DNA of 64,000 nucleotides from Nitrososphaerota archaeon (GTDB lineage: Archaea; Thermoproteota; Nitrososphaeria; Nitrososphaerales; JACPRH01): NCBI GenBank assembly GCA_023379805.1, contig JAMCPI010000014.1, positions 186,001 through 250,000 of the forward strand, given 5' to 3'. The number at the start of each line of letters is the position of its first letter. Position 1 is the first letter of the stretch. The notes under the pieces are model-generated. The model did no database searches. It was not told the origin of the DNA and worked only from the letters and a program-made list of their open reading frames with translations. The translations under genes and the position numbers were made by a program. Positions 1-64,000 of this stretch are shown here, one piece after another.

Positions 1-2628
1 GTACCAATCCGCGGGGTCGATTGGAGCTCTCGCCCGCGACAAGCCTGTTATCCCTGGGGTAACTTTTCTGTCACATTCAGCCCCCAACAGTGGGGACATG
101 GATGATCGCTAGGCCAAGCTTTCGCTCCTGAGTTCTTTGCGTTTGAGAACCCAGTCAGGCCGGCTTTTAGCCTTGCCCTCGGCGGTGGAGTTCTGACCCA
201 CCTGAGCCGACCTTTGGGCCCCCTCGATACCTTTTCAAGGGGGTGCCGCCCCAGCCAAACTGCCCACCTGCCGGTGTCCCGGTCTCCCGGTTAGCGGCAC
301 AACTTCAAAAGGCTGGTGTTACACTTTCGCCTATCACCCACCCGAGAGTGAGTGCTTAACGGCTCCCAGCTACACTCTGCATCTGAAGTCGTGCCGCAGC
401 AACAAGCTGCAGTAAAGCTCCACAGGGTCTTCTCTTCCCTATAGAAGTCCTCGGACTGTTCGTCCGAGTATCGTAGGTTCGCCGGGTGGCAGACAGGGAC
501 AGCGAGGCCCTCGTTGGTCCATTCATGCACGTCGGAACTTACCCGACAAGGCATTTGGCTACCTTAAGAGAGTCAGAGTTACTCCCGGCGTTAAACGGCC
601 CTTAGCCCAGTTGGACCCAGGTTTTAGGTACCGTTGCTGGCCAGGATTCAGGAACTATACACACCCTTTCGGGCTAGCAGTTCCCTGTGTTTTTATTAAA
701 CAGTCGGGACCTCCTTGTCACTGCGACCTGCGGTCCCAGCTTCTCACTAGGATCGCAGGCATCCCTTGTACCTAAGGTACGGGACTAATTTGCCGAGTTC
801 CCTTGCCTACCATTTACCCGATACATCTGAGGCTTCTTACCTAGGGCACCTGTGTCGGTTCTAGGTACGGACTTGAAAACTTCTCATCGGATCAGGTTTC
901 ACTGTCTCCCGGAATTAAGTGAACCGATCATAGACCGGCTATTCTCGCCTCGAATGGGTTCTCGTCATTACGACACTCCCCCAATCTCGAACGATTAAAC
1001 AAGGCGACAACCTTGCTCACCTGATCTGGAAGAAAACTGAGCCGAATACGCACTTGCGTGCACGAAGTCTCCAAGGCACCGGAATATTAACCGGTTTCCC
1101 GATTCGCACAACTCCTTTGGGGTTATGCTTAGGACCGGCTGACTCCTGGACGACGACGCGTTGCCAGGAAACCCTTGCCCTTTCGATGGTCGGGATTCCC
1201 ACCCGACTACGCTGCTACTACTACCAGGATCTGCAATAGAGGTCAGTCCACAGGACCTCACGGCCCTACTTCTACCCAACCTCCACGCCCACCTACCACA
1301 CACGAGTGTTCCTCGTGATCTGAAGTATCGGCAATCGACTTTAGCCCCGATCATTTTCGGGGCCCCCAAGCTCGACAGGTGAGCTGTTACGCACTCTTTG
1401 AAGAATGGCTGCTTCTAAGCCTATCTTCCTGCTGTCTTGGCTCGAGGACGCCCTTTAGTTTGACACTTAGCCGATATTTGGGGGCCTTAACTTCAGTCTG
1501 GGTTGTCCCCCTCTCGGTTATGAGGCTTACCCCACATAAACCCGCATCTGGTCTTCTTATGCGTCGACACCTTCGGAGTTCGAAACGAAAGTGGGACCTT
1601 TCGATCCCTTGCTTTCACATCGGTGCTCTACAGCGTCGGCAACATCGAACCAGGCCGGGCTGCGACCCGCTTCGGTGGGAACTAGCTATCACCGCACTAG
1701 ATTGGCTTTTGGCCCCTTGCCCCAGGTTAGGGGACCAAGTTGCACGTTAGGACCCTTTTGGACCTCCACCAGGCTTTCGCCCAGCTTCATCCTACCCAGG
1801 GCACGATCGTGCGGTTTCTAGTCTTACCGCCATGACTCAAGGCCCTTTCAGACCCCTTCCCTTACAATCCGAAGACTGCTGCGGAAAGTTGGTTTCCCTA
1901 CGCTTCCGGGCTGTTAACCCTTAAGCTCGCCATGACAGTAAACTCCCTGGCCCGTGTTTCTAGACGGAATATACCACCCTGGGGCGCTAATCGGCCCCCG
2001 CAAGACCATCCCGAAGGATGATCTCACAAGAACCTGTCGACCCCTTTCAGGCGGTAAACGTCTGTAACCGTCTGGTTTCAGTCTCTTTTCACACCCCTTT
2101 CAGGGTTCTTTTCAGCTTTCGCTCACGATACTAGTACACTATCGGTCTTGAGAAGTGTTTAGCCTTAGAGGCTGCTTTCCCCCATATTCCCTAGCCACTG
2201 CCAAGGCCAGGTACTCTAGTCGACAGCACAACACTCTGCTCCCCAGGCTTACGGGAATATCACCCTCTACGTTAGGCTGTTCCAAGCCACTTCAGCACAA
2301 AGAACAGAGAGCTGCAAACGCTGCCGACATACCCCACATCTCCCACAAGTCACCCTGCGGGATTCAGTTTAGGCTTTCCCCTTTTCGCTCGCTGCTACTG
2401 GGGGGATCTCAATTGATTTCTTTTCCTCCTCCTACTCAGATGCTTCACTCCGGAGGGTTCACGTTCCTTACGGAACACCAAGATACCTTGCGGGATCTTG
2501 ATAGGAAGTCCTATTAGGGAATCTTCGGATCAAAGGCTGCCTGCGCCTACCCGAAGCTTATCGCAGCTTGCCACGCCCTTCATCGTCTCTCAAGCCTAGC
2601 CATCCACCAGACGGCGTCAGCGCGTCAG
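1..2628 (-). rRNA. 23S ribosomal RNA, 3' end cut by window edge
   Basis: Large-subunit rRNA read on the minus strand. Recognised from its universally conserved helices: the reverse complement near 50 contains GGGATAACAGGCTT (domain V, about E. coli 2445), and near 2601-2608 it contains GGTGGATG, which lies about 21 nt from the 5' end in most 23S genes; this places the 5' end near 2628. The window starts at about E. coli position 2490-2500, so roughly 400-500 nt of the 3' end is outside. I saw no obvious intron, but did not align it base by base. It is co-transcribed downstream of the 16S gene. Confidence 0.95.
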
Positions 2629-2786
2629 AGAATCTTCTATGGTTGCTTGCGCGACTATGCGTGGCAATCATCGTGGTTTTCCCGTGGTTCGGGTCCACTC
2701 CGCCCTTCACACGACAAGTTGACTTGTCGGGTTGCATCTTATGGGCCAATATAACCGCCTTCCACAATCCAGCCGTACAACGTTCT
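2629..2786 (-). other. 16S-23S internal transcribed spacer, no tRNA
   Basis: About 158 nt between the 16S 3' end and the estimated 23S 5' end. No tRNA-Ala cloverleaf or T-arm motif is visible, unlike most euryarchaeal spacers and as is usual in Crenarchaeota and Thaumarchaeota. It holds the downstream half of the 16S processing stem (2766-2778) and probably the upstream half of the 23S stem, whose partner lies outside the window. Confidence 0.75.
2766..2778 (-). other. pre-16S processing stem, downstream arm
   Basis: AATCCAGCCGTAC on the plus strand, 8 nt beyond the mature 16S 3' end. It is the exact reverse complement of 4295-4307 in the 16S leader. In archaea such a stem encloses the pre-16S and is cut by the tRNA splicing endonuclease at a bulge-helix-bulge. 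Confidence 0.75.
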
Positions 2787-4286
<1,500 letters not shown>

Positions 4287-4294
4287 TCTTGGAA

Positions 4295-4307
4295 GTACGG
4301 CTGGATT
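4295..4307 (-). other. pre-16S processing stem, upstream arm
   Basis: GTACGGCTGGATT on the plus strand, 8 nt before the 16S 5' end. It pairs over 13 bp without mismatch with 2766-2778, closing the pre-16S as a long-range helix. The symmetric 8-nt offset from both mature ends supports a processing role. Confidence 0.75.
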
Positions 4308-4464
4308 TTTATGGGGGTTATATTGGCCCATGTCAGATCCAACGATGTTAGATCTCCATTATGTATGCACATCTGGAGGTCTACGTTTCACCGCGTGGGC
4401 TATGCCCATTCGCTTGACATGGACGCCGCCAATCGATGCGCAGAGATCTACGGAGAATTTCACG

Positions 4465-4477
4465 ATTTAAGGGTTTC
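4465..4477 (-). promoter_or_regulatory. candidate rRNA operon promoter (BRE+TATA)
   Basis: On the minus strand this reads GAAACCCTTAAAT, a BRE-like purine stretch followed by a TATA-like box. Initiation would be expected near 4440, giving a leader of about 150 nt before mature 16S. It is the best archaeal promoter match upstream of the 16S gene; no experimental support. Confidence 0.45.
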
Positions 4478-4609
4478 TATGTTGAGCAATACTTGTTTTT
4501 GAGGGCGTAGTACCACTGGAGTCTTCTACTTATGGTGGTGAAAGATGTGGGATTTTAGGTTTTCTGGGATAGCGAAGTGTTATTATCTAATTGCGTGTTT
4601 TGTTAAGGT

Positions 4610-5560
4610 ATGGTTGAGCGGTTAATTATCATAGGCGCTGGGCCGGCTGGGTTGACCGCGGCGCTTTATGCTGCTCGGGCCGGTTTGGAGCCGTTGGTTT
4701 TGACGGGTTATACTGTTGGGGGGCAGATTCTTTTGTCTCCGTGTGTTGAGAATTTTCCGGGTTTTCCTGAGGGGGTTGTGGGGTCGGATCTTTCGGATCT
4801 TTGGCAGCAGCAGGCTGTTCGGTTTGGGGCTCGTTGTGTTCTTGCTGAGGTGATGTCTGTTGATTTCAAGTCTAGGCCGTTCAAGGTTTCGACGAGTAAG
4901 GAGGTTTACGAGGCTGAAGCTGTGATTATCGCGACGGGTGCTTCTGCTAAGCGGCTTGGGTTGGAGTCTGAGCGGCGGTTGACAGGTAAAGGTGTCTCCA
5001 CCTGCGCTACTTGTGACGGGGTGTTCTTCCGTGGGAAGGATGTTGTTGTGGTGGGTGGAGGGGACACTGCGATGGATGAAGCGCTGTTCCTCTCTCGGAT
5101 TGTGAAGAGTGTGACCGTGGTTCACCGGCGGGATAAGCTTCGTGCGAGCAAAGTTTTGCAGCGGCGAGCGTGTAGTAACGAGAAGATTAGTTTCATCTGG
5201 AATCATGTGGTGGAGGATATAGTTGGGGAGAATCAGGTTGAAGGTGTTCTGCTGAGGAATGTGAAGACCGGTGAGAAGAGGCAGGTAGAGTGTCAAGGGG
5301 TCTTCGTCGCAGTCGGGTACCAGCCTAACACAGCTCTATTCAAGAATGAGATTAGACTTGACCAGTGGGGTTACATTAAGCTTCGTAAATGGTCTGAAAC
5401 AACTGTCAAAGGGGTTTTTGCAGCTGGGGACGTTCATGACAGCCGATACCGTCAGGCTATCACTGCGGCTGGGACGGGCTGTAAAGCTGCGATGGATGCG
5501 ATAAAGTATCTTGAGGAGCATGGAGCAGCCTCGAACCGGATGAGAGATGTGAAAGCTTGA
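4610..5560 (+). CDS. trxB: thioredoxin reductase
   Basis: FAD- and NADPH-dependent reductase that passes electrons to thioredoxin in the cytoplasm. The 316-aa length is typical of the low-molecular-weight family. It has an N-terminal dinucleotide-binding motif (GAGPAG, residues 9-14), the redox-active CATC pair at about 132-135, a second nucleotide-binding motif (GGGDTA) and the C-terminal FAD motif AAGDV. A TATA-like box lies about 27 bp upstream of the ATG, so the transcript is probably leaderless. The coding strand is strongly G/T-rich. No thioredoxin gene is adjacent. A second thioredoxin-reductase-like flavoprotein at 17089-18105 lacks the CxxC. Confidence 0.93.
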   Translation: MVERLIIIGAGPAGLTAALYAARAGLEPLVLTGYTVGGQILLSPCVENFPGFPEGVVGSDLSDLWQQQAVRFGARCVLAEVMSVDFKSRPFKVSTSKEVYEAEAVIIATGASAKRLGLESERRLTGKGVSTCATCDGVFFRGKDVVVVGGGDTAMDEALFLSRIVKSVTVVHRRDKLRASKVLQRRACSNEKISFIWNHVVEDIVGENQVEGVLLRNVKTGEKRQVECQGVFVAVGYQPNTALFKNEIRLDQWGYIKLRKWSETTVKGVFAAGDVHDSRYRQAITAAGTGCKAAMDAIKYLEEHGAASNRMRDVKA

Positions 5561-5578
5561 GGGGTGGTGTGTAAACAG

Positions 5579-5866
5579 ATGAGTCAGGAAGAGGCTGAGA
5601 GAATAGAGAAGATATTGGCCGAGCTAGGAATCTGCAAGTTCCAAGGTAGAAAGGTCACTTTGAGCGAGGAAATACTTCGAGTGGCGTTGAGCACAAGAGC
5701 GGAGTCAAGGTATAGTGTAGCGATGGAAATAGTGGCCAAGAAGAGAAGAGAGACCGGTTACACAGGGCTCAGCGATGATGAGCTGGACAGGGTTGTTCAC
5801 TACCTCTCCACAATATTCTGGTTCATGGAGAAGAAGCAGGAAGAAGGAAGCCTGCAGCCCGCCTGA
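5579..5866 (+). CDS. small conserved-looking hypothetical protein
   Basis: Acidic, mostly helical protein of 95 aa (starting MSQEEAERI) that I do not recognise. It begins 18 nt after the trxB stop and is probably co-transcribed. An upstream GTG at 5564 is possible, but the ATG at 5579 is better placed behind GAGGGGTG, a Shine-Dalgarno-like stretch overlapping the trxB stop. There are no cysteines past the first residues, no membrane segment and no known motif. The helical pattern (TLSEEILRVALSTRAES) could be a DNA- or protein-binding fold; no function is assigned. Confidence 0.6.
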   Translation: MSQEEAERIEKILAELGICKFQGRKVTLSEEILRVALSTRAESRYSVAMEIVAKKRRETGYTGLSDDELDRVVHYLSTIFWFMEKKQEEGSLQPA

Positions 5867-5902
5867 ACAGGCAGAACAACCTGCGTTAGAGATGTTATTT
5901 TG

Positions 5903-7279
5903 TTACTTGGTCAAGTTCCGTGCAGCCGCTCTTAAGGCGTTCGAAACTGTCGGATACGGGTGAGTAGTGCTAGCAATATCGTCAACGGTCGCGTTCAGCC
6001 GCATTGCTAACGCAGCCTCAGAGATTATTTCTGAAGCACAGGCACCCACCAAGTAGACACCTAGAAGTCGCTTGCTGACTGCGTCAACCAGTATCTTGGC
6101 GAACCCAGATTCTTCTCCTAGGATTGTAGACCGGTCGTTTTCACCCATTTTCATGCGCCCGATCTTAAAATCTAATCCTTGAGCCCGAGCCTCTTCCTCA
6201 GTCAGGCCGACAGCAGCAATCTCAGGCCGCGTATAGAGGCATCTTGCGATGACTCGCACATCAAATGTTGATGCACCCCCCAACGCGTTTTCTGCAGCTA
6301 CGGCTCCTTGTTCAGAGGCTACGTGAGCTAAGCCGCCTCCGGCCACGTCTCCAACAGCGTAGAGATTCTTCACGTTAGTAGCCATCTGCTCGTTAACAGT
6401 TATCCAGCCGTTCTGAGATGCTACAGATAGGGTTTCTAGACCTAGGTTTTCAGTGTTGGGTCGCCTTCCCGCTGCTAGAACAACCAATTCCGCTTTCAGT
6501 AGCTCCCGGCCTTTAGGGCCCTGTGTTGAAACCGTCTTGACCCTGTTCTTCTCTGAGATGCTGAGCGCAGTTGTTCCAACCCGGACTCCGACTCCTCTTT
6601 CAGTTAGAATACGCTCCAAGTAGCGACCCACCTCATGGTCTTCAGTCGGCAGCAGCGTCTCCATCATCTCCACGACCGTCACCTTGACCCCTAACTCGTT
6701 TAACGCTGTCGAGAACTCAACACCTTCAGGTCCTCCTCCTAGCATGATGATTCGCTGCGGCAGATTCTCCAGATTCACCAGATGTTCGGTGGTGACAGCC
6801 ATATCGACGCCGTCTATAGGCAGAGAGGCTGGGCGAGAGCCTGTCGCAACAATAGTTGCAGCACAGTTAATTTTGAGATGACCTTCTACCTGATTAACAT
6901 CGATGCGTTTAGGCGAGATGATTTTTGCCCGGCCTGAGACGACTGTGACACCGTTTCTGTCAAGGACATTGGTTAGATCCTCAACTATCTTCTTTACAAT
7001 GATCTGTTTTCTCGCCATAATTTGCCCAATGTCAGGAACTGGTTCACCGACCTGAATCCCGAATTTTTCGGCTTGACGTATTTGGCCTACAAGTCTCGCT
7101 GAGTTCAGAAGCACTTTGCTGGGGATGCAGCCTGTGTTTAAGCAGACTCCTCCGAGCTTCGACGCTTCGATTATGACTACTTTACCGCCTAGCTGCGCGC
7201 CTCTGATTGCTGCTGAGCAGCCAGCTGGTCCTCCGCCGATAACTGCCAAATCAGCTTTCAGAGCGTCTGTTTGAGGCAT
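5903..7279 (-). CDS. class I flavoprotein disulfide reductase, dihydrolipoamide dehydrogenase-like
   Basis: A 458-aa FAD/NAD(P)-dependent oxidoreductase of the Lpd/mercuric reductase/soluble transhydrogenase family. It shows GGGPAG near residue 15, the redox pair in GGVCLNTGCIPSK (Cys46, Cys51), an NAD-binding GGGPEG motif and the FAD motif YAVGDVAGG. The C-terminus reads THPYPTVSNAL, where true E3 enzymes have HAHPTLSE. The catalytic His is therefore Tyr and the partner Glu is Asn, closer to transhydrogenase-like members. No 2-oxoacid dehydrogenase genes are nearby. Substrate unknown; an annotation of lpdA would overstate it. Confidence 0.85.
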   Translation of the reverse strand: MPQTDALKADLAVIGGGPAGCSAAIRGAQLGGKVVIIEASKLGGVCLNTGCIPSKVLLNSARLVGQIRQAEKFGIQVGEPVPDIGQIMARKQIIVKKIVEDLTNVLDRNGVTVVSGRAKIISPKRIDVNQVEGHLKINCAATIVATGSRPASLPIDGVDMAVTTEHLVNLENLPQRIIMLGGGPEGVEFSTALNELGVKVTVVEMMETLLPTEDHEVGRYLERILTERGVGVRVGTTALSISEKNRVKTVSTQGPKGRELLKAELVVLAAGRRPNTENLGLETLSVASQNGWITVNEQMATNVKNLYAVGDVAGGGLAHVASEQGAVAAENALGGASTFDVRVIARCLYTRPEIAAVGLTEEEARAQGLDFKIGRMKMGENDRSTILGEESGFAKILVDAVSKRLLGVYLVGACASEIISEAALAMRLNATVDDIASTTHPYPTVSNALRAAARNLTK

Positions 7280-7337
7280 TGTGCAGAGTCACTTCTATGC
7301 GGAGCGGAGAGTGCGATGCTGATAAATCTCTTGCGCG

Positions 7338-7700
7338 TTATAGAAGCTTTAAGCTTCCGGTTATCTTGTCGATTTTTAACGACGGTGCTGGGCCGACGCC
7401 TAGGCATGTGATTGTTCCCTCCGGTACCTGGGTTAGTCCCCGGTCTTCAACCAAGTAGGTGGGTAGGCTTTCAGCTTCGCATTTCGCCTTAACATCTAGG
7501 AGGTCTTTGAGGCTGTCAACTTTTACGACGACCTTGGCCTGTCCTGTTGCGACCCATTCCTGATACCATTCTGAGCGGCTTCGCCTAACTCTTTCAGCAG
7601 CTGAAACCGCTGCGTGAGCTGCCTGTGCAGCTAGTTTTCCTTTGCCCATTTTGAGATCCTGTCTCACCACGATGACCTGTTTGATTCTGAATTCTGACAA
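7338..7700 (-). CDS. pth2: peptidyl-tRNA hydrolase, archaeal/eukaryotic type
   Basis: Releases tRNA from prematurely dropped peptidyl-tRNA. The 120-aa protein shows the Pth2 signature QVIVVRQDLKMGKGKLAAQ followed by HAAV, and a C-terminal TCLGVGPAP loop. I chose the TTG at 7700 (MSEFRIKQ), which gives the usual 115-120-aa length; the frame stays open upstream, but that part does not look like Pth2. It is divergent from the GGR gene, with overlapping promoter regions. Confidence 0.93.
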   Translation of the reverse strand: MSEFRIKQVIVVRQDLKMGKGKLAAQAAHAAVSAAERVRRSRSEWYQEWVATGQAKVVVKVDSLKDLLDVKAKCEAESLPTYLVEDRGLTQVPEGTITCLGVGPAPSLKIDKITGSLKLL

Positions 7701-7788
7701 GATGTGTGAACGCTCGCTCGGTATCGTTAAAAGTAGCTTGCTGGATAAGCTTTGCCACCACCGCCTGAATAGGGGGCTGAATGTTGAA

Positions 7789-8958
7789 TTGAAGACCGAT
7801 TTTGATGTAATTGTGGTTGGAGGAAGCGTCTCCGGGCTATTGGCTGCTAGGGGGATCGCGGAGTCCGGTTGCACAGTAAAGGTGCTTGAAGATGATTTGG
7901 AGATCGGTCTCCCGGAGCGGTGTGACGGGCTTGTAAGCTTGAAGGGGCTTGAGGCTATTGGGATGGCGCCGACTAGTAGCATTGTCCAGAACAGGATTAA
8001 ACGCGCCGTCATCAGTTCACCCAAAGGAGAGAGTGTTGATATTGACGCTGAGCGGCAGAAGGTTTTGGTGCTGGATCGCAGCAGGTTTGATCGTGAACTC
8101 GCAGGTTTAGCGGCTCGCAGCGGCGCTGAGATTGAGGTGGGTCAGAGAGTCACGGCGCATAAGGAGGCTGACGGTGCAGTTCTTGTGGAGACGCAGCAGG
8201 CGTCTTACACGTCGAAGTGGATGATTAACGCGACCGGCTATACGGCGCTCACTCGTAACAGTAAAAGCACTCTTCCGGCGGCGAAGTATGAGGTGTACGG
8301 CGACTGGTTCGACAGTGAAACCATTGATATCTACTTTGACCAGAAGAGGTCACCCGGCTACTTCACCTGGGTGATTCCGATGAGCGGAGACACTGCGAAG
8401 GTCGGGGTGGCCGGTTGGGGTGGCAACCAGTTTCGGCTGCTTGACGAGTTTGTTAAGAAGCACCGTGGAGTTGCTTACAAGAAAATCGCTGCTCAGATTG
8501 TTGTAGGTGGGCCACTTGACAGATTCGTCTCGGGCCGGGTGATCGCTGTTGGTGACGCGGCTGGGCAGGCTAAGCCTACGACTGGAGGTGGAATATACAG
8601 CGGAGGACTCGGTGGGCTACTGGCTGGGAGATGCGTCGCTGAGAGCGTCAAATCCGGTGATGTTGCAGAAATCGGGAGATACGAGGAGGCTTGGAGGAAG
8701 CTCTTTGGCGGAGAGTTCAAGACGCTTCTCAGGCTGAGGCGAATACTGGATCGGCTGGATAATGATCAGATTGACCAGATGTTTAAGGCGGTAGCGTCCT
8801 CAGGTATCCTTGAGAAGATTTCGTTGGAGAGCGATTTCGATCATCACTCAATGGCCATTCTGAGATCTTTAGGGTTGAAGAATGTGTTCAAAATAGCGAG
8901 CATCGTCGCCAGCGACCTGCTCGAAGGGCTCCCACGGCTAGGCCGAACCAGCGAGTAG
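7789..8958 (+). CDS. geranylgeranyl reductase family FAD protein
   Basis: FAD-dependent reductase related to digeranylgeranylglycerophospholipid reductase, which saturates archaeal membrane lipid chains. It has a Rossmann motif VVGGSVSGLLAARG at the N-terminus, the ERCDGLVS region and the FAD motif VIAVGDAAGQAKPTTGGGI. The frame is open from 7642, but the TTG at 7789 (about 389 aa, the family's usual size) lies behind AGGGGG. A TATA-like TTAAAAGT at about 7726-7733 would start transcription after the upstream ATG codons. The exact double-bond substrate cannot be told from sequence. Confidence 0.85.
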   Translation: MKTDFDVIVVGGSVSGLLAARGIAESGCTVKVLEDDLEIGLPERCDGLVSLKGLEAIGMAPTSSIVQNRIKRAVISSPKGESVDIDAERQKVLVLDRSRFDRELAGLAARSGAEIEVGQRVTAHKEADGAVLVETQQASYTSKWMINATGYTALTRNSKSTLPAAKYEVYGDWFDSETIDIYFDQKRSPGYFTWVIPMSGDTAKVGVAGWGGNQFRLLDEFVKKHRGVAYKKIAAQIVVGGPLDRFVSGRVIAVGDAAGQAKPTTGGGIYSGGLGGLLAGRCVAESVKSGDVAEIGRYEEAWRKLFGGEFKTLLRLRRILDRLDNDQIDQMFKAVASSGILEKISLESDFDHHSMAILRSLGLKNVFKIASIVASDLLEGLPRLGRTSE

Positions 8959-9027
8959 GCGGTTTACTGCGTTTTTTACTGAAGTTATGCAACTGGATCT
9001 TCTGGGTTCTGGTTCGTTTGGCAAATC

Positions 9028-9035
9028 TTTTTTAT
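9028..9035 (+). promoter_or_regulatory. TATA box for Zn-ribbon/EF-1B unit
   Basis: TTTTTATA, 36-43 bp upstream of the ATG at 9071. This would give a leader of about 10-15 nt containing a GAAGGAAT purine stretch. It serves the Zn-ribbon gene and the EF-1B gene 36 nt behind it. Confidence 0.5.
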
Positions 9036-9070
9036 AGACGTGTATTAGGGTCGGTGTGAAGGAATAAGGT

Positions 9071-9259
9071 ATGGCGCAGACGCAACAGGGTCGGCATCTT
9101 CCAGTCTGTTCATCCTGTAACAGGCCGATTATGCCGGGTGAAGCGGCTTCAAAGTTCCAGTGCCCCGAGTGTGGGAATGTGTTGATTTGGCGTTGTGAGA
9201 AGTGCCGCAAGTTCTCACGAGAGTATCGCTGTGTAAACTGCGGTTTCGAAGGACCATAA
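9071..9259 (+). CDS. small Zn-ribbon protein (HVO_2753-like)
   Basis: A 62-aa protein with eight cysteines in four CxxC pairs (CSSC, CPEC, CEKC, CVNC), which should bind two zinc ions. This matches a conserved archaeal family of tiny zinc-finger proteins with an RNA-associated role, commonly encoded just before translation elongation factor 1-beta, as here. Molecular function is not established from sequence; a ribosome- or RNA-linked role is inferred from context. Confidence 0.85.
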   Translation: MAQTQQGRHLPVCSSCNRPIMPGEAASKFQCPECGNVLIWRCEKCRKFSREYRCVNCGFEGP

Positions 9260-9295
9260 GCAAGGTGACCGTGAACGGGGTCACTACTTGTTAGG

Positions 9296-9556
9296 ATGAA
9301 GGTTTTTCCTACCGATGCAGAGATTAAGAGCAGCGACCTCGTTGAATCCGTAAAGTCGAAGCTTCCGGCTGGGATGGTAATCAAGAGAACCTCTGAGGAG
9401 CCGGTTGCATTCGGGCTTGTCGCTACTGTCATGGATGTTCAGATGGAGGAGAAGGATGGTTCGATGGATGCTCTTGAAGAGGCAGTCAGATCCTCCGATC
9501 TTGTCAGCCAGCTGGATGTTCTCGGCGTAAGCAGAGTCTCCGCTAGTCTGAAGTAA
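9296..9556 (+). CDS. ef1b: translation elongation factor aEF-1B (beta)
   Basis: Guanine nucleotide exchange factor for aEF-1A during translation elongation. The 86-aa length is standard for the archaeal protein. It shows the IKRTSEEPVAFGL core and a C-terminal SQLDVLGVSRVS strand, as in known EF-1B domains. It follows the Zn-ribbon gene by 36 nt and forms a conserved pair with it. An insertion sequence begins about 20 bp after its stop codon and now separates it from cdc48. Confidence 0.93.
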   Translation: MKVFPTDAEIKSSDLVESVKSKLPAGMVIKRTSEEPVAFGLVATVMDVQMEEKDGSMDALEEAVRSSDLVSQLDVLGVSRVSASLK

Positions 9557-9585
9557 TGTGAGGCAAAGCTATACCCGATCGTGGG

Positions 9586-10290
9586 GGCTCTGTTACCTTA
9601 AGGGGAGCATCCTCTCTCAGATGCATTTGTGAATGATATGCTTGTCCGAGAGAGAACGCCCATTCTTGTTATTGTGTATGCGGTATATTTGGTCTTTGAG
9701 GGGTTGAGCCTTCGGGCCTGTTCACGAGCTATACAGCCCTTTGCTAGGAGGAGTCACAAATCGGTGTGGATGTGGATGCAGCAGCTAGCTCCGCTGGAGC
9801 AGCGGTTCAAGGCTCGTAAGGCGAGGCTGTTTCTTATCGATGAGACGATGGTTCAGGTTAGAGGCTACGAAGGGTGGATCTGGGTTTGTTACGAGCCGTT
9901 TCAGAAAGAAGCGGTTTCTGGGACTGTGGTTCTCCTGGACTAGGAGCAGCTTGACCGCTGAGATGTTTCTGAAGCAGATGGTGAAACGGTATGGTAAGCA
10001 TCCTGTCTGGAGTGATGGTTTAACCTGTTATCCTGAAGCCTGTGTGAGGCTGGGTTTGAAGCATCAGGTATACGCTCAAGGCGAATGGCTGTATGAGACG
10101 ATGGAGAGAGCAGTGCAATCAGTTAAGGACAGGACGGAAGGCTTCGACGATTACTTCCCCTGCAGGAGACTAGGCTGCAGGCAGAGGCATGTGTGGAACT
10201 GGATAAGACTCTTCCACCTGCACAAGCAACCAGAATACCTTCGAATAATTGATACCGTCAAGGAGGTGATGACCTTAAGGTAACAGAGCC
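9586..10290 (+). mobile_element. IS6/IS240-like insertion sequence
   Basis: A 705-bp element with perfect 18-bp terminal inverted repeats (GGCTCTGTTACCTTAAGG at 9586-9603; its complement at 10273-10290). It is flanked by a direct repeat GATCGTGGG (9577-9585 and 10291-10299). IS6-family ends typically start GGCTCTGTT or GGTTCTGTT and duplicate 8 bp; one base of the 9 may be chance. Intact ends and target duplication suggest a recent insertion, between EF-1B and cdc48. Its transposase is frameshifted. Confidence 0.93.
9629..10283 (+). pseudogene. IS6-type transposase with a frameshift
   Basis: DDE transposase split over two frames. The first part (9629-9943) has an N-terminal helix-turn-helix and the first catalytic Asp in FLIDETMVQ. 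The second part continues as RSSLTAEMFLKQM and holds the second Asp (WSDGLTCYPEA) and the Glu (VKDRTEGFDDYF). Joining at about 9937-9944 needs skipping one base at GAC-TAG-G, and gives a protein of about 218 aa, near the family size. It could be a point indel, or a programmed +1 shift at the stop codon; the former is the default reading. Confidence 0.85.
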
Positions 10291-10360
10291 GATCGTGGGT
10301 ATGGTAAAGCTTATGTTGCCCGATTTCATCGGGCCAAGGTAGATAATTGAGGATCGCACG

Positions 10361-12565
10361 ATGGCGCGAGAGAAACGAATCACATCAATACAACTAAAGG
10401 TTGCCGAAGCGAAGCAGCGAGATATTGGTAAGGGCAGAGCACGACTCGATGTAGATACGATGGATAAGCTCAAGATCACGGCCGGTGATTTTATTGAGCT
10501 CGTCGGAAAACATACTACTGCCGCCACAGCGTGGCCTGCTGATCCTGACGATCAGTGGCTAGGTATCCTGCGCATCGATGGGCAGACTAGGAAGAATGCA
10601 AGTGTTAGGGTAAATGAGTTTGTGACTGTCAAGAAGACGGTTGTGAAGACAGCTCGCAGCGTAACCCTTGTCCCTGTGGGAACTAAGCTGAAGATCGATA
10701 AGGACTTCTCGGACTTCGTTAAGAACCGTCTGAAGAGCGCCCCGATCTCGGAGGGAGACGACATTTCAGTGGTCGTCCTAGGTAACCCAATTGTGTTCAA
10801 CGTTTCAAGAATCACCCCGAAAGGCATCTTGAAGATCGAGGACGCATCACGAGTCAATATTCTCTCAGAGCCGCTTGCCGAGCGGAAGGTTGCCTCCACC
10901 GTCACTTACGACGAGATAGGCGGCTTGAAAGAAGAGATTCGCAGGCTCCGTGAAATCGTGGAGCTGCCTCTTAGGCACCCTGAGATTTTCAGGAGGCTCG
11001 GCGTTGAGGCTCCCAGCGGCATCCTGATGTATGGTCCTCCGGGATGCGGTAAGACGCTTATGGCGAAGGCCTTGGCAAACGAGTGTGAAGCAAGCTTCTA
11101 CTCGGTGAATGGGCCTGAAATCATGAACAAGTATTACGGTGAGACCGAGGCGAAGCTGCGGGACATCTTCAAGGAGGCTCGTGACAATGCTCCCAGCATC
11201 ATCTTCGTAGACGAGATTGATGCGGTTGCTCCGAAGCGTGAAGATGTCTTCGGAGATGTGGAGAAACGTGTTGTTGCTCAGCTCCTCGCATTGATGGATG
11301 GGCTGGCCGATAGAGGAGACATCGTGGTCATCGGTGCAACCAACAGGCCTGAAGCTGTTGACGCCGCGTTGAGACGTCCAGGCAGATTCGACCGTGAAGT
11401 CGAGGTTGGTGTACCTAACCTTGACGCTCGTCTCGAGATCCTTCAGATCCACACAAGAGGTATGCCTCTTGACAGCGACATCGATCTTAAAGATCTGGCG
11501 AAGCGGCTACACGGCTACACTGGAGCGGATCTAAGGGCGCTGTGCCGAGAAGCTGCGTTGAAGGCTTTGAGGCGTCATCTGCCGAATCTGGATGTGGAGA
11601 TGGAGAGCATCGCCCCGGAGGTGTTGGAGGAGCTTATCGTGACCGCGGATGATTTCCATGAGGCTGCGAAGGAGATTGTTCCGACAGTTATGAGAGAGTT
11701 CTACATCGAGACACCTACAGTGCATTGGAGCGAAGTCGGGGGACTTGAGGAGGTCAAGAAGAAGCTTCAGGACAACGTGATACGCGCAATCAAGCAGCCT
11801 GAGCGGTTCATCCAAGCCGGTGTCAAGCCGCCTCGAGGAGTCCTGCTGTACGGGCCCTCAGGATGCGGTAAGACGCTTCTAGCAAGAGTAGTAGCCTCCG
11901 AGAGCGCAGTTAACTTCATTACAGTCAGAGGCCCGGAGGTTCTGTCCAAATGGGTCGGTGAGTCTGAGAAGGCTATCCGCGAAATCTTCAGGAAAGCAAA
12001 ATCCTCAGCGCCCTGCATCATCTTCTTCGATGAAATAGATGCCATCGGCGTATCAAGAGCCTCTGAAAGCTCAGAATCAGGCATCGGTGAACGGGTTCTC
12101 AGCCAGCTTCTAACAGAGATTGACAGCGCTCACAACATCGGAGACATCTTCGTCATAGCTGCTACAAACAGGCCTGACATCCTCGACGCATCACTGCTTC
12201 GACCTGGAAGAATAGACCTCCCGGTCTACGTGTCGCCGCCTGACGAGAAGGGTAGGCTCGCTGTACTGCAGGTTGTGGCAAGCAAGATGCCTCTGTCAAA
12301 AGACATCTCGCTGCAAGAAATCGCTAGGCAAAGCATCGGATACACAGGAGCAGATCTTGAAGCGCTGTGCCGAGAAGCTGCGATATCAGCGTTGAACGGC
12401 TCAACTGCTGAAGGGAGCTTGTCGGTGACTCGGAAGGATTTCGACACCGCCTTCAGAAACATCAAGCCTTCAGTGACACCTGAAATGGTATCGTGGTACG
12501 AGTCGGTCTACGAGAAGATGAGTAACCGGCTACCGAAGTTCGGAAAACGGGACTTTTACGGATAA
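10361..12565 (+). CDS. cdc48: Cdc48/VCP-type AAA+ ATPase
   Basis: Hexameric unfoldase that extracts and remodels proteins, often feeding the proteasome. The 734-aa protein has an N domain (residues 1 to about 185: double-psi barrel and four-stranded barrel), D1 with Walker A GPPGCGKT near 225 and Walker B IIFVDEID, and D2 with Walker A GPSGCGKT near 497 and Walker B IIFFDEID. The second Walker A has Ser in place of the usual Pro. The C-terminal tail is short. Codon third positions drift from mixed to C/A-rich in the last third. Confidence 0.95.
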   Translation: MAREKRITSIQLKVAEAKQRDIGKGRARLDVDTMDKLKITAGDFIELVGKHTTAATAWPADPDDQWLGILRIDGQTRKNASVRVNEFVTVKKTVVKTARSVTLVPVGTKLKIDKDFSDFVKNRLKSAPISEGDDISVVVLGNPIVFNVSRITPKGILKIEDASRVNILSEPLAERKVASTVTYDEIGGLKEEIRRLREIVELPLRHPEIFRRLGVEAPSGILMYGPPGCGKTLMAKALANECEASFYSVNGPEIMNKYYGETEAKLRDIFKEARDNAPSIIFVDEIDAVAPKREDVFGDVEKRVVAQLLALMDGLADRGDIVVIGATNRPEAVDAALRRPGRFDREVEVGVPNLDARLEILQIHTRGMPLDSDIDLKDLAKRLHGYTGADLRALCREAALKALRRHLPNLDVEMESIAPEVLEELIVTADDFHEAAKEIVPTVMREFYIETPTVHWSEVGGLEEVKKKLQDNVIRAIKQPERFIQAGVKPPRGVLLYGPSGCGKTLLARVVASESAVNFITVRGPEVLSKWVGESEKAIREIFRKAKSSAPCIIFFDEIDAIGVSRASESSESGIGERVLSQLLTEIDSAHNIGDIFVIAATNRPDILDASLLRPGRIDLPVYVSPPDEKGRLAVLQVVASKMPLSKDISLQEIARQSIGYTGADLEALCREAAISALNGSTAEGSLSVTRKDFDTAFRNIKPSVTPEMVSWYESVYEKMSNRLPKFGKRDFYG

Positions 12566-12580
12566 ACAAGCAAGCACCGG

Positions 12581-13042
12581 CTAAAGTTCCTTTTCCGCAG
12601 CTTCTTCCAGCTCATCCAGCTTAGCCTGATTGACTCCAACATGCATCCTGATCGGTGAGTCGGGCGCGACCGCGATAACAGCGTTGCCCACTATTGCGAG
12701 GCCGAAGTTTCGGTCTCTGACTAGAGATAGGTATTCTTCAGCCTCCTTCCGTGGTAAGATGTCGCTGAGCCTGCCACGCCGCTCATCTAGGCTGAGGATA
12801 TGGATTCCAGCGGATTCCTTTAGTATCTGCCGCTCGACTTCTTGCCGTTGAACCGGTAGAGTGGATATTAGGTTCAGCCGGGTGTATATTTCAGGTGGGG
12901 AGAGCTGCTGCTTCGTCTCCACAGCCAAGTTTGACATTCGTATGAGCATGGAGGATCTGCAGGCGGGGCATTTCTTCGGCATCTTAGTGGGCTCGTCGGA
13001 TATGTGTGTGTATCCGCATCGCTCGCATTTCCAGCCTTGCAT
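12581..13042 (-). CDS. zinc-ribbon protein of unknown function
   Basis: A 153-aa protein with an N-terminal rubredoxin-like zinc ribbon (CERCGY near residue 5 and CPACRSS near residue 31) followed by an unrecognised alpha/beta domain. It is convergent with cdc48 (15-bp gap) and divergent from fen1, with only 68 bp between starts. The ribbon resembles those of redox, RNA or transcription proteins, but the C-terminal domain gives no family I can name. Confidence 0.65.
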   Translation of the reverse strand: MQGWKCERCGYTHISDEPTKMPKKCPACRSSMLIRMSNLAVETKQQLSPPEIYTRLNLISTLPVQRQEVERQILKESAGIHILSLDERRGRLSDILPRKEAEEYLSLVRDRNFGLAIVGNAVIAVAPDSPIRMHVGVNQAKLDELEEAAEKEL

Positions 13043-13110
13043 ATGTTAGTTGAGAATCTTCAAAGTTAAAAAGAAAGCTTTTCAAAAGATAGAGATCGGG
13101 TTCGAGCAGT

Positions 13111-14139
13111 TTGGGTGTTGATTTACGGAGTATTGTGAAACCGGTTAAGATTTCGCTGGAGCAGCTCGGAGGCCGGACTATTGCTGTTGATGCCCCCAAC
13201 GCGCTCTACCAGTTCCTCTCGATTATTCGCGGTGAGCGCGGCGAGTACTTGATGGATCATGAGGGGCGGGTGACGAGTCACTTGAGCGGCTTATTCTACC
13301 GGAATGTGAATCTGCTTGAGATAGGGATAAGGCCGATCTATGTCTTCGACGGTAAGCCGCCTGTTCTGAAGACGATGGAGATTGAGAGGAGGCGAACCGT
13401 GAAGAAGGAGGCTGAGAAGCTTTACAGCGCGGCTCTAGCTCGCGGCGATTATGTGGAGGCCCGTAAGCATGCTCAGGCTACAGTTTACCTGAAGGATCAG
13501 ATGGTTGACGACGCTAAACGGATACTCGATGCAATGGGTATTCCGTGGATAGTAGCGGTCTCTGAAGGCGAGGCTACTGCAGCTCACTTAACCCGTATCG
13601 GTGTAGCGAGTGATGCGGCTAGTCAGGATTTTGATGCGCTTCTCTTCGGCGCTACAAGGCTGGTTAGGAACGTCACGATTTCAGGGAAGCGTAAGCTTCC
13701 GGGTAGGGGTGTTCACGTTAACGTGGAGCCTGAGGAGATTGAGTTGAAGCGAGTGTTAGATAATCTCGGTGTGACGAGAGAGCAGCTTGTTGATATGGGG
13801 ATACTGGTTGGGACTGATTTTAACCCTGACGGCTTCACTAAAATCGGCCCTGCTACAGCATTGAAGCTGATAAAGAAGCACGGCAGGCTTGAGAACATTG
13901 ATAAGATCAGGGATGAGTTGAAGACCGTTAACTACAGCCAGATACGTGAAATCTTTCTCAAACCTCAGGTGTCTGAGCCGAAGACCCCGCTTGAGTGGCG
14001 GCAGCCTGATCGGAACAAGGTGATGTCGTTCCTATGCGGTGAGCGGGACTTCTCTGAGGAGAGGGTCACGAAGGCGTTGGAGCGGCTTGACAAGGTCGAG
14101 CATCAACGGTCTGAAAGTCTTGAGAAATGGTTCGGATAG
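13111..14139 (+). CDS. fen: flap endonuclease 1
   Basis: Structure-specific nuclease that removes 5' flaps during Okazaki-fragment maturation and base-excision repair. The 342-aa protein begins GVDL right after the initiator, as FEN1 requires for its N-terminal Gly; the start is TTG. It has the N region with VDAPN, an I region with EGEATAA, and the HhH motif region DFNPDG. The C-terminal PCNA-binding tail reads SESLEKWFG, a degenerate PIP box with Ser where Gln is usual. It is followed 8 nt later by truD. Confidence 0.95.
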   Translation: MGVDLRSIVKPVKISLEQLGGRTIAVDAPNALYQFLSIIRGERGEYLMDHEGRVTSHLSGLFYRNVNLLEIGIRPIYVFDGKPPVLKTMEIERRRTVKKEAEKLYSAALARGDYVEARKHAQATVYLKDQMVDDAKRILDAMGIPWIVAVSEGEATAAHLTRIGVASDAASQDFDALLFGATRLVRNVTISGKRKLPGRGVHVNVEPEEIELKRVLDNLGVTREQLVDMGILVGTDFNPDGFTKIGPATALKLIKKHGRLENIDKIRDELKTVNYSQIREIFLKPQVSEPKTPLEWRQPDRNKVMSFLCGERDFSEERVTKALERLDKVEHQRSESLEKWFG

Positions 14140-14147
14140 TTAAGTAA

Positions 14148-15482
14148 ATGAGTATTGGCGATGATGAGATTAGTGTCCCGAGTCTAGATCGGCAGATCGG
14201 GATCGAGAGTTACTCCACCAAGTTCAAAGGTGTAGGTGGCAGGATTCGCAGCTCCCGCAGCGATTTCTTGGTGGAGGAGGTTCTTGACAGCGCGACAAGA
14301 TCCAAGATAGTTGAGAAGCCGAGTCCAGTTAATCGTTACCCTGTTTACCGGTTGATGAAGGAGGGTGTTGACACGCTGCATGCGTTGCAGCAGGTGGAGA
14401 AGCGGCTCGGGTGGCAGGCTACTTACCTTGGTTTGAAGGATGCTGATGCCAAGACTGTTCAGTACATTTCTCCTAAGGGGTTGAGAGGTGGTGATGCTCC
14501 TTTGAGTGTTGAGGTTTCAGCTAAGGTTGCTTTGGAGCTTGAGGGTTATCTTGATGGGTTGTTGACTAGGCGGAGCTTATCTGGGAACAGGTTCACTATC
14601 CGAGTTGTTGATGTTCAATGCGGCGCTGATGTTGTTGAGGCTGCTGGTGAGGAGTTGAAGCGGGCTGTTGAGGAGATGACTGTTCCGAACTTTTTCGGTT
14701 ACCAGCGGTTCGGGGCTAAGAGGCCTGTTAATCATTTGGTTGGTCGGGAGCTGCTTCAAGGAAGATTAGAGGAGGCGGTGATTACCTTCTTGACGTATCC
14801 GTCGATAGGTGAAGATGCGGAGAAGCTTGAGTTGAGGCAGGAGATGCGCGACCCTGCGCGTTACCGGTCTCTTCTAGAGCATGTTGACAGGAGAATGGAT
14901 ATTGAGAGACGAATGATGGAGGTGTTGATCAGTCACCCGGGTGACTGGATCGGGGCGTTGAGATCTGTTCCGCTTACCGTAAGGAGGCTCTTCATCAACT
15001 CGTATCAGGCGTTTCTCTTCAACCGCGTGGTGTCGGAGGCGTTGAAGGAGAAGGGGGTTGCTTTGACCGAGGCTGATGAGATCAGCGATGTTTACGGCAT
15101 AATCGGCTCGGACGAGAATCCATCTGGGATTAGGAGGGGGCGTAAGAATTTGGTTGAGAAGCCGGGTGAAAGGGTTCTGCCGCTGATCCAGATGGTTGGA
15201 TACGCTTACCGTGCTGGTGGAGGCCGCTTTGACCGCATCACCCAAAAAGTTCTCGCTGAGGAAGAAGTCACTCCAAGAATGTTCTACATCAAGGAGACGC
15301 CTGAGATAAGCATGGAGGGAGGCTTCAGAACCCCATCACTCCTCGTAGATGAGCTTGAAGTAAAAACGGAGCCTGAGAAGTCAGCCTGCCTTTTACGGTT
15401 CAATCTAGCAAAAGGCGCCTACGCAACAGTTCTACTCCGCGAACTAATCAAACCTTCCGATCCAGTATCAGCAGGCTTCTAA
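14148..15482 (+). CDS. truD: tRNA pseudouridine synthase D
   Basis: Makes pseudouridine 13 in tRNA. The 444-aa protein has the family motif LGLKDADAKT with catalytic Asp98, a following SGNRFTIRV strand, and the family-specific TRUD insertion domain in the middle. It is co-transcribed with fen1 (8-nt gap). Base composition changes sharply near 15240: the first 1,090 nt are G/T-rich, the last 240 nt are C/A-rich, with no break in the reading frame. Confidence 0.93.
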   Translation: MSIGDDEISVPSLDRQIGIESYSTKFKGVGGRIRSSRSDFLVEEVLDSATRSKIVEKPSPVNRYPVYRLMKEGVDTLHALQQVEKRLGWQATYLGLKDADAKTVQYISPKGLRGGDAPLSVEVSAKVALELEGYLDGLLTRRSLSGNRFTIRVVDVQCGADVVEAAGEELKRAVEEMTVPNFFGYQRFGAKRPVNHLVGRELLQGRLEEAVITFLTYPSIGEDAEKLELRQEMRDPARYRSLLEHVDRRMDIERRMMEVLISHPGDWIGALRSVPLTVRRLFINSYQAFLFNRVVSEALKEKGVALTEADEISDVYGIIGSDENPSGIRRGRKNLVEKPGERVLPLIQMVGYAYRAGGGRFDRITQKVLAEEEVTPRMFYIKETPEISMEGGFRTPSLLVDELEVKTEPEKSACLLRFNLAKGAYATVLLRELIKPSDPVSAGF

Positions 15483-15577
15483 TCTAATATAATCTAATCG
15501 AACCTAACCTAGGCTGGGTTAGTCTACTCTTACTGGTTAGAAAATTGGTTAGCCTTTAGGTTGGTTAGTTAGTTGGT
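15483..15577. repeat. TTAG/GGTTA-rich convergent spacer
   Basis: The 95-bp gap between the convergent truD and eL15 genes consists largely of imperfect TCTAA, CCTAACC, GGTTAG and TTGGTTAG units. There is no gene. The same word family recurs at 18641-18686 and near 20660-20675, also between convergent genes. It may hold termination signals for both strands. Confidence 0.6.
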
Positions 15578-16027
15578 TTACTGGGTTGCTAGCACGCCGA
15601 CGTTTTTGTCGCTGATTACTGATGGGTGGTGTGTGTCGATTAGTATTACTTCGTACCAGGCGTTTTTGCCGTCTTCGAAGAGGTAGTATGAGTTTAGTGC
15701 CTTTAGGTTGGGGAATTTGTCGGTTGCTCTTCTCTCAGCGGTCTGCTGTACGTTAACATCCGCTTTCATTCGTGTGAGACCGGAGTGTTTTGGTCTTCGT
15801 CCTCTGTCCGGCTTTAATCTGCGCATGCCGCCGCGGCCTACTTTGACGCGGACGACTACGAATCCGGGTTTTGCTTTGTAGCCTAGGCGTCTAGCTCTGT
15901 CTAGGCGTGAGGGTCTTTCTAGTCTCTCGATGGTTGGTTTTTGTCTTAGGGTGATGCCTAAGGTTTTGAGCTGTTCGCTTCGCTCTTTGAACAATTTCCG
16001 CCAAGCGCTGTTGTTTGCTCGGTACAT
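15578..16027 (-). CDS. rpl15e: ribosomal protein eL15
   Basis: Large-subunit protein specific to archaea and eukaryotes. The 149-aa basic protein shows RLERPSRLDRARRLGYKAK, GFVVVRVKVGRGGMRR and RPKHSGLTRMKADVN, all matching eL15. Family members are usually longer (about 190-200 aa in many archaea, about 150 in TACK members). It is convergent with truD. The coding strand is C/A-rich, opposite to truD, in keeping with the local plus-strand skew. Confidence 0.93.
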   Translation of the reverse strand: MYRANNSAWRKLFKERSEQLKTLGITLRQKPTIERLERPSRLDRARRLGYKAKPGFVVVRVKVGRGGMRRLKPDRGRRPKHSGLTRMKADVNVQQTAERRATDKFPNLKALNSYYLFEDGKNAWYEVILIDTHHPSVISDKNVGVLATQ

Positions 16028-16076
16028 TTCCGGACACCGCGTATGATTTTGATCTCTTCTTAAAGCTTACCCACGT

Positions 16077-17000
16077 TTATCTCTTAAAGTGCTCGATGAT
16101 TTTTTCGGCGATGCCTGTTGCAGCTATTTCCTGAGCCTCTAAGGTCTGGGCGCCTATGTGTGGTGTGCAGACTACGTTGGGGTGGCAGGTGAGTTCGCTC
16201 TTGCCGGGTGGCTCAACTTCGAATACGTCTAGTGCTGCTCCTTGTATTAGTCCGGTGTTGAGGGCGTCGATCAAGGCTTTTTCGTCGATTACTGCGCCTC
16301 TGGAGGCGTTGATGAGGTAGGAGCCTTTCTTCATCTTGGAGATCTTCTCTCGGTTCATGAAGTGTTTGGTTGTGGGTGTAAGCGGGACATGTATGGAAAC
16401 AAAATCGGATTCGCTGAGCAGAGTATCGACGTCTCGGAAGCGTAGGTTAAACTGCTTAACGACTCCTGCGGGAACGTCGATTATGTCGTAGTATAGAACC
16501 TCCATGCCTAATGCGTAGGCGAGCTCAGCTACGCGTCTGCCGATTCGACCCATGCCTACTACTCCGAGAGTTTTTCCTCTAACCTCTTTGCCTAATAGGC
16601 CGCCTTTAGGCCATTCGCCTCTTTTTACGCCGGCGTCACCTAAGCATATTCCTCTGGACAGGCTTAGTATTAGGCCAATAACAAGTTCACTTACTGCGTT
16701 GGTAAGTGCGTCGGGGGTGTTGTAAACCTTGATTTTTGATGCCTCGGCGGCTTTTTGGTCAACATTGTCAAGCCCTGCGCCTGCTCGGCCTATTACCTTC
16801 AGTCGTTTTCCTGCTGATATGATGTCGCTGGTGATTTTGGTTCTGCTTCTGACTACTACTGCTTCATAGTCAGGGATAGTTTTTTGCAGCTCTTCGGCTG
16901 TGATTTTTGGGTTATAGGTGACATCGAATCCGGCGTCGCAGAGCATCTTTACGCCTTTTTCGGAGACGGTGTCACAGATAAGGACTCGAATCTTAGGCAC
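16077..17000 (-). CDS. D-2-hydroxyacid dehydrogenase, phosphoglycerate dehydrogenase-like
   Basis: NAD-dependent dehydrogenase of the SerA type, first step of the phosphorylated serine pathway if the assignment holds. The 307-aa protein has the nucleotide motif GVVGMGRIGRRVAEL, the catalytic Arg/Glu/His region (ASRGAVIDEKAL, FEVEPP, PHIGAQT) and RSRTKIT in the N-terminal lobe. It lacks the ACT regulatory domain of long SerA proteins, as in several archaeal short forms. A related hydroxyacid substrate is possible. Confidence 0.85.
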   Translation of the reverse strand: MPKIRVLICDTVSEKGVKMLCDAGFDVTYNPKITAEELQKTIPDYEAVVVRSRTKITSDIISAGKRLKVIGRAGAGLDNVDQKAAEASKIKVYNTPDALTNAVSELVIGLILSLSRGICLGDAGVKRGEWPKGGLLGKEVRGKTLGVVGMGRIGRRVAELAYALGMEVLYYDIIDVPAGVVKQFNLRFRDVDTLLSESDFVSIHVPLTPTTKHFMNREKISKMKKGSYLINASRGAVIDEKALIDALNTGLIQGAALDVFEVEPPGKSELTCHPNVVCTPHIGAQTLEAQEIAATGIAEKIIEHFKR

Positions 17001-17088
17001 CTTTCTGACCGCCTTAACTTCAGTTTTTAGCTAATTATAACACTTGCGACTCGACTAGATAGAGTTTTCCCTGTTTAGTGTAGCTGGG

Positions 17089-18105
17089 TTAGTGTGCGCT
17101 GATGTCGCTTGAGTGTCCGGGGAAGATGCTGGCTTTGCTGTCAACGTAGTTTTTGGCGTAGTTTACCGCTATTGCGGCTTGTCCCCAGCCGGTTACGATG
17201 AGGTTTAGCTTCGCTACGTCGTTTGGTTGAGCTACGTCTCCGATGGCGTAGACGCCTTTTAGGTTCGTTTCCATTCGGTGGTTCACTAGGATTGCACGGT
17301 TCTCTATGGTTAGTCCCCAGGCCTTCATGTTTTCGATGAAGGCTTTGAAGCCTATGAATATGAGTACAGCGTCTACGTTGAGGATCTCTTTTTCCTGAGT
17401 TCGGTTATCCTGAATTACAGCCTGTTTTACTCCGTGTTCGTCGCCTAGTATCTCCTTTAGCTCCTTGAACAGCTTAACTCTGACTGTGGAAGTGAGGAGG
17501 TTTGTTACGCTGCTCTCATGGGCTCTGAAGGTGTCTCGTCTATGAATCAGGGTGACGTTTTTTGCGAAGTGCTCTAGATGGAGAGCCCAGTCGACCGCTG
17601 TGTCTCCTCCTCCGACGATAAGCACGGTTTTGTCTCTTAACTCAGCTTCGTTTTGAATAGAGTAGTAGACTCCGTGGCCCTCGAACTCCTTTTCACCCGG
17701 GATGCCTAGTCGCTCAGGTGAGAAGGCGCCTATACCGGCTGCGATGACGACCGTTCTAGTGTAATGGGTGTTGCCGTTGTCGGAAGTCAGTTTAATGGCG
17801 TTATCGGGCAGAAGCTCTAGATTGGTGATTCTTTCACCATATACTACGGTAGGCTGAAACCTCATCGCCTGCTCCCTCAAGTTGTTAACTAGTTCTGTAG
17901 CCTTGATCCTGAGGTGTCCAGGTGCGTCGTAGACGAACTTCTCAGGGTAAAGAACCGCGACTTGACCGCCGGGTTGAGACAGAGTCTCTATGAGCTTGGT
18001 CTTCATGCGCCTCATACCGGCGTAGAAGGTTGCGAAGAGCCCTGTTGGACCTGCACCTATAATCGTAATGTCGAATACGTCGTGCCCACCGCTTTCTTCG
18101 CTCAT
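17089..18105 (-). CDS. ferredoxin/flavodoxin-NADP+ reductase, thioredoxin-reductase type
   Basis: A 338-aa FAD/NADPH flavoprotein. Its N-terminal IIGAGPTGLFATFYAGMR and second motif VGGGDTAVDWALHL match thioredoxin-reductase-fold FNRs (type 2). The central redox CxxC of true thioredoxin reductases is absent, and a C-terminal FAD motif (YAIGDVAQPN) is present. It likely shuttles electrons between NADPH and ferredoxin. It is divergent from the CBS gene, with about 80 bp between starts. Confidence 0.88.
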   Translation of the reverse strand: MSEESGGHDVFDITIIGAGPTGLFATFYAGMRRMKTKLIETLSQPGGQVAVLYPEKFVYDAPGHLRIKATELVNNLREQAMRFQPTVVYGERITNLELLPDNAIKLTSDNGNTHYTRTVVIAAGIGAFSPERLGIPGEKEFEGHGVYYSIQNEAELRDKTVLIVGGGDTAVDWALHLEHFAKNVTLIHRRDTFRAHESSVTNLLTSTVRVKLFKELKEILGDEHGVKQAVIQDNRTQEKEILNVDAVLIFIGFKAFIENMKAWGLTIENRAILVNHRMETNLKGVYAIGDVAQPNDVAKLNLIVTGWGQAAIAVNYAKNYVDSKASIFPGHSSDISAH

Positions 18106-18152
18106 ATGGTAAGAGAAGGGCGCGGAAAGTAAAAAAGATTCATTTAATCCTT

Positions 18153-18160
18153 AAATGTTG
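18153..18160 (+). promoter_or_regulatory. TATA box for CBS-domain gene
   Basis: CTTAAATG about 30 bp upstream of the ATG at 18187, predicting a leader of only a few nucleotides. The FNR-type gene diverges from the same gap. Confidence 0.45.
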
Positions 18161-18186
18161 AGAAGCGGATACTTCTACTTGAGAAT

Positions 18187-18600
18187 ATGCCGTATGTTGA
18201 GGATTTTATGACGAAAGAGGCTGTTTCCACTGATGGTGGAGTCTCCTGTTTTGATGCGGCTAAGCTGATGGTGAGGATGAATATTGGAGCTATTGTTGTA
18301 AATGAGGGAGGAAGACCTGTTGGGATTGCTACGGAAAGAGATTTTCTGAACAGGGTCACGGCGAAGGGGAAGGATCCGTCTAAAACTAGTCTCCGCGAGA
18401 TTATGTCAAGTCCCCCTGTAACAATCAGCCCGAAGGCTACTGTGAGAGACGCTGCGAGAATGATGATTGAGAAAGGTGTCCGCAGACTCGTAGTAGTCGA
18501 GAATGACAAGCTTGTAGGAATTGTGTCGATTAGAGACATCACCCGTATCCTAGTTGGATCTATAGCTGCTTGGAAGGAAGCACGGGTCACCTTAGAGTAA
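18187..18600 (+). CDS. two-CBS-domain protein
   Basis: A 137-aa protein made of a tandem CBS pair (residues about 10-65 and 75-130). Each repeat has the usual pattern (ATERDFLNRV; IVSIRDITRIL). CBS pairs bind adenine nucleotides such as AMP, ATP or SAM and regulate partners. No enzymatic domain is attached, so the partner is unknown. The gene is convergent with the HAD gene, with the TTAGG repeat between them. Confidence 0.9.
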   Translation: MPYVEDFMTKEAVSTDGGVSCFDAAKLMVRMNIGAIVVNEGGRPVGIATERDFLNRVTAKGKDPSKTSLREIMSSPPVTISPKATVRDAARMMIEKGVRRLVVVENDKLVGIVSIRDITRILVGSIAAWKEARVTLE

Positions 18601-18640
18601 AAGCGCGACAGCAACTCAGCCTACCGAGGCGGGCTTGCAG

Positions 18641-18686
18641 TTAGGTTAGGTTAGGTTAGGTTAGATCAGGTTAGGCTAAGTTAGGG
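18641..18686. repeat. (TTAGG)n telomere-like pentamer repeat
   Basis: At least four perfect tandem TTAGG units (18641-18660) followed by degenerate ones (TTAGATCAGGTTAGGCTAAGT at 18661-18681). The right end runs into the last codons and stop of the HAD gene at 18676, so its final residues are partly encoded by the repeat. It lies at a convergent junction, like 15483-15577. Confidence 0.8.
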
Positions 18687-19332
18687 AGGGGGTTGTGGCT
18701 ATTAGTTCTGGGAGTTTGTGGACGGTTTCTAGCTGCCAGTCGACCCATTGTGTTTCTTCAGGTTTGCTTACGCTGCCGATTAGGACTGTTTTCATTCCTA
18801 CTAGTTTGGCGGGTTTCAGTTCATGGTAGACTCTGTCGCCGACGTATAGGGTTTCGCTGGGTTTGCAGCCGAGTTGCTCCGCGGTGTATCTGAATGGTTG
18901 TAGGCTTGGTTTCGGATCCACTTCGCTGCTGGTGATGACTGCGTCGAATATTTCGGATGGACATTTAATGGTCGCGAGAACCTTGTCGATTAGGAAGCGG
19001 CCTGAGTTGGTTAGCAAGGCGATTTGGAGGTTCCGGTTTCTAAGTGCTGAGATCAATGGTTCGATGCGGATATCTTCATCGAGAAGGCTGGCCATATCCA
19101 TCTGTTCAGCTACTTGGCGGTAGAATTCGTCTGAGTCAATGTTGAGGCTGAGCAGAGCCTTTGTGAGGCTGAGGCTCTTACGTTTTACCTCAGTGATTTT
19201 TCGGTCTGCTTCTGCTTCGGTGCAGCTGAACCGTTCAGCCAAGATTTCAAGGGCCAGTTGGTCGAAGCGGGCGTAGTATCGTTTAGAGGTGTTCAGGGTA
19301 CCGTCGAAATCCAGAATTACCGCCCGCAGCAT
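18676..19332 (-). CDS. HAD-superfamily phosphatase-like hydrolase
   Basis: A 218-aa haloacid dehalogenase-fold hydrolase. Motif I is ILDFDGTLN right after the start (MLRAV), motif II is LLTNSG, and motif IV is LYVGDRVYHELKPAKLVGM. The four-helix cap between motifs I and II resembles phosphoglycolate phosphatase-like members. Substrate unknown. I took the ATG at 19332, since the frame upstream of it has no HAD character and overlaps the ychF promoter. Confidence 0.85.
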   Translation of the reverse strand: MLRAVILDFDGTLNTSKRYYARFDQLALEILAERFSCTEAEADRKITEVKRKSLSLTKALLSLNIDSDEFYRQVAEQMDMASLLDEDIRIEPLISALRNRNLQIALLTNSGRFLIDKVLATIKCPSEIFDAVITSSEVDPKPSLQPFRYTAEQLGCKPSETLYVGDRVYHELKPAKLVGMKTVLIGSVSKPEETQWVDWQLETVHKLPELIATTPSLT

Positions 19333-19421
19333 ATAAGACAGGAGTTCAACTGGGTTGCTATATCGCTTTCGTATTTCTGTTAAGTTCTTCTGTCTTAGAT
19401 AGAGTTGTTTGCGGAGCTTAT

Positions 19422-19429
19422 TTTTTATA
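19422..19429 (+). promoter_or_regulatory. TATA box for ychF-type GTPase, leaderless
   Basis: TTTTTATA centred about 27 bp before the ATG at 19453, so transcription should start at or next to the start codon. Confidence 0.55.
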
Positions 19430-19452
19430 GGCTGTGCCCTTCGATTTGTGGT

Positions 19453-20658
19453 ATGATGGTTGGTATCATCGGGAAGCCGAATGTAGGTAAGTCTACGTTC
19501 TTCAACGCGGCGACGTTGCTGAATGTCCCGATGGCGAATTATCCGTTTACTACTGTTGAGCCGAACTTCGGTGTTGCTTATGTTACTACTGAGTGTGCCT
19601 GTAAGAGCTTGGGGGTTCAGGATAACCCGGTTAACTCGCGCTGCGTTGATCATGTTCGTTTGATTCCTGTGAAGGTTGTTGATGTAGCGGGTCTGGTCAG
19701 GGGTGCTGCTGAGGGTCGAGGTTTGGGGAACAAGTTTCTTGATAATATTCGGCAGGCTGATGCTTTGATCCAGGTGGTTGACGCAGCGGGTGCGACTGAT
19801 GAGGAGGGTATTGCTGCGACTGAGGGCAGCCAGAATCCTATTAGCGACATTGAGTTTGTTGAGCGGGAGTTTGATATTTGGCTTCAGCAGATTCTGCTCA
19901 AGGATTGGCAGAAGATTGCGAGAACAGCTGAGTCTGGCGGTGGCAAAACAGTTGATATTTTGACTGAGCGGCTTAGCGGTTTAGGGATCGCTGAGAGACA
20001 TATTCATGCGGCTGCTGAGAAGGCTGGGCTGAATCTTGGTGTGCCGATTGCTTGGAGTAAAGATGATTTGTTGAAGTTCTCCACTTTTCTCAGGGAGGAG
20101 TCTAAGCCTTCGGTTATTGCGGCGAATAAGGCGGATAGGCCAGCTGCTAAGGAGAATGTTGAGAAGATAAAGTCGGCTGGGCGGCTCACCATTCCTTGTG
20201 CAGCTGAGGCTGAGCTTCTTCTCCGCAGGGCTGCTGAAAGGAAGCTGATACGTTACACGCCCGGTGCCTCTGACTTTGAGGTTCTGGATAAGGAGCATCT
20301 TAACCCGGTGCAGCTTAAGGCGTTGGAGATGGTTCGTGAAAAGGTGTTGAAGGTGTGGGGTTCAACAGGGGTGCAGCAGGCGTTAAACTCCGCGTATCTC
20401 GATCTTCTTCAGGGCATTGTGGTTTACCCGGTTGAGGATGAGACCAAGTTCTCTGACAAGAAGGGTAATGTGCTGCCTGACGCCTATATTTTGAAGAAGG
20501 GCTCCACCGCTAAAGATCTAGCTTACGCTATTCACAGTGATCTTGGTGAGACGTTCCTTTACGGGATAGATGCGAAGCGTGGAATGAGGCTTGGCGCGGA
20601 TCATCCCTTGAAGAACGGGGACGTTGTTAAGATCGTGTCCTCTGCGAAAAGAGGATAG
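19453..20658 (+). CDS. ychF: redox-regulated P-loop ATPase/GTPase, YchF/OLA1 family
   Basis: Obg-related nucleotide-binding protein associated with ribosomes. The G1 motif GKPNVGKST sits at the very N-terminus, G3 is DVAGLVRGA, and NKAD is G4. The C-terminus carries a TGS domain (AYAIHSDLGETFLYGID to NGDVVKIVSS). About 401 aa. The start is ATG 19453 (MMVGIIG) or 19456; the upstream open frame lies inside the promoter. The archaeal members' role is not settled. Confidence 0.92.
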   Translation: MMVGIIGKPNVGKSTFFNAATLLNVPMANYPFTTVEPNFGVAYVTTECACKSLGVQDNPVNSRCVDHVRLIPVKVVDVAGLVRGAAEGRGLGNKFLDNIRQADALIQVVDAAGATDEEGIAATEGSQNPISDIEFVEREFDIWLQQILLKDWQKIARTAESGGGKTVDILTERLSGLGIAERHIHAAAEKAGLNLGVPIAWSKDDLLKFSTFLREESKPSVIAANKADRPAAKENVEKIKSAGRLTIPCAAEAELLLRRAAERKLIRYTPGASDFEVLDKEHLNPVQLKALEMVREKVLKVWGSTGVQQALNSAYLDLLQGIVVYPVEDETKFSDKKGNVLPDAYILKKGSTAKDLAYAIHSDLGETFLYGIDAKRGMRLGADHPLKNGDVVKIVSSAKRG

Positions 20659-20677
20659 TTGTTGGCTGGTTAGCGGG

Positions 20678-21268
20678 TTAGCTTCGTGTTTTGAATCGTG
20701 TGTAGTAGTAGAAGCTGATTACTGAGCCGATCATTAGAGTTAGGAAGTAGGGTGCAATGTGGTCTGCGGCTGTTAGTTTGGTGTAGATGTTGCTGTTGAT
20801 TTGGAATGTTTCTTCGAGTTGTCCGATGTCGGTTTTCATTGTGATGTTGTAGCTTTTGCCTGCTGGTTTCAGATCTTCGGGTTGTGTGTCTGTTTTGAGG
20901 ATGGCGAAGCCGCCTTCTGGGACTGTGCTGCCGAAGTAGAAGTCTCCTTCTCGGTCGAAGATGTAGCCTTCTATCATGGGGGCATGTGTTATGTCGTTGA
21001 TGAGGATGTCTCGGATGTTGAACGGGATGTTGCCTAGGTTTCTGACCGTTATTGTTACGGTGTCATTTACGTTCAAGCGGTGTTCGAAGCGGAGAGATTC
21101 AACTTGAGCGTCAGCTAGGGGTTCAACTGGTCTTATCATGTCGACATTGGTTTGGTTCTTCTGGCTGTCGTGCGCCTTGACTTGGCCGCCGTATACGTGG
21201 GCCATTGCTGCGCTGAATAGGATGATAGAAAAGAGAAGCAAGGTGTGCGCTACTAGTCGGATGTTCAT
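20678..21268 (-). CDS. secreted, C-terminally membrane-anchored protein, unknown
   Basis: A 196-aa protein with an N-terminal signal peptide (LVAHTLLLFSIILFSAAMA), a beta-rich middle resembling an Ig-like or CARDB-type fold (VTITVRNLGNIPFNI) and a C-terminal transmembrane helix (residues about 170-190) ending in basic residues. It should face the cell exterior. It is convergent with ychF (19-bp gap containing GGTTAG words). I cannot name the family; similar archaeal surface proteins often bind ligands or support the S-layer. Confidence 0.6.
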   Translation of the reverse strand: MNIRLVAHTLLLFSIILFSAAMAHVYGGQVKAHDSQKNQTNVDMIRPVEPLADAQVESLRFEHRLNVNDTVTITVRNLGNIPFNIRDILINDITHAPMIEGYIFDREGDFYFGSTVPEGGFAILKTDTQPEDLKPAGKSYNITMKTDIGQLEETFQINSNIYTKLTAADHIAPYFLTLMIGSVISFYYYTRFKTRS

Positions 21269-21435
21269 TACATTACGTCACATCACGTCATTGCCGTATT
21301 CACGGCGTTCGACCTTAGTGTTATGATCACTCACGTTGCAGTTAAGCGTTTGCGGCAAAGTTTGATAGGATTTGATTGGATATATGGGTAAATCTGAGGT
21401 GGAGCGGGTAGTGAAAACTGTTCTGTAAGAATGTG

Positions 21436-22434
21436 TTAGGAGGTGTAGTAGACTTTTTCGCGGGTGTCTTTCAGCGAGGATTTGCGTTTCACAAGCCCTC
21501 TTTCTAGGAGGATTGAGAGGGCGAGGCTTGCTGTTCGGTCAGGCAGCATGGTTTTCTCCAGGATTTCTTTGCGGCTCAGTGGTCCTTCGTACTCTAGTGT
21601 TTTCAGCATTAGTTTGGCGCTGGGCGGCATGCTTAGGAGGTCTCTGGCGACTAGGACCTTTTTCGCCATTCTTTCGGCTGTGGGTGAGGGTTTGGGGAGT
21701 CTGATGAGTTTGGCGGGGTTGGGTGATCTGTGGATTTCTACGGTTTCGTTTATTTTTGAGCGGTAGAGTCCGTCGATGATTACTTCGCACTGTGTTCGGC
21801 TGGCGAGGTTTTCTATTCTGATGACTGCGTCGTCTGGTACGATTAGGGGGCGTCTGGTGTTGTCTAGTGAGTTGACTGAAACAATAGCTAGTACACTGGC
21901 CTGGGTTAGGATCATTGGGCCTCCTGCGGACATTGCGTAGGCTGTTGAGCCTGTTGGGGTTGAGATTATGACTCCGTCGCTGCTGTCGGTCCATATTTCT
22001 TCGCCGTCTACCTTCAAGGTGTATTCGAGCAGAGTGGCTGAGCGGTGCGAGAAGATGGCGGCTTCGTTTACTGCGGGTGGAACTGCTTCTCCGTCGGTTT
22101 TTACTGATAGGGTTTTGGCTTCTTCAATCGTGTATTTGCCTTTCGTGATCTGCTTGATTGCTGGTCGGAGCTGCGATAAGCCGACTTCGGTGAGGAAGCT
22201 TTCGCTGTCGGTTTCGTTGACGCCTAACACGGGTATGCCTAGGTTGGCGGCTTCGTGAAGCGTTTTCAGGACATCGCTGTCTTCGCCCAAAGTGATGACG
22301 AATTTGCCCCATTCAGCGTCTGACTTTGAGAGTGTTTCAGCTACGCTGTACTTGATGCTGGACTCCTTCAGAATCTCAAGTATCTGGTTGAAGGCCTGCT
22401 CAGATCTTCGGGTCGTCATCACCAGAACATTCAT
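21436..22434 (-). CDS. NAD kinase-like protein with C-terminal winged-helix domain
   Basis: Phosphorylates NAD+ to NADP+ if active. The 332-aa protein has the NAD-kinase core (residues 1 to about 260): AVNEAAI, TPTGSTAYAMSAGGP and the C-terminal beta domain. The usual GGDGT motif reads LGEDSD, so only the Asp is kept. After about residue 265 a winged helix follows (SRKEILEKTMLPDRTASLALSILLERG), with helix and recognition-helix spacing typical of MarR/ArsR-like domains. The fusion suggests DNA binding or regulation by the NAD(P) state; activity is uncertain. Confidence 0.8.
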   Translation of the reverse strand: MNVLVMTTRRSEQAFNQILEILKESSIKYSVAETLSKSDAEWGKFVITLGEDSDVLKTLHEAANLGIPVLGVNETDSESFLTEVGLSQLRPAIKQITKGKYTIEEAKTLSVKTDGEAVPPAVNEAAIFSHRSATLLEYTLKVDGEEIWTDSSDGVIISTPTGSTAYAMSAGGPMILTQASVLAIVSVNSLDNTRRPLIVPDDAVIRIENLASRTQCEVIIDGLYRSKINETVEIHRSPNPAKLIRLPKPSPTAERMAKKVLVARDLLSMPPSAKLMLKTLEYEGPLSRKEILEKTMLPDRTASLALSILLERGLVKRKSSLKDTREKVYYTS

Positions 22435-22837
22435 TGTCTAGCCTACCGCGCAATATTTGCCTAGAACACAGCTATATGTAACGGTTCTGCTTAGAATCCG
22501 AATTCTAGGGATTATTATTCAATGGATTACAAGTGGACTGTTAGATGCCTGTATCCCTCTTCGCGCACGCACGCGTGCTGCAGATACTAGGGGGAGGATC
22601 TATATACTATTGAAATAGGCATAGGAATCGAGTTGCTGTTCCGTGGGATCTGCTTGGATTGAAGCTTGGAACCTGTGACGCTTGTTGAAACTCTTGATTC
22701 TGTTTGCAAGATTATCCGCGGTGATATTTTTGGGGCTTTATGTTAGATTTGTTTGAGGTGTTGTTAGAAGCTGCATGGCTTGTATGATAGGCTTGTTTGT
22801 TGCTGGTAGATTGGCTGTATGGTGGGCTGTGGGCCTG
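22435..22837. other. 403-bp gap without a recognised gene
   Basis: It holds the NAD kinase promoter (a TATA-like ACATATAG on the minus strand near 22476), a perfect 10-bp palindrome GCACGCGTGC (22569-22578) and a plus-strand TATA-like CTATATAC near 22600-22608. About 110 bp after the latter comes GATATTTTTGG. A small RNA from the latter promoter is conceivable, but I see no tRNA, RNase P or SRP RNA signature and no coding frame. Confidence 0.4.
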
Positions 22838-23149
22838 TTAACTTTGTGGTGTTGGTTCTGCTGCTTTTTTTGTTCTGCTTTTCAGTGCGTATAGAATCAG
22901 GATTAGTTCAACGATGATGTTTCCGGCGGCGAATAGTGCTGGTGAGCCTATGCTGACTGAGATGATGTAGAAGACGAGGAGGCTGAGGAGTATCCAGACG
23001 AATACGAAGTCTTTTGCTAGCCGTGATATGTGGGTGGTTGATAGGTTGTTTGCTTTGTTGTAGAGGTAGATGCTTATCACGATTAGGAAGATGATGCTCC
23101 AGCTGATGCTGCCAACCCACCAGCCGAATAGATCGATATATGGTGACAT
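22838..23149 (-). CDS. small membrane protein linked to Mg2+ ATPase
   Basis: A 103-aa protein with three predicted membrane helices (about residues 9-27, 45-65 and 68-88) and a charged C-terminal tail. The ATG at 23149 follows AGGTGA by 5 nt; a GTG directly after the mgtA stop is the alternative. The near-zero gap implies translational coupling to the P-type ATPase. It may be an auxiliary or regulatory subunit; no family recognised. Confidence 0.65.
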   Translation of the reverse strand: MSPYIDLFGWWVGSISWSIIFLIVISIYLYNKANNLSTTHISRLAKDFVFVWILLSLLVFYIISVSIGSPALFAAGNIIVELILILYALKSRTKKAAEPTPQS

Positions 23150-23158
23150 CGTCTTCAC

Positions 23159-25741
23159 CTAGAATTTGCATATCCTGTAGAAGAAGATCTTACCTGAGTC
23201 CACTAGGAAAAGGTATGTGGCGACCATAAGTGCCAGTAGCACCCAGTATTCTGGTGGGAGTGCTGTGAAGCCGAGGAATTTGCCTAGGAATGAGAATGGG
23301 ATTACTGTGCCTATCGCGATGCAGGCAAGTGTAAGTATTGTGAGCCATTTGCCTGGGCGGCTTGTGATGAAGGGGATGCGTCTCGTCCTGATTACGTATA
23401 TGACTAAGACCTCGGTCCAGAATGACTCCACGAACCATCCGCTCTGGAAGAGCGCCGGCGAGGCTCCGAATATGAAGAGCATTATTCCGTAGGTGAGAAA
23501 GTCGTAAAGTGAGCTGAAAGGCCCGAAGAAGAGCGTGAACTTTCTCACGAAGCCTATGTCTAAGCTCCGTGGTTGGCTAACGTATTCATCGTCTACGTTG
23601 TCGGTCGGCAGTGTCATGTTCGAAACGTCGTAAAGCAGGTTCATGAAGAGTATCTGCATAGGCAGCATCGGTAGGAACGGGAGAAACACTGAGGCGGCGG
23701 CTGCGCTGAACATGTTTCCGAAGTTCGAGCTTGTTCCCATTAGAATGTACTTTATTGTGTTGCCTGAGGTCTTTCGACCCTCCTTTATGCCGTTCACTAA
23801 AACATGTAGATCCTTCTCAAGAAGCACGACATCCGCAGCGTCCTTTGAGACGTCTGTAGCTGTGTCAACAGATATGCCGACATCCGCTTCATAAAGGGCT
23901 GGAGCATCATTCACTCCATCCCCCATGTAGCCTACCACATGTCCATTTGACTTGAGGGCTTTGATTACGTCAAGCTTCTGCTCCGGGGTGACCCTTGCGA
24001 ATATGGTGGATTCCTCCACAACTTTTCTAAGTTCTGCCGAGCTCATACGGGTGAGGTCTGAGCCGCAGACAACTCGTTTAACCGGGATCTTGATGTCGTC
24101 GCAGATCTTCTTTGCGACAAGCTCGTTGTCGCCTGTAAGGATCTTTACGTCAACCCCGGTCTCCTTCAGCCTAGTGATAGCTTCATTCGCGTCTTTCTTC
24201 GGTGGGTCAGTGAATACTAGTAAGCCTAGGAGCGTCAGGTCTTTTTCATCTTCGACTGAATACGCGGTTTTTTGATATATGTTCTTGTAGGCTACGGCGA
24301 GAAGACGGTAACCTTGCTGCGAGAGGTCTTGAAATCTTGCGTTAACCGACTTGGAAACTGTGTCTACCGGTTCGTTTCTGCCCTTAATCTCAACATATTT
24401 GCTTCTAGGAAGAATTGATTCAGGAGCCCCCTTGCTGATGAATACGATCTCTTCTCCGTTTCTTCTCACCACGGTAGACATGATTCGCCGCTGATAGTCG
24501 AAAGGGATCTCGTCCAGCTTTGTGTACGCGTTTACTTCTTCGCGTAAGCCGCTTCCGATGGCGTATTCCCAAATCGCAGCATCCATCGGGTTACCGGTGA
24601 TCTTATCACCAACCGCCGCCGCATTGCAGAGAAGAGAGTAAGATAGAACCTTGGGGTCTTTGCCTCCGTCGATTAAGCGGTAGTCGTTGAGTATGATTTT
24701 CCCCTCAGTCAGCGTACCGGTCTTATCGGTGCAGAGAACATCCATGTTCCCAAAGTCTTCGATTGAGACTAGACGTTTCACGATGACCCGAGCCTTCGCC
24801 ATGTTTCTGGCTCCTTGAGAGAGGCTGATCGTCACGATTGCTGGCATAAGCTCGGGTACCAGACCTACAGCTATTGCCAAAGAGAACAGTAGAGAGTCGA
24901 TGAGTGGATGACCCACCAGCATGTTCAACGCGAATATTCCAATCGCTAGGGCGAGGGTGAGTGTGAAGAGCATCTTTCCGTACTGCTTAACGCCTTTCTG
25001 AAACTCGGTCTCGGGATGAACTCTCGCTAGGCTTTTTGAGATAGATCCAAACTCCGTGTTTCTTCCTGTTGAAACGACAATTCCTCTACCGCTTCCATGC
25101 ACTACTACCGTGCTCATGAAGAGATAGTTCGTTAACTGTTGAGGCGTGGGGTGTTGAAGATTAAGACGGTCAAAGTTCTTCTCAACAGGGAAGGACTCCC
25201 CGGTGAGTGCGGCCTCATTCACTTGGAGATCCTTTGACTCCAATATTCTGATGTCGGCAGGAACTATGTCGCCTACGTAGACGTGAACTATGTCGCCTAG
25301 AACTAATAGTGATGATTCGATCTCGGTCGGCTTCCCGTCTCTGATTGCGACCGCCTTGAACGACACGTTCTGCTGCAGCTTCTCAACAATTTTCTCTGCC
25401 CTGTATTCGTTGAAGAACCCCAGGATTACGCTTAGAGCAATCATTGAAAGAATGATTACTGCCTGCTCAAGCTCGGCGAGGAAACCGGATACGATTGAGG
25501 CGACTACTAGAATTACTGATATCGGGTTCTTTAACTGCCTTATTAGCACTTGAACCCAGCTTATCGGTTTCCTAGGTAGCGCATTGTAGCCGTAAATTTT
25601 TAGACGGCGTTGAGATTCCTGCTCAGATAGGCCTCGGTCGCTGCTCCCAAGCGCTTGATAAACTTCTGCTGGTTCAGATGACCAGTAATCTTTGTATTTG
25701 GAAACAGTTTCTGCTCGGTCATGTCTTTGCGTCCGCCTCAA
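23159..25741 (-). CDS. mgtA: magnesium-translocating P-type ATPase
   Basis: P-type IIIB ATPase for Mg2+ import across the cell membrane. The 860-aa protein has an N-terminal actuator region with LTGESFPVEK, the membrane motif GLVPELMPAIV, the phosphorylation motif DKTGTLTEG with Asp near residue 336, a nucleotide domain (KGAPESILP), GDGVNDAPAL and a C-terminal run of six membrane helices with SSNFGNMFS, typical of MgtA/MgtB. The start is TTG. A small membrane protein is encoded directly behind it. Confidence 0.93.
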   Translation of the reverse strand: MRRTQRHDRAETVSKYKDYWSSEPAEVYQALGSSDRGLSEQESQRRLKIYGYNALPRKPISWVQVLIRQLKNPISVILVVASIVSGFLAELEQAVIILSMIALSVILGFFNEYRAEKIVEKLQQNVSFKAVAIRDGKPTEIESSLLVLGDIVHVYVGDIVPADIRILESKDLQVNEAALTGESFPVEKNFDRLNLQHPTPQQLTNYLFMSTVVVHGSGRGIVVSTGRNTEFGSISKSLARVHPETEFQKGVKQYGKMLFTLTLALAIGIFALNMLVGHPLIDSLLFSLAIAVGLVPELMPAIVTISLSQGARNMAKARVIVKRLVSIEDFGNMDVLCTDKTGTLTEGKIILNDYRLIDGGKDPKVLSYSLLCNAAAVGDKITGNPMDAAIWEYAIGSGLREEVNAYTKLDEIPFDYQRRIMSTVVRRNGEEIVFISKGAPESILPRSKYVEIKGRNEPVDTVSKSVNARFQDLSQQGYRLLAVAYKNIYQKTAYSVEDEKDLTLLGLLVFTDPPKKDANEAITRLKETGVDVKILTGDNELVAKKICDDIKIPVKRVVCGSDLTRMSSAELRKVVEESTIFARVTPEQKLDVIKALKSNGHVVGYMGDGVNDAPALYEADVGISVDTATDVSKDAADVVLLEKDLHVLVNGIKEGRKTSGNTIKYILMGTSSNFGNMFSAAAASVFLPFLPMLPMQILFMNLLYDVSNMTLPTDNVDDEYVSQPRSLDIGFVRKFTLFFGPFSSLYDFLTYGIMLFIFGASPALFQSGWFVESFWTEVLVIYVIRTRRIPFITSRPGKWLTILTLACIAIGTVIPFSFLGKFLGFTALPPEYWVLLALMVATYLFLVDSGKIFFYRICKF

Positions 25742-25833
25742 GCGCGATAGGCCCCGATTGTTATCTGGTAGAGGTTCTTTGCTCTACTTAAGTTGGGCAG
25801 TTTTGTGGAGAGGTGTAGATTTTAGCTGATTAG

Positions 25834-26613
25834 TTAGTAGGGTTCTTCGTGGATATCTATTCTGTCGATATTGGGGTGGGCGTCCTTTATCTTCGCCTCG
25901 ATTTTATTTGATATTTCGTGCGCCTTTTCAATGCTGATGTTAGGGTCAAAATTGCATCTAAGCACTAGGTGAAGATGGACTCCGACTCTGCGTAGCACGG
26001 GTTCCTGAAAGGCCTTGATTTCTGGAAAACGTTTTACAATGTGCTCCACGTGGGATTCGATTTCGTGCCCAGATCCTGTCAGCTCGCTTGAAATAATGTC
26101 TGAAGCGGATTCTAAGTGAATAATTACCTCAGAGATATCTGGGTCGGCTTCCTTTAATCTCTCCTCAACCTGATCTGCAACTTCATGTGCTCCTTTCACC
26201 GTCATATCCGCGCCAACTTCAAGGTGGAAATCGACACAGAGTTTTCCATCGATCTTCTGGATATGGACGTTATGTGCGCCTCTTGAACCTGGAACGATGT
26301 CAGCAGTGCCCTTTACGAGTTTCCAGAGTTTCTCATGATTATCTCCCAGCGGCTCAGTGTGGATTATGACTCTTGCGTTTGGAACTAGCTTCTTCACTTC
26401 TCGCTCAACTTCAGAAGCGGTTCTATGACTCTCCTCTAACGCAAGGTTGCCGTCAAGGAAAATGAACAGGTTCACGTCGAGCCGCTTTCTGCTCATGCGA
26501 ACAGTGACTCGACGGCAGCCTCTCACATGCTTTAGACCCTCAACTCTACTTTTGATGGTCTTGGCGATCTCCTTCTCTGAGCGTTCAACTAAAGGGAGCG
26601 GCAAGCTTACCAC
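25834..26613 (-). CDS. soluble triple cation-efflux C-terminal-domain protein
   Basis: A 259-aa soluble protein built from three repeats of about 80 residues, each like the cytoplasmic ZT-dimer domain of cation diffusion facilitators: GLKHVRGCRRVTVR...VIIHTEPL; GAHNVHIQKIDGKL...VIIHLES; EIKAFQEPVLRRVG...RIDIHEEP. No transmembrane part is present. His residues in the strands and the ends of the repeats (IIHTEP, IIHLES, IDIHEEP) could bind metal. A metal-sensing or buffering role is plausible. It lies upstream of mgtA, same strand, about 93 bp apart. Confidence 0.75.
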   Translation of the reverse strand: MVSLPLPLVERSEKEIAKTIKSRVEGLKHVRGCRRVTVRMSRKRLDVNLFIFLDGNLALEESHRTASEVEREVKKLVPNARVIIHTEPLGDNHEKLWKLVKGTADIVPGSRGAHNVHIQKIDGKLCVDFHLEVGADMTVKGAHEVADQVEERLKEADPDISEVIIHLESASDIISSELTGSGHEIESHVEHIVKRFPEIKAFQEPVLRRVGVHLHLVLRCNFDPNISIEKAHEISNKIEAKIKDAHPNIDRIDIHEEPY

Positions 26614-26736
26614 TAAAGATAGTTAGGCTCATCCAAATAAGTTTAGCAAAGCGTGGAATAACTAAACCGGTTAGGAGCAGTGTAGGTCTAAACGAACTAA
26701 AGCCTTATCTTGACTGTAGATAGAGTGTAAGGAGAA

Positions 26737-27615
26737 TTGAGCCGGCCGGATGTGGACAGCATCGTTTTGACCCGTAAGATCAAAGGGTTTCTTGAGGAGG
26801 ATCTAGGTTTTGGGGATATTACGACTGCCGCTGTGATTAATCCTGAGATTAGGGCGGATGCTCGGATTATTAGTCGTGAGGATGCGGTTGTTGCTGGTGT
26901 TGAGGAGGCTGTTTTGACTTTTGGTTTGCTTGACTGCTCTGTGCATAGTTTGGTGAAGGATGGTGAGCGGGTTAAGGGCGGCAGGACGGTTATGGAGGTT
27001 GGCGGCCGAGCCTCGGCGATTTTGAAGGGTGAGAGGACCGTTTTGAATTTGCTTGGACGGATGTCTGGGGTGGCTACTGCTACTCGGCGGCTTGTTGACG
27101 AGGCCGCTAAGGTTGATTCGAAGGTTAGGGTGGCTGCTACTCGGAAGACTCTGCCGGGCTTCGCGGTTTTCGATAAGAGGGCGGTTCAGTCCGGTGGAGG
27201 TGACACTCACCGGTTCTGTTTGGATGATGAGGTTTTGATTAAAGACAACCACATCCGGGTTGCAGGCTCTATTGGTGCTGCTGTTGAGTCGGCTCGTAAG
27301 GCGGTGAGTTTTACTAAGAAGATTGAAGCTGAGGCTTCGTCGCTGGAGGAGGCTTTGGAGGCGGCTGAGGCTGGAGCAGACATCGTTATGCTTGACAATA
27401 TGAGTCCTGAGGAGGTGTCTAAGGTTGTTGCTGCGCTCAAGAAGAAGGGGTTGAGGGAGAAGGTGCTGCTTGAAGCCTCTGGAAACATAGATGCAAAAAA
27501 CATCGGAGACTACTGCAAGACCGGCATCGACGTTGTGTCCTCGGGCAGTATTACGCATTCGGCTAAGAACATTGATTTTACTTTGAAGATCGCTTGGATG
27601 GAGAAGGTAGTGTAG
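26737..27615 (+). CDS. nadC: nicotinate-nucleotide pyrophosphorylase (carboxylating)
   Basis: Converts quinolinate and PRPP to nicotinate mononucleotide, the last committed step of de novo NAD synthesis. The 292-aa protein has LEEDLGFGDITT, the catalytic-site region ATRKTLPGFAVFDKRAVQSGGGDTHRF and the C-terminal VSSGSITHSAKNIDFTLK. The TTG start is supported by AAGGAG 6 nt upstream. It is followed 7 nt later by the aspartate dehydrogenase gene, forming an NAD operon. Confidence 0.93.
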   Translation: MSRPDVDSIVLTRKIKGFLEEDLGFGDITTAAVINPEIRADARIISREDAVVAGVEEAVLTFGLLDCSVHSLVKDGERVKGGRTVMEVGGRASAILKGERTVLNLLGRMSGVATATRRLVDEAAKVDSKVRVAATRKTLPGFAVFDKRAVQSGGGDTHRFCLDDEVLIKDNHIRVAGSIGAAVESARKAVSFTKKIEAEASSLEEALEAAEAGADIVMLDNMSPEEVSKVVAALKKKGLREKVLLEASGNIDAKNIGDYCKTGIDVVSSGSITHSAKNIDFTLKIAWMEKVV

Positions 27616-27622
27616 CAGCAGA

Positions 27623-28465
27623 ATGGCGAAGAGTTTGACAAAGGTTGCGTTGATTGGCTGCGGAGCCATCGGCACAATGCTAGCTGAGGCTGTTGACAGC
27701 GGCCGAGCCGGGGAGACTAGTCTTGCAGCGGTTTTCGATGTAGTACCTGAGAGCGTGGAGAGGCTTGTGAAGCATCTGAAGCATCACCGGCCTAAAGGCT
27801 ACTTGGACTTCGATGAGTTTCTGAAAGAGTCTGAGGCAGATATCGTCGTGGAGGCTGCTTCTCAGGAGGCTGTGAAGCTGTATGCTGAACAGGTGGTTAA
27901 GGCTGGGAAGAACATTATGATTATGAGCGTCGGGGCGCTGTTGAACGATACGCTCAGAGGCAGGATCGAAGCCGCAGCTAAAAAGGCTGGTTGCAGAGTT
28001 ATTGTTCCTTCAGGAGCAATCGGAGGAATAGACGCGATAAAGGCTGCTAGGCTCGGCGGGTTAGAGCGAGTCACTTTGACGACTCGGAAGAATCCTGACT
28101 CACTGAAGTACTCACCATATTTCCAGAAGGCTGTGAAGGATCCGAGCAGGATGAAGGGGCCTGTGGTGGTGTTTGAAGGGGCGGCTGAGGAGGCGGTTAA
28201 AGCGTTCCCAGCTAACGTGAATGTTTCTGCTGTTCTAAGCCTCGCCGGCGTAGGAGGAGCAAAAACGGTTGTGCGTATAGTTGCGGATCCGTCTGCCACC
28301 AGAAATATTCACGAAATTGAAGCTGAAGGCGGTTTCGGTAAGCTAACTGTTCGTCTCGAGAATATTCCGCATCCTAATAATCCAAAGACGAGTTATCTGG
28401 CGGTTCTCTCAGCCATCGAGACTTTGCGGTCTACCACTTCGAAGGATCTACGAGTTGGAACATAG
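27623..28465 (+). CDS. nadX: L-aspartate dehydrogenase
   Basis: Makes iminoaspartate for quinolinate synthase, replacing L-aspartate oxidase. The 280-aa protein has GCGAIGTML near the N-terminus, VEAASQEAVK, a VPSGAIGGIDAIKAA motif, TTRKNP, and a C-terminal IPHPNNPKTSYLA, all typical of NadX. It forms an operon with nadC; nadA is separate at 31246. Confidence 0.92.
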   Translation: MAKSLTKVALIGCGAIGTMLAEAVDSGRAGETSLAAVFDVVPESVERLVKHLKHHRPKGYLDFDEFLKESEADIVVEAASQEAVKLYAEQVVKAGKNIMIMSVGALLNDTLRGRIEAAAKKAGCRVIVPSGAIGGIDAIKAARLGGLERVTLTTRKNPDSLKYSPYFQKAVKDPSRMKGPVVVFEGAAEEAVKAFPANVNVSAVLSLAGVGGAKTVVRIVADPSATRNIHEIEAEGGFGKLTVRLENIPHPNNPKTSYLAVLSAIETLRSTTSKDLRVGT

Positions 28466-28568
28466 GTTTACTTTGCTCGAACTGCGTTAACTATCATATT
28501 CTAAACAAGTGCACGATAGAAGTATTTGTAAGGCTAGTCTTCCACGACACGTTGAAAGCAGAGTTATT

Positions 28569-29747
28569 TTACGCATCGATTCGGTCTTTTACTGTTACGA
28601 GTGCGAGTATTAGGAATATGAGTGCGATTACCCCTATTACTAGGAAGTCTGTGGCGAGTTCTATGATGCCGTAGCCTTTGAGCATGATGCCTTCGAAGAT
28701 ACGGTTTCCGTAGTATAGTGGGATTAGTCTGGCGATTGGTTGGACGAAGTCTGGTAGGCTGGTCACTGGAACCAGCATGCCGCTGAGTGCTAGGCTTGGT
28801 AGAGCGATTAGTGGAGCCATTTGCACGGCTTGTAGCTCGTTTTTGGCGAAGTTGGAGAGGAAGACAGCTATTAGGACGTGGGTGAGGGCGTAGAGTACTG
28901 CGGCGAAGATTAGGACTGCGAGGTTTCCTTTGACTACGGCTCCGAAGACTAGTATTCCTATTCCTAGTATGACGCCGGCTATCATCATGCTGAGGAGTAG
29001 AAGAGCGGCTGCATATCCTACTAGTCGTTCCAGGGCTGTTAGCGGGGTTGCGTAGAGTCTTTGCAGTGTGCCTGAGACGGTTTCGCGGGTTACCGTTATG
29101 AGGGAGATGAGTAGGACGAGGAAGGTTAGTACGAAGCCTATGACTGATGGGATGCCTACGTCAAGCCCGGTGTACTGGGCTCCTCCGAAGGCTAGTTCTT
29201 CGTTGAATTTGAAGGCTGAGCCGCCCTGTATCGATTGGAGAGCGCTCTGCAAGGCACCCTGTATGCTTGCTCTGATAGCTGGTTTAGTGGCGTCGAGGTA
29301 GATTTGGATTTCTGCGGTCTTGTTTTGTCCGCGCTGTCTTTGGAAGAGGGTTTCAGAGAAGTTCGCTGGGATCTTGATTACCGCGAAGTAGGTTCCGTTG
29401 TCTACGCCTGCCCGGTTCTCGTCGAAGCTGCCGGTGTTGTATTTTACTCTGCTGTCGTTTTGTAGTGCTGCGGCGATTTTGCCGCCTGCTGCGGTGTTGA
29501 TCGCTACGTTTGGAGCTGGGTGCGCTGTGTATCCAGTGTCTTGGTTGTCGATAAGTATGGGGATGTTTTTGACTTCGCCGCTGAGTGAGAAGCCGAAGAT
29601 GAGCATGATGATGGTTGGCATCATCAGCATCATGCCCAAGGTGCGTCGGTCTCGCCGGATCTGCTGTAATATGCGTCCAGCCACTACGTATGTTCTGGTG
29701 AAGGAGAATCGGTTGGATCGCCTCTGCTGCGGCCTATTGTTATTCAT
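28569..29747 (-). CDS. ABC-2 type exporter permease
   Basis: Membrane subunit of a drug- or lipid-type exporter. The 392-aa protein has one N-terminal membrane helix (LGMMLMMPTIIMLIFGFSL), a large outside domain (residues about 60-200) and five C-terminal helices with the ABC-2 signature region ETVSGTLQRLYATPLT. The ATPase gene upstream overlaps its start by 8 nt. Substrate unknown. Confidence 0.88.
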   Translation of the reverse strand: MNNNRPQQRRSNRFSFTRTYVVAGRILQQIRRDRRTLGMMLMMPTIIMLIFGFSLSGEVKNIPILIDNQDTGYTAHPAPNVAINTAAGGKIAAALQNDSRVKYNTGSFDENRAGVDNGTYFAVIKIPANFSETLFQRQRGQNKTAEIQIYLDATKPAIRASIQGALQSALQSIQGGSAFKFNEELAFGGAQYTGLDVGIPSVIGFVLTFLVLLISLITVTRETVSGTLQRLYATPLTALERLVGYAAALLLLSMMIAGVILGIGILVFGAVVKGNLAVLIFAAVLYALTHVLIAVFLSNFAKNELQAVQMAPLIALPSLALSGMLVPVTSLPDFVQPIARLIPLYYGNRIFEGIMLKGYGIIELATDFLVIGVIALIFLILALVTVKDRIDA

Positions 29748-30495
29748 CGATGATTGTTCCCTCGCTTAGTTTGATGAAGACGTCTTCGATTGTGTCCGCA
29801 TTGTGTTTCTTCTTGAGTTCTTTTGGGGTGCCTTCTTCGATGAGTTTGCCTGCTCGAATAAGCCCTATTCTATCCGCCTTCTCAGCCTCATCCATTACGT
29901 GGGAGGTTATGATGATTGTTAGCCCCTGCTTCTTCAGAGATCTGAAGTATTCCCAGAAGAAGGCGCGAAGCACAGGATCTATGCCTACTGTTGCTTCGTC
30001 GAAGAAGACGAGCTGAGGGTTGTGGATTAAGGCGCAGGCGATGCTGACACGCCTCCTCATTCCGCCGGAGAGATTAGCGGCTACGCTTCGCCGCCTGCCA
30101 TCTAGCCTCAGTATCTGCAGAAGCTCCTGCATTCTGCTTTCAAGCTGATCATTTGATATGCCGTAAAGTCTGCCGAAGAACCGCACATTCTGCTCCACAG
30201 TAAGATCTTGATAGACTGAGTACTCCTGCGGCGCCACACCCACGTATTTAGCTATGGTTTTGCGGTCGCCCGGCATCTCCATCCCAAGAACCTTCACCAC
30301 CCCAGATGTCGGTGCGAGGACGCCGGTTAGGATGTTGATGCAGGTTGTCTTGCCTGAGCCGTTAGCACCGATAAGAGCGTAAATTTCTCCTCTGGCTATT
30401 CTTAGGTTGAGCCCGTCTACTGCACGTATGTCTCCTTCTTTGTAGACCTTCACTAGGTCGAGTGCTTCTACAGTCCAATCAGCCTCTTGAGCCAT
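29740..30495 (-). CDS. ABC transporter ATP-binding protein
   Basis: ATPase partner of the ABC-2 permease. Walker A GANGSGKTT, Q-loop region APQEYSVYQDLT, signature NLSGGMRRRVSIA, Walker B LVFFDEATVGIDP and the H-loop ITSHVMDEAE are all present. The 251-aa form starts at ATG 30495, about 9 nt after the predicted transcription start; a GTG at 30516 is possible. It resembles DrrA/CcmA-type single-domain ATPases. Confidence 0.9.
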   Translation of the reverse strand: MAQEADWTVEALDLVKVYKEGDIRAVDGLNLRIARGEIYALIGANGSGKTTCINILTGVLAPTSGVVKVLGMEMPGDRKTIAKYVGVAPQEYSVYQDLTVEQNVRFFGRLYGISNDQLESRMQELLQILRLDGRRRSVAANLSGGMRRRVSIACALIHNPQLVFFDEATVGIDPVLRAFFWEYFRSLKKQGLTIIITSHVMDEAEKADRIGLIRAGKLIEEGTPKELKKKHNADTIEDVFIKLSEGTIIDE

Positions 30496-30524
30496 AAGAA
30501 GATCGCCGTGATGCACGCATGTTC

Positions 30525-30535
30525 CTTAAATATTT
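30525..30535. promoter_or_regulatory. shared near-palindromic TATA for divergent genes
   Basis: CTTAAATATTT sits between the divergent ABC ATPase (minus) and hemerythrin (plus) genes. Because the box is nearly symmetric, it can be read from both sides and places both transcription starts about 8-10 nt before the respective ATG (30495 and 30564). The reading is inferred. Confidence 0.5.
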
Positions 30536-30563
30536 GGGTTTCACTGCAATTCCGTCCGAGATA

Positions 30564-31040
30564 ATGCGTTACGTTAAGAAGATTCGAGAGTATCATGAAG
30601 GCATATTCGCATTATCGCAGACTCTTGAGCATGAGATGCTTAAGCTGGTAGGGAAGGGTGGTAGACTTACCCGTGAAGAGTATCTTGATCTTATTCTGCC
30701 GAACAGAGAGCAGTTCAAAACCGGGTTGCTAAGCCACTTTAAGACAGAGGAGCTTGCTCTGTTCCCGATACTTATGAGAAAGCCGCCAAACAATGGTTTA
30801 ACTGTCTTCAACCTGATCGTGGAGCACGCCTATATGGTTGAGAAGCTCCGTCAGTTTGAAGCCAGTCAAAAATACGAGATCTCAACAAAACTACTGGGTG
30901 AACTATTCTCGCAGCTGATAAAACACGCGAAGAGTGAGGATGAGTTGTTCAACAAAGTTACTTATACCCCTGAGGAAGAAGAGCACATCCTTGCCGTGGC
31001 TACAGTCGTAGATACTTGGCCACCTATAGTTACATACTGA
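30564..31040 (+). CDS. hemerythrin-like HHE protein
   Basis: A 158-aa four-helix bundle predicted to bind a di-iron centre. Candidate ligands lie in REYHEGIF (first helix), SHFKTEELALFP (second), EHAYMVEKL (third) and LIKHAKSEDELF (fourth). Such proteins sense or carry oxygen or protect against redox stress. The ATG at 30564 was chosen because the promoter box leaves no room for the upstream in-frame start. Divergent from the ABC exporter. Confidence 0.82.
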   Translation: MRYVKKIREYHEGIFALSQTLEHEMLKLVGKGGRLTREEYLDLILPNREQFKTGLLSHFKTEELALFPILMRKPPNNGLTVFNLIVEHAYMVEKLRQFEASQKYEISTKLLGELFSQLIKHAKSEDELFNKVTYTPEEEEHILAVATVVDTWPPIVTY

Positions 31041-31212
31041 ATGAAATACTAATCAGCCAGTTCGATGCCGCTCAGCCTGATTCGGCCTTGTAAACTGGAG
31101 AAATGGCGGCAATTGGTCAAATGATGAAATCTCAGAAGAGTGTTATGCCTAATTTTACGGCAGTTTTTGCAGTTGTTTCGGGGTTCCGTCCGATTCTTTG
31201 CCTGTTGAACAG

Positions 31213-31221
31213 GCTATATTA
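31213..31221 (+). promoter_or_regulatory. TATA box for nadA, leaderless
   Basis: CTATATTAA centred about 29 bp before the ATG at 31246, so the transcript should begin at or just before that codon. This excludes the upstream in-frame codon at 31198. Confidence 0.5.
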
Positions 31222-31245
31222 AGCCCACCGAGGTATCATTGTCAG

Positions 31246-32208
31246 ATGCAACGACTTCAGACTACGCAGGCAGAGCAGATGATCGAGGAGATCAAGCGTC
31301 TTAAAGAGCAACGTAACGCGGTGATTCTTGCTCACAATTATCAGGTCGGTGAGATTCAGGATCTCGCCGATTACACAGGGGACTCGTTGAAGCTTTCAAG
31401 ACAAGCCGCTGAAACCGATGCTGACATGATTATTTTCTGCGGAGTCAAATTCATGGCCGAAACCGCATCAATCCTATCTCCCGACAAGACGGTGCTTCTC
31501 CCTGACCCTGAAGCAGGATGCTCCCTAGCCGACACGATTAATGTGAGGGAACTTAGGGCGTGGAAGAGAAAACACCCCGGCGCCGTTGTAGTCTCATATG
31601 TTAATACGAGCGCAGAGGTTAAGGCTGAGAGCGACTACTGCTGCACCTCCGCCAACGCCATCAAGGTTGTTAACGCTATTCCAGATAATCGCGAGATCCT
31701 GTTTCTACCCGACGTGTTCCTAGGCACTTATGTTGAGCAGGAGACCGGTAGGAAGCTGCAGATATGGCCCGGTGAGTGCCATGTTCACGCGGGGATTAGG
31801 CCGGATATGGTTAACGCTATTCGGCAGCAGCACCCCGAGGCTGAGTTCCTTGTCCACCCGGAGTGCGGATGCCTCACACCTAGCCTCTACTACATGTCCA
31901 ACGGCGACGTGTCAAAGCAGGGTACTCACGTGCTTTCCACCGAGGGGATGCTCAAGTACGCTAAAGAGTCCTGCTCCAACTGCTTCCTAGTCGCCACCGA
32001 AGTCGGCATCCTACACCGGATGACGAAAGATAACCCCGGCAAAACCTTCCTGCCAGTGAACCCTGACGCGGTCTGCGAATACATGAAAGGCACCACCCTC
32101 GACAAAATCTACCGCGCACTAGTAGACAACGTCTACGAAGTCAAAGTCCCCAAAGCATTAGCCGACAAGGCTCGCGTAGCAATAGACCGGATGCTACAGA
32201 TAGCCTGA
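31246..32208 (+). CDS. nadA: quinolinate synthase A
   Basis: 4Fe-4S enzyme condensing iminoaspartate with dihydroxyacetone phosphate to quinolinate. The 320-aa protein shows LAHNYQVGEIQDLADYTGDS, and cysteines in PDPEAGCSLAD, HPECGCLTP and AVCEYMKG, which correspond to the three cluster ligands. With nadX and nadC it completes de novo NAD synthesis. The last 200 nt are C/A-rich, unlike the beginning. Confidence 0.93.
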   Translation: MQRLQTTQAEQMIEEIKRLKEQRNAVILAHNYQVGEIQDLADYTGDSLKLSRQAAETDADMIIFCGVKFMAETASILSPDKTVLLPDPEAGCSLADTINVRELRAWKRKHPGAVVVSYVNTSAEVKAESDYCCTSANAIKVVNAIPDNREILFLPDVFLGTYVEQETGRKLQIWPGECHVHAGIRPDMVNAIRQQHPEAEFLVHPECGCLTPSLYYMSNGDVSKQGTHVLSTEGMLKYAKESCSNCFLVATEVGILHRMTKDNPGKTFLPVNPDAVCEYMKGTTLDKIYRALVDNVYEVKVPKALADKARVAIDRMLQIA

Positions 32209-32235
32209 GCCGAATCGGTTCTAGCACAATTCCTA

Positions 32236-32436
32236 CTACTCGTCGACGGCGTCGATTTCCTCCAAGAGTAGGATGAACTCATAACAGCTTATTCCGAGTG
32301 TTGAAGCAGCCTGTCGGTAGGTCATTCTACCTGACTTCGCCTTCTTGATTACTTCGTTAAGCCATTTCGCATCGTCGTCGCCAGACTTTGCTTTGTAGAG
32401 GCTCAGAGCGCTCTGTCGTTCGAACAAATCCATCAA
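32236..32436 (-). CDS. small helix-turn-helix-like protein, antitoxin-like
   Basis: A 66-aa protein with a predicted helix-turn-helix in its C-terminal half (MTYRQAASTLGISCYEFILLLEE). Its layout resembles UPF0175-type antitoxins, but no toxin gene is adjacent. It lies convergent to nadA and downstream of eS1 on the same strand. Function unassigned. Confidence 0.55.
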   Translation of the reverse strand: MMDLFERQSALSLYKAKSGDDDAKWLNEVIKKAKSGRMTYRQAASTLGISCYEFILLLEEIDAVDE

Positions 32437-32568
32437 CCTTTCCGATAAGACTTGAAGTTTCGTGGATAGTAGAACTTAACCTTTCTTTCCTAAGATTGAC
32501 TCTCAACATTCTTCGCTATCTTGCGTTCTTAGATATTTGTAGATGATTAGAAGCGGATAACCGAGTTG

Positions 32569-33357
32569 CTAGGCTGCTGCTGGTTCTTCAGCTTCGGCCT
32601 CGATTGTTTCGATTTCTTCTTCTGTTTCTTCTTCGCCTTCGCCGCTTTCGGCTGGTGCTTCTTCGATTGCTTCTTCCTCTTCTGTCGTTGCTTCTTCTTC
32701 GATTGTTCCTAGTGGTTCGATTGTTATTGGTTCGGGTTTGAGTGGTGTTGTTGTTTCTTCTACTATGATTGATGGTTTCTTGATTAGTTTGGTTTTGCTT
32801 ATGCCGACGTGTCTTAGGTGGTGGATTGTTTTTGCGGAGTTGTATATGTCTGAGGCGATTTTGCCTAGGACTGCTTCTTGGACGAACTGGTTGTAGGTGA
32901 GTTCGCTCATTTTCTTTGTTATTACTTCGTTGGTGAGGTGTCTGATTGCGTGTTTCTTTGAGGTGTTTACGCGGTTGTGGGTGAAGATGACTGTGTGGAC
33001 TCTTACGACCGCTTGATCTCTTGTGGTGTAGTTTTTGATGAGCCGGATGTATGAGGAGCCTCTTCGAACCATGCTACGCAGATACTCACGAGAATACTCG
33101 TGCATCGCTAACACGGTTTGCGCAATATCGCCCTCAATAGAATCTACTTTGAAGTAGAGCTTAATCGAGTAATGCTGAGGATCCTGCCTCAAAATATCGA
33201 ACAGAGTCGTCTCAACCACTCTTCCAATAGTAGTCTTATCATCAGTACTCGGAATATAAGCTACAGGGTTCCCTCCAAACGCAGTGGGAGCCTTAACAAC
33301 CAACCACTTCTTAGCACGCCACTTATCCTTAATCTTCGCACGCTTAGCACGAGCCAT
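32569..33357 (-). CDS. rps3ae: ribosomal protein eS1 (S3Ae) with long acidic tail
   Basis: Small-subunit protein found in archaea and eukaryotes. Residues 1 to about 200 match the family (KDKWRAKKWLVVKAP, KLYFKVDSIEGD, RVHTVIFTHNRVNTSKKHAIR). The remaining 60 residues are an E/A/T-rich acidic tail absent from most family members. Composition flips near 33065: the first 290 nt of the gene are G/T-rich on the coding strand, the rest C/A-rich. Confidence 0.92.
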   Translation of the reverse strand: MARAKRAKIKDKWRAKKWLVVKAPTAFGGNPVAYIPSTDDKTTIGRVVETTLFDILRQDPQHYSIKLYFKVDSIEGDIAQTVLAMHEYSREYLRSMVRRGSSYIRLIKNYTTRDQAVVRVHTVIFTHNRVNTSKKHAIRHLTNEVITKKMSELTYNQFVQEAVLGKIASDIYNSAKTIHHLRHVGISKTKLIKKPSIIVEETTTPLKPEPITIEPLGTIEEEATTEEEEAIEEAPAESGEGEEETEEEIETIEAEAEEPAAA

Positions 33358-33641
33358 ACCTAATCAGACGCTCACAACACCCAAAGATAATCAACATATA
33401 AGCAATACGTTAACTCTTGCACATCTAGCAGAGGTTAATTCCATCCAGAGGCGAATGATGCTACCTTTGTTATTTTGGCTAGAATTATAATGATGTCGCT
33501 GCAAATGCTAATTCTGCGATTGTGGTATTATAACCTACACTTTCCGTATATATCTGAATCGCATCCGCATCCATTACATCCAAGGTTAATTTTGTTGCTT
33601 AGGGCAGGTTTATATAGAAATTTAGTAGTGACGGTCTTACT
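33358..33641. other. 284-bp gap; promoters, no gene seen
   Basis: AT-rich gap between eS1 and the HNH gene. It contains the TATA box at 33609-33616 and two ATGATG words (about 33459 and 33490) with a CTGA near 33563 that loosely recall C/D box RNA, but the boxes do not fit the consensus. No coding frame is convincing. Confidence 0.4.
33609..33616 (+). promoter_or_regulatory. TATA box for HNH/CFI gene
   Basis: TTTATATA centred about 30 bp before the TTG at 33642, supporting that TTG as the start and a nearly leaderless mRNA. Confidence 0.55.
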
Positions 33642-34136
33642 TTGCCTTATTCTAAAGAGGATATTCGACACATATATGATAAGACTGGTGGCCGCTGTCG
33701 TTATTGTGGGAAACGGCTGTCGATCAAAAATTATGGTAAGTTTGGTAGGAAGGGCGCTTGGGAAATTGATCATAGTGTGCCGTTATCCAACGGCGGAACA
33801 TATCATCCGAACAACCTTTGGCCGGCTTGTATAACCTGTAATCGAGACAAGAGTAATCGAACCGGCAAATCTTACACCCGCAGTATGACACCTAAGTCAA
33901 ATGAGTGTTTTATTGCGACCGCAGCTTACGGGACTCCGTATTCGAAGGAGATCGACATTCTAAGAGACTTTAGAGATAATGTTTTGATGAAGAGCACCTA
34001 TGGACAGAGGTTTACTGAAGCGTACTACAATATCAGTCCACCGATTGCAAAGAAAGTTGAAGCAAACTACGGTCTAAAAATAAGCGTTAGAGTATGCCTA
34101 TCAATCATAATCTGGTTCTTGAAGCAACTTCGATAA
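33642..34136 (+). CDS. HNH nuclease fused to a CFI-box C-terminal domain
   Basis: A 164-aa protein with two parts. Residues 1-75 form an HNH endonuclease with a zinc site (CRYCGK, CITCNRDKSN) and the catalytic core EIDHSVPLSNGG...NNLWP. After a short linker, residues about 88-140 carry CFIATAAYGTPYSKEID...FRD, the CFI-box domain, a C-terminal module seen on diverse archaeal and bacterial proteins with unknown role. It stands alone with its own promoter 130 bp from cas6. A defence function is possible but not shown. Confidence 0.8.
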   Translation: MPYSKEDIRHIYDKTGGRCRYCGKRLSIKNYGKFGRKGAWEIDHSVPLSNGGTYHPNNLWPACITCNRDKSNRTGKSYTRSMTPKSNECFIATAAYGTPYSKEIDILRDFRDNVLMKSTYGQRFTEAYYNISPPIAKKVEANYGLKISVRVCLSIIIWFLKQLR

Positions 34137-34264
34137 CTGATGAGGAATAACTCTTCATTTATGGGTTTGACTTCTGCAGCAGGTAGGATTTCGCGCTAGT
34201 GTCTCAATTTATTTACAATTTCCATCTTGTCTGCGCGTCTTGCTTGGTGGAGATTAGTGTGTTG

Positions 34265-35218
34265 TTAGGCGGGTGGTTTTCTTACGTCGGATTCTACGGG
34301 TTTAAGGATGTCGATAAAGCCTGCGCCGAAGGATGAGTCGGGGCCCATTCCTATAATTGAGGCGCATGCGAGTAGCCATCTGGCTTCTTCCGAGAGATCT
34401 GAGATATCGATTAATATTGAGCCGGTCCAGCCGTTAAAGAACTCCTTTTCACTTCTACTTGATCTTCGGTTAAGGGTGTAGCGATGCACTTCTCTTGGTA
34501 TTATTTTGCCGTCTATGTCCCCATTGGGTATGGTTTCTCCTGTGCCGTACTCGTTTACGAAGAGGATCAGTCTATGCCTGATAAGTCTGATGACATCTTT
34601 CACTGTAGATGGCAGGAAAGGCCCAGTGAAGGGGGTCTTGAAGTGCAGAAGGACTTCGCTGCCTGAAAGCGGCGCTACATCCTTCAGATCCCTTGACGCA
34701 AAACCGCCAGAGTCAATTTTAGAGTCTTGTAAAACGTATCTGCCTGATTCTAAGCATTTCACATCCATAACTTCAAACCTGTTTCGCCCGTAATGCCTTT
34801 CAGACCCGATTCCACTCTGACCAAAAGCCATCATACCTAAAACCAACTGCAGAAAAGACTTTGTATACCCTCCGACCATAATGACATCTAAACTCAGCCT
34901 GCCTCCGGCAGGCAGATCAACCCTCCTCGCAAAGAACGGAGGAACTATAATGACAGGCTTCGGAGGCTGCGCATGCCCCCGCTTCGCAGGCCTCGGCGAA
35001 TATATCTCCCGGAAGAGGCACGACGAACTGCGGCAGTAAGGACAGTTCACTCCTAAGCAGACAGATCTTGAAAGATGCTGACCCAAGCCTCCCCTGAAAG
35101 TCGAACCCATCCAGTAAGGTAAACTAGCACCTTGAGGAAATATGATATTGAATTTGAATCGCGAATAGTCTAGGATAAGTTTCACCCTATTCGGTAATAG
35201 CCTAGCAATACGTTTCAA
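34265..35218 (-). CDS. cas6: CRISPR pre-crRNA endoribonuclease Cas6
   Basis: RAMP-fold nuclease that cuts the repeat transcript. The 317-aa protein has an N-terminal cysteine cluster (C-x4-C-x2-C-x4-C in CLGVNCPYCRSSSC region) and a C-terminal glycine-rich loop GMGPDSSFGAGFI, as in the COG5551/PF10040 branch of Cas6. It is divergent from the interference operon, with a 240-bp control region. The expected cut is at the base of the CTCAC/GTGAG repeat hairpin, leaving an ATTGAAAG handle. Confidence 0.88.
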   Translation of the reverse strand: MKRIARLLPNRVKLILDYSRFKFNIIFPQGASLPYWMGSTFRGGLGQHLSRSVCLGVNCPYCRSSSCLFREIYSPRPAKRGHAQPPKPVIIVPPFFARRVDLPAGGRLSLDVIMVGGYTKSFLQLVLGMMAFGQSGIGSERHYGRNRFEVMDVKCLESGRYVLQDSKIDSGGFASRDLKDVAPLSGSEVLLHFKTPFTGPFLPSTVKDVIRLIRHRLILFVNEYGTGETIPNGDIDGKIIPREVHRYTLNRRSSRSEKEFFNGWTGSILIDISDLSEEARWLLACASIIGMGPDSSFGAGFIDILKPVESDVRKPPA

Positions 35219-35460
35219 GAGACTCTATTATCACTTTCTTACTCCCACCCGTTAGTTGCCCTGACAACTAGAAGTAATATATGAATAGAAAATCAGTTGT
35301 ATTTTTACTTGAAGAGGTTCATTTGCGTAAAGGACACTAATGCTCGAACTCAATAAGAACTCGTTAGCAAACGATAAATAATCGCCGAATAAATATGTTT
35401 AGGTCTCGGTTATTAGAGAAGATTTGCCGTAGGCGAAGTGATTTGATAAATGAGGATAGC
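35219..35460. promoter_or_regulatory. cas6/cas8b divergent control region
   Basis: AT-rich intergenic sequence. An inverted repeat TAGTTG-n6-CAACTA (35253-35270) and a TATA-like ATAAATAT (35387-35393) lie upstream of cas8b1. The latter predicts a leader of about 45 nt with GAGGAT just before the ATG at 35461. The inverted repeat could be an operator for a Cas regulator, none of which is encoded here. Confidence 0.45.
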
Positions 35461-37407
35461 ATGTCTGTCACGCTGACAGGTAATCCATTCGTAGATACTG
35501 GCCTAGGAGTCATAGCATTCTTAGGGAATGATTACGTCGATAAATTATCGGTCAAGACACTTGGTGATGTTCTTGGCGATGGAAGCCAATTGGCGCGTTG
35601 GAATGCACAACTCAAGAGCTTCACTATGGTTTTCACTGTAAACTCGCTTCTCACTCACCCCGGCCTCAAAAGACGAGGCGTCAATGTGAAGGCTTACCAA
35701 GCAGTTGTAACGAAGCTATATGAAAGTATAGGCCATGAGAATGTTCGCCAGAGGTGTGAATGTTGTGGTCATTACAGTAGTTTAGATATAGATTCGGTAT
35801 GCCGACAAGCTCTTACCCCACTTGGATTAGGAGATCAAATCCGGTCTATTGGAAGGGATTGGTTTCCCCTGACCGGAAGCCTTGGCAGCGATGCACAAGC
35901 TCTACCTGCCGCTTCCCGGTCCGTTCACATCTGTGCAAAATGTCTCTTTGCAGTTCAGTACATGCCGCTTGGTTTAATGTTGTACCGTGGCTCCTTAGCT
36001 GCTTTTCAATCAACATCAACGAATTTCTGGTACGACTATCTTAGAAGCATAGTTGAAACAAATTATTCCATAGTTAAAGCTGGTGGAACAGAGCCATTAG
36101 GTTCAAAGCAAGGAAGCAGAGCACTCTTGACACAATTAATTGCTCTGATGTATAAACAGAAACAATGGAATGAAAAAACGAATATGTATATGTGGCTTTT
36201 TACTAATAGTGGAACATCTCCGAGATGCGAAATCCAAGAAATACCGAATCGTGCATTAAGCTTCCTATGGGAGGCCGTAAGGGATCATTCTCTTAGGTCG
36301 GAGATCGAGGGTACGGTATCGTCTGAAGGTAAAAACCTGAGATACTCACTGCTAAGTTGCATATTGGACGGACGAGACTATCTTCCATTATACCCTAAGG
36401 GAAGGTGGAAGGGGGCGTCACCAACCCTCTTTATGTTGTACCAAAATCGCATACTAGGTTCTCCCTACTTCGCACTACAAGTAGCATACAAACTGGCGAG
36501 ACAAACACAAAGCGTAGTAAACCCAAAGAAGATAAAAGAACTTCAGAAGGAAGAAGCTTTCAGGCATCAAGCCAATCGTTCCATCATAATCCGTCTCGTT
36601 GTAGAGATGACTGAATCTGGACGCCTAAGATTAGATGATTATTCACAGCTCTTCCCCTATGTGGGAGGGCCGGGTGTGAAAGTAGACATGAACGGTTGGA
36701 AATATATTCGATATTATTTGCATCACGTTGCAGAAGATGATATACAGTTAGAATCCATAGGTGCAATCCCGGATCCATCACGGGTCCCTCTTGAGCGCAT
36801 AATTAGATTATCTAATCTCATCTATATATCACACTTAGAGAGGCGTGGTCAGGAGCGGTTCAAGAATGATGTACTTGAAAGGATGAAGAATAATTCACTC
36901 GGTATAAACTGGTTAAGGTTACAATTCCTTTTGCTAGCAGAGAGGTATCCAGGGTTTACTTATGCGGATTGGAGGAGTTTATGTATAGACGAGAAGGACG
37001 AGCTGTTTACAAAAGAACTTCTCTACCAAATGCGGCTTATATGGTCTGGATTAATTTTTGAAGGTGTTACTCAAAAAGTAGCCGCGTTGGATGTTGATCC
37101 TGCGCCAATAGATGGTGAAGATTTACCAGAACAAATTCATAATCTTGTTCGAGCAGTGTTTGAGGACTACATAGCAAAGAGGGGCATAGATGGGTTTTAT
37201 CAAGTATTGGAAAGGCTCAGGCGCAAAGAGCTTGATTTAGCATGGATTAGATCCAAATTCGATAGATTGAATTTGCCTTTTTCCGATGAAATTTGGAGAG
37301 ACTTTTTAGTTGATTCGAAAGGCAGATCTCGGCGTGCTGAAGCCTTCTTTCAAATTCAATTAGCATTTGTTAATCGTTACAGGGACAAAAAATTTATATC
37401 ATCCTAG
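35461..37407 (+). CDS. cas8b1: type I-B Cascade large subunit Cas8b1/Cst1
   Basis: Large subunit of the type I-B interference complex, expected to recognise the PAM. The 648-aa protein starts MSVTLTGNPFVDTG, the family hallmark, and has paired zinc-knuckle motifs (RCECCGHYSS, HICAKCLF) that gave the family its CXXC-CXXC name. An open frame extends to 35395, but the ATG at 35461 follows GAGGA and matches the conserved N-terminus. The gene is clearly AT-richer than the housekeeping genes. It starts a four-gene operon. Confidence 0.87.
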   Translation: MSVTLTGNPFVDTGLGVIAFLGNDYVDKLSVKTLGDVLGDGSQLARWNAQLKSFTMVFTVNSLLTHPGLKRRGVNVKAYQAVVTKLYESIGHENVRQRCECCGHYSSLDIDSVCRQALTPLGLGDQIRSIGRDWFPLTGSLGSDAQALPAASRSVHICAKCLFAVQYMPLGLMLYRGSLAAFQSTSTNFWYDYLRSIVETNYSIVKAGGTEPLGSKQGSRALLTQLIALMYKQKQWNEKTNMYMWLFTNSGTSPRCEIQEIPNRALSFLWEAVRDHSLRSEIEGTVSSEGKNLRYSLLSCILDGRDYLPLYPKGRWKGASPTLFMLYQNRILGSPYFALQVAYKLARQTQSVVNPKKIKELQKEEAFRHQANRSIIIRLVVEMTESGRLRLDDYSQLFPYVGGPGVKVDMNGWKYIRYYLHHVAEDDIQLESIGAIPDPSRVPLERIIRLSNLIYISHLERRGQERFKNDVLERMKNNSLGINWLRLQFLLLAERYPGFTYADWRSLCIDEKDELFTKELLYQMRLIWSGLIFEGVTQKVAALDVDPAPIDGEDLPEQIHNLVRAVFEDYIAKRGIDGFYQVLERLRRKELDLAWIRSKFDRLNLPFSDEIWRDFLVDSKGRSRRAEAFFQIQLAFVNRYRDKKFISS

Positions 37408-37422
37408 GAGAAAAGCGAAATT

Positions 37423-38520
37423 ATGTCTGTACCTAAGTTAACGCATGTCGCTGGTACCTTTCTTGTTCAGGCCTCTGGAGCATTCTTAAACGGCGCAGGG
37501 CTTGGAGAAGGGGAGAACCGCAACGTCACGATACCTAAGACATTCAGAGATGGGCGAGACTTAGTACCTTATGTTTCCGCACAAGCATGGAAGCGCTGGC
37601 TTAGAAATACGCTAATTGAAGAGACCGGCTGGATGCCCAGCGTCCTTAAACCTATAGGATCACCGTCTGTCAGAGGAACCACAACTAAGATCTCTGGAGA
37701 GCTGAATCCTGTAGATTATGCAGAAGATGATATCTTCGGATATATGCGGGCTGAAAAAGGCCAAGGCAGTAAGGCTGAAGAGGATGAGGATGAAGAAGAC
37801 GAGGAAGGCGCGAAGCCTGAGAAAGGCCAACGCGTGAAGGCAGTTATGCGCTCGTCTCCCTTCGCCGCGTCCTTAATGGTATCAATTAGAAAGAGCGGAT
37901 GGCAGGGACGTGATGAGGCGTTTGTTCACCTGAAAGAAGGGACTCCCCTCCCATACGTCACTGAATTCTATAACACCCATCTTCAAGCCGTCTTCTGTCT
38001 GAACTATAGCAGAATGGGCGTATTTTCCAACATTGGTGATCGTATCGAGCTGGATGAGAAGCTAGTGGATGATTTCATAAAAGATAACAAAGTCAAAGTG
38101 CTAGAGGATCTAGGAAAAAGTGGTAAGAAGTATGGGATGGCTGATGGAAATGCCAGAGCAATTAGGGGCCGCGAACTTTTCAAAGCTTTAGCTCTCTTAC
38201 GTGGAGGAGCCAAACAAGCGCAGTTTGGTACAGATGTTGCGCCCAAAGCTATAGTCATGGCAGGACTATCTTGCGGAAACCCAATTTTCAATAACGTCTT
38301 CGATGAAAATGTCGATGGTCCGGTTATCAAAGTAAACTTGCTTAAGGAGATAATCAAGGATTACTCGGAAAAACTTGTAACGCCAGTCGTAATTGGACTG
38401 CGTACTGGTTATCTAAAGAATGAGGAAGAGGTCAGGTCTTTGGGCAAGCAGAACGGCAGCGAAGTATTTGTTATGACACCGATCGAAGCGGCACGCAAGA
38501 TCGGAGAATATCTAATGTGA
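37423..38520 (+). CDS. cas7: type I-B Cascade backbone subunit Cas7/Cst2/DevR
   Basis: Forms the crRNA-binding filament of Cascade. The 365-aa protein opens with HVAGTFLVQASGAFLNGAG and has PYVSAQAWKRWLRNTL, typical of Cst2/DevR. Residues about 110-145 form a lysine/glutamate-rich low-complexity insert (EEDEDEEDEEGAKPE) that looks like a flexible acidic loop. It sits 15 nt after cas8b1 and 4 nt before cas5. Confidence 0.88.
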   Translation: MSVPKLTHVAGTFLVQASGAFLNGAGLGEGENRNVTIPKTFRDGRDLVPYVSAQAWKRWLRNTLIEETGWMPSVLKPIGSPSVRGTTTKISGELNPVDYAEDDIFGYMRAEKGQGSKAEEDEDEEDEEGAKPEKGQRVKAVMRSSPFAASLMVSIRKSGWQGRDEAFVHLKEGTPLPYVTEFYNTHLQAVFCLNYSRMGVFSNIGDRIELDEKLVDDFIKDNKVKVLEDLGKSGKKYGMADGNARAIRGRELFKALALLRGGAKQAQFGTDVAPKAIVMAGLSCGNPIFNNVFDENVDGPVIKVNLLKEIIKDYSEKLVTPVVIGLRTGYLKNEEEVRSLGKQNGSEVFVMTPIEAARKIGEYLM

Positions 38521-38524
38521 GCCG

Positions 38525-39205
38525 ATGAAAGCGCTACATATCGTGATGGAAGGACTTACCGCGTCCTTCAGGTATCCGCTGGTAATTAGCGGTACACAGA
38601 TTAGCACACCTATGCCAGCCTACAGCACCATTCTTGGATTGATAAGCGCCTGTGTAGGAAGAATTGTAACACAAAAAGACACGGATATAGGTTTCGAATT
38701 CAGAAGCAAGTCGCTAGATTTAGAATTGGAACGCACAGAAAGGTTGCAACTCAAAAGAGGCGCATTAAAGCCGCATTCAGAAGGACAGGGTATCAGCAAG
38801 CGTCAGGTACACTTTGAACCTAAACTTGATCTCTACCTTACAAATACGCAGTTCCGTTCAGCCTTCGAATCACCTGTATCGACCCCATGTTTAGGCAGAT
38901 CCCAGGATCTTATGTGGATTAAAGATGTTCGCGAAGTTGATTTATCTTCAACTGCAAAAGGCGCCATAGGACCCACACTTCTATCCGTGGTTCAGGAGGG
39001 AATCCCAGGATTGATAGTGCGGCTCCCAGAATGGTTTGAGAACGATCTTTTAGGCAGGCCTCGCATGGCAGGACCGTTTGGGAAATACCTAGCCATGCCT
39101 CCAAATCTTAACCTGCGTATTACTGTAGAAATTCCTAATCTTTACCATCCCTCTGACGCAAATGGAGCGGACGATGCAATATACATTCACCAGTGGCTAG
39201 AGTAG
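38525..39205 (+). CDS. cas5: type I-B Cas5 (Cst-type)
   Basis: Caps the 5' handle of the crRNA in Cascade. The 226-aa RAMP protein begins MKALHIVMEGLTASFRYP and has the Cas5 beta-strand/turn TPMPAYSTILGLISACVGR. It overlaps the cas3 start by 13 nt, so the two are translationally coupled. Confidence 0.88.
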   Translation: MKALHIVMEGLTASFRYPLVISGTQISTPMPAYSTILGLISACVGRIVTQKDTDIGFEFRSKSLDLELERTERLQLKRGALKPHSEGQGISKRQVHFEPKLDLYLTNTQFRSAFESPVSTPCLGRSQDLMWIKDVREVDLSSTAKGAIGPTLLSVVQEGIPGLIVRLPEWFENDLLGRPRMAGPFGKYLAMPPNLNLRITVEIPNLYHPSDANGADDAIYIHQWLE

Positions 39206-41424
39206 AAGACAAAGCACTGTGGGCAAAGAGTTCAGGGGAGACCATCACCAGCCATACCGAGTGGTGCTTAAAAGTTGCCAATCATCTTGTTGCAAATCTC
39301 CCTCTTCCAGATGACGATAAAGAAAGGGTTCATCACGATCTGTTGCTGGCATTAGCGTTGCACGATGTTGGAAAAGCCGCAACCGGTTTCCAAAAAGCGG
39401 TGCAGAAAGAAGAAAAAGGATGGGGCGGAAGAAGGCATGAGATATTATCCGCGGCCTTTGCTTCGGGAATAGCTGGAGTCCCAGAAGAGGTAATACTCGC
39501 AATAATTACTCATCACAGAACCTTGCCTTCGGACGGAACAATACCAGATATCGGGACGCTTCCTTTTGAGCAGCTTCCTTGGCCCGATGATATTTCAGGT
39601 ACTTGGACAGAAATGGCTCATCAATGGGAAGCTAATCTTGAGCCCTTCCGAGAATGCTGGACGGAAATTTGTCAGCTGCTTGGAAGAGCAGAGATGCAAC
39701 ATCACAGCTCCTTGCAGCCTCTCGCTATAAAGAAAGCTTGGCTCAATAGGGGAAGGGGACAACTATCGCAATTCACTAATTTTTCTCCCCAGCAACGCTA
39801 CTATGCCGCGCTAATCCGCGGTTTAGTTATAAGCGCTGATCATCTGGCAAGTGCACATAAACTTCCTCCTGCAATTCCTGCTCTGAAAAATTATAAGATA
39901 ACTAGCTATGAATTAAGGGACTTCCAGAGAAAATTAGGTGAATTGAGTGGATCCACCCTTCTAAGGGCGCCAACAGGTTCCGGAAAAACCGAAGCTGCAC
40001 TTGCTTGGGCGCAATCAAACCAAAGAAAACTTGGTAGGTTCTTCTACGTTCTACCAAACATTGCCAGCATTAATGCGATGTACCTTCGTCTTAGGAAAGT
40101 CTTCGGTGAAAATAATGTAGGGATTCTTCACTCCCGATCTACAGAAACACTTTACCGATTGCTAGAGGAGGAACAGAAACTCTCCTTAAATCTAGATCAC
40201 CAAAACGCTGCAAGAACTTTAAGCAATCTTGCACATGAGATTTGGTTTCCGATAAGGGTTTGCACGCCTCACCAGATTCTCAGATACGCGCTTAAAGGAA
40301 AAGGATGGGAGCCCATGCTGGCTGAATTTAGTGACTCATGTATAGTCTTTGACGAGGTGCATGCCTACGACCCGCGCATCGTAGGCCTAACTCTTGGCGC
40401 TGCAAAGCTCTTTACAACATGGGGTGCTCGTTGCTTATTCATGTCAGCCACTCTTCCCAGTTTTATAGAATCTGAGATAAAGAACATTTTAGGAAATGTT
40501 CCAACAATAACCCCAGACAGGGAATCAGCTTCGGATAGGGCGATTGTAGACAAGAAACGACATAACCTACAAATTATTGACGGAACAATACTTGATAATC
40601 TGCCTAACGTAGTAAACCAGATCAGGCAAGCTACATCCACCCTTGTAGTCTGCAACCATGTGTCTACATCCCAAGAAGTTTACAGGCAGCTGAAGTCTTT
40701 GCTAAAAGGTGAAAGAGTTCTTCTCGCTCACAGCAGGTTTACTTCGAGAGATAGAGAAAGGATAGAGAAAGATCTAATCCTGCAACCATTGCCTAAGGTG
40801 TTAGTAGCAACCCAAGTAGTGGAAGTTAGCTTGGATATAAATTTCAGTCAGGGTTTTATCGAGCCTGCACCCATTGATGCGTTAATTCAAAGAATGGGGA
40901 GAATAAACCGATATGGAATTAGCGCTCCATCTCCAGTAACTCTCTTCAAAGAACAGGTTAACAGGCACCATCTTTATGATCAGGCACGTGTAACAGATTC
41001 TATCCATGAGCTTCAAGAATTAGAGGGAACATCAAACCCGTTAAGTGAAGGAGACTTGATAGTAGCTGCAGATAAGGTGTATCATGACGGCTACAGAGGA
41101 AAAGAGCGGGAGAAATATGAGGAAGGATTAAACCATCCAGACCTGACGCAGTTTAAAGACAGCATCATAGCAGGTACTCATCAAGACTGGACAGAACAAG
41201 TAATTGATAGCGCCGACGGTTCATTTGAAGTAATCCCATCATCACTATCGAAAGAATACAAAGAGAAGGCAGGGGCAAACCTCTGGATAGAAGCAAATGC
41301 ACTCCTCGTCAATATCCATGAACCAATACTGCACTCGATTCGAAATAAGGTAGATTTCAGAACTGATCCGTGGGTGGCTTACTGCAGTTATTCATCAGAA
41401 ACCGGCTTGCATCTAGATTCGTAA
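39193..41424 (+). CDS. cas3: CRISPR helicase-nuclease Cas3
   Basis: Degrades target DNA recruited by Cascade. The 743-aa protein carries an N-terminal HD nuclease (HTEWCLKVANHL, LALHDVGKAATGFQ, ITHHRTLP) and a C-terminal SF2 helicase with Walker A APTGSGKTEAALAWA, VFDEVHAYDP, SATLPSF and QRMGRINRYG. Both catalytic parts are intact, so the interference system looks functional. The start is GTG inside the cas5 end. Confidence 0.92.
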   Translation: MARVEDKALWAKSSGETITSHTEWCLKVANHLVANLPLPDDDKERVHHDLLLALALHDVGKAATGFQKAVQKEEKGWGGRRHEILSAAFASGIAGVPEEVILAIITHHRTLPSDGTIPDIGTLPFEQLPWPDDISGTWTEMAHQWEANLEPFRECWTEICQLLGRAEMQHHSSLQPLAIKKAWLNRGRGQLSQFTNFSPQQRYYAALIRGLVISADHLASAHKLPPAIPALKNYKITSYELRDFQRKLGELSGSTLLRAPTGSGKTEAALAWAQSNQRKLGRFFYVLPNIASINAMYLRLRKVFGENNVGILHSRSTETLYRLLEEEQKLSLNLDHQNAARTLSNLAHEIWFPIRVCTPHQILRYALKGKGWEPMLAEFSDSCIVFDEVHAYDPRIVGLTLGAAKLFTTWGARCLFMSATLPSFIESEIKNILGNVPTITPDRESASDRAIVDKKRHNLQIIDGTILDNLPNVVNQIRQATSTLVVCNHVSTSQEVYRQLKSLLKGERVLLAHSRFTSRDRERIEKDLILQPLPKVLVATQVVEVSLDINFSQGFIEPAPIDALIQRMGRINRYGISAPSPVTLFKEQVNRHHLYDQARVTDSIHELQELEGTSNPLSEGDLIVAADKVYHDGYRGKEREKYEEGLNHPDLTQFKDSIIAGTHQDWTEQVIDSADGSFEVIPSSLSKEYKEKAGANLWIEANALLVNIHEPILHSIRNKVDFRTDPWVAYCSYSSETGLHLDS

Positions 41425-41538
41425 GTTATGATTCAGTGAAGCAATTTGATGCAATCTTGGATAATCGCTCCCATTAATTCACCTAAACGTAAATAATTCA
41501 GAAAGTTTATTTCTACAAAAGTTCGTCTTCTAAAGATT

Positions 41539-41826
41539 ATGCTGACTCTTACTATCTATGATATTTCTGATGATGGTAGGCGTACTGCGCTTTCTAAGTT
41601 GCTTCAGAATTACGGGTTGCGGCGTGTTCAGTATAGCGGGTTTTTGGGGGATTTGAATCCTAATGATAGGGAGATTTTGGCGAAGGAGGTGGGTGGGTTT
41701 GTTGAAGGTGAGACTGATAGTGTGTATATTATTCCTCTTTGCGATCGTGATGCAAAGACCTGCAGAATTGTCTCTAAGAATAAGGTGAGTATAATTGATA
41801 AGGATAATGTTACGATTGTTAGCTGA
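41539..41826 (+). CDS. cas2: CRISPR adaptation protein Cas2
   Basis: Structural partner of Cas1 in spacer integration. The 95-aa protein starts with the ferredoxin-fold strand LTLTIYDISDDGRR carrying the conserved Asp, followed by RRVQYSGFLGDL. A TATA-like GTTTATTT (about 41506-41513) lies 30 bp before the ATG, so it is probably leaderless and starts a second operon. Composition is strongly G/T-rich, unlike the AT-rich cas3 just upstream. Confidence 0.92.
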   Translation: MLTLTIYDISDDGRRTALSKLLQNYGLRRVQYSGFLGDLNPNDREILAKEVGGFVEGETDSVYIIPLCDRDAKTCRIVSKNKVSIIDKDNVTIVS

Positions 41827-41892
41827 TGCGTGATAAGTGATGTATTTTTGACATCTTTAGCCTTATTAATGAAGTGGTAATTAGAGGGTAGG

Positions 41893-42822
41893 ATGTACTT
41901 TCTGAATGATATTGAGCGGAAGACGCTTCTCGGCAGGATTTTGCCTAGTGCGAGAAAGGTCGGGGTCTCCGAGGAGCTGCGGGGGTGGAACTGGTCAGAT
42001 TCGCCCCTTAAACCTCTTTATCCTGATGAGAGGATACCGAACTTTCTCGTGGGCTCACAGTACTGCCCGACGGCTAGAGATGTCTTCGTCTCAAAGGTGC
42101 GCGGAGTGAGGGGGGAGGAGAACAACCATGTGCGGACGGGAAGCCTACTTCACAAAGCAGTTCAAAACGTAGTACTCTCATACGTAGATGAAGTGGGAGA
42201 GCAGAGCTTTGAAGCATGGTGGGAGAAGGAAGGTTCACGAACCTTCAGAAGCAGTAACAACGGTCAGGAGGCGCAGGCAAATCAAGGCTGGGTTAAGAGC
42301 TTCGTAGAGACTATCTGGTCTCAGACCAGCTCCGAGTGCAAAGGCGCGCTTATGGCAAGGAGATCCTCTCAACCCTATGCGAGCGAGCATGACGTACATG
42401 CATCCGCGCTCCCCTTTCTCGTTGAGCATAAGGTGGATGGCCGCTTGCTCGGCCTGTCAGGTCTTTTGAGTGTGGACTGCTACGATTATCTTCACGGCAT
42501 AATATTCGATCTAAAGTACCTTAGACCTAGAAGCACTGCGGAGCCGTGGCGTAGGCTTTACTGCGCTGGCTACGCAATCGCGCTTGAAAGCGTGTACGAA
42601 ATACCTATGGATTTAGGCTGCGTAGTCTACATATCGCAGATCAACGGTCAGCCAACAGTTTCGAGAGACCTCTTCTTCATCGGCGATGACTTGAGAGGCT
42701 GGTGGCTTGAAGAGAGAGATAAGAAGCTTGAGATCGTAGCACAGAAAAAAGATCCAGGCATCCCAAACAGATGCTACGACACCTGTCTCTACACCAAATA
42801 CTGTCTGGGTGAGCAAAAATAG
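41893..42822 (+). CDS. csa1: Csa1/Cas4-like adaptation nuclease
   Basis: A 309-aa Cas4-family protein of the long Csa1 type. It has an N-terminal Cys in SQYCPTARDVFV, a RecB-nuclease core (LLHKAVQNVV, FLVEHKVDGRLLGLSGLLSVDC, IIFDLKYL) and a C-terminal Fe-S cluster triad CYDTCLYTKYC. Csa1 is usually found with type I-A modules and works with Cas1, Cas2 and Cas4 in spacer trimming. Its TAG stop overlaps the proposed ATA start of cas1. Confidence 0.88.
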   Translation: MYFLNDIERKTLLGRILPSARKVGVSEELRGWNWSDSPLKPLYPDERIPNFLVGSQYCPTARDVFVSKVRGVRGEENNHVRTGSLLHKAVQNVVLSYVDEVGEQSFEAWWEKEGSRTFRSSNNGQEAQANQGWVKSFVETIWSQTSSECKGALMARRSSQPYASEHDVHASALPFLVEHKVDGRLLGLSGLLSVDCYDYLHGIIFDLKYLRPRSTAEPWRRLYCAGYAIALESVYEIPMDLGCVVYISQINGQPTVSRDLFFIGDDLRGWWLEERDKKLEIVAQKKDPGIPNRCYDTCLYTKYCLGEQK

Positions 42823-43844
42823 AGCGACTTGTAATCGACGGCTACGGAAAGGTTCTCGCAAAACGCGGCGAGCAGATAGTGGTACGCGAAGAAGGCAAAG
42901 TCCTTTATGCTGAGCTACCTGAGAATCTCAGACAGGTAATCATCACAGGCCACGGCTCAATAAGCACCGATGCCTTGGTGCTTCTTTCAACCTACGGCGT
43001 TGACCTCATCCTGATAGACTGGAAGGGAAAGGTAGTGTCCAGATTATCCGCTCCGGAGATGCGTACAGTATTTACAAGAAGAGAACAATACATCGCATAC
43101 AAAGACAGTAGAAGCGGTTACCTAGCTAAGGCCTTCGTCTTAGCGAAGATGAAGAACCAGAAGGCGCTACTAGGCACCTTCGCGAAGAACAGGAAAGAAA
43201 CTGACTCCGCTGCCGCTGAAAGAATAACTCACTTCAAAAACGTGATAGAGGATTTAATCACCCGGCTTGAAGCATTTGAGCCAGCAAGCATCGACACATC
43301 GCGTCCCTCAATACTTGGCTTTGAAGGCTCGGCCTCCTCCACCTACTGGGACGGAATAAAGGAGGTTGTGCCGGAGGAACTAAAGTTCGATGAGAGAAGC
43401 GGACGCGGAGCCCTCGACCCGTTCAACTCAATGCTAAACTACGGTTACGGTGTACTGGAAGGTGAAACTTGGCGAGCAGTACATTACGCAGGTCTGGATC
43501 CCTACGGCGGCTTTCTTCACGCAGACCGACCAGGCAAACCAAGCATGGTCCTTGACCTTATGGAGGAGTTTCGACAGCAGCTAGTAGACCGAACCGTAAT
43601 TTCGCTTGCCTCAAAGAAAGTTGTGACCTCGAAGGACTTCCAGATTGAAGAAGGCTTCTGCAGACTCTCGGACGAGGCTCGCCGCGCACTCCTTAAGGAG
43701 CTGCTCGGAAAGATGGAGGAGTACCTAGCCGTCGGCGAAGAAAAGATGAGGTGGTGCGACCTAATTCTCTCAAAGTCAAGAGATGTAGCGCAATACCTCA
43801 GAGGAGAAGTGAACAACTACAACGGATTCTACCTCAGATGGTGA
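42819..43844 (+). CDS. cas1: CRISPR integrase Cas1 with proposed ATA start
   Basis: Integrates new spacers next to the leader. The protein has a C-terminal helical domain with the metal site around PSILGFEGSASSTYW, VHYAGLDPYGGFLHADRPGKPS (catalytic His) and VLDLMEEFRQ. The first canonical start is GTG at 42879, but that removes the conserved N-terminal strands LVIDGYGKVLAKRGEQIVV, which are encoded in frame just upstream. The only candidate before them is ATA (42819-42821), overlapping the csa1 stop as ATAG, with GGTGA 6 nt earlier. With this start it is 341 aa. Confidence 0.85.
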   Translation: MERLVIDGYGKVLAKRGEQIVVREEGKVLYAELPENLRQVIITGHGSISTDALVLLSTYGVDLILIDWKGKVVSRLSAPEMRTVFTRREQYIAYKDSRSGYLAKAFVLAKMKNQKALLGTFAKNRKETDSAAAERITHFKNVIEDLITRLEAFEPASIDTSRPSILGFEGSASSTYWDGIKEVVPEELKFDERSGRGALDPFNSMLNYGYGVLEGETWRAVHYAGLDPYGGFLHADRPGKPSMVLDLMEEFRQQLVDRTVISLASKKVVTSKDFQIEEGFCRLSDEARRALLKELLGKMEEYLAVGEEKMRWCDLILSKSRDVAQYLRGEVNNYNGFYLRW

Positions 43845-43845
43845 C

Positions 43846-44427
43846 ATCTACTACCTAAACGCCAGCGACCTAACCCAATACTACTATTGCAAAAGAAAGG
43901 TCTACTTCCTAAAGGTCGTAGGCGTGCCCCCCATTACGAGGAGAAAGATGAATCTAGGAAAGGAGGAGCAGGCAAAAGAATCTAAACGACTCCTCGAACG
44001 AAACGATTTGTTCGGCGTCCCACGCGAAGAGGTCTCAGAAATAGTTAGCCGCAAAACCGTATCAAGCAGCAAACTAAAGCTCAAAGGAATAATTGATATC
44101 CTCTTACTCCTTCGAGACAGCAGCGGCGCAGTCCCGGTGGAAATAAAATACACAGACAACCCCGAAGCAAACCTATCCAGAAAGAAGCAGCTCTTCGCAT
44201 ACATACTCCTCTGCGAAGAAGCCCTAAACCTCAAATGCCCCTACGGCATCCTATACTTCCCAGACCAAAACCGCTCAATAAGACTCACAGCAACAGAAGG
44301 CGACAAAACCTCAGTCCTCAAAGACATCGAAGAAATAAGTAGAATGTTCAAGACCGAAACACTCCCAAGAAAAGCAGCAGAATGGAAATGCAACTACTGC
44401 GAAGTAAAACGATACTGCTGGACATAA
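43846..44427 (+). CDS. cas4: CRISPR nuclease Cas4, start codon unclear
   Basis: Fe-S RecB-like nuclease that trims prespacers. The core has LKLKGIIDILLLL and VPVEIKYTDN, and the C-terminal cysteines CNYCEVKRYC. The first GTG (43924) leaves out the conserved N-terminal segment LTQYYYCKRKVYFLKVVG with the fourth cluster cysteine, which is encoded in frame upstream back to 43813. No ATG, GTG or TTG precedes it; ATC 43846 and ACG 43822 are candidates, or a frameshift from cas1. I list 43846 provisionally. Strongly C/A-rich codons. Confidence 0.8.
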   Translation: MYYLNASDLTQYYYCKRKVYFLKVVGVPPITRRKMNLGKEEQAKESKRLLERNDLFGVPREEVSEIVSRKTVSSSKLKLKGIIDILLLLRDSSGAVPVEIKYTDNPEANLSRKKQLFAYILLCEEALNLKCPYGILYFPDQNRSIRLTATEGDKTSVLKDIEEISRMFKTETLPRKAAEWKCNYCEVKRYCWT

Positions 44428-44525
44428 CCTAATAACGTGCTGATCCACTACGTGGATCATTCGATTTTTCAACCAGCACGAAACAACAAAAATATTAAGC
44501 ACAACGCAAGACATTCAACGTGGCG
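44428..44525 (+). promoter_or_regulatory. CRISPR leader with promoter and nested inverted repeats
   Basis: 98 bp between cas4 and the first repeat. The inverted repeat TGATCCAC-n3-GTGGATCA (44441-44459) is nested within CGTGCTG (44436-44442) and CAGCACG (44474-44480). A TATA-like ATATTAA at 44491-44497 predicts transcription from about 44520, just before repeat 1. The hairpin could be the cas operon terminator, a leader anchor for integration, or an operator. Confidence 0.65.
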
Positions 44526-47500
44526 ATTGCAACAGATAGACTCACAAAGTGAGGATTGAAAGTTATACCTAAAAATTCATCGACCGTCATATATTTGCAT
44601 TGCAACAGATAGACTCACAAAGTGAGGATTGAAAGTTGACCCTAAAGTTAAGAAACAAAATGAATTAATGAATTGCAACAGATAGACTCACAAAGTGAGG
44701 ATTGAAAGTTATAACCTATGTCTAGGTTATGGGTTTGAGCAATTGCAACAGATAGACTCACAAAGTGAGGATTGAAAGCGTTAATTCAGGTACGTCGGTG
44801 TTGATTTGGCAGCTATTGCAACAGATAGACTCACAAAGTGAGGATTGAAAGTCGGATTCTATTACGTGCATTAAGAGGTGCTGTATGATTGCAACAGATA
44901 GACTCACAAAGTGAGGATTGAAAGTCAACTACTGGAACCACTCAAGCCGGTCTAACCCCCCATTGCAACAGATAGACTCACAAAGTGAGGATTGAAAGAT
45001 ATGTCGGCATGTTCTTTAGCTGGATCTATGCGGCATTGCAACAGATAGACTCACAAAGTGAGGATTGAAAGAAATAGTAATTCCGATTATGGCCGGAATT
45101 GCTGAGAATTGCAACAGATAGACTCACAAAGTGAGGATTGAAAGTGAACATCATATCTAGTCTCTAAACCCAATTCTATGCATTGCAACAGATAGACTCA
45201 CAAAGTGAGGATTGAAAGATTACACCGTTTAGAAGTGATAATCTAGTGTTTGGTGATTGCAACAGATAGACTCACAAAGTGAGGATTGAAAGAACACGTG
45301 AATAGTTCCGTCACGCTGGCATACTGCTATTGCAACAGATAGACTCACAAAGTGAGGATTGAAAGTTGAGAGTGAAATAGTCAAAAGCACCTACCCGAAA
45401 AATTGCAACAGATAGACTCACAAAGTGAGGATTGAAAGATCCATTTACCTGAACCTACGCTGAAAATCGGGGCGATTGCAACAGATAGACTCACAAAGTG
45501 AGGATTGAAAGATCGGTTGTGAATGTGAGGATGCTGAGAACGTGGGGATTGCAACAGATAGACTCACAAAGTGAGGATTGAAAGATTACCAGCTTGTTTC
45601 AAGAGATATTCTACCTAACCATTGCAACAGATAGACTCACAAAGTGAGGATTGAAAGATTAACAACATAGATATGTATAATCATTCACAAAAAATAATTG
45701 CAACAGATAGACTCACAAAGTGAGGATTGAAAGGTCTCTTCAAAGTTAAATGTGAATTGTTCATCAAAATTGCAACAGATAGACTCACAAAGTGAGGATT
45801 GAAAGACCTAACCAACAGCGGGAGTATGCGAAGCTTTCAAGATTGCAACAGATAGACTCACAAAGTGAGGATTGAAAGCTTCGTATTTGTTTGTGAACTT
45901 TATGTATGCTTGACCATTGCAACAGATAGACTCACAAAGTGAGGATTGAAAGATTACCAGCTTGTTTCAAGAGATATTCTACCTAACCATTGCAACAGAT
46001 AGACTCACAAAGTGAGGATTGAAAGCAACAGAAATACCTCTCCTGAACTGTGGGTCGAATAATTGCAACAGATAGACTCACAAAGTGAGGATTGAAAGAT
46101 ATCAGCAAACAAAGTAGCAATCGAAAGAATAGATATTGCAACAGATAGACTCACAAAGTGAGGATTGAAAGACAAAGAAGAGCTCACCAAACAAACCCAA
46201 GCCAAAATTGCAACAGATAGACTCACAAAGTGAGGATTGAAAGATGAGACATGCATGCGTCTCCGCATGATATCTAGGGACATTGCAACAGATAGACTCA
46301 CAAAGTGAGGATTGAAAGACCCTTAGTTTCGGTTGTTGCTTCTTTCTTAGGCTTAATTGCAACAGATAGACTCACAAAGTGAGGATTGAAAGTAATGAAT
46401 AACGCATAAGTTTTGTCGTATCCGCTTAAATTGCAACAGATAGACTCACAAAGTGAGGATTGAAAGACAGAAAGACGGTACGCGGGTGTATGGAAATTGA
46501 GTATTGCAACAGATAGACTCACAAAGTGAGGATTGAAAGGCATCATATCGAGAAAGAACCAGGCAGGCGGAAAGACATTGCAACAGATAGACTCACAAAG
46601 TGAGGATTGAAAGGACCACATGGTAAAGTGAAAGAAACGACCCAGTCTAATATGAACATTGCAACAGATAGACTCACAAAGTGAGGATTGAAAGAGTTGA
46701 ACCGCCCTTTTTTACCGGCCCGCCAAAACATTGCAACAGATAGACTCACAAAGTGAGGATTGAAAGACCAATAGGCCAAACCTCAAACGTCTCTCTGTTC
46801 AACATATTGCAACAGATAGACTCACAAAGTGAGGATTGAAAGTCAGAAGAAATCCATGATTGCGTCGTAATATCTCCAGATTGCAACAGATAGACTCACA
46901 AAGTGAGGATTGAAAGTACTTCTAGAGGAATTAGCCAAAACAAAACTGAAATTGCAACAGATAGACTCACAAAGTGAGGATTGAAAGGTAATCTTTTTTT
47001 GGTTGTTCGTCGGTATTCGAGTATTGCAACAGATAGACTCACAAAGTGAGGATTGAAAGACAACTACGTAGATCCTCGTAAAAGAACCCCCCCCAATTGC
47101 AACAGATAGACTCACAAAGTGAGGATTGAAAGTGGGAAGCCTTCGCAGCCTATGGCTAGTTTTGTGGCATTGCAACAGATAGACTCACAAAGTGAGGATT
47201 GAAAGATTTTATCAGCGAGCGTTACGACCGCTCCGCCATAATCAATTGCAACAGATAGACTCACAAAGTGAGGATTGAAAGAACTCAACTGGTGCTGCTC
47301 TAACCCGCTTGTTCTTTATTGCAACAGATAGACTCACAAAGTGAGGATTGAAAGTCGTATGCCCTATCTGCCGACTCCACGATACAGACGATTGCAACAG
47401 ATAGACTCACAAAGTGAGGATTGAAAGTCGTATGCCCTATCTGCCGACTCCACGATACAGACGATTGCAACAGATAGACTCACAAAGTGAGGATTGAAAG

Positions 47501-47715
47501 TAATCTTATCGTGTTTAAGCTCCTCAAGTAACGAGATTGCAACAGATAGACTCACAAAGTGAGGATTGAAAGAAGATACTGCTGCAACGCGGGCTTAGGG
47601 ATGTGATTGCAACAGATAGACTCACAAAGTGAGGATTGAAAGCTGATAACGGAAAGCGATGTCTCAGGCTCTATCCAAAATTGCAACAGATAGACTCACA
47701 AAGTGAGGTTAAAGC
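44526..47715 (+). CRISPR. CRISPR array, 44 repeats and 43 spacers
   Basis: The 37-nt repeat runs ATTGCAACAG...GATTGAAAG and contains the hairpin CTCAC-AAA-GTGAG, with an 8-nt ATTGAAAG 3' handle. All internal repeats look identical; spacers are 33-44 nt, mostly 36. The last repeat (from 47680) keeps 29 nt, then diverges, which marks the leader-distal end and sets the plus-strand direction from the leader at 44428. Spacers 15 and 20 are identical, as are the adjacent 39 and 40. The minus-strand open frames across it are repeat artefacts. Confidence 0.99.
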
Positions 47716-47740
47716 ATTTTCCAGATAATGCGATAGTATT

Positions 47741-48607
47741 CTACTCCTTTCTCAAAATCAGAATATGTTGATGCATAATATTAGGGACGTACGCGTATGG
47801 ATATCCATAGGGTCGAAGTCTAGTTCCGCTTTGGTACCAAATTGTATCTCCTTTAGGTGTAAAGCCCACTTGTTCTGCTCGTTTTGTTATGTCGTAGCCG
47901 GCGAAGATGTATTGGCCGTCTTGGTAGGCGTCTCTGATGATTATGGCCATGTATCTGTTGTTGTGTAGTAGTGGGTGGAGGTGTTTGAAGGCTTGTTCCA
48001 TTTTGTCTAGGTATTGTTGGTAGCTGTTGACTTTGCTGATGTCTCTTGAATCATCTGAGAAGGTGTGATAAGATTTCTTCCGGTTCTGCCTTCCGTAGGT
48101 GTTGTTGCACATTGTGACCTTCATATCTACATTATAGGGCGGATCAAACACCACAAAATCAAACGATTCTCTAGAATCAACAAGCTTCGGCAAGACTTCT
48201 AGGCAGTCGCCCTGTATCATCTCCTGTTTCTCAAGCTTCTCCTGCTCGCAGACCTTTAGGTAGATATCAATCCACTCCCTGTTAATCTCGATACCAGTAG
48301 CCTTCCTACCGCACAAAGAAGCCCCCAGCAGTGTGCCACCGACCCCTGCGAAAGGATCCAGCACAGACTGACCTTTCTTCGTGAAAAACCGGATCAGCTC
48401 CATCATCAAACGCGGAGGCTTATTCGCCCCGTGAGCCCTCCTCAAATCCTGCGAAAACTCATGAGGATAAGAAGTCCTCAAAACAGACCTAGTAAAATAA
48501 AGCCACTCCTCACCAGACAAATCATTCAAAACATTCCTCGGATGCCTCCCCCTACCACTAACAGAAGGCTTCTTCCCCTCATCAGAGGAATCTTCTTCCC
48601 CGCTCAT
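47741..48607 (-). CDS. solitary DNA methyltransferase (N4-C or N6-A type)
   Basis: A 288-aa amino-methyltransferase. The SAM-binding motif I DPFAGVGGTLLGA near residue 82 comes before the catalytic motif FVVFDPPYNVDMKV. An N-terminal acidic and basic tail precedes a YPHEFSQDLRRAHGANKPP region. No restriction enzyme gene is next to it, so it may protect or regulate. A TATA (TATAAAAA, 48632-48639) lies about 29 bp before the ATG, within CAGTT-n5-AACTG. Composition flips near 48110 within the gene. Confidence 0.85.
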   Translation of the reverse strand: MSGEEDSSDEGKKPSVSGRGRHPRNVLNDLSGEEWLYFTRSVLRTSYPHEFSQDLRRAHGANKPPRLMMELIRFFTKKGQSVLDPFAGVGGTLLGASLCGRKATGIEINREWIDIYLKVCEQEKLEKQEMIQGDCLEVLPKLVDSRESFDFVVFDPPYNVDMKVTMCNNTYGRQNRKKSYHTFSDDSRDISKVNSYQQYLDKMEQAFKHLHPLLHNNRYMAIIIRDAYQDGQYIFAGYDITKRAEQVGFTPKGDTIWYQSGTRLRPYGYPYAYVPNIMHQHILILRKE

Positions 48608-48758
48608 TCCAAAACAGAAGTAAAATGGCAGTTATAAAAACTGAGACTGTTTGCGTGCATCGAAGAGTAGATGGAAGATACAACGATCGATCTTGTTGTA
48701 GTTATACATCATATGTTGAATGAATACAACGTTAGATCGCGTTAAAGGTGAGACGATT
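48608..48758. other. gap between methyltransferase and fic
   Basis: About 150 bp with the methyltransferase promoter and T-rich stretches for fic termination (minus strand). No gene seen. Confidence 0.4.
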
Positions 48759-49646
48759 TCACATCTGATGGGACTTCTGTTCTCTGATGTATTTCTTGAA
48801 GAACCATAGGCAGAAGGCTCTTTCGTTATTGTTGATCTGTGCTCTCTCAAGAGCATTGTAGTAGGTTCGTCTTCCTTTATACTCGATGTTCAGCATCGGA
48901 TATCCGTGTTTATTCAGAATGAAATTCATCAGTAGCCTGCTGATTCGCCCATTTCCGTCGCTGAATGGGTGAACGGTGACGAACCTCAAATGTACTAATG
49001 CAGCGAATTCGACAGGATGCATCTTAGCTTTTTGGCCAATATACCAGCCGAAGAACTGTCTGAGTAATGGATTAAGCTCGACTGGAGAGGGAGGGATAAA
49101 TTTGCTTCCACTGATCCTGACTCCGTGTCTTCTTATCTGACCCGCAATGTCAGGCTTCGTTTCCTCGAAGAGCCCCTTATGCCAGTGCAGCACAACTTGA
49201 AGCGACAAATCTTTCCGGTAGCTTAGCATATCGAAGAAGACCTTCTGATGCGCCTCAGCCTCCTTAACATCCTCCATAGATTTCCCGCTTGGGCTGATAC
49301 CCTCCTCCAGCAGCTGAGCCGTTTCTCTCAGCGTAAGAGTCGAACCTTCTATCCTCTGCGTATTGTAGGTGAACCTAACCGAGAACTCCTTAAGCTCTTT
49401 TTCTCTAGCCGATCTTGGAGTTTCCGCCTGTTCAGCAGTGTAACTCTCCTTGATCTTATCGAATAAAACGAACCATTTCTCCTTATCCAACTCATATACG
49501 AACTGCTGTTTGAGCCTCCCAATGTCCTTCGGAACTGCACGACCCAAGTACCTTGACTTCTTAGTTACCTTACCGTCTTCCCTGACAGTGTGCTCTAGGT
49601 AATAGTACGCGATTCCTCTCACCGTCCTCTTTACTACCGTTGCCAC
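48759..49646 (-). CDS. Fic-domain protein (AMP-transferase type)
   Basis: A 295-aa Fic protein that likely transfers AMP or another nucleotide to target proteins. The catalytic motif HPFSDGNGR sits near residue 220. An inhibitory-helix motif TQRIEG (form T-x3-EG) near residue 98 lies before the Fic core, so it belongs to the class with an N-terminal inhibitory helix. The first 60 residues are a beta-rich domain (RGIAYYYLEHTVRED) seen in archaeal and bacterial relatives. The start is GTG. Promoter and operator-like palindrome lie just upstream. Confidence 0.9.
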   Translation of the reverse strand: MATVVKRTVRGIAYYYLEHTVREDGKVTKKSRYLGRAVPKDIGRLKQQFVYELDKEKWFVLFDKIKESYTAEQAETPRSAREKELKEFSVRFTYNTQRIEGSTLTLRETAQLLEEGISPSGKSMEDVKEAEAHQKVFFDMLSYRKDLSLQVVLHWHKGLFEETKPDIAGQIRRHGVRISGSKFIPPSPVELNPLLRQFFGWYIGQKAKMHPVEFAALVHLRFVTVHPFSDGNGRISRLLMNFILNKHGYPMLNIEYKGRRTYYNALERAQINNNERAFCLWFFKKYIREQKSHQM

Positions 49647-49654
49647 ACCATACT

Positions 49655-49708
49655 GTTATCACTACACATTGATAAAATTATGGTTTTATTATCAGATGTA
49701 GTGATAAC
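49655..49708 (-). promoter_or_regulatory. 54-bp imperfect palindrome over the fic promoter
   Basis: Perfect outer 12-bp arms GTTATCACTACA (49655-49666) and TGTAGTGATAAC (49697-49708), with further symmetry inside (TTGATAAAAT and its near complement). A TATA-like ATAATTTTAT on the minus strand lies in the centre, about 30 bp before the GTG. A dimeric or tetrameric repressor binding here would block fic transcription. Confidence 0.75.
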
Positions 49709-49795
49709 CCGCTTAACGAGATTCTGATTATGCGATTACGACATCGCCAACTGTTAGATAAAGTTCATCTAATCGCACATTCATCCGCATAGGTT

Positions 49796-50051
49796 ATGCC
49801 CACTAAGATTATCCCCCATCACAGAGGAGGCTTACGAAGCCTTGTTGCTAAAGAAGAAAAACACGGAGATCTTTACAGAGACGATTCTACGTATAACAGG
49901 AAAGTCAGGCAAACTCACGGATTGCTTCGGTACTTGGAAGATGACGGATGAAGAGGAAAAAGCATCCTCAGCGAACTCAAGTTTAATGCTTGTCACACGT
50001 AACAGATCCCATTTTAACCGAGTCAAAGGTTTGAAGCACAAGAACTGGTAA
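49796..50051 (+). pseudogene. collapsed vapBC toxin-antitoxin remnant
   Basis: An antitoxin start (MPTKIIP) runs into the body ITEEAYEALLLKKKNTE and ITGKSGKLTDCFGTWKM, resembling DUF217-type VapB antitoxins. One extra C in a C5 run (49813-49817) breaks the frame. After about 55 codons of antitoxin the frame passes to LVTRNRSHFNRVKGLK, which matches the C-terminus of PIN-domain VapC toxins. The toxin body is missing, so an internal deletion fused the 5' end of vapB to the 3' end of vapC. Confidence 0.7.
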
Positions 50052-50236
50052 AGAATTAGCACCTACGAACCCATCCTTGCAGTATCGGAAACAGTAGAAG
50101 AGCCGTTTACACAGGGATAGTTTGCTGGATAGGCCGCTCATCAAAGGCACACCAGTATAGGATGTTATCAGCAAAGTCTAAGATGCAGGACAATACTTTT
50201 ACGGCATTATTGCTGCTTTTTTGCACCAGAACAGGA
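50052..50236. other. short gap before AbrB-type gene
   Basis: About 185 bp without a coding frame I can support; a TATA-like ACTTTTAC near 50198 could serve the AbrB-type gene. Confidence 0.35.
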
Positions 50237-50470
50237 ATGCCAATTAATGTTGTCAAGGTTGCTCGAAAGGGTCAGACCACCATTCCGGCAGAACTTAGGC
50301 AGAAGCTAGGAATCAAGAAAGGAGATATGTTTTTAGTCGAAGCAACCGAGGAGGGGCAAATACTGTTCAAGCCCATTAGAAAGCTAGAAGACTGTGCAGG
50401 CATTTACGCAAAATATGGAAAACCTGAAGAAGTCAAGAAACAAATAGACAGGTTAAGACAGGAGCTTTAA
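50237..50470 (+). CDS. AbrB/SpoVT-type antitoxin or regulator
   Basis: A 77-aa protein with an N-terminal swapped-hairpin AbrB DNA-binding domain (VVKVARKGQTTIPAELRQKLGIKKGD) and a short charged C-terminal helix that in VapB proteins binds the toxin. No PIN toxin follows; the next gene runs on the other strand. It may be an orphan antitoxin left from the vapBC decay next door, or a free regulator. The ATG at 50237 fits the domain. Confidence 0.8.
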   Translation: MPINVVKVARKGQTTIPAELRQKLGIKKGDMFLVEATEEGQILFKPIRKLEDCAGIYAKYGKPEEVKKQIDRLRQEL

Positions 50471-50504
50471 GCCGAAGCTAAGAATGAAGAAAAAGAAGAG
50501 GAGA

Positions 50505-50536
50505 GGAAACGGGCCTGTTTGATAAGGCTCGCTTCC
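50505..50536 (-). terminator. 3' hairpin with pyrimidine tract, surface protein 1
   Basis: Read on the minus strand: GGAAGCGAGCC, 10-nt loop with ATCAAA, GGCCCGTTTCC, then CTCTTCTTTTT. A 7-bp stem (one G-U), an A-C mismatch and a 3-bp top stem. It starts 18 nt after the stop of the 50554-53358 gene and closely matches 53599-53630. Confidence 0.65.
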
Positions 50537-50553
50537 GCATCACTTGTACTGCT

Positions 50554-53358
50554 CTACTTCTTACGCATTACAAATGCTACGGCGATGATAGCTATTACTG
50601 TTACTACTCCTACTGCCACGTATATTATTTCTGAGGGTAAACCAGTGTTGCTACTCACTTGGGACGTAGTTGTTGCCGTTGTGATAGTTGTGCTTGACGA
50701 CTGAGTAGATGCAGTCACGGAGCTGCTCGTAGTGACACTCGAAGAAATCGTGGTTGATCTAGATGATGCAGTAGATGTAGTTGAAGAAGACGATGTCGAG
50801 GTAGTGGTTACGGTTGCTGTTGTTGTCTCGCTAATACTTGATTTACTTGTCGATATAGTCGTAGTAGTAATACTGCTAGTAGTGCTAGTTGTTGAAGCCG
50901 TAAATACAGATATGAGTATTGCGTGTTGACTATGCGAATAGCTCGCATAAACGGAGTAGTTGCCATTAGTCTCTTTTAGTGTGAATGGTATTTGTTTCCC
51001 ATCCATCGTGACTTCGATTGTTGTTCCGTTTAGCAGGCTCTTGGGCCAAGTCGTATTGATGTATCCTTTGGTTCCTGTTGCGCCGCTTACCGTGAAGCTT
51101 ATGGTTTTATTCTCCTTGCTCGCAAGCAGGTTTTTGACTGTTGAGTTGGTTCTCATCCCAATTGCGTACTGCTTGGCACCGACAGTAACTGGGAAGGTAA
51201 GTCTAGACTCCCACCACTGCGGTACGTAGTCCTGATTGATATTGGAAATGTAATCTTTGGTGCTTGTAGAGTTGCCTAAAACAGAGATTGTCATGTCTAA
51301 CCGTTGGCTAGCATTCACCACCTGAGTCTCACCGGATATGAGGTTGACAACTACTACAGAGCCGTCTATCACAGTTAAGCTAGAGTTACCGTACGCCTGC
51401 GAATCCATTATCAGGTCAGTTCCTAGAGGAACGACGATGTGGTAATCGTGTAGAATTATGTCCCAGCCTTTCTGAGCGGTCATCGGGCTATGAGTTCGAT
51501 AGACATGGATTCGACCGTTTGTGATGTAGATGTCGATGCCTGAGCACTGTTCTTGATTGTTTGTGCCTGAAGGAGCAAGTGCGCACCCAAGTGCCTTGAG
51601 AGCCTTGGAGGTTAGGTCGAGTTTCAATTGCTGCTTAATCGATGTGACGACTTTTGGCCCAATCTTTTCCACACCTCGCCAAGCTGCTTCTGTAGCAAGA
51701 ACGATTAGCCCGGGCCTTTGCTCCCTTAGGCGCGCTTGTTCTTTGAGATCATTTTGGATTATTTCGTCATCTATTTCGTCGGCTATGTTAATGACATTGC
51801 TATACTTTCTGACTTCGCTGTTCTTTCCGACATTTACTGTTGTTGTAGCGGTTGAGTTGTCCAAGGCAGAGGTCGCAGCTGCTTTACTTGTGAGGGTTGC
51901 AGAACCGTTATCGCCAGTCTTGACGACCACCGCAGGGCCCCCTGCAGGCGTCGCATTCACCGTCGCTACCTGCACCTGACCAGCGCGAGCTTCAAGTCTG
52001 AAGTCAGTGATTGAGTTGCCTACAACTAGAGAAACCTGCGTACTGGCTGTGCAGGTTAAGCCAGAGTCAGGCACCCTTACGGTAGCGTTTACTGTAATAG
52101 GATATGTTCCTTTAGGCGTGAGTTTTGTGGTAGCCTCCATTATTACATTAGTTAGTTTTGTGGTTAAGGTTGCAGGGTTGAAGACAAACTTTGGAGTTAT
52201 AGTTCCGCCTCCGCCAGCATTTGTCTGAAAAGTTGCTTGAACCGGTAGCGCTCCTCCCCAGAATATGTTGAATCTGAAGGCCGCTGAGTCCTGATCAGGC
52301 TTTGCGAATCCTCTTGGATCTTTTTCAGGCGGCATAGTTGGCCGTATGGTAAATTCTGGGCAACCTTCCACGGTTAACGTGGCATTGTTGGAAAATCTCC
52401 GCAGATCTCCCGCGGTCCCTTCGACTTGGAATGCGTATTTGCCTGATAACCGGCCTGCAGTCAGTCTTAGAGTTGTGTTGAAAGGAGGTGTTCCAGTCAC
52501 TTTGTCAAGAGTAACGGATGAGAGTCCCGCGATCTGAGGCGTTGTGAGTGTGACTGGTGCAGCTTGACCTTTAACTGTAGAGACCGATACCAAGTAGGTG
52601 GCAGTCTCTCCACCCTGAATCTTCTGCTCCGGAGGCAACACCAGAATAGAGAAATCAAACGACTCCTTCTTCTTTGAATCTACAAGAGTCAGCTGAGTGG
52701 TACCTGATACCGATGTCGGAGCAGTGTTCCCTGAGCCCTTTGTGACGCCTTTTGATCCGCCTTGGATAGGAAATTCGTAGGCGCCTTTGACATAGTATCC
52801 GTATAAGCCGTTCGCGACTGCATCTGAAATGAGGGTATCGCTTACGACCCATTTCTTGCATCTACCACCGATTAAAGGTGGAGATGCATTCTCAACTATG
52901 TTCGAGACGCTTGCACCCCTGATTCTGAGCTTGTTTGCCTGAAAGAGGGTTTCCGCCGAGACTTGTATCGTGAAGGTGGCTTCTAGGTAATATTCGTTGG
53001 CACAGCCTGAGGACGGATGTCCTCCGTTGTTGAAGCTGCCTGTTAGTTTACCCTGTGCAATAGCGCTTCCAGAGATGTCGTCAGAACCGGCGTACGGGTG
53101 CTTGTCCAGCGTAAATGGGAAGGATATTTGGACCTTTTCGACCTGTCTTGTAGCAAATTCGCCACCGTTATAGGATGTCACATACTCATATGTGAAGTCC
53201 GTATTATATTGGTACGTTAGCGATGTGTAGATATCTACCGCAGCGGCGCCTCCAACTAAACTAGGCAAAGGAACTGTTGGCCCGAGAATCAGAAACAAAA
53301 GTGCAAGCGCGGTTCCAGCCCTATGCAGATTCAAAGATAAACCGAACTTTCGTAGCAA
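50554..53358 (-). CDS. large secreted FecR/Ig-like surface protein with C-terminal anchor
   Basis: A 934-aa cell-surface protein. It has a signal peptide (LALLFLILGPTVPLPSLVG), several beta-rich Ig/CARDB-like repeats in residues about 50-480, and a FecR-like stretch (GTDLIMDSQAYGNSSLTVIDGSVVV) near 640. A Ser/Thr-rich stalk (about 820-900) leads to a membrane helix ending VMRKK. It starts TTG; a second TTG at 53334 is possible. Promoter, C-terminal motif and 3' hairpin are shared with the PQQ gene upstream. Binding or structural role at the surface; ligand unknown. Confidence 0.75.
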   Translation of the reverse strand: MLRKFGLSLNLHRAGTALALLFLILGPTVPLPSLVGGAAAVDIYTSLTYQYNTDFTYEYVTSYNGGEFATRQVEKVQISFPFTLDKHPYAGSDDISGSAIAQGKLTGSFNNGGHPSSGCANEYYLEATFTIQVSAETLFQANKLRIRGASVSNIVENASPPLIGGRCKKWVVSDTLISDAVANGLYGYYVKGAYEFPIQGGSKGVTKGSGNTAPTSVSGTTQLTLVDSKKKESFDFSILVLPPEQKIQGGETATYLVSVSTVKGQAAPVTLTTPQIAGLSSVTLDKVTGTPPFNTTLRLTAGRLSGKYAFQVEGTAGDLRRFSNNATLTVEGCPEFTIRPTMPPEKDPRGFAKPDQDSAAFRFNIFWGGALPVQATFQTNAGGGGTITPKFVFNPATLTTKLTNVIMEATTKLTPKGTYPITVNATVRVPDSGLTCTASTQVSLVVGNSITDFRLEARAGQVQVATVNATPAGGPAVVVKTGDNGSATLTSKAAATSALDNSTATTTVNVGKNSEVRKYSNVINIADEIDDEIIQNDLKEQARLREQRPGLIVLATEAAWRGVEKIGPKVVTSIKQQLKLDLTSKALKALGCALAPSGTNNQEQCSGIDIYITNGRIHVYRTHSPMTAQKGWDIILHDYHIVVPLGTDLIMDSQAYGNSSLTVIDGSVVVVNLISGETQVVNASQRLDMTISVLGNSTSTKDYISNINQDYVPQWWESRLTFPVTVGAKQYAIGMRTNSTVKNLLASKENKTISFTVSGATGTKGYINTTWPKSLLNGTTIEVTMDGKQIPFTLKETNGNYSVYASYSHSQHAILISVFTASTTSTTSSITTTTISTSKSSISETTTATVTTTSTSSSSTTSTASSRSTTISSSVTTSSSVTASTQSSSTTITTATTTSQVSSNTGLPSEIIYVAVGVVTVIAIIAVAFVMRKK

Positions 53359-53598
53359 CTACAACATATAAATCTTCTGAATTCCTGAATACATAGATAT
53401 ATTTTAAAATATTGTCGATATAGCCTAGGCCTTTTTCATAATCCTGAATAAGTTTCCGGAAAACCGAAATGGAAGACGAAACCGTTCAACTCAAAGAACT
53501 CAAGCGAAGGCCAAGTTCATTTCCGCAGGAACAAGAATTTGCAAAGACAGTTTATCGGATAAAAGAGGAAAAGAAAGGAAAGTAAAAAGAAAAGGAGG
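53359..53598. other. promoter region; small plus-strand frame only
   Basis: 240 bp holding TATA-like boxes on the minus strand (ATTTATATG at about 53363-53371; TTTTAAAATAT near 53400) for the surface protein. A plus-strand 38-codon frame (53469-53585, MEDETVQLKELKRRPSSF) is charged and without a clear promoter; I do not call it a gene. Confidence 0.4.
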
Positions 53599-53630
53599 GG
53601 AAACGTGCCCTTTTTGATCGGCTCGTTTCC
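53599..53630 (-). terminator. 3' hairpin with pyrimidine tract, PQQ gene
   Basis: Read on the minus strand: GGAAACGAGCC, 10-nt loop with ATCAAA, GGCACGTTTCC, then CCCTCCTTTTCTTTTT. It has a perfect 7-bp lower stem, an A-A mismatch and a 3-bp upper stem, and starts 17 nt after the stop of the PQQ gene. Homologous in stem, loop and tract to 50505-50536, with a compensating G-U at one pair. Confidence 0.65.
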
Positions 53631-53646
53631 GCATTTAGTGTTGTTA

Positions 53647-55911
53647 CTACTTCTTCCGCATTACTAGTACTGCTGCTGCGATTACGGCGAGAACTGCTAC
53701 ACCGACCGCTGCGTAAGTGACTTCTGAAGGTAATCCTGTTGTCGAAGTGACTGATGAGACCACTGTTGTGGTTTGTGTCTGAGCTGGTGCGCTTGAAGTG
53801 ACTGTTGCTGTGGTTGTCTTTGTTTGAGCTGATTGTGTTGCTGTGACGGTTGTGGCTGAAGTGGTAGTAAGTGTAGTGGCTGAGGTGCTGGTTACTGTGG
53901 TGGCTGAAGTGGTTGTTACAGTTGTGCTTTGAGTTGTTGTGGCGGTTGTTGTGACGGTAGATACTTGTCCTTGGGCTGGTGCTTTGGATAGTCCTATGGC
54001 GACTACGGTGCCCGATGTGGTTGGTCGAATGGATGTTTGACCTGGTCCTGATCCGAGTATTGTGAAGATCAGCTGGTTGCCCGCTGAGTCTTGACCTGTT
54101 GTGATGCCTACGTGCATGTCTGAGCCGACGTTAACGTCGTTCAGTATCTTGCCTGTGCCTTGGTCGAAGACCCTCATATGACCGTCTGAGAAGCCTGTGA
54201 TCAGCAGATCTGGTGTTGTAAGCATCGAAGCGCGCTGCTGGTCTCTGTAGAAGTAGGTCCACTTGACCTTGCCGGTAACTGCGTCTCTAGCCATGATTGT
54301 GGCGTTCAACACTGGGTAGCCCTTTGTCTGGCTGACACTCTGTCCGATTACGGGTTCAGGAGACTTCAGAATTTGTGTCTGAAGCCCAATCGCGTAGTGG
54401 AACAGGGTGTTAGAGTCTGGGTTGTATGTCATGTCTGTGCCGAAGATACCGTTGCTCCAAGCTGGGAACACCGGACATGGTCTTCCACAGTAGTTGCTGT
54501 TATCTGGTGATTTCAGCTCCCTAATGTCGTAGGTGCTGAATATGTCTGTCCAGTGGTATCTGTTTCCGCCCTGGTTAGGCTCCTTTAGAGCTGATGTGGT
54601 TATGGAACCTGAGTCAACCATGTCTTGGATTACATCCTTCATCCAGACCGATTTGCCTGTCTTGGCATCCATAACGTTGAGCATTCCTTCTTTGCATCCC
54701 TTCATGTAGACCTTGCCTAGGCCTGGAACTTCAGCTAGGACTCCGCTCCAGTTGCAGTCATAGTCGTATGGGTCTCTTGGGAACGGCTGGCTCCACCATA
54801 TGCGCTTACCCGTTGCTGCATCTATCGCCATGATTGTGCTTCCGTAAAGTCTTGGTCCAGGTGTGGTTCCTACGTAGGTGTAGGGTCCTTGGTTACCTGT
54901 TTGTGTGTAGATGATGCCTGTGTCTTCGTCAACGATTGTTTGTCCCCAGTTAGCTGTGACTCCTCCGTAGATGTTTGGAGCCTCGTTAGGCTGAGCCCAG
55001 TCCCATTCAAGGTTTCCGGGAGCCTTAGCTTTTACTTCGCTGCATGGGATGGTGCCTTTGAAGAAACCTACATCACACTCTTGCAGTGCCCAGTCTTTAG
55101 TGGGTACTCCGTGCGGTGGGAAGCTGAAGAGTCTCCAGACGATTTGCTTGGTGTCGACGCTGACTCCTAATGTGACGTGGCGTGCATCACCTGCATACAT
55201 TGTGGAGTGCATGCCACCGGGTAGTACGACAACGAAGATGCCTCCCTTGTCATAGACACCGATACTTGCTTGGCTGCTTACAGCTGAGAAACCTGCGTAT
55301 GAGTAGTAGTTATACAGGTTTCCAGGTATGTCTTTGCAGAGACCGTTGATGTTGTAGGTCTGCTTGCCGGTTGTGGCGTCAACTCCGTAGATACCGCAAT
55401 CAAGTCCGTTCATCAGGAGCGCGTTACCCTTCTCCCAGTATCTGAAGCCGTGCATGTGAGGTGGTGTGCTGATTTTGACCGGTAGGCGTTTCTGGACATC
55501 AGTCAGGTTGACTGAGTAGTCGTACTTCCAGTTCAACTTACCTGTCTGGGCGTTTATCGAATAGGTTCTCATGTAGTTTGTGGTGACGAAGACGTTTCCG
55601 CCCACCACAATTGGTGGTGTGGTTGAGCCTTCGCCGCCGTTCTGAGACTGGATATACGCCATGCCTGTCGCGGCCGCAGCCTTGCCCTCAAGTGGGTAGA
55701 TCCACTTGACTTCAAGGTTGCCTGCGGTGTTCTTGTTGATCGAGGTTTCTGGGCTGTAGTTCCATGCCCAGCTGTTGCCGTCTGGGAACTGCCAGTCTTT
55801 TGCTGTGGTTCCGGGTGGCGCTGCATATGCGAATGTGGCTGCGAATGTGCTGAATGAAAGAATGGCTAGTACAGACAGTAATGTTAGTCGAGATTTACTA
55901 CTATTTGACAT
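53647..55911 (-). CDS. secreted PQQ-type beta-propeller dehydrogenase-like protein
   Basis: A 754-aa secreted protein. Signal peptide (LLSVLAILSFSTFAATFAYA), then an eight-bladed quinoprotein propeller with tryptophan-docking-like repeats (INAQTGKLNWKY, IDAATGKRIWW, MDAKTGKSVW, RDAVTGKVKWTY), as in alcohol or methanol dehydrogenases. After residue about 660 a Thr/Ser-rich stalk leads to the anchor GLPSEVTYAAVGV...VMRKK. PQQ ligands were not checked residue by residue, so a non-enzymatic propeller remains possible. Probably a surface oxidase of alcohols or sugars. Confidence 0.8.
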   Translation of the reverse strand: MSNSSKSRLTLLSVLAILSFSTFAATFAYAAPPGTTAKDWQFPDGNSWAWNYSPETSINKNTAGNLEVKWIYPLEGKAAAATGMAYIQSQNGGEGSTTPPIVVGGNVFVTTNYMRTYSINAQTGKLNWKYDYSVNLTDVQKRLPVKISTPPHMHGFRYWEKGNALLMNGLDCGIYGVDATTGKQTYNINGLCKDIPGNLYNYYSYAGFSAVSSQASIGVYDKGGIFVVVLPGGMHSTMYAGDARHVTLGVSVDTKQIVWRLFSFPPHGVPTKDWALQECDVGFFKGTIPCSEVKAKAPGNLEWDWAQPNEAPNIYGGVTANWGQTIVDEDTGIIYTQTGNQGPYTYVGTTPGPRLYGSTIMAIDAATGKRIWWSQPFPRDPYDYDCNWSGVLAEVPGLGKVYMKGCKEGMLNVMDAKTGKSVWMKDVIQDMVDSGSITTSALKEPNQGGNRYHWTDIFSTYDIRELKSPDNSNYCGRPCPVFPAWSNGIFGTDMTYNPDSNTLFHYAIGLQTQILKSPEPVIGQSVSQTKGYPVLNATIMARDAVTGKVKWTYFYRDQQRASMLTTPDLLITGFSDGHMRVFDQGTGKILNDVNVGSDMHVGITTGQDSAGNQLIFTILGSGPGQTSIRPTTSGTVVAIGLSKAPAQGQVSTVTTTATTTQSTTVTTTSATTVTSTSATTLTTTSATTVTATQSAQTKTTTATVTSSAPAQTQTTTVVSSVTSTTGLPSEVTYAAVGVAVLAVIAAAVLVMRKK

Positions 55912-56114
55912 AGTATTTTCGGATTAGAGTCAAACAGTGTTTCTATATAAATCTTGTGAGCAAAAAAGCATTTTTCGATTAAATTTCCAATTTGCCATAC
56001 TTAACCTTAAGATATTTAAATTATTACTGACAACACATATTAGCATAATATTATGAAAAATGAATGAAAAAAGGAGGGGATGAGGTGGCACTGCTCATCT
56101 ACGCGAGCAACGGC
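55912..56114. other. gap with PQQ-gene promoter
   Basis: Very AT-rich 200 bp. TATATAAAT at 55944-55952 (read TTTATATA on the minus strand) lies about 35 bp before the PQQ-gene ATG. The words ATATAAATCTT-n-TGA also occur before the other surface-protein gene (about 53364-53379). The dph6 end is marked by a pyrimidine tract (minus-strand CCCCTCCTTTTTT near 56070-56082). No gene. Confidence 0.5.
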
Positions 56115-56804
56115 TCACGGGATCGCATGGGAAGACGGAACCAAGTCGCAGTAATAGAACCGGTTATCTCTCAAAACGGTCTCCCCAACCTTGAAGAGCA
56201 CGGGTCGCTGAAAGATAGGGCCGTCAAAAACGAATGTATGGAACTCCCCGTTCTCACCGCAAGGATCTGCTGAGGACGGCAGCTGAGACAGAAGCTCCTC
56301 GTCGAAAAGCCTACCTGCGAATGAACCATCTAGATGATGATTATCTACACAAGCTAGAACTGCCTTGAAACCCAAATTGATGAATCGGTGGGCTAAGTCG
56401 ACCGTGTTCTGCTTCCAGAGCGGAAACACAGCCTTCAAGCCGATGCGTTCGAGGTTGGCTTTCCGGTACTTCCACAAATCCTCTAGAAAGATGTCTCCGA
56501 AAACTATGGTTGAGACACCCCTACTCTTCATCTTGTGAAGAGCATCACGCATCCTCAACTCGTAAACCTCATTTGAGCAATCTTTCGGAATAAAGACAAT
56601 CTCAAGAGGCAAACCTAGAGAAGCAGCCTGCTGCTCAAGCAGACACCTGCGAACACCATGCATACTGATACGATCGTAATCCTCGGTCACAGTAGTCAGC
56701 AGCGCAACCACCTCGTAGCCGCCGGCTCTCTGAATCTCGTACAGGGCTAGAGCACTATCTTTACCACCGCTCCAGCAAAGCAAAACCTTCTCCACAAGAA
56801 TCAC
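56115..56804 (-). CDS. dph6: diphthine-ammonia ligase
   Basis: Last step of diphthamide synthesis on elongation factor 2. The 229-aa N-type ATP pyrophosphatase has LLCWSGGKDSALALYEI at the start, ISMHGVRRCLLEQQAASLGLPL, VFGDIFLEDLWKYR and the C-terminal DPCGENGEFHTFVFDGP, all characteristic of the Dph6/DUF71 family. Same strand as serS, about 40 bp behind it. Confidence 0.92.
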   Translation of the reverse strand: MILVEKVLLCWSGGKDSALALYEIQRAGGYEVVALLTTVTEDYDRISMHGVRRCLLEQQAASLGLPLEIVFIPKDCSNEVYELRMRDALHKMKSRGVSTIVFGDIFLEDLWKYRKANLERIGLKAVFPLWKQNTVDLAHRFINLGFKAVLACVDNHHLDGSFAGRLFDEELLSQLPSSADPCGENGEFHTFVFDGPIFQRPVLFKVGETVLRDNRFYYCDLVPSSHAIP

Positions 56805-56843
56805 TTCAGCCTAACCCGACATAAGATAAGAGACAGCAGCGTG

Positions 56844-58130
56844 CTAGCCGCGTTTCACGGGCCGGATAGCTTCAAGCCCCGATGCGTAGGGCCTCAGAGC
56901 CTTCGGGACAACTATGGAGCCGTCCTCCTGCTGATGATTCTCCATCAAGGCGACAAGCGTCCGCTCAGTCGCTGTGAGCGTGCTGTTCAATGTGTGCACA
57001 AACTGCGACGGCTCATGAGGCTTCGCCCGATACTTCACTAAGAGACCTCGGGCCTGATAGTCGGTGCAGTTGCTGCAGGAAACCACTTCCCTGTACTTGT
57101 TTTGACCGGGGAACCAAGCCTCCATATCATAGGTTTTCGCAGAAACTTTGCCGAGCTCACCGCCGCACAGCGCAACAACCCTGTACGGGATTTCTAGGGC
57201 TTGGAAGAAGTCCTGAGCGTTCCGGATCATCTCCTCCAAATGGTTCCAAGAGTCCTCAGGGCGAGAGAAGATGAACTGCTCAATCTTCTCAAACTGATGC
57301 ACCCTGAAAATCCCCTTCATATCTCGGCCGTGAGCACCAGCCTCCTTCCTGAAACACGAGCTAACACCCGCGTAACGCAGAGGCAAATCCGCGCCGTCGA
57401 AAATCTCATTCATATGCATCGCAGCTATCGCGTGCTCCGAGGTTCCGATCAGATGAAGATCCTCGCCTTCAATCTTGTAAATCACATCCTCGAAATCGTG
57501 AAGAATAATTGAGCCCCCGATCGCAGCCCGATTCAACATGTAGGGCGGCTGAATCAAGATGAAACCCCGATCCGCGAGAATATCAAGCCCGAACCTGATT
57601 AAAGCATAGTTCAGCCTAACCAAATCTCTCCTCAGGAAGTAGAAGCGGGCACCCGCCACTTTAGCAGCCCGTTCAATATCGATCAGGTCAAGCTTCGACG
57701 CGAGTTCGATGTGGTCTTTAGGTTCGAAGCTGAACCTCGGAGGCTCACCCCAACGGTGAATCTCAACATCATCCGCCTCCCCAGCGCCTTCGGGAACAGA
57801 CTTGTCCGGAATATTCGGGAGATCAGCCAGGAGTGACGCAACCTGCCGCTCCGCTTCTCTAATCTCAGCGTCGCTGCTGGTGATTTGCTGCGAAATTAAC
57901 CGCATCTCAGAAATCTTCGGCTCCGCATTCAGACTGTTCTTCTTCGCCTCAGCAATCTCGCTTGAAACAGTGTTTCGCCGCTGCTTAAGCTCCTGAACCT
58001 TTGTGATGAGGCTCCTCCGCTTCTCATCAAGCGAGAGAAGCTGATCCAACGGATAATCCATGTGCCGCTTCCGCAGCATATCCCTGATGACCTCAGGGTT
58101 GCTGCGCACAAACGCCATATCCAGTCCCAT
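56844..58130 (-). CDS. serS: seryl-tRNA synthetase
   Basis: Charges tRNA-Ser. The 428-aa class II synthetase has an N-terminal coiled-coil arm (about residues 30-110), motif 2 SSCFRKEAGAHGRDMKGIFRVHQF and motif 3 at the C-terminus (TLNSTLTATERTLVALMEN). This is the common, not the rare methanogen, type. Start ATG 58130, with a possible ATG four codons in. It is downstream of pcc1 in the same unit (9-bp gap). Confidence 0.94.
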   Translation of the reverse strand: MGLDMAFVRSNPEVIRDMLRKRHMDYPLDQLLSLDEKRRSLITKVQELKQRRNTVSSEIAEAKKNSLNAEPKISEMRLISQQITSSDAEIREAERQVASLLADLPNIPDKSVPEGAGEADDVEIHRWGEPPRFSFEPKDHIELASKLDLIDIERAAKVAGARFYFLRRDLVRLNYALIRFGLDILADRGFILIQPPYMLNRAAIGGSIILHDFEDVIYKIEGEDLHLIGTSEHAIAAMHMNEIFDGADLPLRYAGVSSCFRKEAGAHGRDMKGIFRVHQFEKIEQFIFSRPEDSWNHLEEMIRNAQDFFQALEIPYRVVALCGGELGKVSAKTYDMEAWFPGQNKYREVVSCSNCTDYQARGLLVKYRAKPHEPSQFVHTLNSTLTATERTLVALMENHQQEDGSIVVPKALRPYASGLEAIRPVKRG

Positions 58131-58139
58131 GCTTCTTAA

Positions 58140-58388
58140 TCACTCATCCTCCAGCTGCCGTAGCGTATTCAGCGAAAGCCTAGCCGACTCGATAATATCA
58201 TCAAGCGTCGACATGAAAGACAAAGGATCACCCTCGCTGGAAGCAATGATAAAAGTCATCTTCGAACCTGACCGCCTAGTCTCGAAGGACATGCCTTTCG
58301 GGAAACCAACATTATCAGGCTCAAGACTCCTGTAAACAGCATCAGCAGCCTGAGCATCCTTGAAACTCAAAGTAAACTCAGCCCTCAA
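58140..58388 (-). CDS. pcc1: KEOPS subunit Pcc1
   Basis: Dimerisation subunit of the KEOPS complex that makes t6A in tRNA. The 82-aa protein begins RAEFTLSFKDAQAADAVYRSLEPDN and ends IIESARLSLNTLRQLEDE, the usual Pcc1/CTAG2-like fold. It lies between recJ and serS; bud32 and kae1 are 2.8 kb away in the same orientation. Confidence 0.9.
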   Translation of the reverse strand: MRAEFTLSFKDAQAADAVYRSLEPDNVGFPKGMSFETRRSGSKMTFIIASSEGDPLSFMSTLDDIIESARLSLNTLRQLEDE

Positions 58389-58393
58389 CCCGC

Positions 58394-59848
58394 CTACTCA
58401 GCCTCACCAACAGCAGCAGCATCATCACCGCCGCCGCTTCCCTTCTTCTGCAGACTCTTGCCGAGATCGCGCAGGAAGGGTTTAAGGTTAGCCGTAGGAA
58501 TCTTTCCGCCAGCCGCCCCCTCGTGACCGCCGCCTGCACCTCCGTTGGCTTCGCATAGCTCCTGCACAACCACCCCTAAGTTCACGTCACTATCAGCCCG
58601 AGGAGGTCTTCGCAGAGAAAGCCTGTAGTGACCGCTGGCTGTAGTGGTTCTTGCTAGAAGCACCTTCTTCTCAAACCTTGCGACTCCGCTGAGAATTGAT
58701 GTGAGTGAGCCCAACATATCCTCATCAACCACACCGTCACCGACAACCATGTTGAAACCCGGCTTATCCACTATCCGAGTCTCATCCTCCAGCAAAGTCT
58801 GAATCAACCGGTTCAAACTACGCCGGTACTCCGAGAGAACTCGCTCACCCTCCTGCAAAATCTGGTTCCTGTCACCGAGACAGAGCGCTACACCTATGCT
58901 GCCCTGCTTCATCCTGCCGCAGGCGTTGAGAAGAGTCCCAAACTCCCTTGCGTCACGCAGCGAGCTGTGCTCATCCTCCTTCTCCAAAGTATACACATCC
59001 CCGATCAGGGAGTCAACAGCTTCACTAGCAGTCGCCACCTGAGTCAGATAAGGAATAATGGATTCAACAACCTTCTTCTTCTCATCCTCGCTAAACTCGG
59101 CCAGCGTACGCCACCGACCGTTCTGTTTCAACTGAATACCAATCGAAGCCAAAGTGGCTAGACAAGCATCGCGGTTCCCGCTTAACCCGGGGATGAAGGG
59201 TGTGGTGGTGGAGGCAAGCGCCTCATGCAAAGGCTTCGTTTCACGACCGTAAAGCAAAAGATCGTTAATCACTTTAACCAAACCCAAACCAATAGCGTCA
59301 TCAAGAATCTTCCTGTTTAAACCCAAGACGGAACGCCGATCACCCTGATCCTGCCTGTCCGCAACCATCGCCACAACAGGAAGCCACGACAGATCCACGT
59401 TCTCCTTATCCATCTCTTTAGCGATGAAATACGCCATGCCGGCCGCGGATATTTCGCGGCCGCCGTCGAAACCGAACTGCCAAGCGTTGAACACCTGCGG
59501 CATATCCTCCTCTTCAGGCGGAATCTGGTGATGATCTAGAAGAATCCATTTGTTGGCAAGAACCGCCTCAATGTCTTTAGCGAGGCCGGCGCCGAGTTCG
59601 CAGAGGATGTGGAAGTCGTATTCACCTGCTTTAAGCTCCTCTATGACCTCAGGGTTCATTTCGCTGTAGATGCGGATAATGTAGTGGCCTTTCTTCCGCT
59701 GAATAGCTCTGCCGATTAAGCTTGCCGAGGTGATGCCGTCGGCATCGAGGTGGCCGACGACGAGAATCGTTTTTCCATCCTTGATTAAGTGAAGAATCTG
59801 GTTACCGATTTCTTTAGCTCGTTGCTGGAGCTCCTCGAACCCGCTCAT
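58394..59848 (-). CDS. recJ: archaeal RecJ-like single-strand exonuclease
   Basis: DHH-family nuclease associated with GINS/CMG in archaea. The 484-aa protein has motif I GHLDADGITSAS, the DHH motif LLDHHQIPPE, MVADRQDQGD and a DHHA1 motif GGAGGGHEGAAGGKIPT. The C-terminal tail is Gly/Ala-rich and acidic. It lies between uS15 and pcc1. Confidence 0.92.
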   Translation of the reverse strand: MSGFEELQQRAKEIGNQILHLIKDGKTILVVGHLDADGITSASLIGRAIQRKKGHYIIRIYSEMNPEVIEELKAGEYDFHILCELGAGLAKDIEAVLANKWILLDHHQIPPEEEDMPQVFNAWQFGFDGGREISAAGMAYFIAKEMDKENVDLSWLPVVAMVADRQDQGDRRSVLGLNRKILDDAIGLGLVKVINDLLLYGRETKPLHEALASTTTPFIPGLSGNRDACLATLASIGIQLKQNGRWRTLAEFSEDEKKKVVESIIPYLTQVATASEAVDSLIGDVYTLEKEDEHSSLRDAREFGTLLNACGRMKQGSIGVALCLGDRNQILQEGERVLSEYRRSLNRLIQTLLEDETRIVDKPGFNMVVGDGVVDEDMLGSLTSILSGVARFEKKVLLARTTTASGHYRLSLRRPPRADSDVNLGVVVQELCEANGGAGGGHEGAAGGKIPTANLKPFLRDLGKSLQKKGSGGGDDAAAVGEAE

Positions 59849-59874
59849 GCCTCATTATTCTCTGCTACCTAAGT

Positions 59875-60324
59875 CTAGGTGAACTGCGCTATCTTCGACT
59901 CGTACTTCCAGTGCTGAGCCATAAGTCCGAGCCGCTTGTACCGCTTCGTTAAACGGTGAATCTTCGCTTCAACCAGCTCAAGCGAGTGAACATTCTTATG
60001 ATCACCTGGATTCTCCTTCAAATGAGCATGCAGATTCTGAGCACGCTTCACCAGCAAAGAAAGATCCTCAGGAATCTCCTTCGCCAAGTTATGCGCCTTC
60101 AAAACATCATACATAGATTTGCCTAGAACCGGCTTCACAAGAGGAATACCGTACTCATCCCTCAACCTGACACCGATCACGCTAGGCGGAACCTCATCCT
60201 TCGCCAAGTTAACAATCAAAGCCTCAACCTCATCAGGACTATAAGTAATCCACGACGGAGCCCGCTTAAACGTAGGCCTCATCGAGTGGGACTTGCCCCG
60301 ACTACGTGAATACATTCGCCCCAT
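59875..60324 (-). CDS. rps15: ribosomal protein uS15
   Basis: Small-subunit protein. The 149-aa archaeal form has an N-terminal extension (MGRMYSRSRGKSHS) before the S15 core (VIGVRLRDEYGIPLVK, HKNVHSLELVEAKIHRLTKRYKR). It starts the recJ-pcc1-serS transcription unit. Minus-strand TATA-like sequences (GTTTAATA, CGTTTATG) lie 30-60 bp upstream. Confidence 0.95.
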   Translation of the reverse strand: MGRMYSRSRGKSHSMRPTFKRAPSWITYSPDEVEALIVNLAKDEVPPSVIGVRLRDEYGIPLVKPVLGKSMYDVLKAHNLAKEIPEDLSLLVKRAQNLHAHLKENPGDHKNVHSLELVEAKIHRLTKRYKRLGLMAQHWKYESKIAQFT

Positions 60325-60556
60325 GCTTGCTCACCCAGTCTCCAATAGAGTAACAACATAAACGTTGCGTTGATATTAAACTTACGAAAGATACCGGAAA
60401 AGAAGCAAGTGGACAGGGGCACGTTACGACAAACAACCAGCTCCTGCAGCCCTATACACAGTCATCTGGCAAATATACGAATTAAATCACGCCTACCGGT
60501 GGGATCAAAACGCTGAAACGGTCAGAGAAACACTTACTATAAACATCACAGAATAG
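60325..60556. other. 232-bp gap; uS15 promoter, start-less open frame
   Basis: Holds the uS15 promoter. A plus-strand frame of about 60 codons ending in TAG at about 60556 (with AALYTVIWQIYELNHAYRW) has no ATG, GTG or TTG and no ribosome site. I see nothing else. Confidence 0.35.
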
Positions 60557-61153
60557 TCAAGGGTCTTGAAGATACCAAGATGCAAAGGCATCCAAAGCTC
60601 TCGCCCTGTGCGAGAGCTGGCTTTTCTCCTCAATCCCCATCTCGGCAAACGTCATGTCGTAACCTGTCGGGATAAAGATAGGGTCGAAGCCGAAGCCGCG
60701 CTGGCCACGCATCTCATCGGCGATACGCCCCTTAACAACCCCGAGGAAGGTCTTCACCTTCAGCCTAAGATCATCATCCGTATACGCAATGGCCGATCTG
60801 AACTCCGCATTACGACTTTTTGTGCCTGTGAGGAGCCTTAGGATACCGTCGCAACCCAGCGTCCGGTTAACATAAGCCGAGTATGGTCCGGGAAAACCGT
60901 TCAGCGACTCTACGAAGAGACCTGCGTCCTCTACAATAAGAGGGCCACGCTCTCTGATATGCGTATCACGCAGTGAGGCTACCGCAATCTCAGTTAAATC
61001 ATCCGACTGAATCTCCAAGGCCTTCGCTGAAGAAATCATCTCCAGCTGAATGCCAGTGTCGAACAGGATTGCTTGAGCCTCCTTGAATTTGTGGAGGTTT
61101 CCAGTGGCGAACTTGACGACCCGGCTCCTGCTACCGGCGAGACTACTAGTCAA
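60557..61153 (-). CDS. rdgB: non-canonical purine NTP pyrophosphatase (Ham1/RdgB)
   Basis: Hydrolyses ITP, XTP and dITP to keep deaminated bases out of nucleic acids. The 198-aa protein has the start motif KFATGNLHKFKEA, a central VEDAGLFVESLNGFPGPYSAY, RGQRGFGFDPIFIP and a C-terminal EEKSQLSHRARALDA. The TTG at 61153 overlaps the bud32 stop and follows GGAGGT by 12 nt; a TTG at 61183 is the alternative. Often linked to KEOPS genes in archaea. Confidence 0.92.
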   Translation of the reverse strand: MTSSLAGSRSRVVKFATGNLHKFKEAQAILFDTGIQLEMISSAKALEIQSDDLTEIAVASLRDTHIRERGPLIVEDAGLFVESLNGFPGPYSAYVNRTLGCDGILRLLTGTKSRNAEFRSAIAYTDDDLRLKVKTFLGVVKGRIADEMRGQRGFGFDPIFIPTGYDMTFAEMGIEEKSQLSHRARALDAFASWYLQDP

Positions 61154-61796
61154 CCTGCTTCTTGTACCTCCCTCTGCGCTCAACCTCTTTAAGTTGCTTT
61201 AACACTTTCTCAGCCTCAGCCTCGCCCATAACTTCTCTGTAACCCTCCAAAACAGCCTGCGAAACTGTTCCTGCAACCCTGTGATGCGCACTCTCAGCCA
61301 ACGTATCTAGAAGATGCAGATCAACAGCCCGATCCTCCAATCGCGTCGAGTAGAAGGCGAGACCGAAATCAATCAAGGCGAGACGATCCCCGACAGCAAT
61401 GAAATTGGATGTGGTCAGGTCGCCGTGGATGACTCTTCCAAGGTGGAGACGCGCAGCATAGCGGCCGACTTCACGACACCACCGCTCAACAACTTCCGCG
61501 CCGTCGCAGTCAATAATCTCTTTCAGCCTGCGGCCGTGAAGAAACTGCATCACAATCTCGCCTCGCTCCTGATCCACGAAGTAAATCAGCGGAGTAGCCA
61601 CACCAAGTCTACGCGCCTCAGCGATGAACGAAGCCTCGTGAAGCGTCCTCAACCTACGAATCTTCGAATCTAAAGCAGGATGTCGGTACTGCTTCGGCTC
61701 CCTGATCTTGAACACAGCTTCTTGACCGAACCATTCCCCGAGATAGACCGAGGCCTCTGCGCCGCGTGTCAGAAGCTTCATCTTCATCTTCTCCAA
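61146..61796 (-). CDS. bud32: KEOPS kinase/ATPase Bud32
   Basis: RIO-like small kinase that drives KEOPS turnover. The 216-aa protein has a GAEASVYLGEW nucleotide loop, VIHGDLTTSNFI catalytic loop and LIDFGLAFYS (DFG). It ends RRGRYKKQVD, the usual basic tail. It overlaps kae1 upstream by 13 nt and rdgB downstream by 8 nt, so all three are translationally coupled. Not fused to Kae1. Confidence 0.93.
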   Translation of the reverse strand: MEKMKMKLLTRGAEASVYLGEWFGQEAVFKIREPKQYRHPALDSKIRRLRTLHEASFIAEARRLGVATPLIYFVDQERGEIVMQFLHGRRLKEIIDCDGAEVVERWCREVGRYAARLHLGRVIHGDLTTSNFIAVGDRLALIDFGLAFYSTRLEDRAVDLHLLDTLAESAHHRVAGTVSQAVLEGYREVMGEAEAEKVLKQLKEVERRGRYKKQVD

Positions 61797-62833
61797 GCTA
61801 TATCCACCTGGTCAAGCCGCCAAGACTGCTTCACCGAACTCTTCTCAACATCTACTCGGACACCGGCCTCGAAGGCTTGGAGACCGTTCCACGCAATTTG
61901 GGCTCCGCAGTCCCCGCTATACTCCCGGGGGACAGCTAGAAGCTTAGCGCCGTGAACACCGCATATCTGGCTAAGCATCTCTCGAAGCCGCAGGTTCGCA
62001 GCCACTCCCCCGGCTATGAGAACCTCCTTCTTCTCAGTAAAGGCTAAGGCGCGCTCAACAACCTCCGCCAGCATAGCGAAACCGGTCTCCTGCAGCGAGA
62101 AGCACACATCCTCCAAACTTCTTCCCCCTGCAAGCAGCCGCTTAGAAGCTGTAAGCAACCCGGAGAAGGAGACGTCATTGCCTTTCACGGTGTAGGGAAG
62201 ATCCAGAAACACATTCGACTTGTTTGAAAGTGCTTCAAACTCTCGGCCGAAGGGTGAAGCGTAACCAGCAGCTCTGCCGAACTGATCAATCATCTGCCCA
62301 ATCGTCAAATCCAAGGTTTCACCAAACACTCTCCAACGCCGCGCCGTGAAAGCGGTAATGACAGTGTGGCCGCCTGAAACGAGGAGAACAAGCGGATCTG
62401 AAGCCCCGGTTAGCATCGCAGCCAACTCGATGTGAGCAACCGCGTGGTTAACAGGTATCAACGGCTTCTTGTAGTAGGCGCTGACAGATCTGGCGACAAC
62501 CGCTCCGACTCTGAGACAGGGCCCAAGCCCCGGCCCCTGCGAAAAGGCCACCGCGTCAACATCCTCAATCTTCACCGCGGCCTCCTTCAACGCCTTAGAC
62601 AGCACTGGAGCAGCTACCTGAGCGTGGTGCCTCGAAGCTTCTCGTGGATGAATGCCTTCCCCCTTCTCAGGCCGGTAGATATCACGGACATCGGAGAGAA
62701 TCTTAGGTGTACCGCCTCTGGTAGATACGATTGAGACGCCGAAGGTGTGAGCAGTCGATTCAACGCCTAGAGAGACGGAGCCGTGTTTAGAGCTTTCTGG
62801 TTCTCCGGTATAGGCTCCCGAGGATCTCGATAT
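61784..62833 (-). CDS. kae1: KEOPS catalytic subunit Kae1, proposed ATA start
   Basis: Transfers threonylcarbamoyl to A37 of tRNA. The protein has LGVESTAHTFGV at the N-terminus, the metal-binding HAVAHIE, VSGGHTVI and a C-terminal SGDCGAQIAWNG. The first canonical start codon in frame is GTG at 62605, which loses about 60 conserved residues. The upstream frame opens right after an in-frame TGA and holds no ATG, GTG or TTG before LGVESTAH. The ATA at 62831-62833 lies 6 nt after GGAGGTGA, a perfect ribosome site. This gives 349 aa. It overlaps the preceding gene by 47 nt. Confidence 0.88.
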   Translation of the reverse strand: MSRSSGAYTGEPESSKHGSVSLGVESTAHTFGVSIVSTRGGTPKILSDVRDIYRPEKGEGIHPREASRHHAQVAAPVLSKALKEAAVKIEDVDAVAFSQGPGLGPCLRVGAVVARSVSAYYKKPLIPVNHAVAHIELAAMLTGASDPLVLLVSGGHTVITAFTARRWRVFGETLDLTIGQMIDQFGRAAGYASPFGREFEALSNKSNVFLDLPYTVKGNDVSFSGLLTASKRLLAGGRSLEDVCFSLQETGFAMLAEVVERALAFTEKKEVLIAGGVAANLRLREMLSQICGVHGAKLLAVPREYSGDCGAQIAWNGLQAFEAGVRVDVEKSSVKQSWRLDQVDIAWRR

Positions 62834-63341
62834 TCGGCTTCACCTCCGCAGAGTAATCGTTAAACTGAGCATCTTCAAACTCAACCAGTTCTTCACCGTT
62901 AGAACTGGTGATCGTGATTTTGGCCGCATGGAGCGTTCCCTGGCTCTTCTCGACATCGTTACTGTTCAGTTCAGGAATATTGATTATAGCAGCGTAGCCT
63001 GAAACCGTCTCACCGTCTCTGAAGACAATACTGTATAGGGTGTGCCAGCTCTTCTTCGCGGGGCGCCGCCTCGCCTCGGTTCTCCAAACAGCATCAAACC
63101 GTCGGTGAAGAAGAGTACGAATCACCTCCTTCAACAACCTCATCTCAACGACCCGTTTCGGATGAAAATCCGGTTCAGAAGCAGCTCGTCGGAGAAGCCG
63201 ACCCCAATCCGCGTTCAAAGGCTCAGAAGCTTGTGAGGCAGGTACAATCCCTCTTCTAAGCTCTTCAATCAGCAAATCCCTAACGCTGACAACTGCCCTC
63301 TGGCCTACAGACTGACCCTGACCGCGACGACGAACAGCCAA
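62787..63341 (-). CDS. unrecognised basic protein upstream of kae1
   Basis: A 184-aa basic protein with no family I can name. It has an Arg-rich N-terminus (MAVRRRGQG), helices rich in Leu/Arg in the middle (RVVEMRLLKEVIRTLLHRRF), and a beta-rich second half (TLHAAKITITSSNGEELVEF). No signal peptide, cysteine pair or catalytic motif is seen. The kae1 ribosome site and ATA codon lie inside its last 16 codons, so it is tightly coupled to KEOPS. An RNA- or ribosome-linked role is a guess from context. Confidence 0.65.
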   Translation of the reverse strand: MAVRRRGQGQSVGQRAVVSVRDLLIEELRRGIVPASQASEPLNADWGRLLRRAASEPDFHPKRVVEMRLLKEVIRTLLHRRFDAVWRTEARRRPAKKSWHTLYSIVFRDGETVSGYAAIINIPELNSNDVEKSQGTLHAAKITITSSNGEELVEFEDAQFNDYSAEVKPNIEILGSLYRRTRKL

Positions 63342-63430
63342 CTACGACCATAGCCTACCCGGTTGCGGCTTATAATCGAATTGTTGTTGTCAGAAATCAT
63401 TATTACCACGGGGTCTGCTCGACACTCGTC

Positions 63431-63889
63431 TTGAAGCCGATTCTAGCCTCCGCCGAGATCAGGTTCTTCGCCCAAGCCACCGAGGACGAAACCAGATTGG
63501 TGAAAACCGTCTCTGAGAGGCTGCGGATCCCTGAGGAGCAGTTTGAAAAAGAGAGTCTGGAGGGTCACTTCACAAACCCCATCATCAGTTTCAGAGCACA
63601 CATAACAGGCACAAACGCAGACCGCTTCGCAAAAGGGCTCGCCCTACTTTTCAATGAAATCGACAGGGAAACCGTACTTCGAAACATTCCTAACTGCATG
63701 GATGAGCATGGAGCACTCTACCTGAGAGTCGACAAGCAGAGCCTCTTCACCAGCAAGCTCAAAGAATCCCAAATCGACGCAGTGAGAATCAGGTTGAAGC
63801 CCAGATTCAAAGCAGAACCCTTGAAGATGGCTGAGACACACCGCAACCTGCTAACAGCTCCACCTATGAAAAATGTTCCAGAAAAGTGA
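63431..63889 (+). CDS. RNA-binding protein, COG1325 type
   Basis: A 152-aa protein with the dsRBD-like fold of the archaeal COG1325 family, predicted to act with the exosome. It has the LEGHFTNPIISFRAHITG strand pair and GALYLRVDKQSLF near residue 100. The start is TTG. Divergent from the kae1 cluster. Confidence 0.8.
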   Translation: MKPILASAEIRFFAQATEDETRLVKTVSERLRIPEEQFEKESLEGHFTNPIISFRAHITGTNADRFAKGLALLFNEIDRETVLRNIPNCMDEHGALYLRVDKQSLFTSKLKESQIDAVRIRLKPRFKAEPLKMAETHRNLLTAPPMKNVPEK

Positions 63890-63977
63890 AGCGACCTTAA
63901 TAGCCTTCGAATTTCTGCATAAAGCTTATTAGCCGCCCGAGGAGAATTCACGTTTATCTAAGCATTAGGTGGCCATA

Positions 63978-64000
63978 ATGCTGAACATGCGTCTTAATGC
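63978..64000 (+). CDS. possible start of next gene, cut by window
   Basis: An ATG at 63978 (MLNMRLN) lies about 22-25 bp behind a TATA-like GTTTATCTAA (about 63952-63961). Only seven codons are visible, so nothing can be said of the product. Confidence 0.35.

Follow-up and report, generated by a model that had tools for sequence, protein, structure and literature searches.

Probable near-cognate start codons in one archaeal genus of the Nitrososphaeria, with a candidate AUA start for kae1

In bacteria, translation can start at near-cognate codons such as AUU, CUG and AUA, as in the infC and pcnB genes of E. coli, both of which start at AUU. A survey of start-codon switches among prokaryotes found those to CUG or AUU to be extremely rare, with two from AUG to CUG and one from AUG to AUU out of 61,358, and AUA unmentioned (PMC5622118). 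In yeast, non-AUG initiation increases when t6A is lost, and reporters then show mis-initiation at CUG as well (PMC4717488). Here we describe a kae1 gene with no canonical start codon ahead of its conserved core, and with an AUA behind a strong ribosome-binding site that we consider, from the sequence comparisons given below, to be on balance the probable start.

The kae1 gene and its missing start codon

The window is the whole stretch of 64,000 nucleotides analysed, from the genome of an uncultured Nitrososphaeria archaeon (2.34 Mb in 17 contigs), and its relevant features are collected in Table 1. The product of kae1 is a full-length Kae1/TsaD, the threonylcarbamoyltransferase of KEOPS, above the curated cut-off of its family (443.3 bits against TIGR03722, cut-off 375; 244.9 bits against PF00814, cut-off 24.8, E = 1.5e-72). 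The three motifs of the family (LG[IV]ESTAH, NHxxAH and LVSGGH) are all in the translation, as LGVESTAH, NHAVAH and LVSGGH, and the genome has a single copy of the gene. The kinase gene downstream of it we take to be Bud32, from gene order.

Table 1. Positions of the features discussed in the text, numbered along the window
Feature	Position	Strand	Basis
kae1 frame, from the proposed ATA to the stop	61784..62833	minus	TIGR03722, PF00814; single copy
Proposed AUA start of kae1	62831..62833	minus	no prior ATG/GTG/TTG; conservation in the genus; GGTGA-N6 geometry
Shine-Dalgarno of kae1, GGAGGTGA	62840..62847	minus	pairs with the 16S 3' end; holds the in-frame TGA 62842-62840
Upstream gene overlapping the kae1 leader in another frame	62787..63341	minus	neighbour conserved across Nitrososphaeria
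Kinase gene in the Bud32 position beside kae1	61146..61811	minus	kinase-like Pfam matches; separate KEOPS subunit
16S rRNA gene	2788..4287	minus	3' end defines the anti-Shine-Dalgarno
cas1: GGTGA (42808-42812), six bases, ATA (42819-42821)	42808..42821	plus	starts of relatives align; PF01867
cas4, conserved N-terminus without ATG/GTG/TTG	43813..44427	plus	PF01930; first GTG 37 codons in

The in-frame TGA bounds the kae1 frame upstream, on the minus strand; from 62839 the frame is open as far as a stop at 61784, with the conserved core starting at the CTA 62770-62768 that encodes the L of LGVESTAH (CTA GGC GTT). As the preliminary description of this DNA had pointed out, there is no ATG, GTG or TTG in frame between that TGA and LGVESTAH, and the earliest canonical codon is the GTG 62605, which lies within the TsaD domain, 78 codons along the open frame. 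The same description had proposed a perfect ribosome site followed by ATA, and this holds as well: GGAGGTGA is followed by AGCCGA (6 nt) and then by ATA, and it is a perfect 8-nt Shine-Dalgarno because the 3' end of the 16S rRNA (window ca. 2788, minus strand) reads GGATCACCTCCTTA. A genome-wide search for GGAGGTGAN6ATA gave one hit, and so did that for a reversed control pattern.

Both the gap and the GGAGGTGA-N6-ATA recur in another species of the genus (L002/L031), 91% identical, which excludes a sequencing error as the cause of the missing start. The sole canonical codon in the leader of L002 is a TTG that is itself the Leu of LGVEST, and among the AUN-type near-cognates of AUG, ATA alone is common to the leaders of both species, at the best spacing from GGTGA. 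In three other members of the same family (L003-L005), the 16 codons before LG hold no local start either, but a TTG stands one codon past the position of the ATA. A local start is absent in all five family members, with a TTG in the overlap with the upstream gene in three of them. This TTG, 12 nt from GGAGG and so within the spacing range at other starts, is probably the start in L003-L005. The degraded Shine-Dalgarno of L005 (GGAAGTAA) is a point against the AUA reading. A shorter Kae1 in a related genome had been named in advance as a finding that would speak against AUA; none with a canonical start was seen within the family, where the relatives have their TTG one codon downstream. Farther relatives with the same neighbour have an ATG, GTG or TTG from a few to ca. 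12 codons before LG, and two members of other families (L007, L011) have longer Kae1 N-termini, with ATG. The comparison of L002 to L005 dates the lack of a local start far back in the family, and makes the lack of the TTG a feature of this genus alone. The loss of the TTG would fit a change from CTT or ATT to ATC before GAG/GAA in the overlapping gene.

We rejected the idea that kae1 belongs to a class of genes prone to missing starts, as only one (L057) of 108 kae1 records, some of them duplicates, lacked a start outside this genus. The L057 gene (ca. 2,940-3,000; NC_groundwater_720, another Thaumarchaeota assembly) has GAGGTGG..CTG as a candidate.

Other candidate near-cognate starts and genome-wide counts

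In all, we found no canonical start before the conserved N-terminus in kae1, cas1, atpD, nfeD and a nucleotidyltransferase gene. The geometry of kae1 had been reported to recur at cas1, and the case has become stronger, since the ATA of cas1 aligns with a TTG in one relative (L178) and a GTG in another (L179). The match to PF01867 runs from residue 6 of the open frame, and the ATA overlaps the stop of csa1 (TAG 42820-42822) as ATAG, with the closeness to the upstream stop expected of a termination-reinitiation pair. There is thus a good case, from these alignments, that cas1 starts at AUA. In atpD, which encodes the D subunit of the ATP synthase, GGTGA-N6-CTG is present in both species of the genus and aligned with the ATG, GTG or TTG of at least 10 relatives; PF01813 begins at residue 17 and the first canonical start is residue 31, 14 residues later. 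Judged by this alignment, atpD probably starts at CUG in both species. A CTG also stands at the start of the signal peptide of nfeD in five genomes of three families, and the codon of the nucleotidyltransferase gene is ATT in this genome and either ATC or CTG in that of the sister species; the CTG of atpD and nfeD and this ATT share the GGTGA-N6 geometry of the ATA cases. Close to cas1, cas4 has ACA/ACG where its relatives have ATG, with the ATC 43846-43848 as another candidate.

Along similar lines, CTG behind GGAGG is apparently the start of two genes of contractile-injection type (L144:13313-16039 and L145:11087-12331; Baseplate_J-like, Pvc16_N). A pilin-like gene (RKAISPILATIVLIAITIAGG; L149:8135-8635, minus) has no ATG, GTG or TTG before its hydrophobic segment and no clear near-cognate; either a frameshift or an unusual start may account for it.

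Codons behind a Shine-Dalgarno match of at least 6 nt at normal spacing were counted over the first 40 codons of the open frames in a sample of 864 kb. TTG (25 against 8.6 expected) and ATG (38 against 15) were in excess; neither ATA (8 against 8.9) nor CTG (7 against 10) was enriched, so that near-cognate starts are rare and AUA is not a rule. The genome-wide ATA enrichment that the preliminary description had looked to is thus absent, and we rejected AUA-specific initiation across the genome. With the strongest motif only there was a slight excess of ATA (4 against 0.7), two of the four being overlapping matches in one transposase gene. Besides, eight open frames in 1264 kb were bounded by GGTGA and had their first canonical start at least 12 codons in. 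In four of these, against 0.5 expected, the codon exactly six bases behind the motif was ATA (twice), ATT or CTG, and at the two neighbouring codon positions there were no such codons. The corresponding p is 8e-4 for this post hoc codon set and 0.015 for the seven near-cognates, the former being optimistic because two of the four cases had already been picked in the preliminary description and the codon set was chosen afterwards. These counts cover 864-1264 kb of the 2.34 Mb genome, and in one of the scans the counts at a distance of six bases behind GGTGA were left out, having zero background by construction (the motif puts the TGA in frame).

The same loose scan also yielded candidate non-canonical starts in two control genomes (G013, G010), and the CTG start of nfeD extends beyond the family. 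The data thus point to several near-cognate starts at low frequency in the genus, and the controls do not support their being unique to it. The suggestion that AUA initiation is regular in this organism stands as far as the parallel case of cas1 goes, and falls on the codon counts and on the presence of CTG and ATT beside ATA. What remains is a wider claim as to the codons, several near-cognates instead of AUA alone, and a narrower one as to how often they are used.

Inspection of the initiator tRNA and initiation-factor genes had also been proposed. An aIF1 gene is present; the initiator tRNA, and this is a point against the AUA reading, was not found among the tRNA loci of the genome, the two GGGCTCATAA matches considered for it being no tRNAs. 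Introns are apparent in many of the tRNA loci (L123-L135), some possibly outside the anticodon loop, and the two CAU tRNAs (L127, L133) look intron-bearing.

Two protein genes of this genome carry inserts. In the aEF-2 gene (L300; G000:C12, ca. 390,600, plus) an insert of ca. 31 nt, with a stop or frameshift, lies between DKNRIR and N-FGVIAHVDHGK. It was found at the same site in eight of the genomes examined (L300, L301, L302, L303, L304, L307, L308 and L311) and is absent in L305, L310, L312 and L313. Its flanks form a bulge-helix-bulge with compensatory central helices (CAGG/CCTG vs TTCG/CGAA), so that the insert resembles a pre-mRNA intron of the tRNA-splicing type. A known case of such an intron in archaea is cbf5 (PMC2738675); a literature search for an intron in EF-2 mRNA found nothing. 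A gene of the IF-2B family (PF01008; L174, ca. 14,871-15,500, minus; G000:C10, ca. 54.9-55.5 kb) has a 30-nt in-frame insert with a TGA. Removing the insert restores LTHC-NAGALATVGYG, and its fold is a hairpin that holds a relaxed bulge-helix-bulge.

Readings of the kae1 leader

From three direct observations, namely the absence of canonical starts, the conservation in two species and the homologous start positions of cas1 and atpD, we infer that translation of kae1 in this genus starts at the AUA 62833-62831, a reading to which we give somewhat more credence than doubt. The GGAGGTGA, within 60 bases of the end of the gene before kae1, would place the 30S subunit six bases before the AUA, which the initiator tRNA would accept as methionine, the near-cognate being tolerated thanks to the strong and well-spaced anchor. 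The product would then have a tail of ca. 21 unconserved residues ahead of the LGVESTAH core, and the AUA would be one case of a low-frequency habit (CUG, AUA, AUU; several of the ca. 1,000 open frames sampled).

A kae1 started at the ATA would overlap the upstream gene by 47 nt. That gene, for which Pfam and NCBIfam searches gave no match, ends with EVKPNIEILGSLYRRTRKL and the stop TAA 62789-62787, and GGAGGTGA..ATA doubles as its codons GAG GTG AAG CCG AAT ATC. The motif thus has another reason to exist and is no proof alone. GGAGGT is found at the equivalent place in several relatives with a locally started kae1. In favour of the AUA, the third positions of the upstream codons GAG, GTG, AAT and ATC inside the motif are unchanged, with CCG and the next GAG changed. 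As for the leader itself, selection on an N-terminal tail was looked for as support for an upstream start and was absent: its 23 codons show 8 nonsynonymous and no synonymous changes between the two species. In the overlap part, which comes to 4 synonymous and 2 nonsynonymous changes when read in the upstream frame, this frame explains the pattern by our reading of the counts; in the six leader codons past the upstream stop there are 3 nonsynonymous changes and no synonymous ones. The leader would then be either an unconstrained tail or untranslated, and this lack of protein-level selection is the main reason why our confidence in the AUA is only moderate.

Reinitiation and frameshifting are both compatible with such a leader. 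In the former, the ribosome would end the upstream gene at its TAA and restart a few codons on, close to LGVEST, on a non-canonical codon, which would be GTC in this genus and either CTG or ATT in genus g2. The resulting Kae1 would be of normal length and lack the tail. The tight coupling of archaeal gene pairs at short distance is established (PMC10666635). The upstream stop keeps its place, 16 bases before the LG codon, throughout the five family members, the constraint on the Kae1 protein begins only at LG, and in genus g2 a CTG stands one base past the stop. However, no candidate codon is common to the five, and there is no Shine-Dalgarno ahead of the GTC, which is not known as a near-cognate that works well. 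We regard reinitiation as unlikely, though it is the alternative to be taken most seriously. In the latter, ribosomes would shift by +1 shortly before the upstream gene ends, giving a fusion of the upstream protein with Kae1, so that kae1 needs no start of its own. A +1 frameshift would suit the kae1 frame, which is +1 relative to the upstream one, and the CTC TAA/TAG identical in the five family members. It appears quite improbable, as the two are separate genes outside the family, with kae1 having its own start, and as slippage from CTC to TCT, in contrast to that at the prfB site of bacteria, involves a mismatch.

A start in another exon farther upstream, spliced on by way of a bulge-helix-bulge, might be imagined in a genome with such inserts in protein genes (aEF-2, IF-2B-like). 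It is hard to reconcile with a leader of constant length in five species, filled by the conserved coding end of the upstream gene, and we think it very improbable; a strict splice-motif scan gave one weak candidate at kae1 and is uninformative, having missed both known inserts. The missing start is the sole point in favour of a decayed or misassembled kae1, which we reject as scarcely credible. The gene is single-copy, with intact motifs and well over the family cut-off, the second genome is in the same state, and the 98 synonymous against 23 nonsynonymous codon changes in its core between the two species indicate strong purifying selection.

Comparison with known systems

Gene finders commonly take only ATG, GTG and TTG, and would truncate essential proteins, Kae1 and the ATPase D subunit among them, in this lineage. 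With the genes described here, near-cognate initiation in archaea can be tested on a set of named cases that are anchored by homology. Moreover, an AUA start of kae1 would link start-codon choice to the enzyme whose product, t6A, affects start stringency in yeast. As in the yeast system, Kae1 belongs to a pathway the loss of which increases non-AUG initiation (PMC4717488); unlike there, t6A control of kae1 here is a conjecture. Because t6A is made by Kae1, one can conceive of a feedback loop: t6A from Kae1/KEOPS would hold the initiator tRNA to AUG and the AUA would act as a sensor, low t6A allowing more near-cognate initiation and hence more Kae1. This idea, drawn from the analogy, is a long shot; if true, the other near-cognate genes of the genus would be a t6A-responsive set.

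The tightly packed unidirectional genes resemble the archaeal pairs coupled by termination and reinitiation (PMC10666635), with the -4 ATAG overlap of csa1 and cas1 analogous to ATGA, but the overlap at kae1 would be 47 nt with an internal Shine-Dalgarno, instead of a short -4 or -1; how near the start of kae1 lies to the upstream stop depends on which codon is used. As in the surveyed switches, homologous starts differ between close species, although that survey depends on annotation, which would miss these genes (PMC5622118). The bacterial near-cognates are similar in kind, each a codon one base from AUG, read by the initiator tRNA behind a Shine-Dalgarno and with low intrinsic efficiency. 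Here, in contrast, AUA or CUG would serve several unrelated genes of one archaeal genus, atpD and probably kae1 among them.
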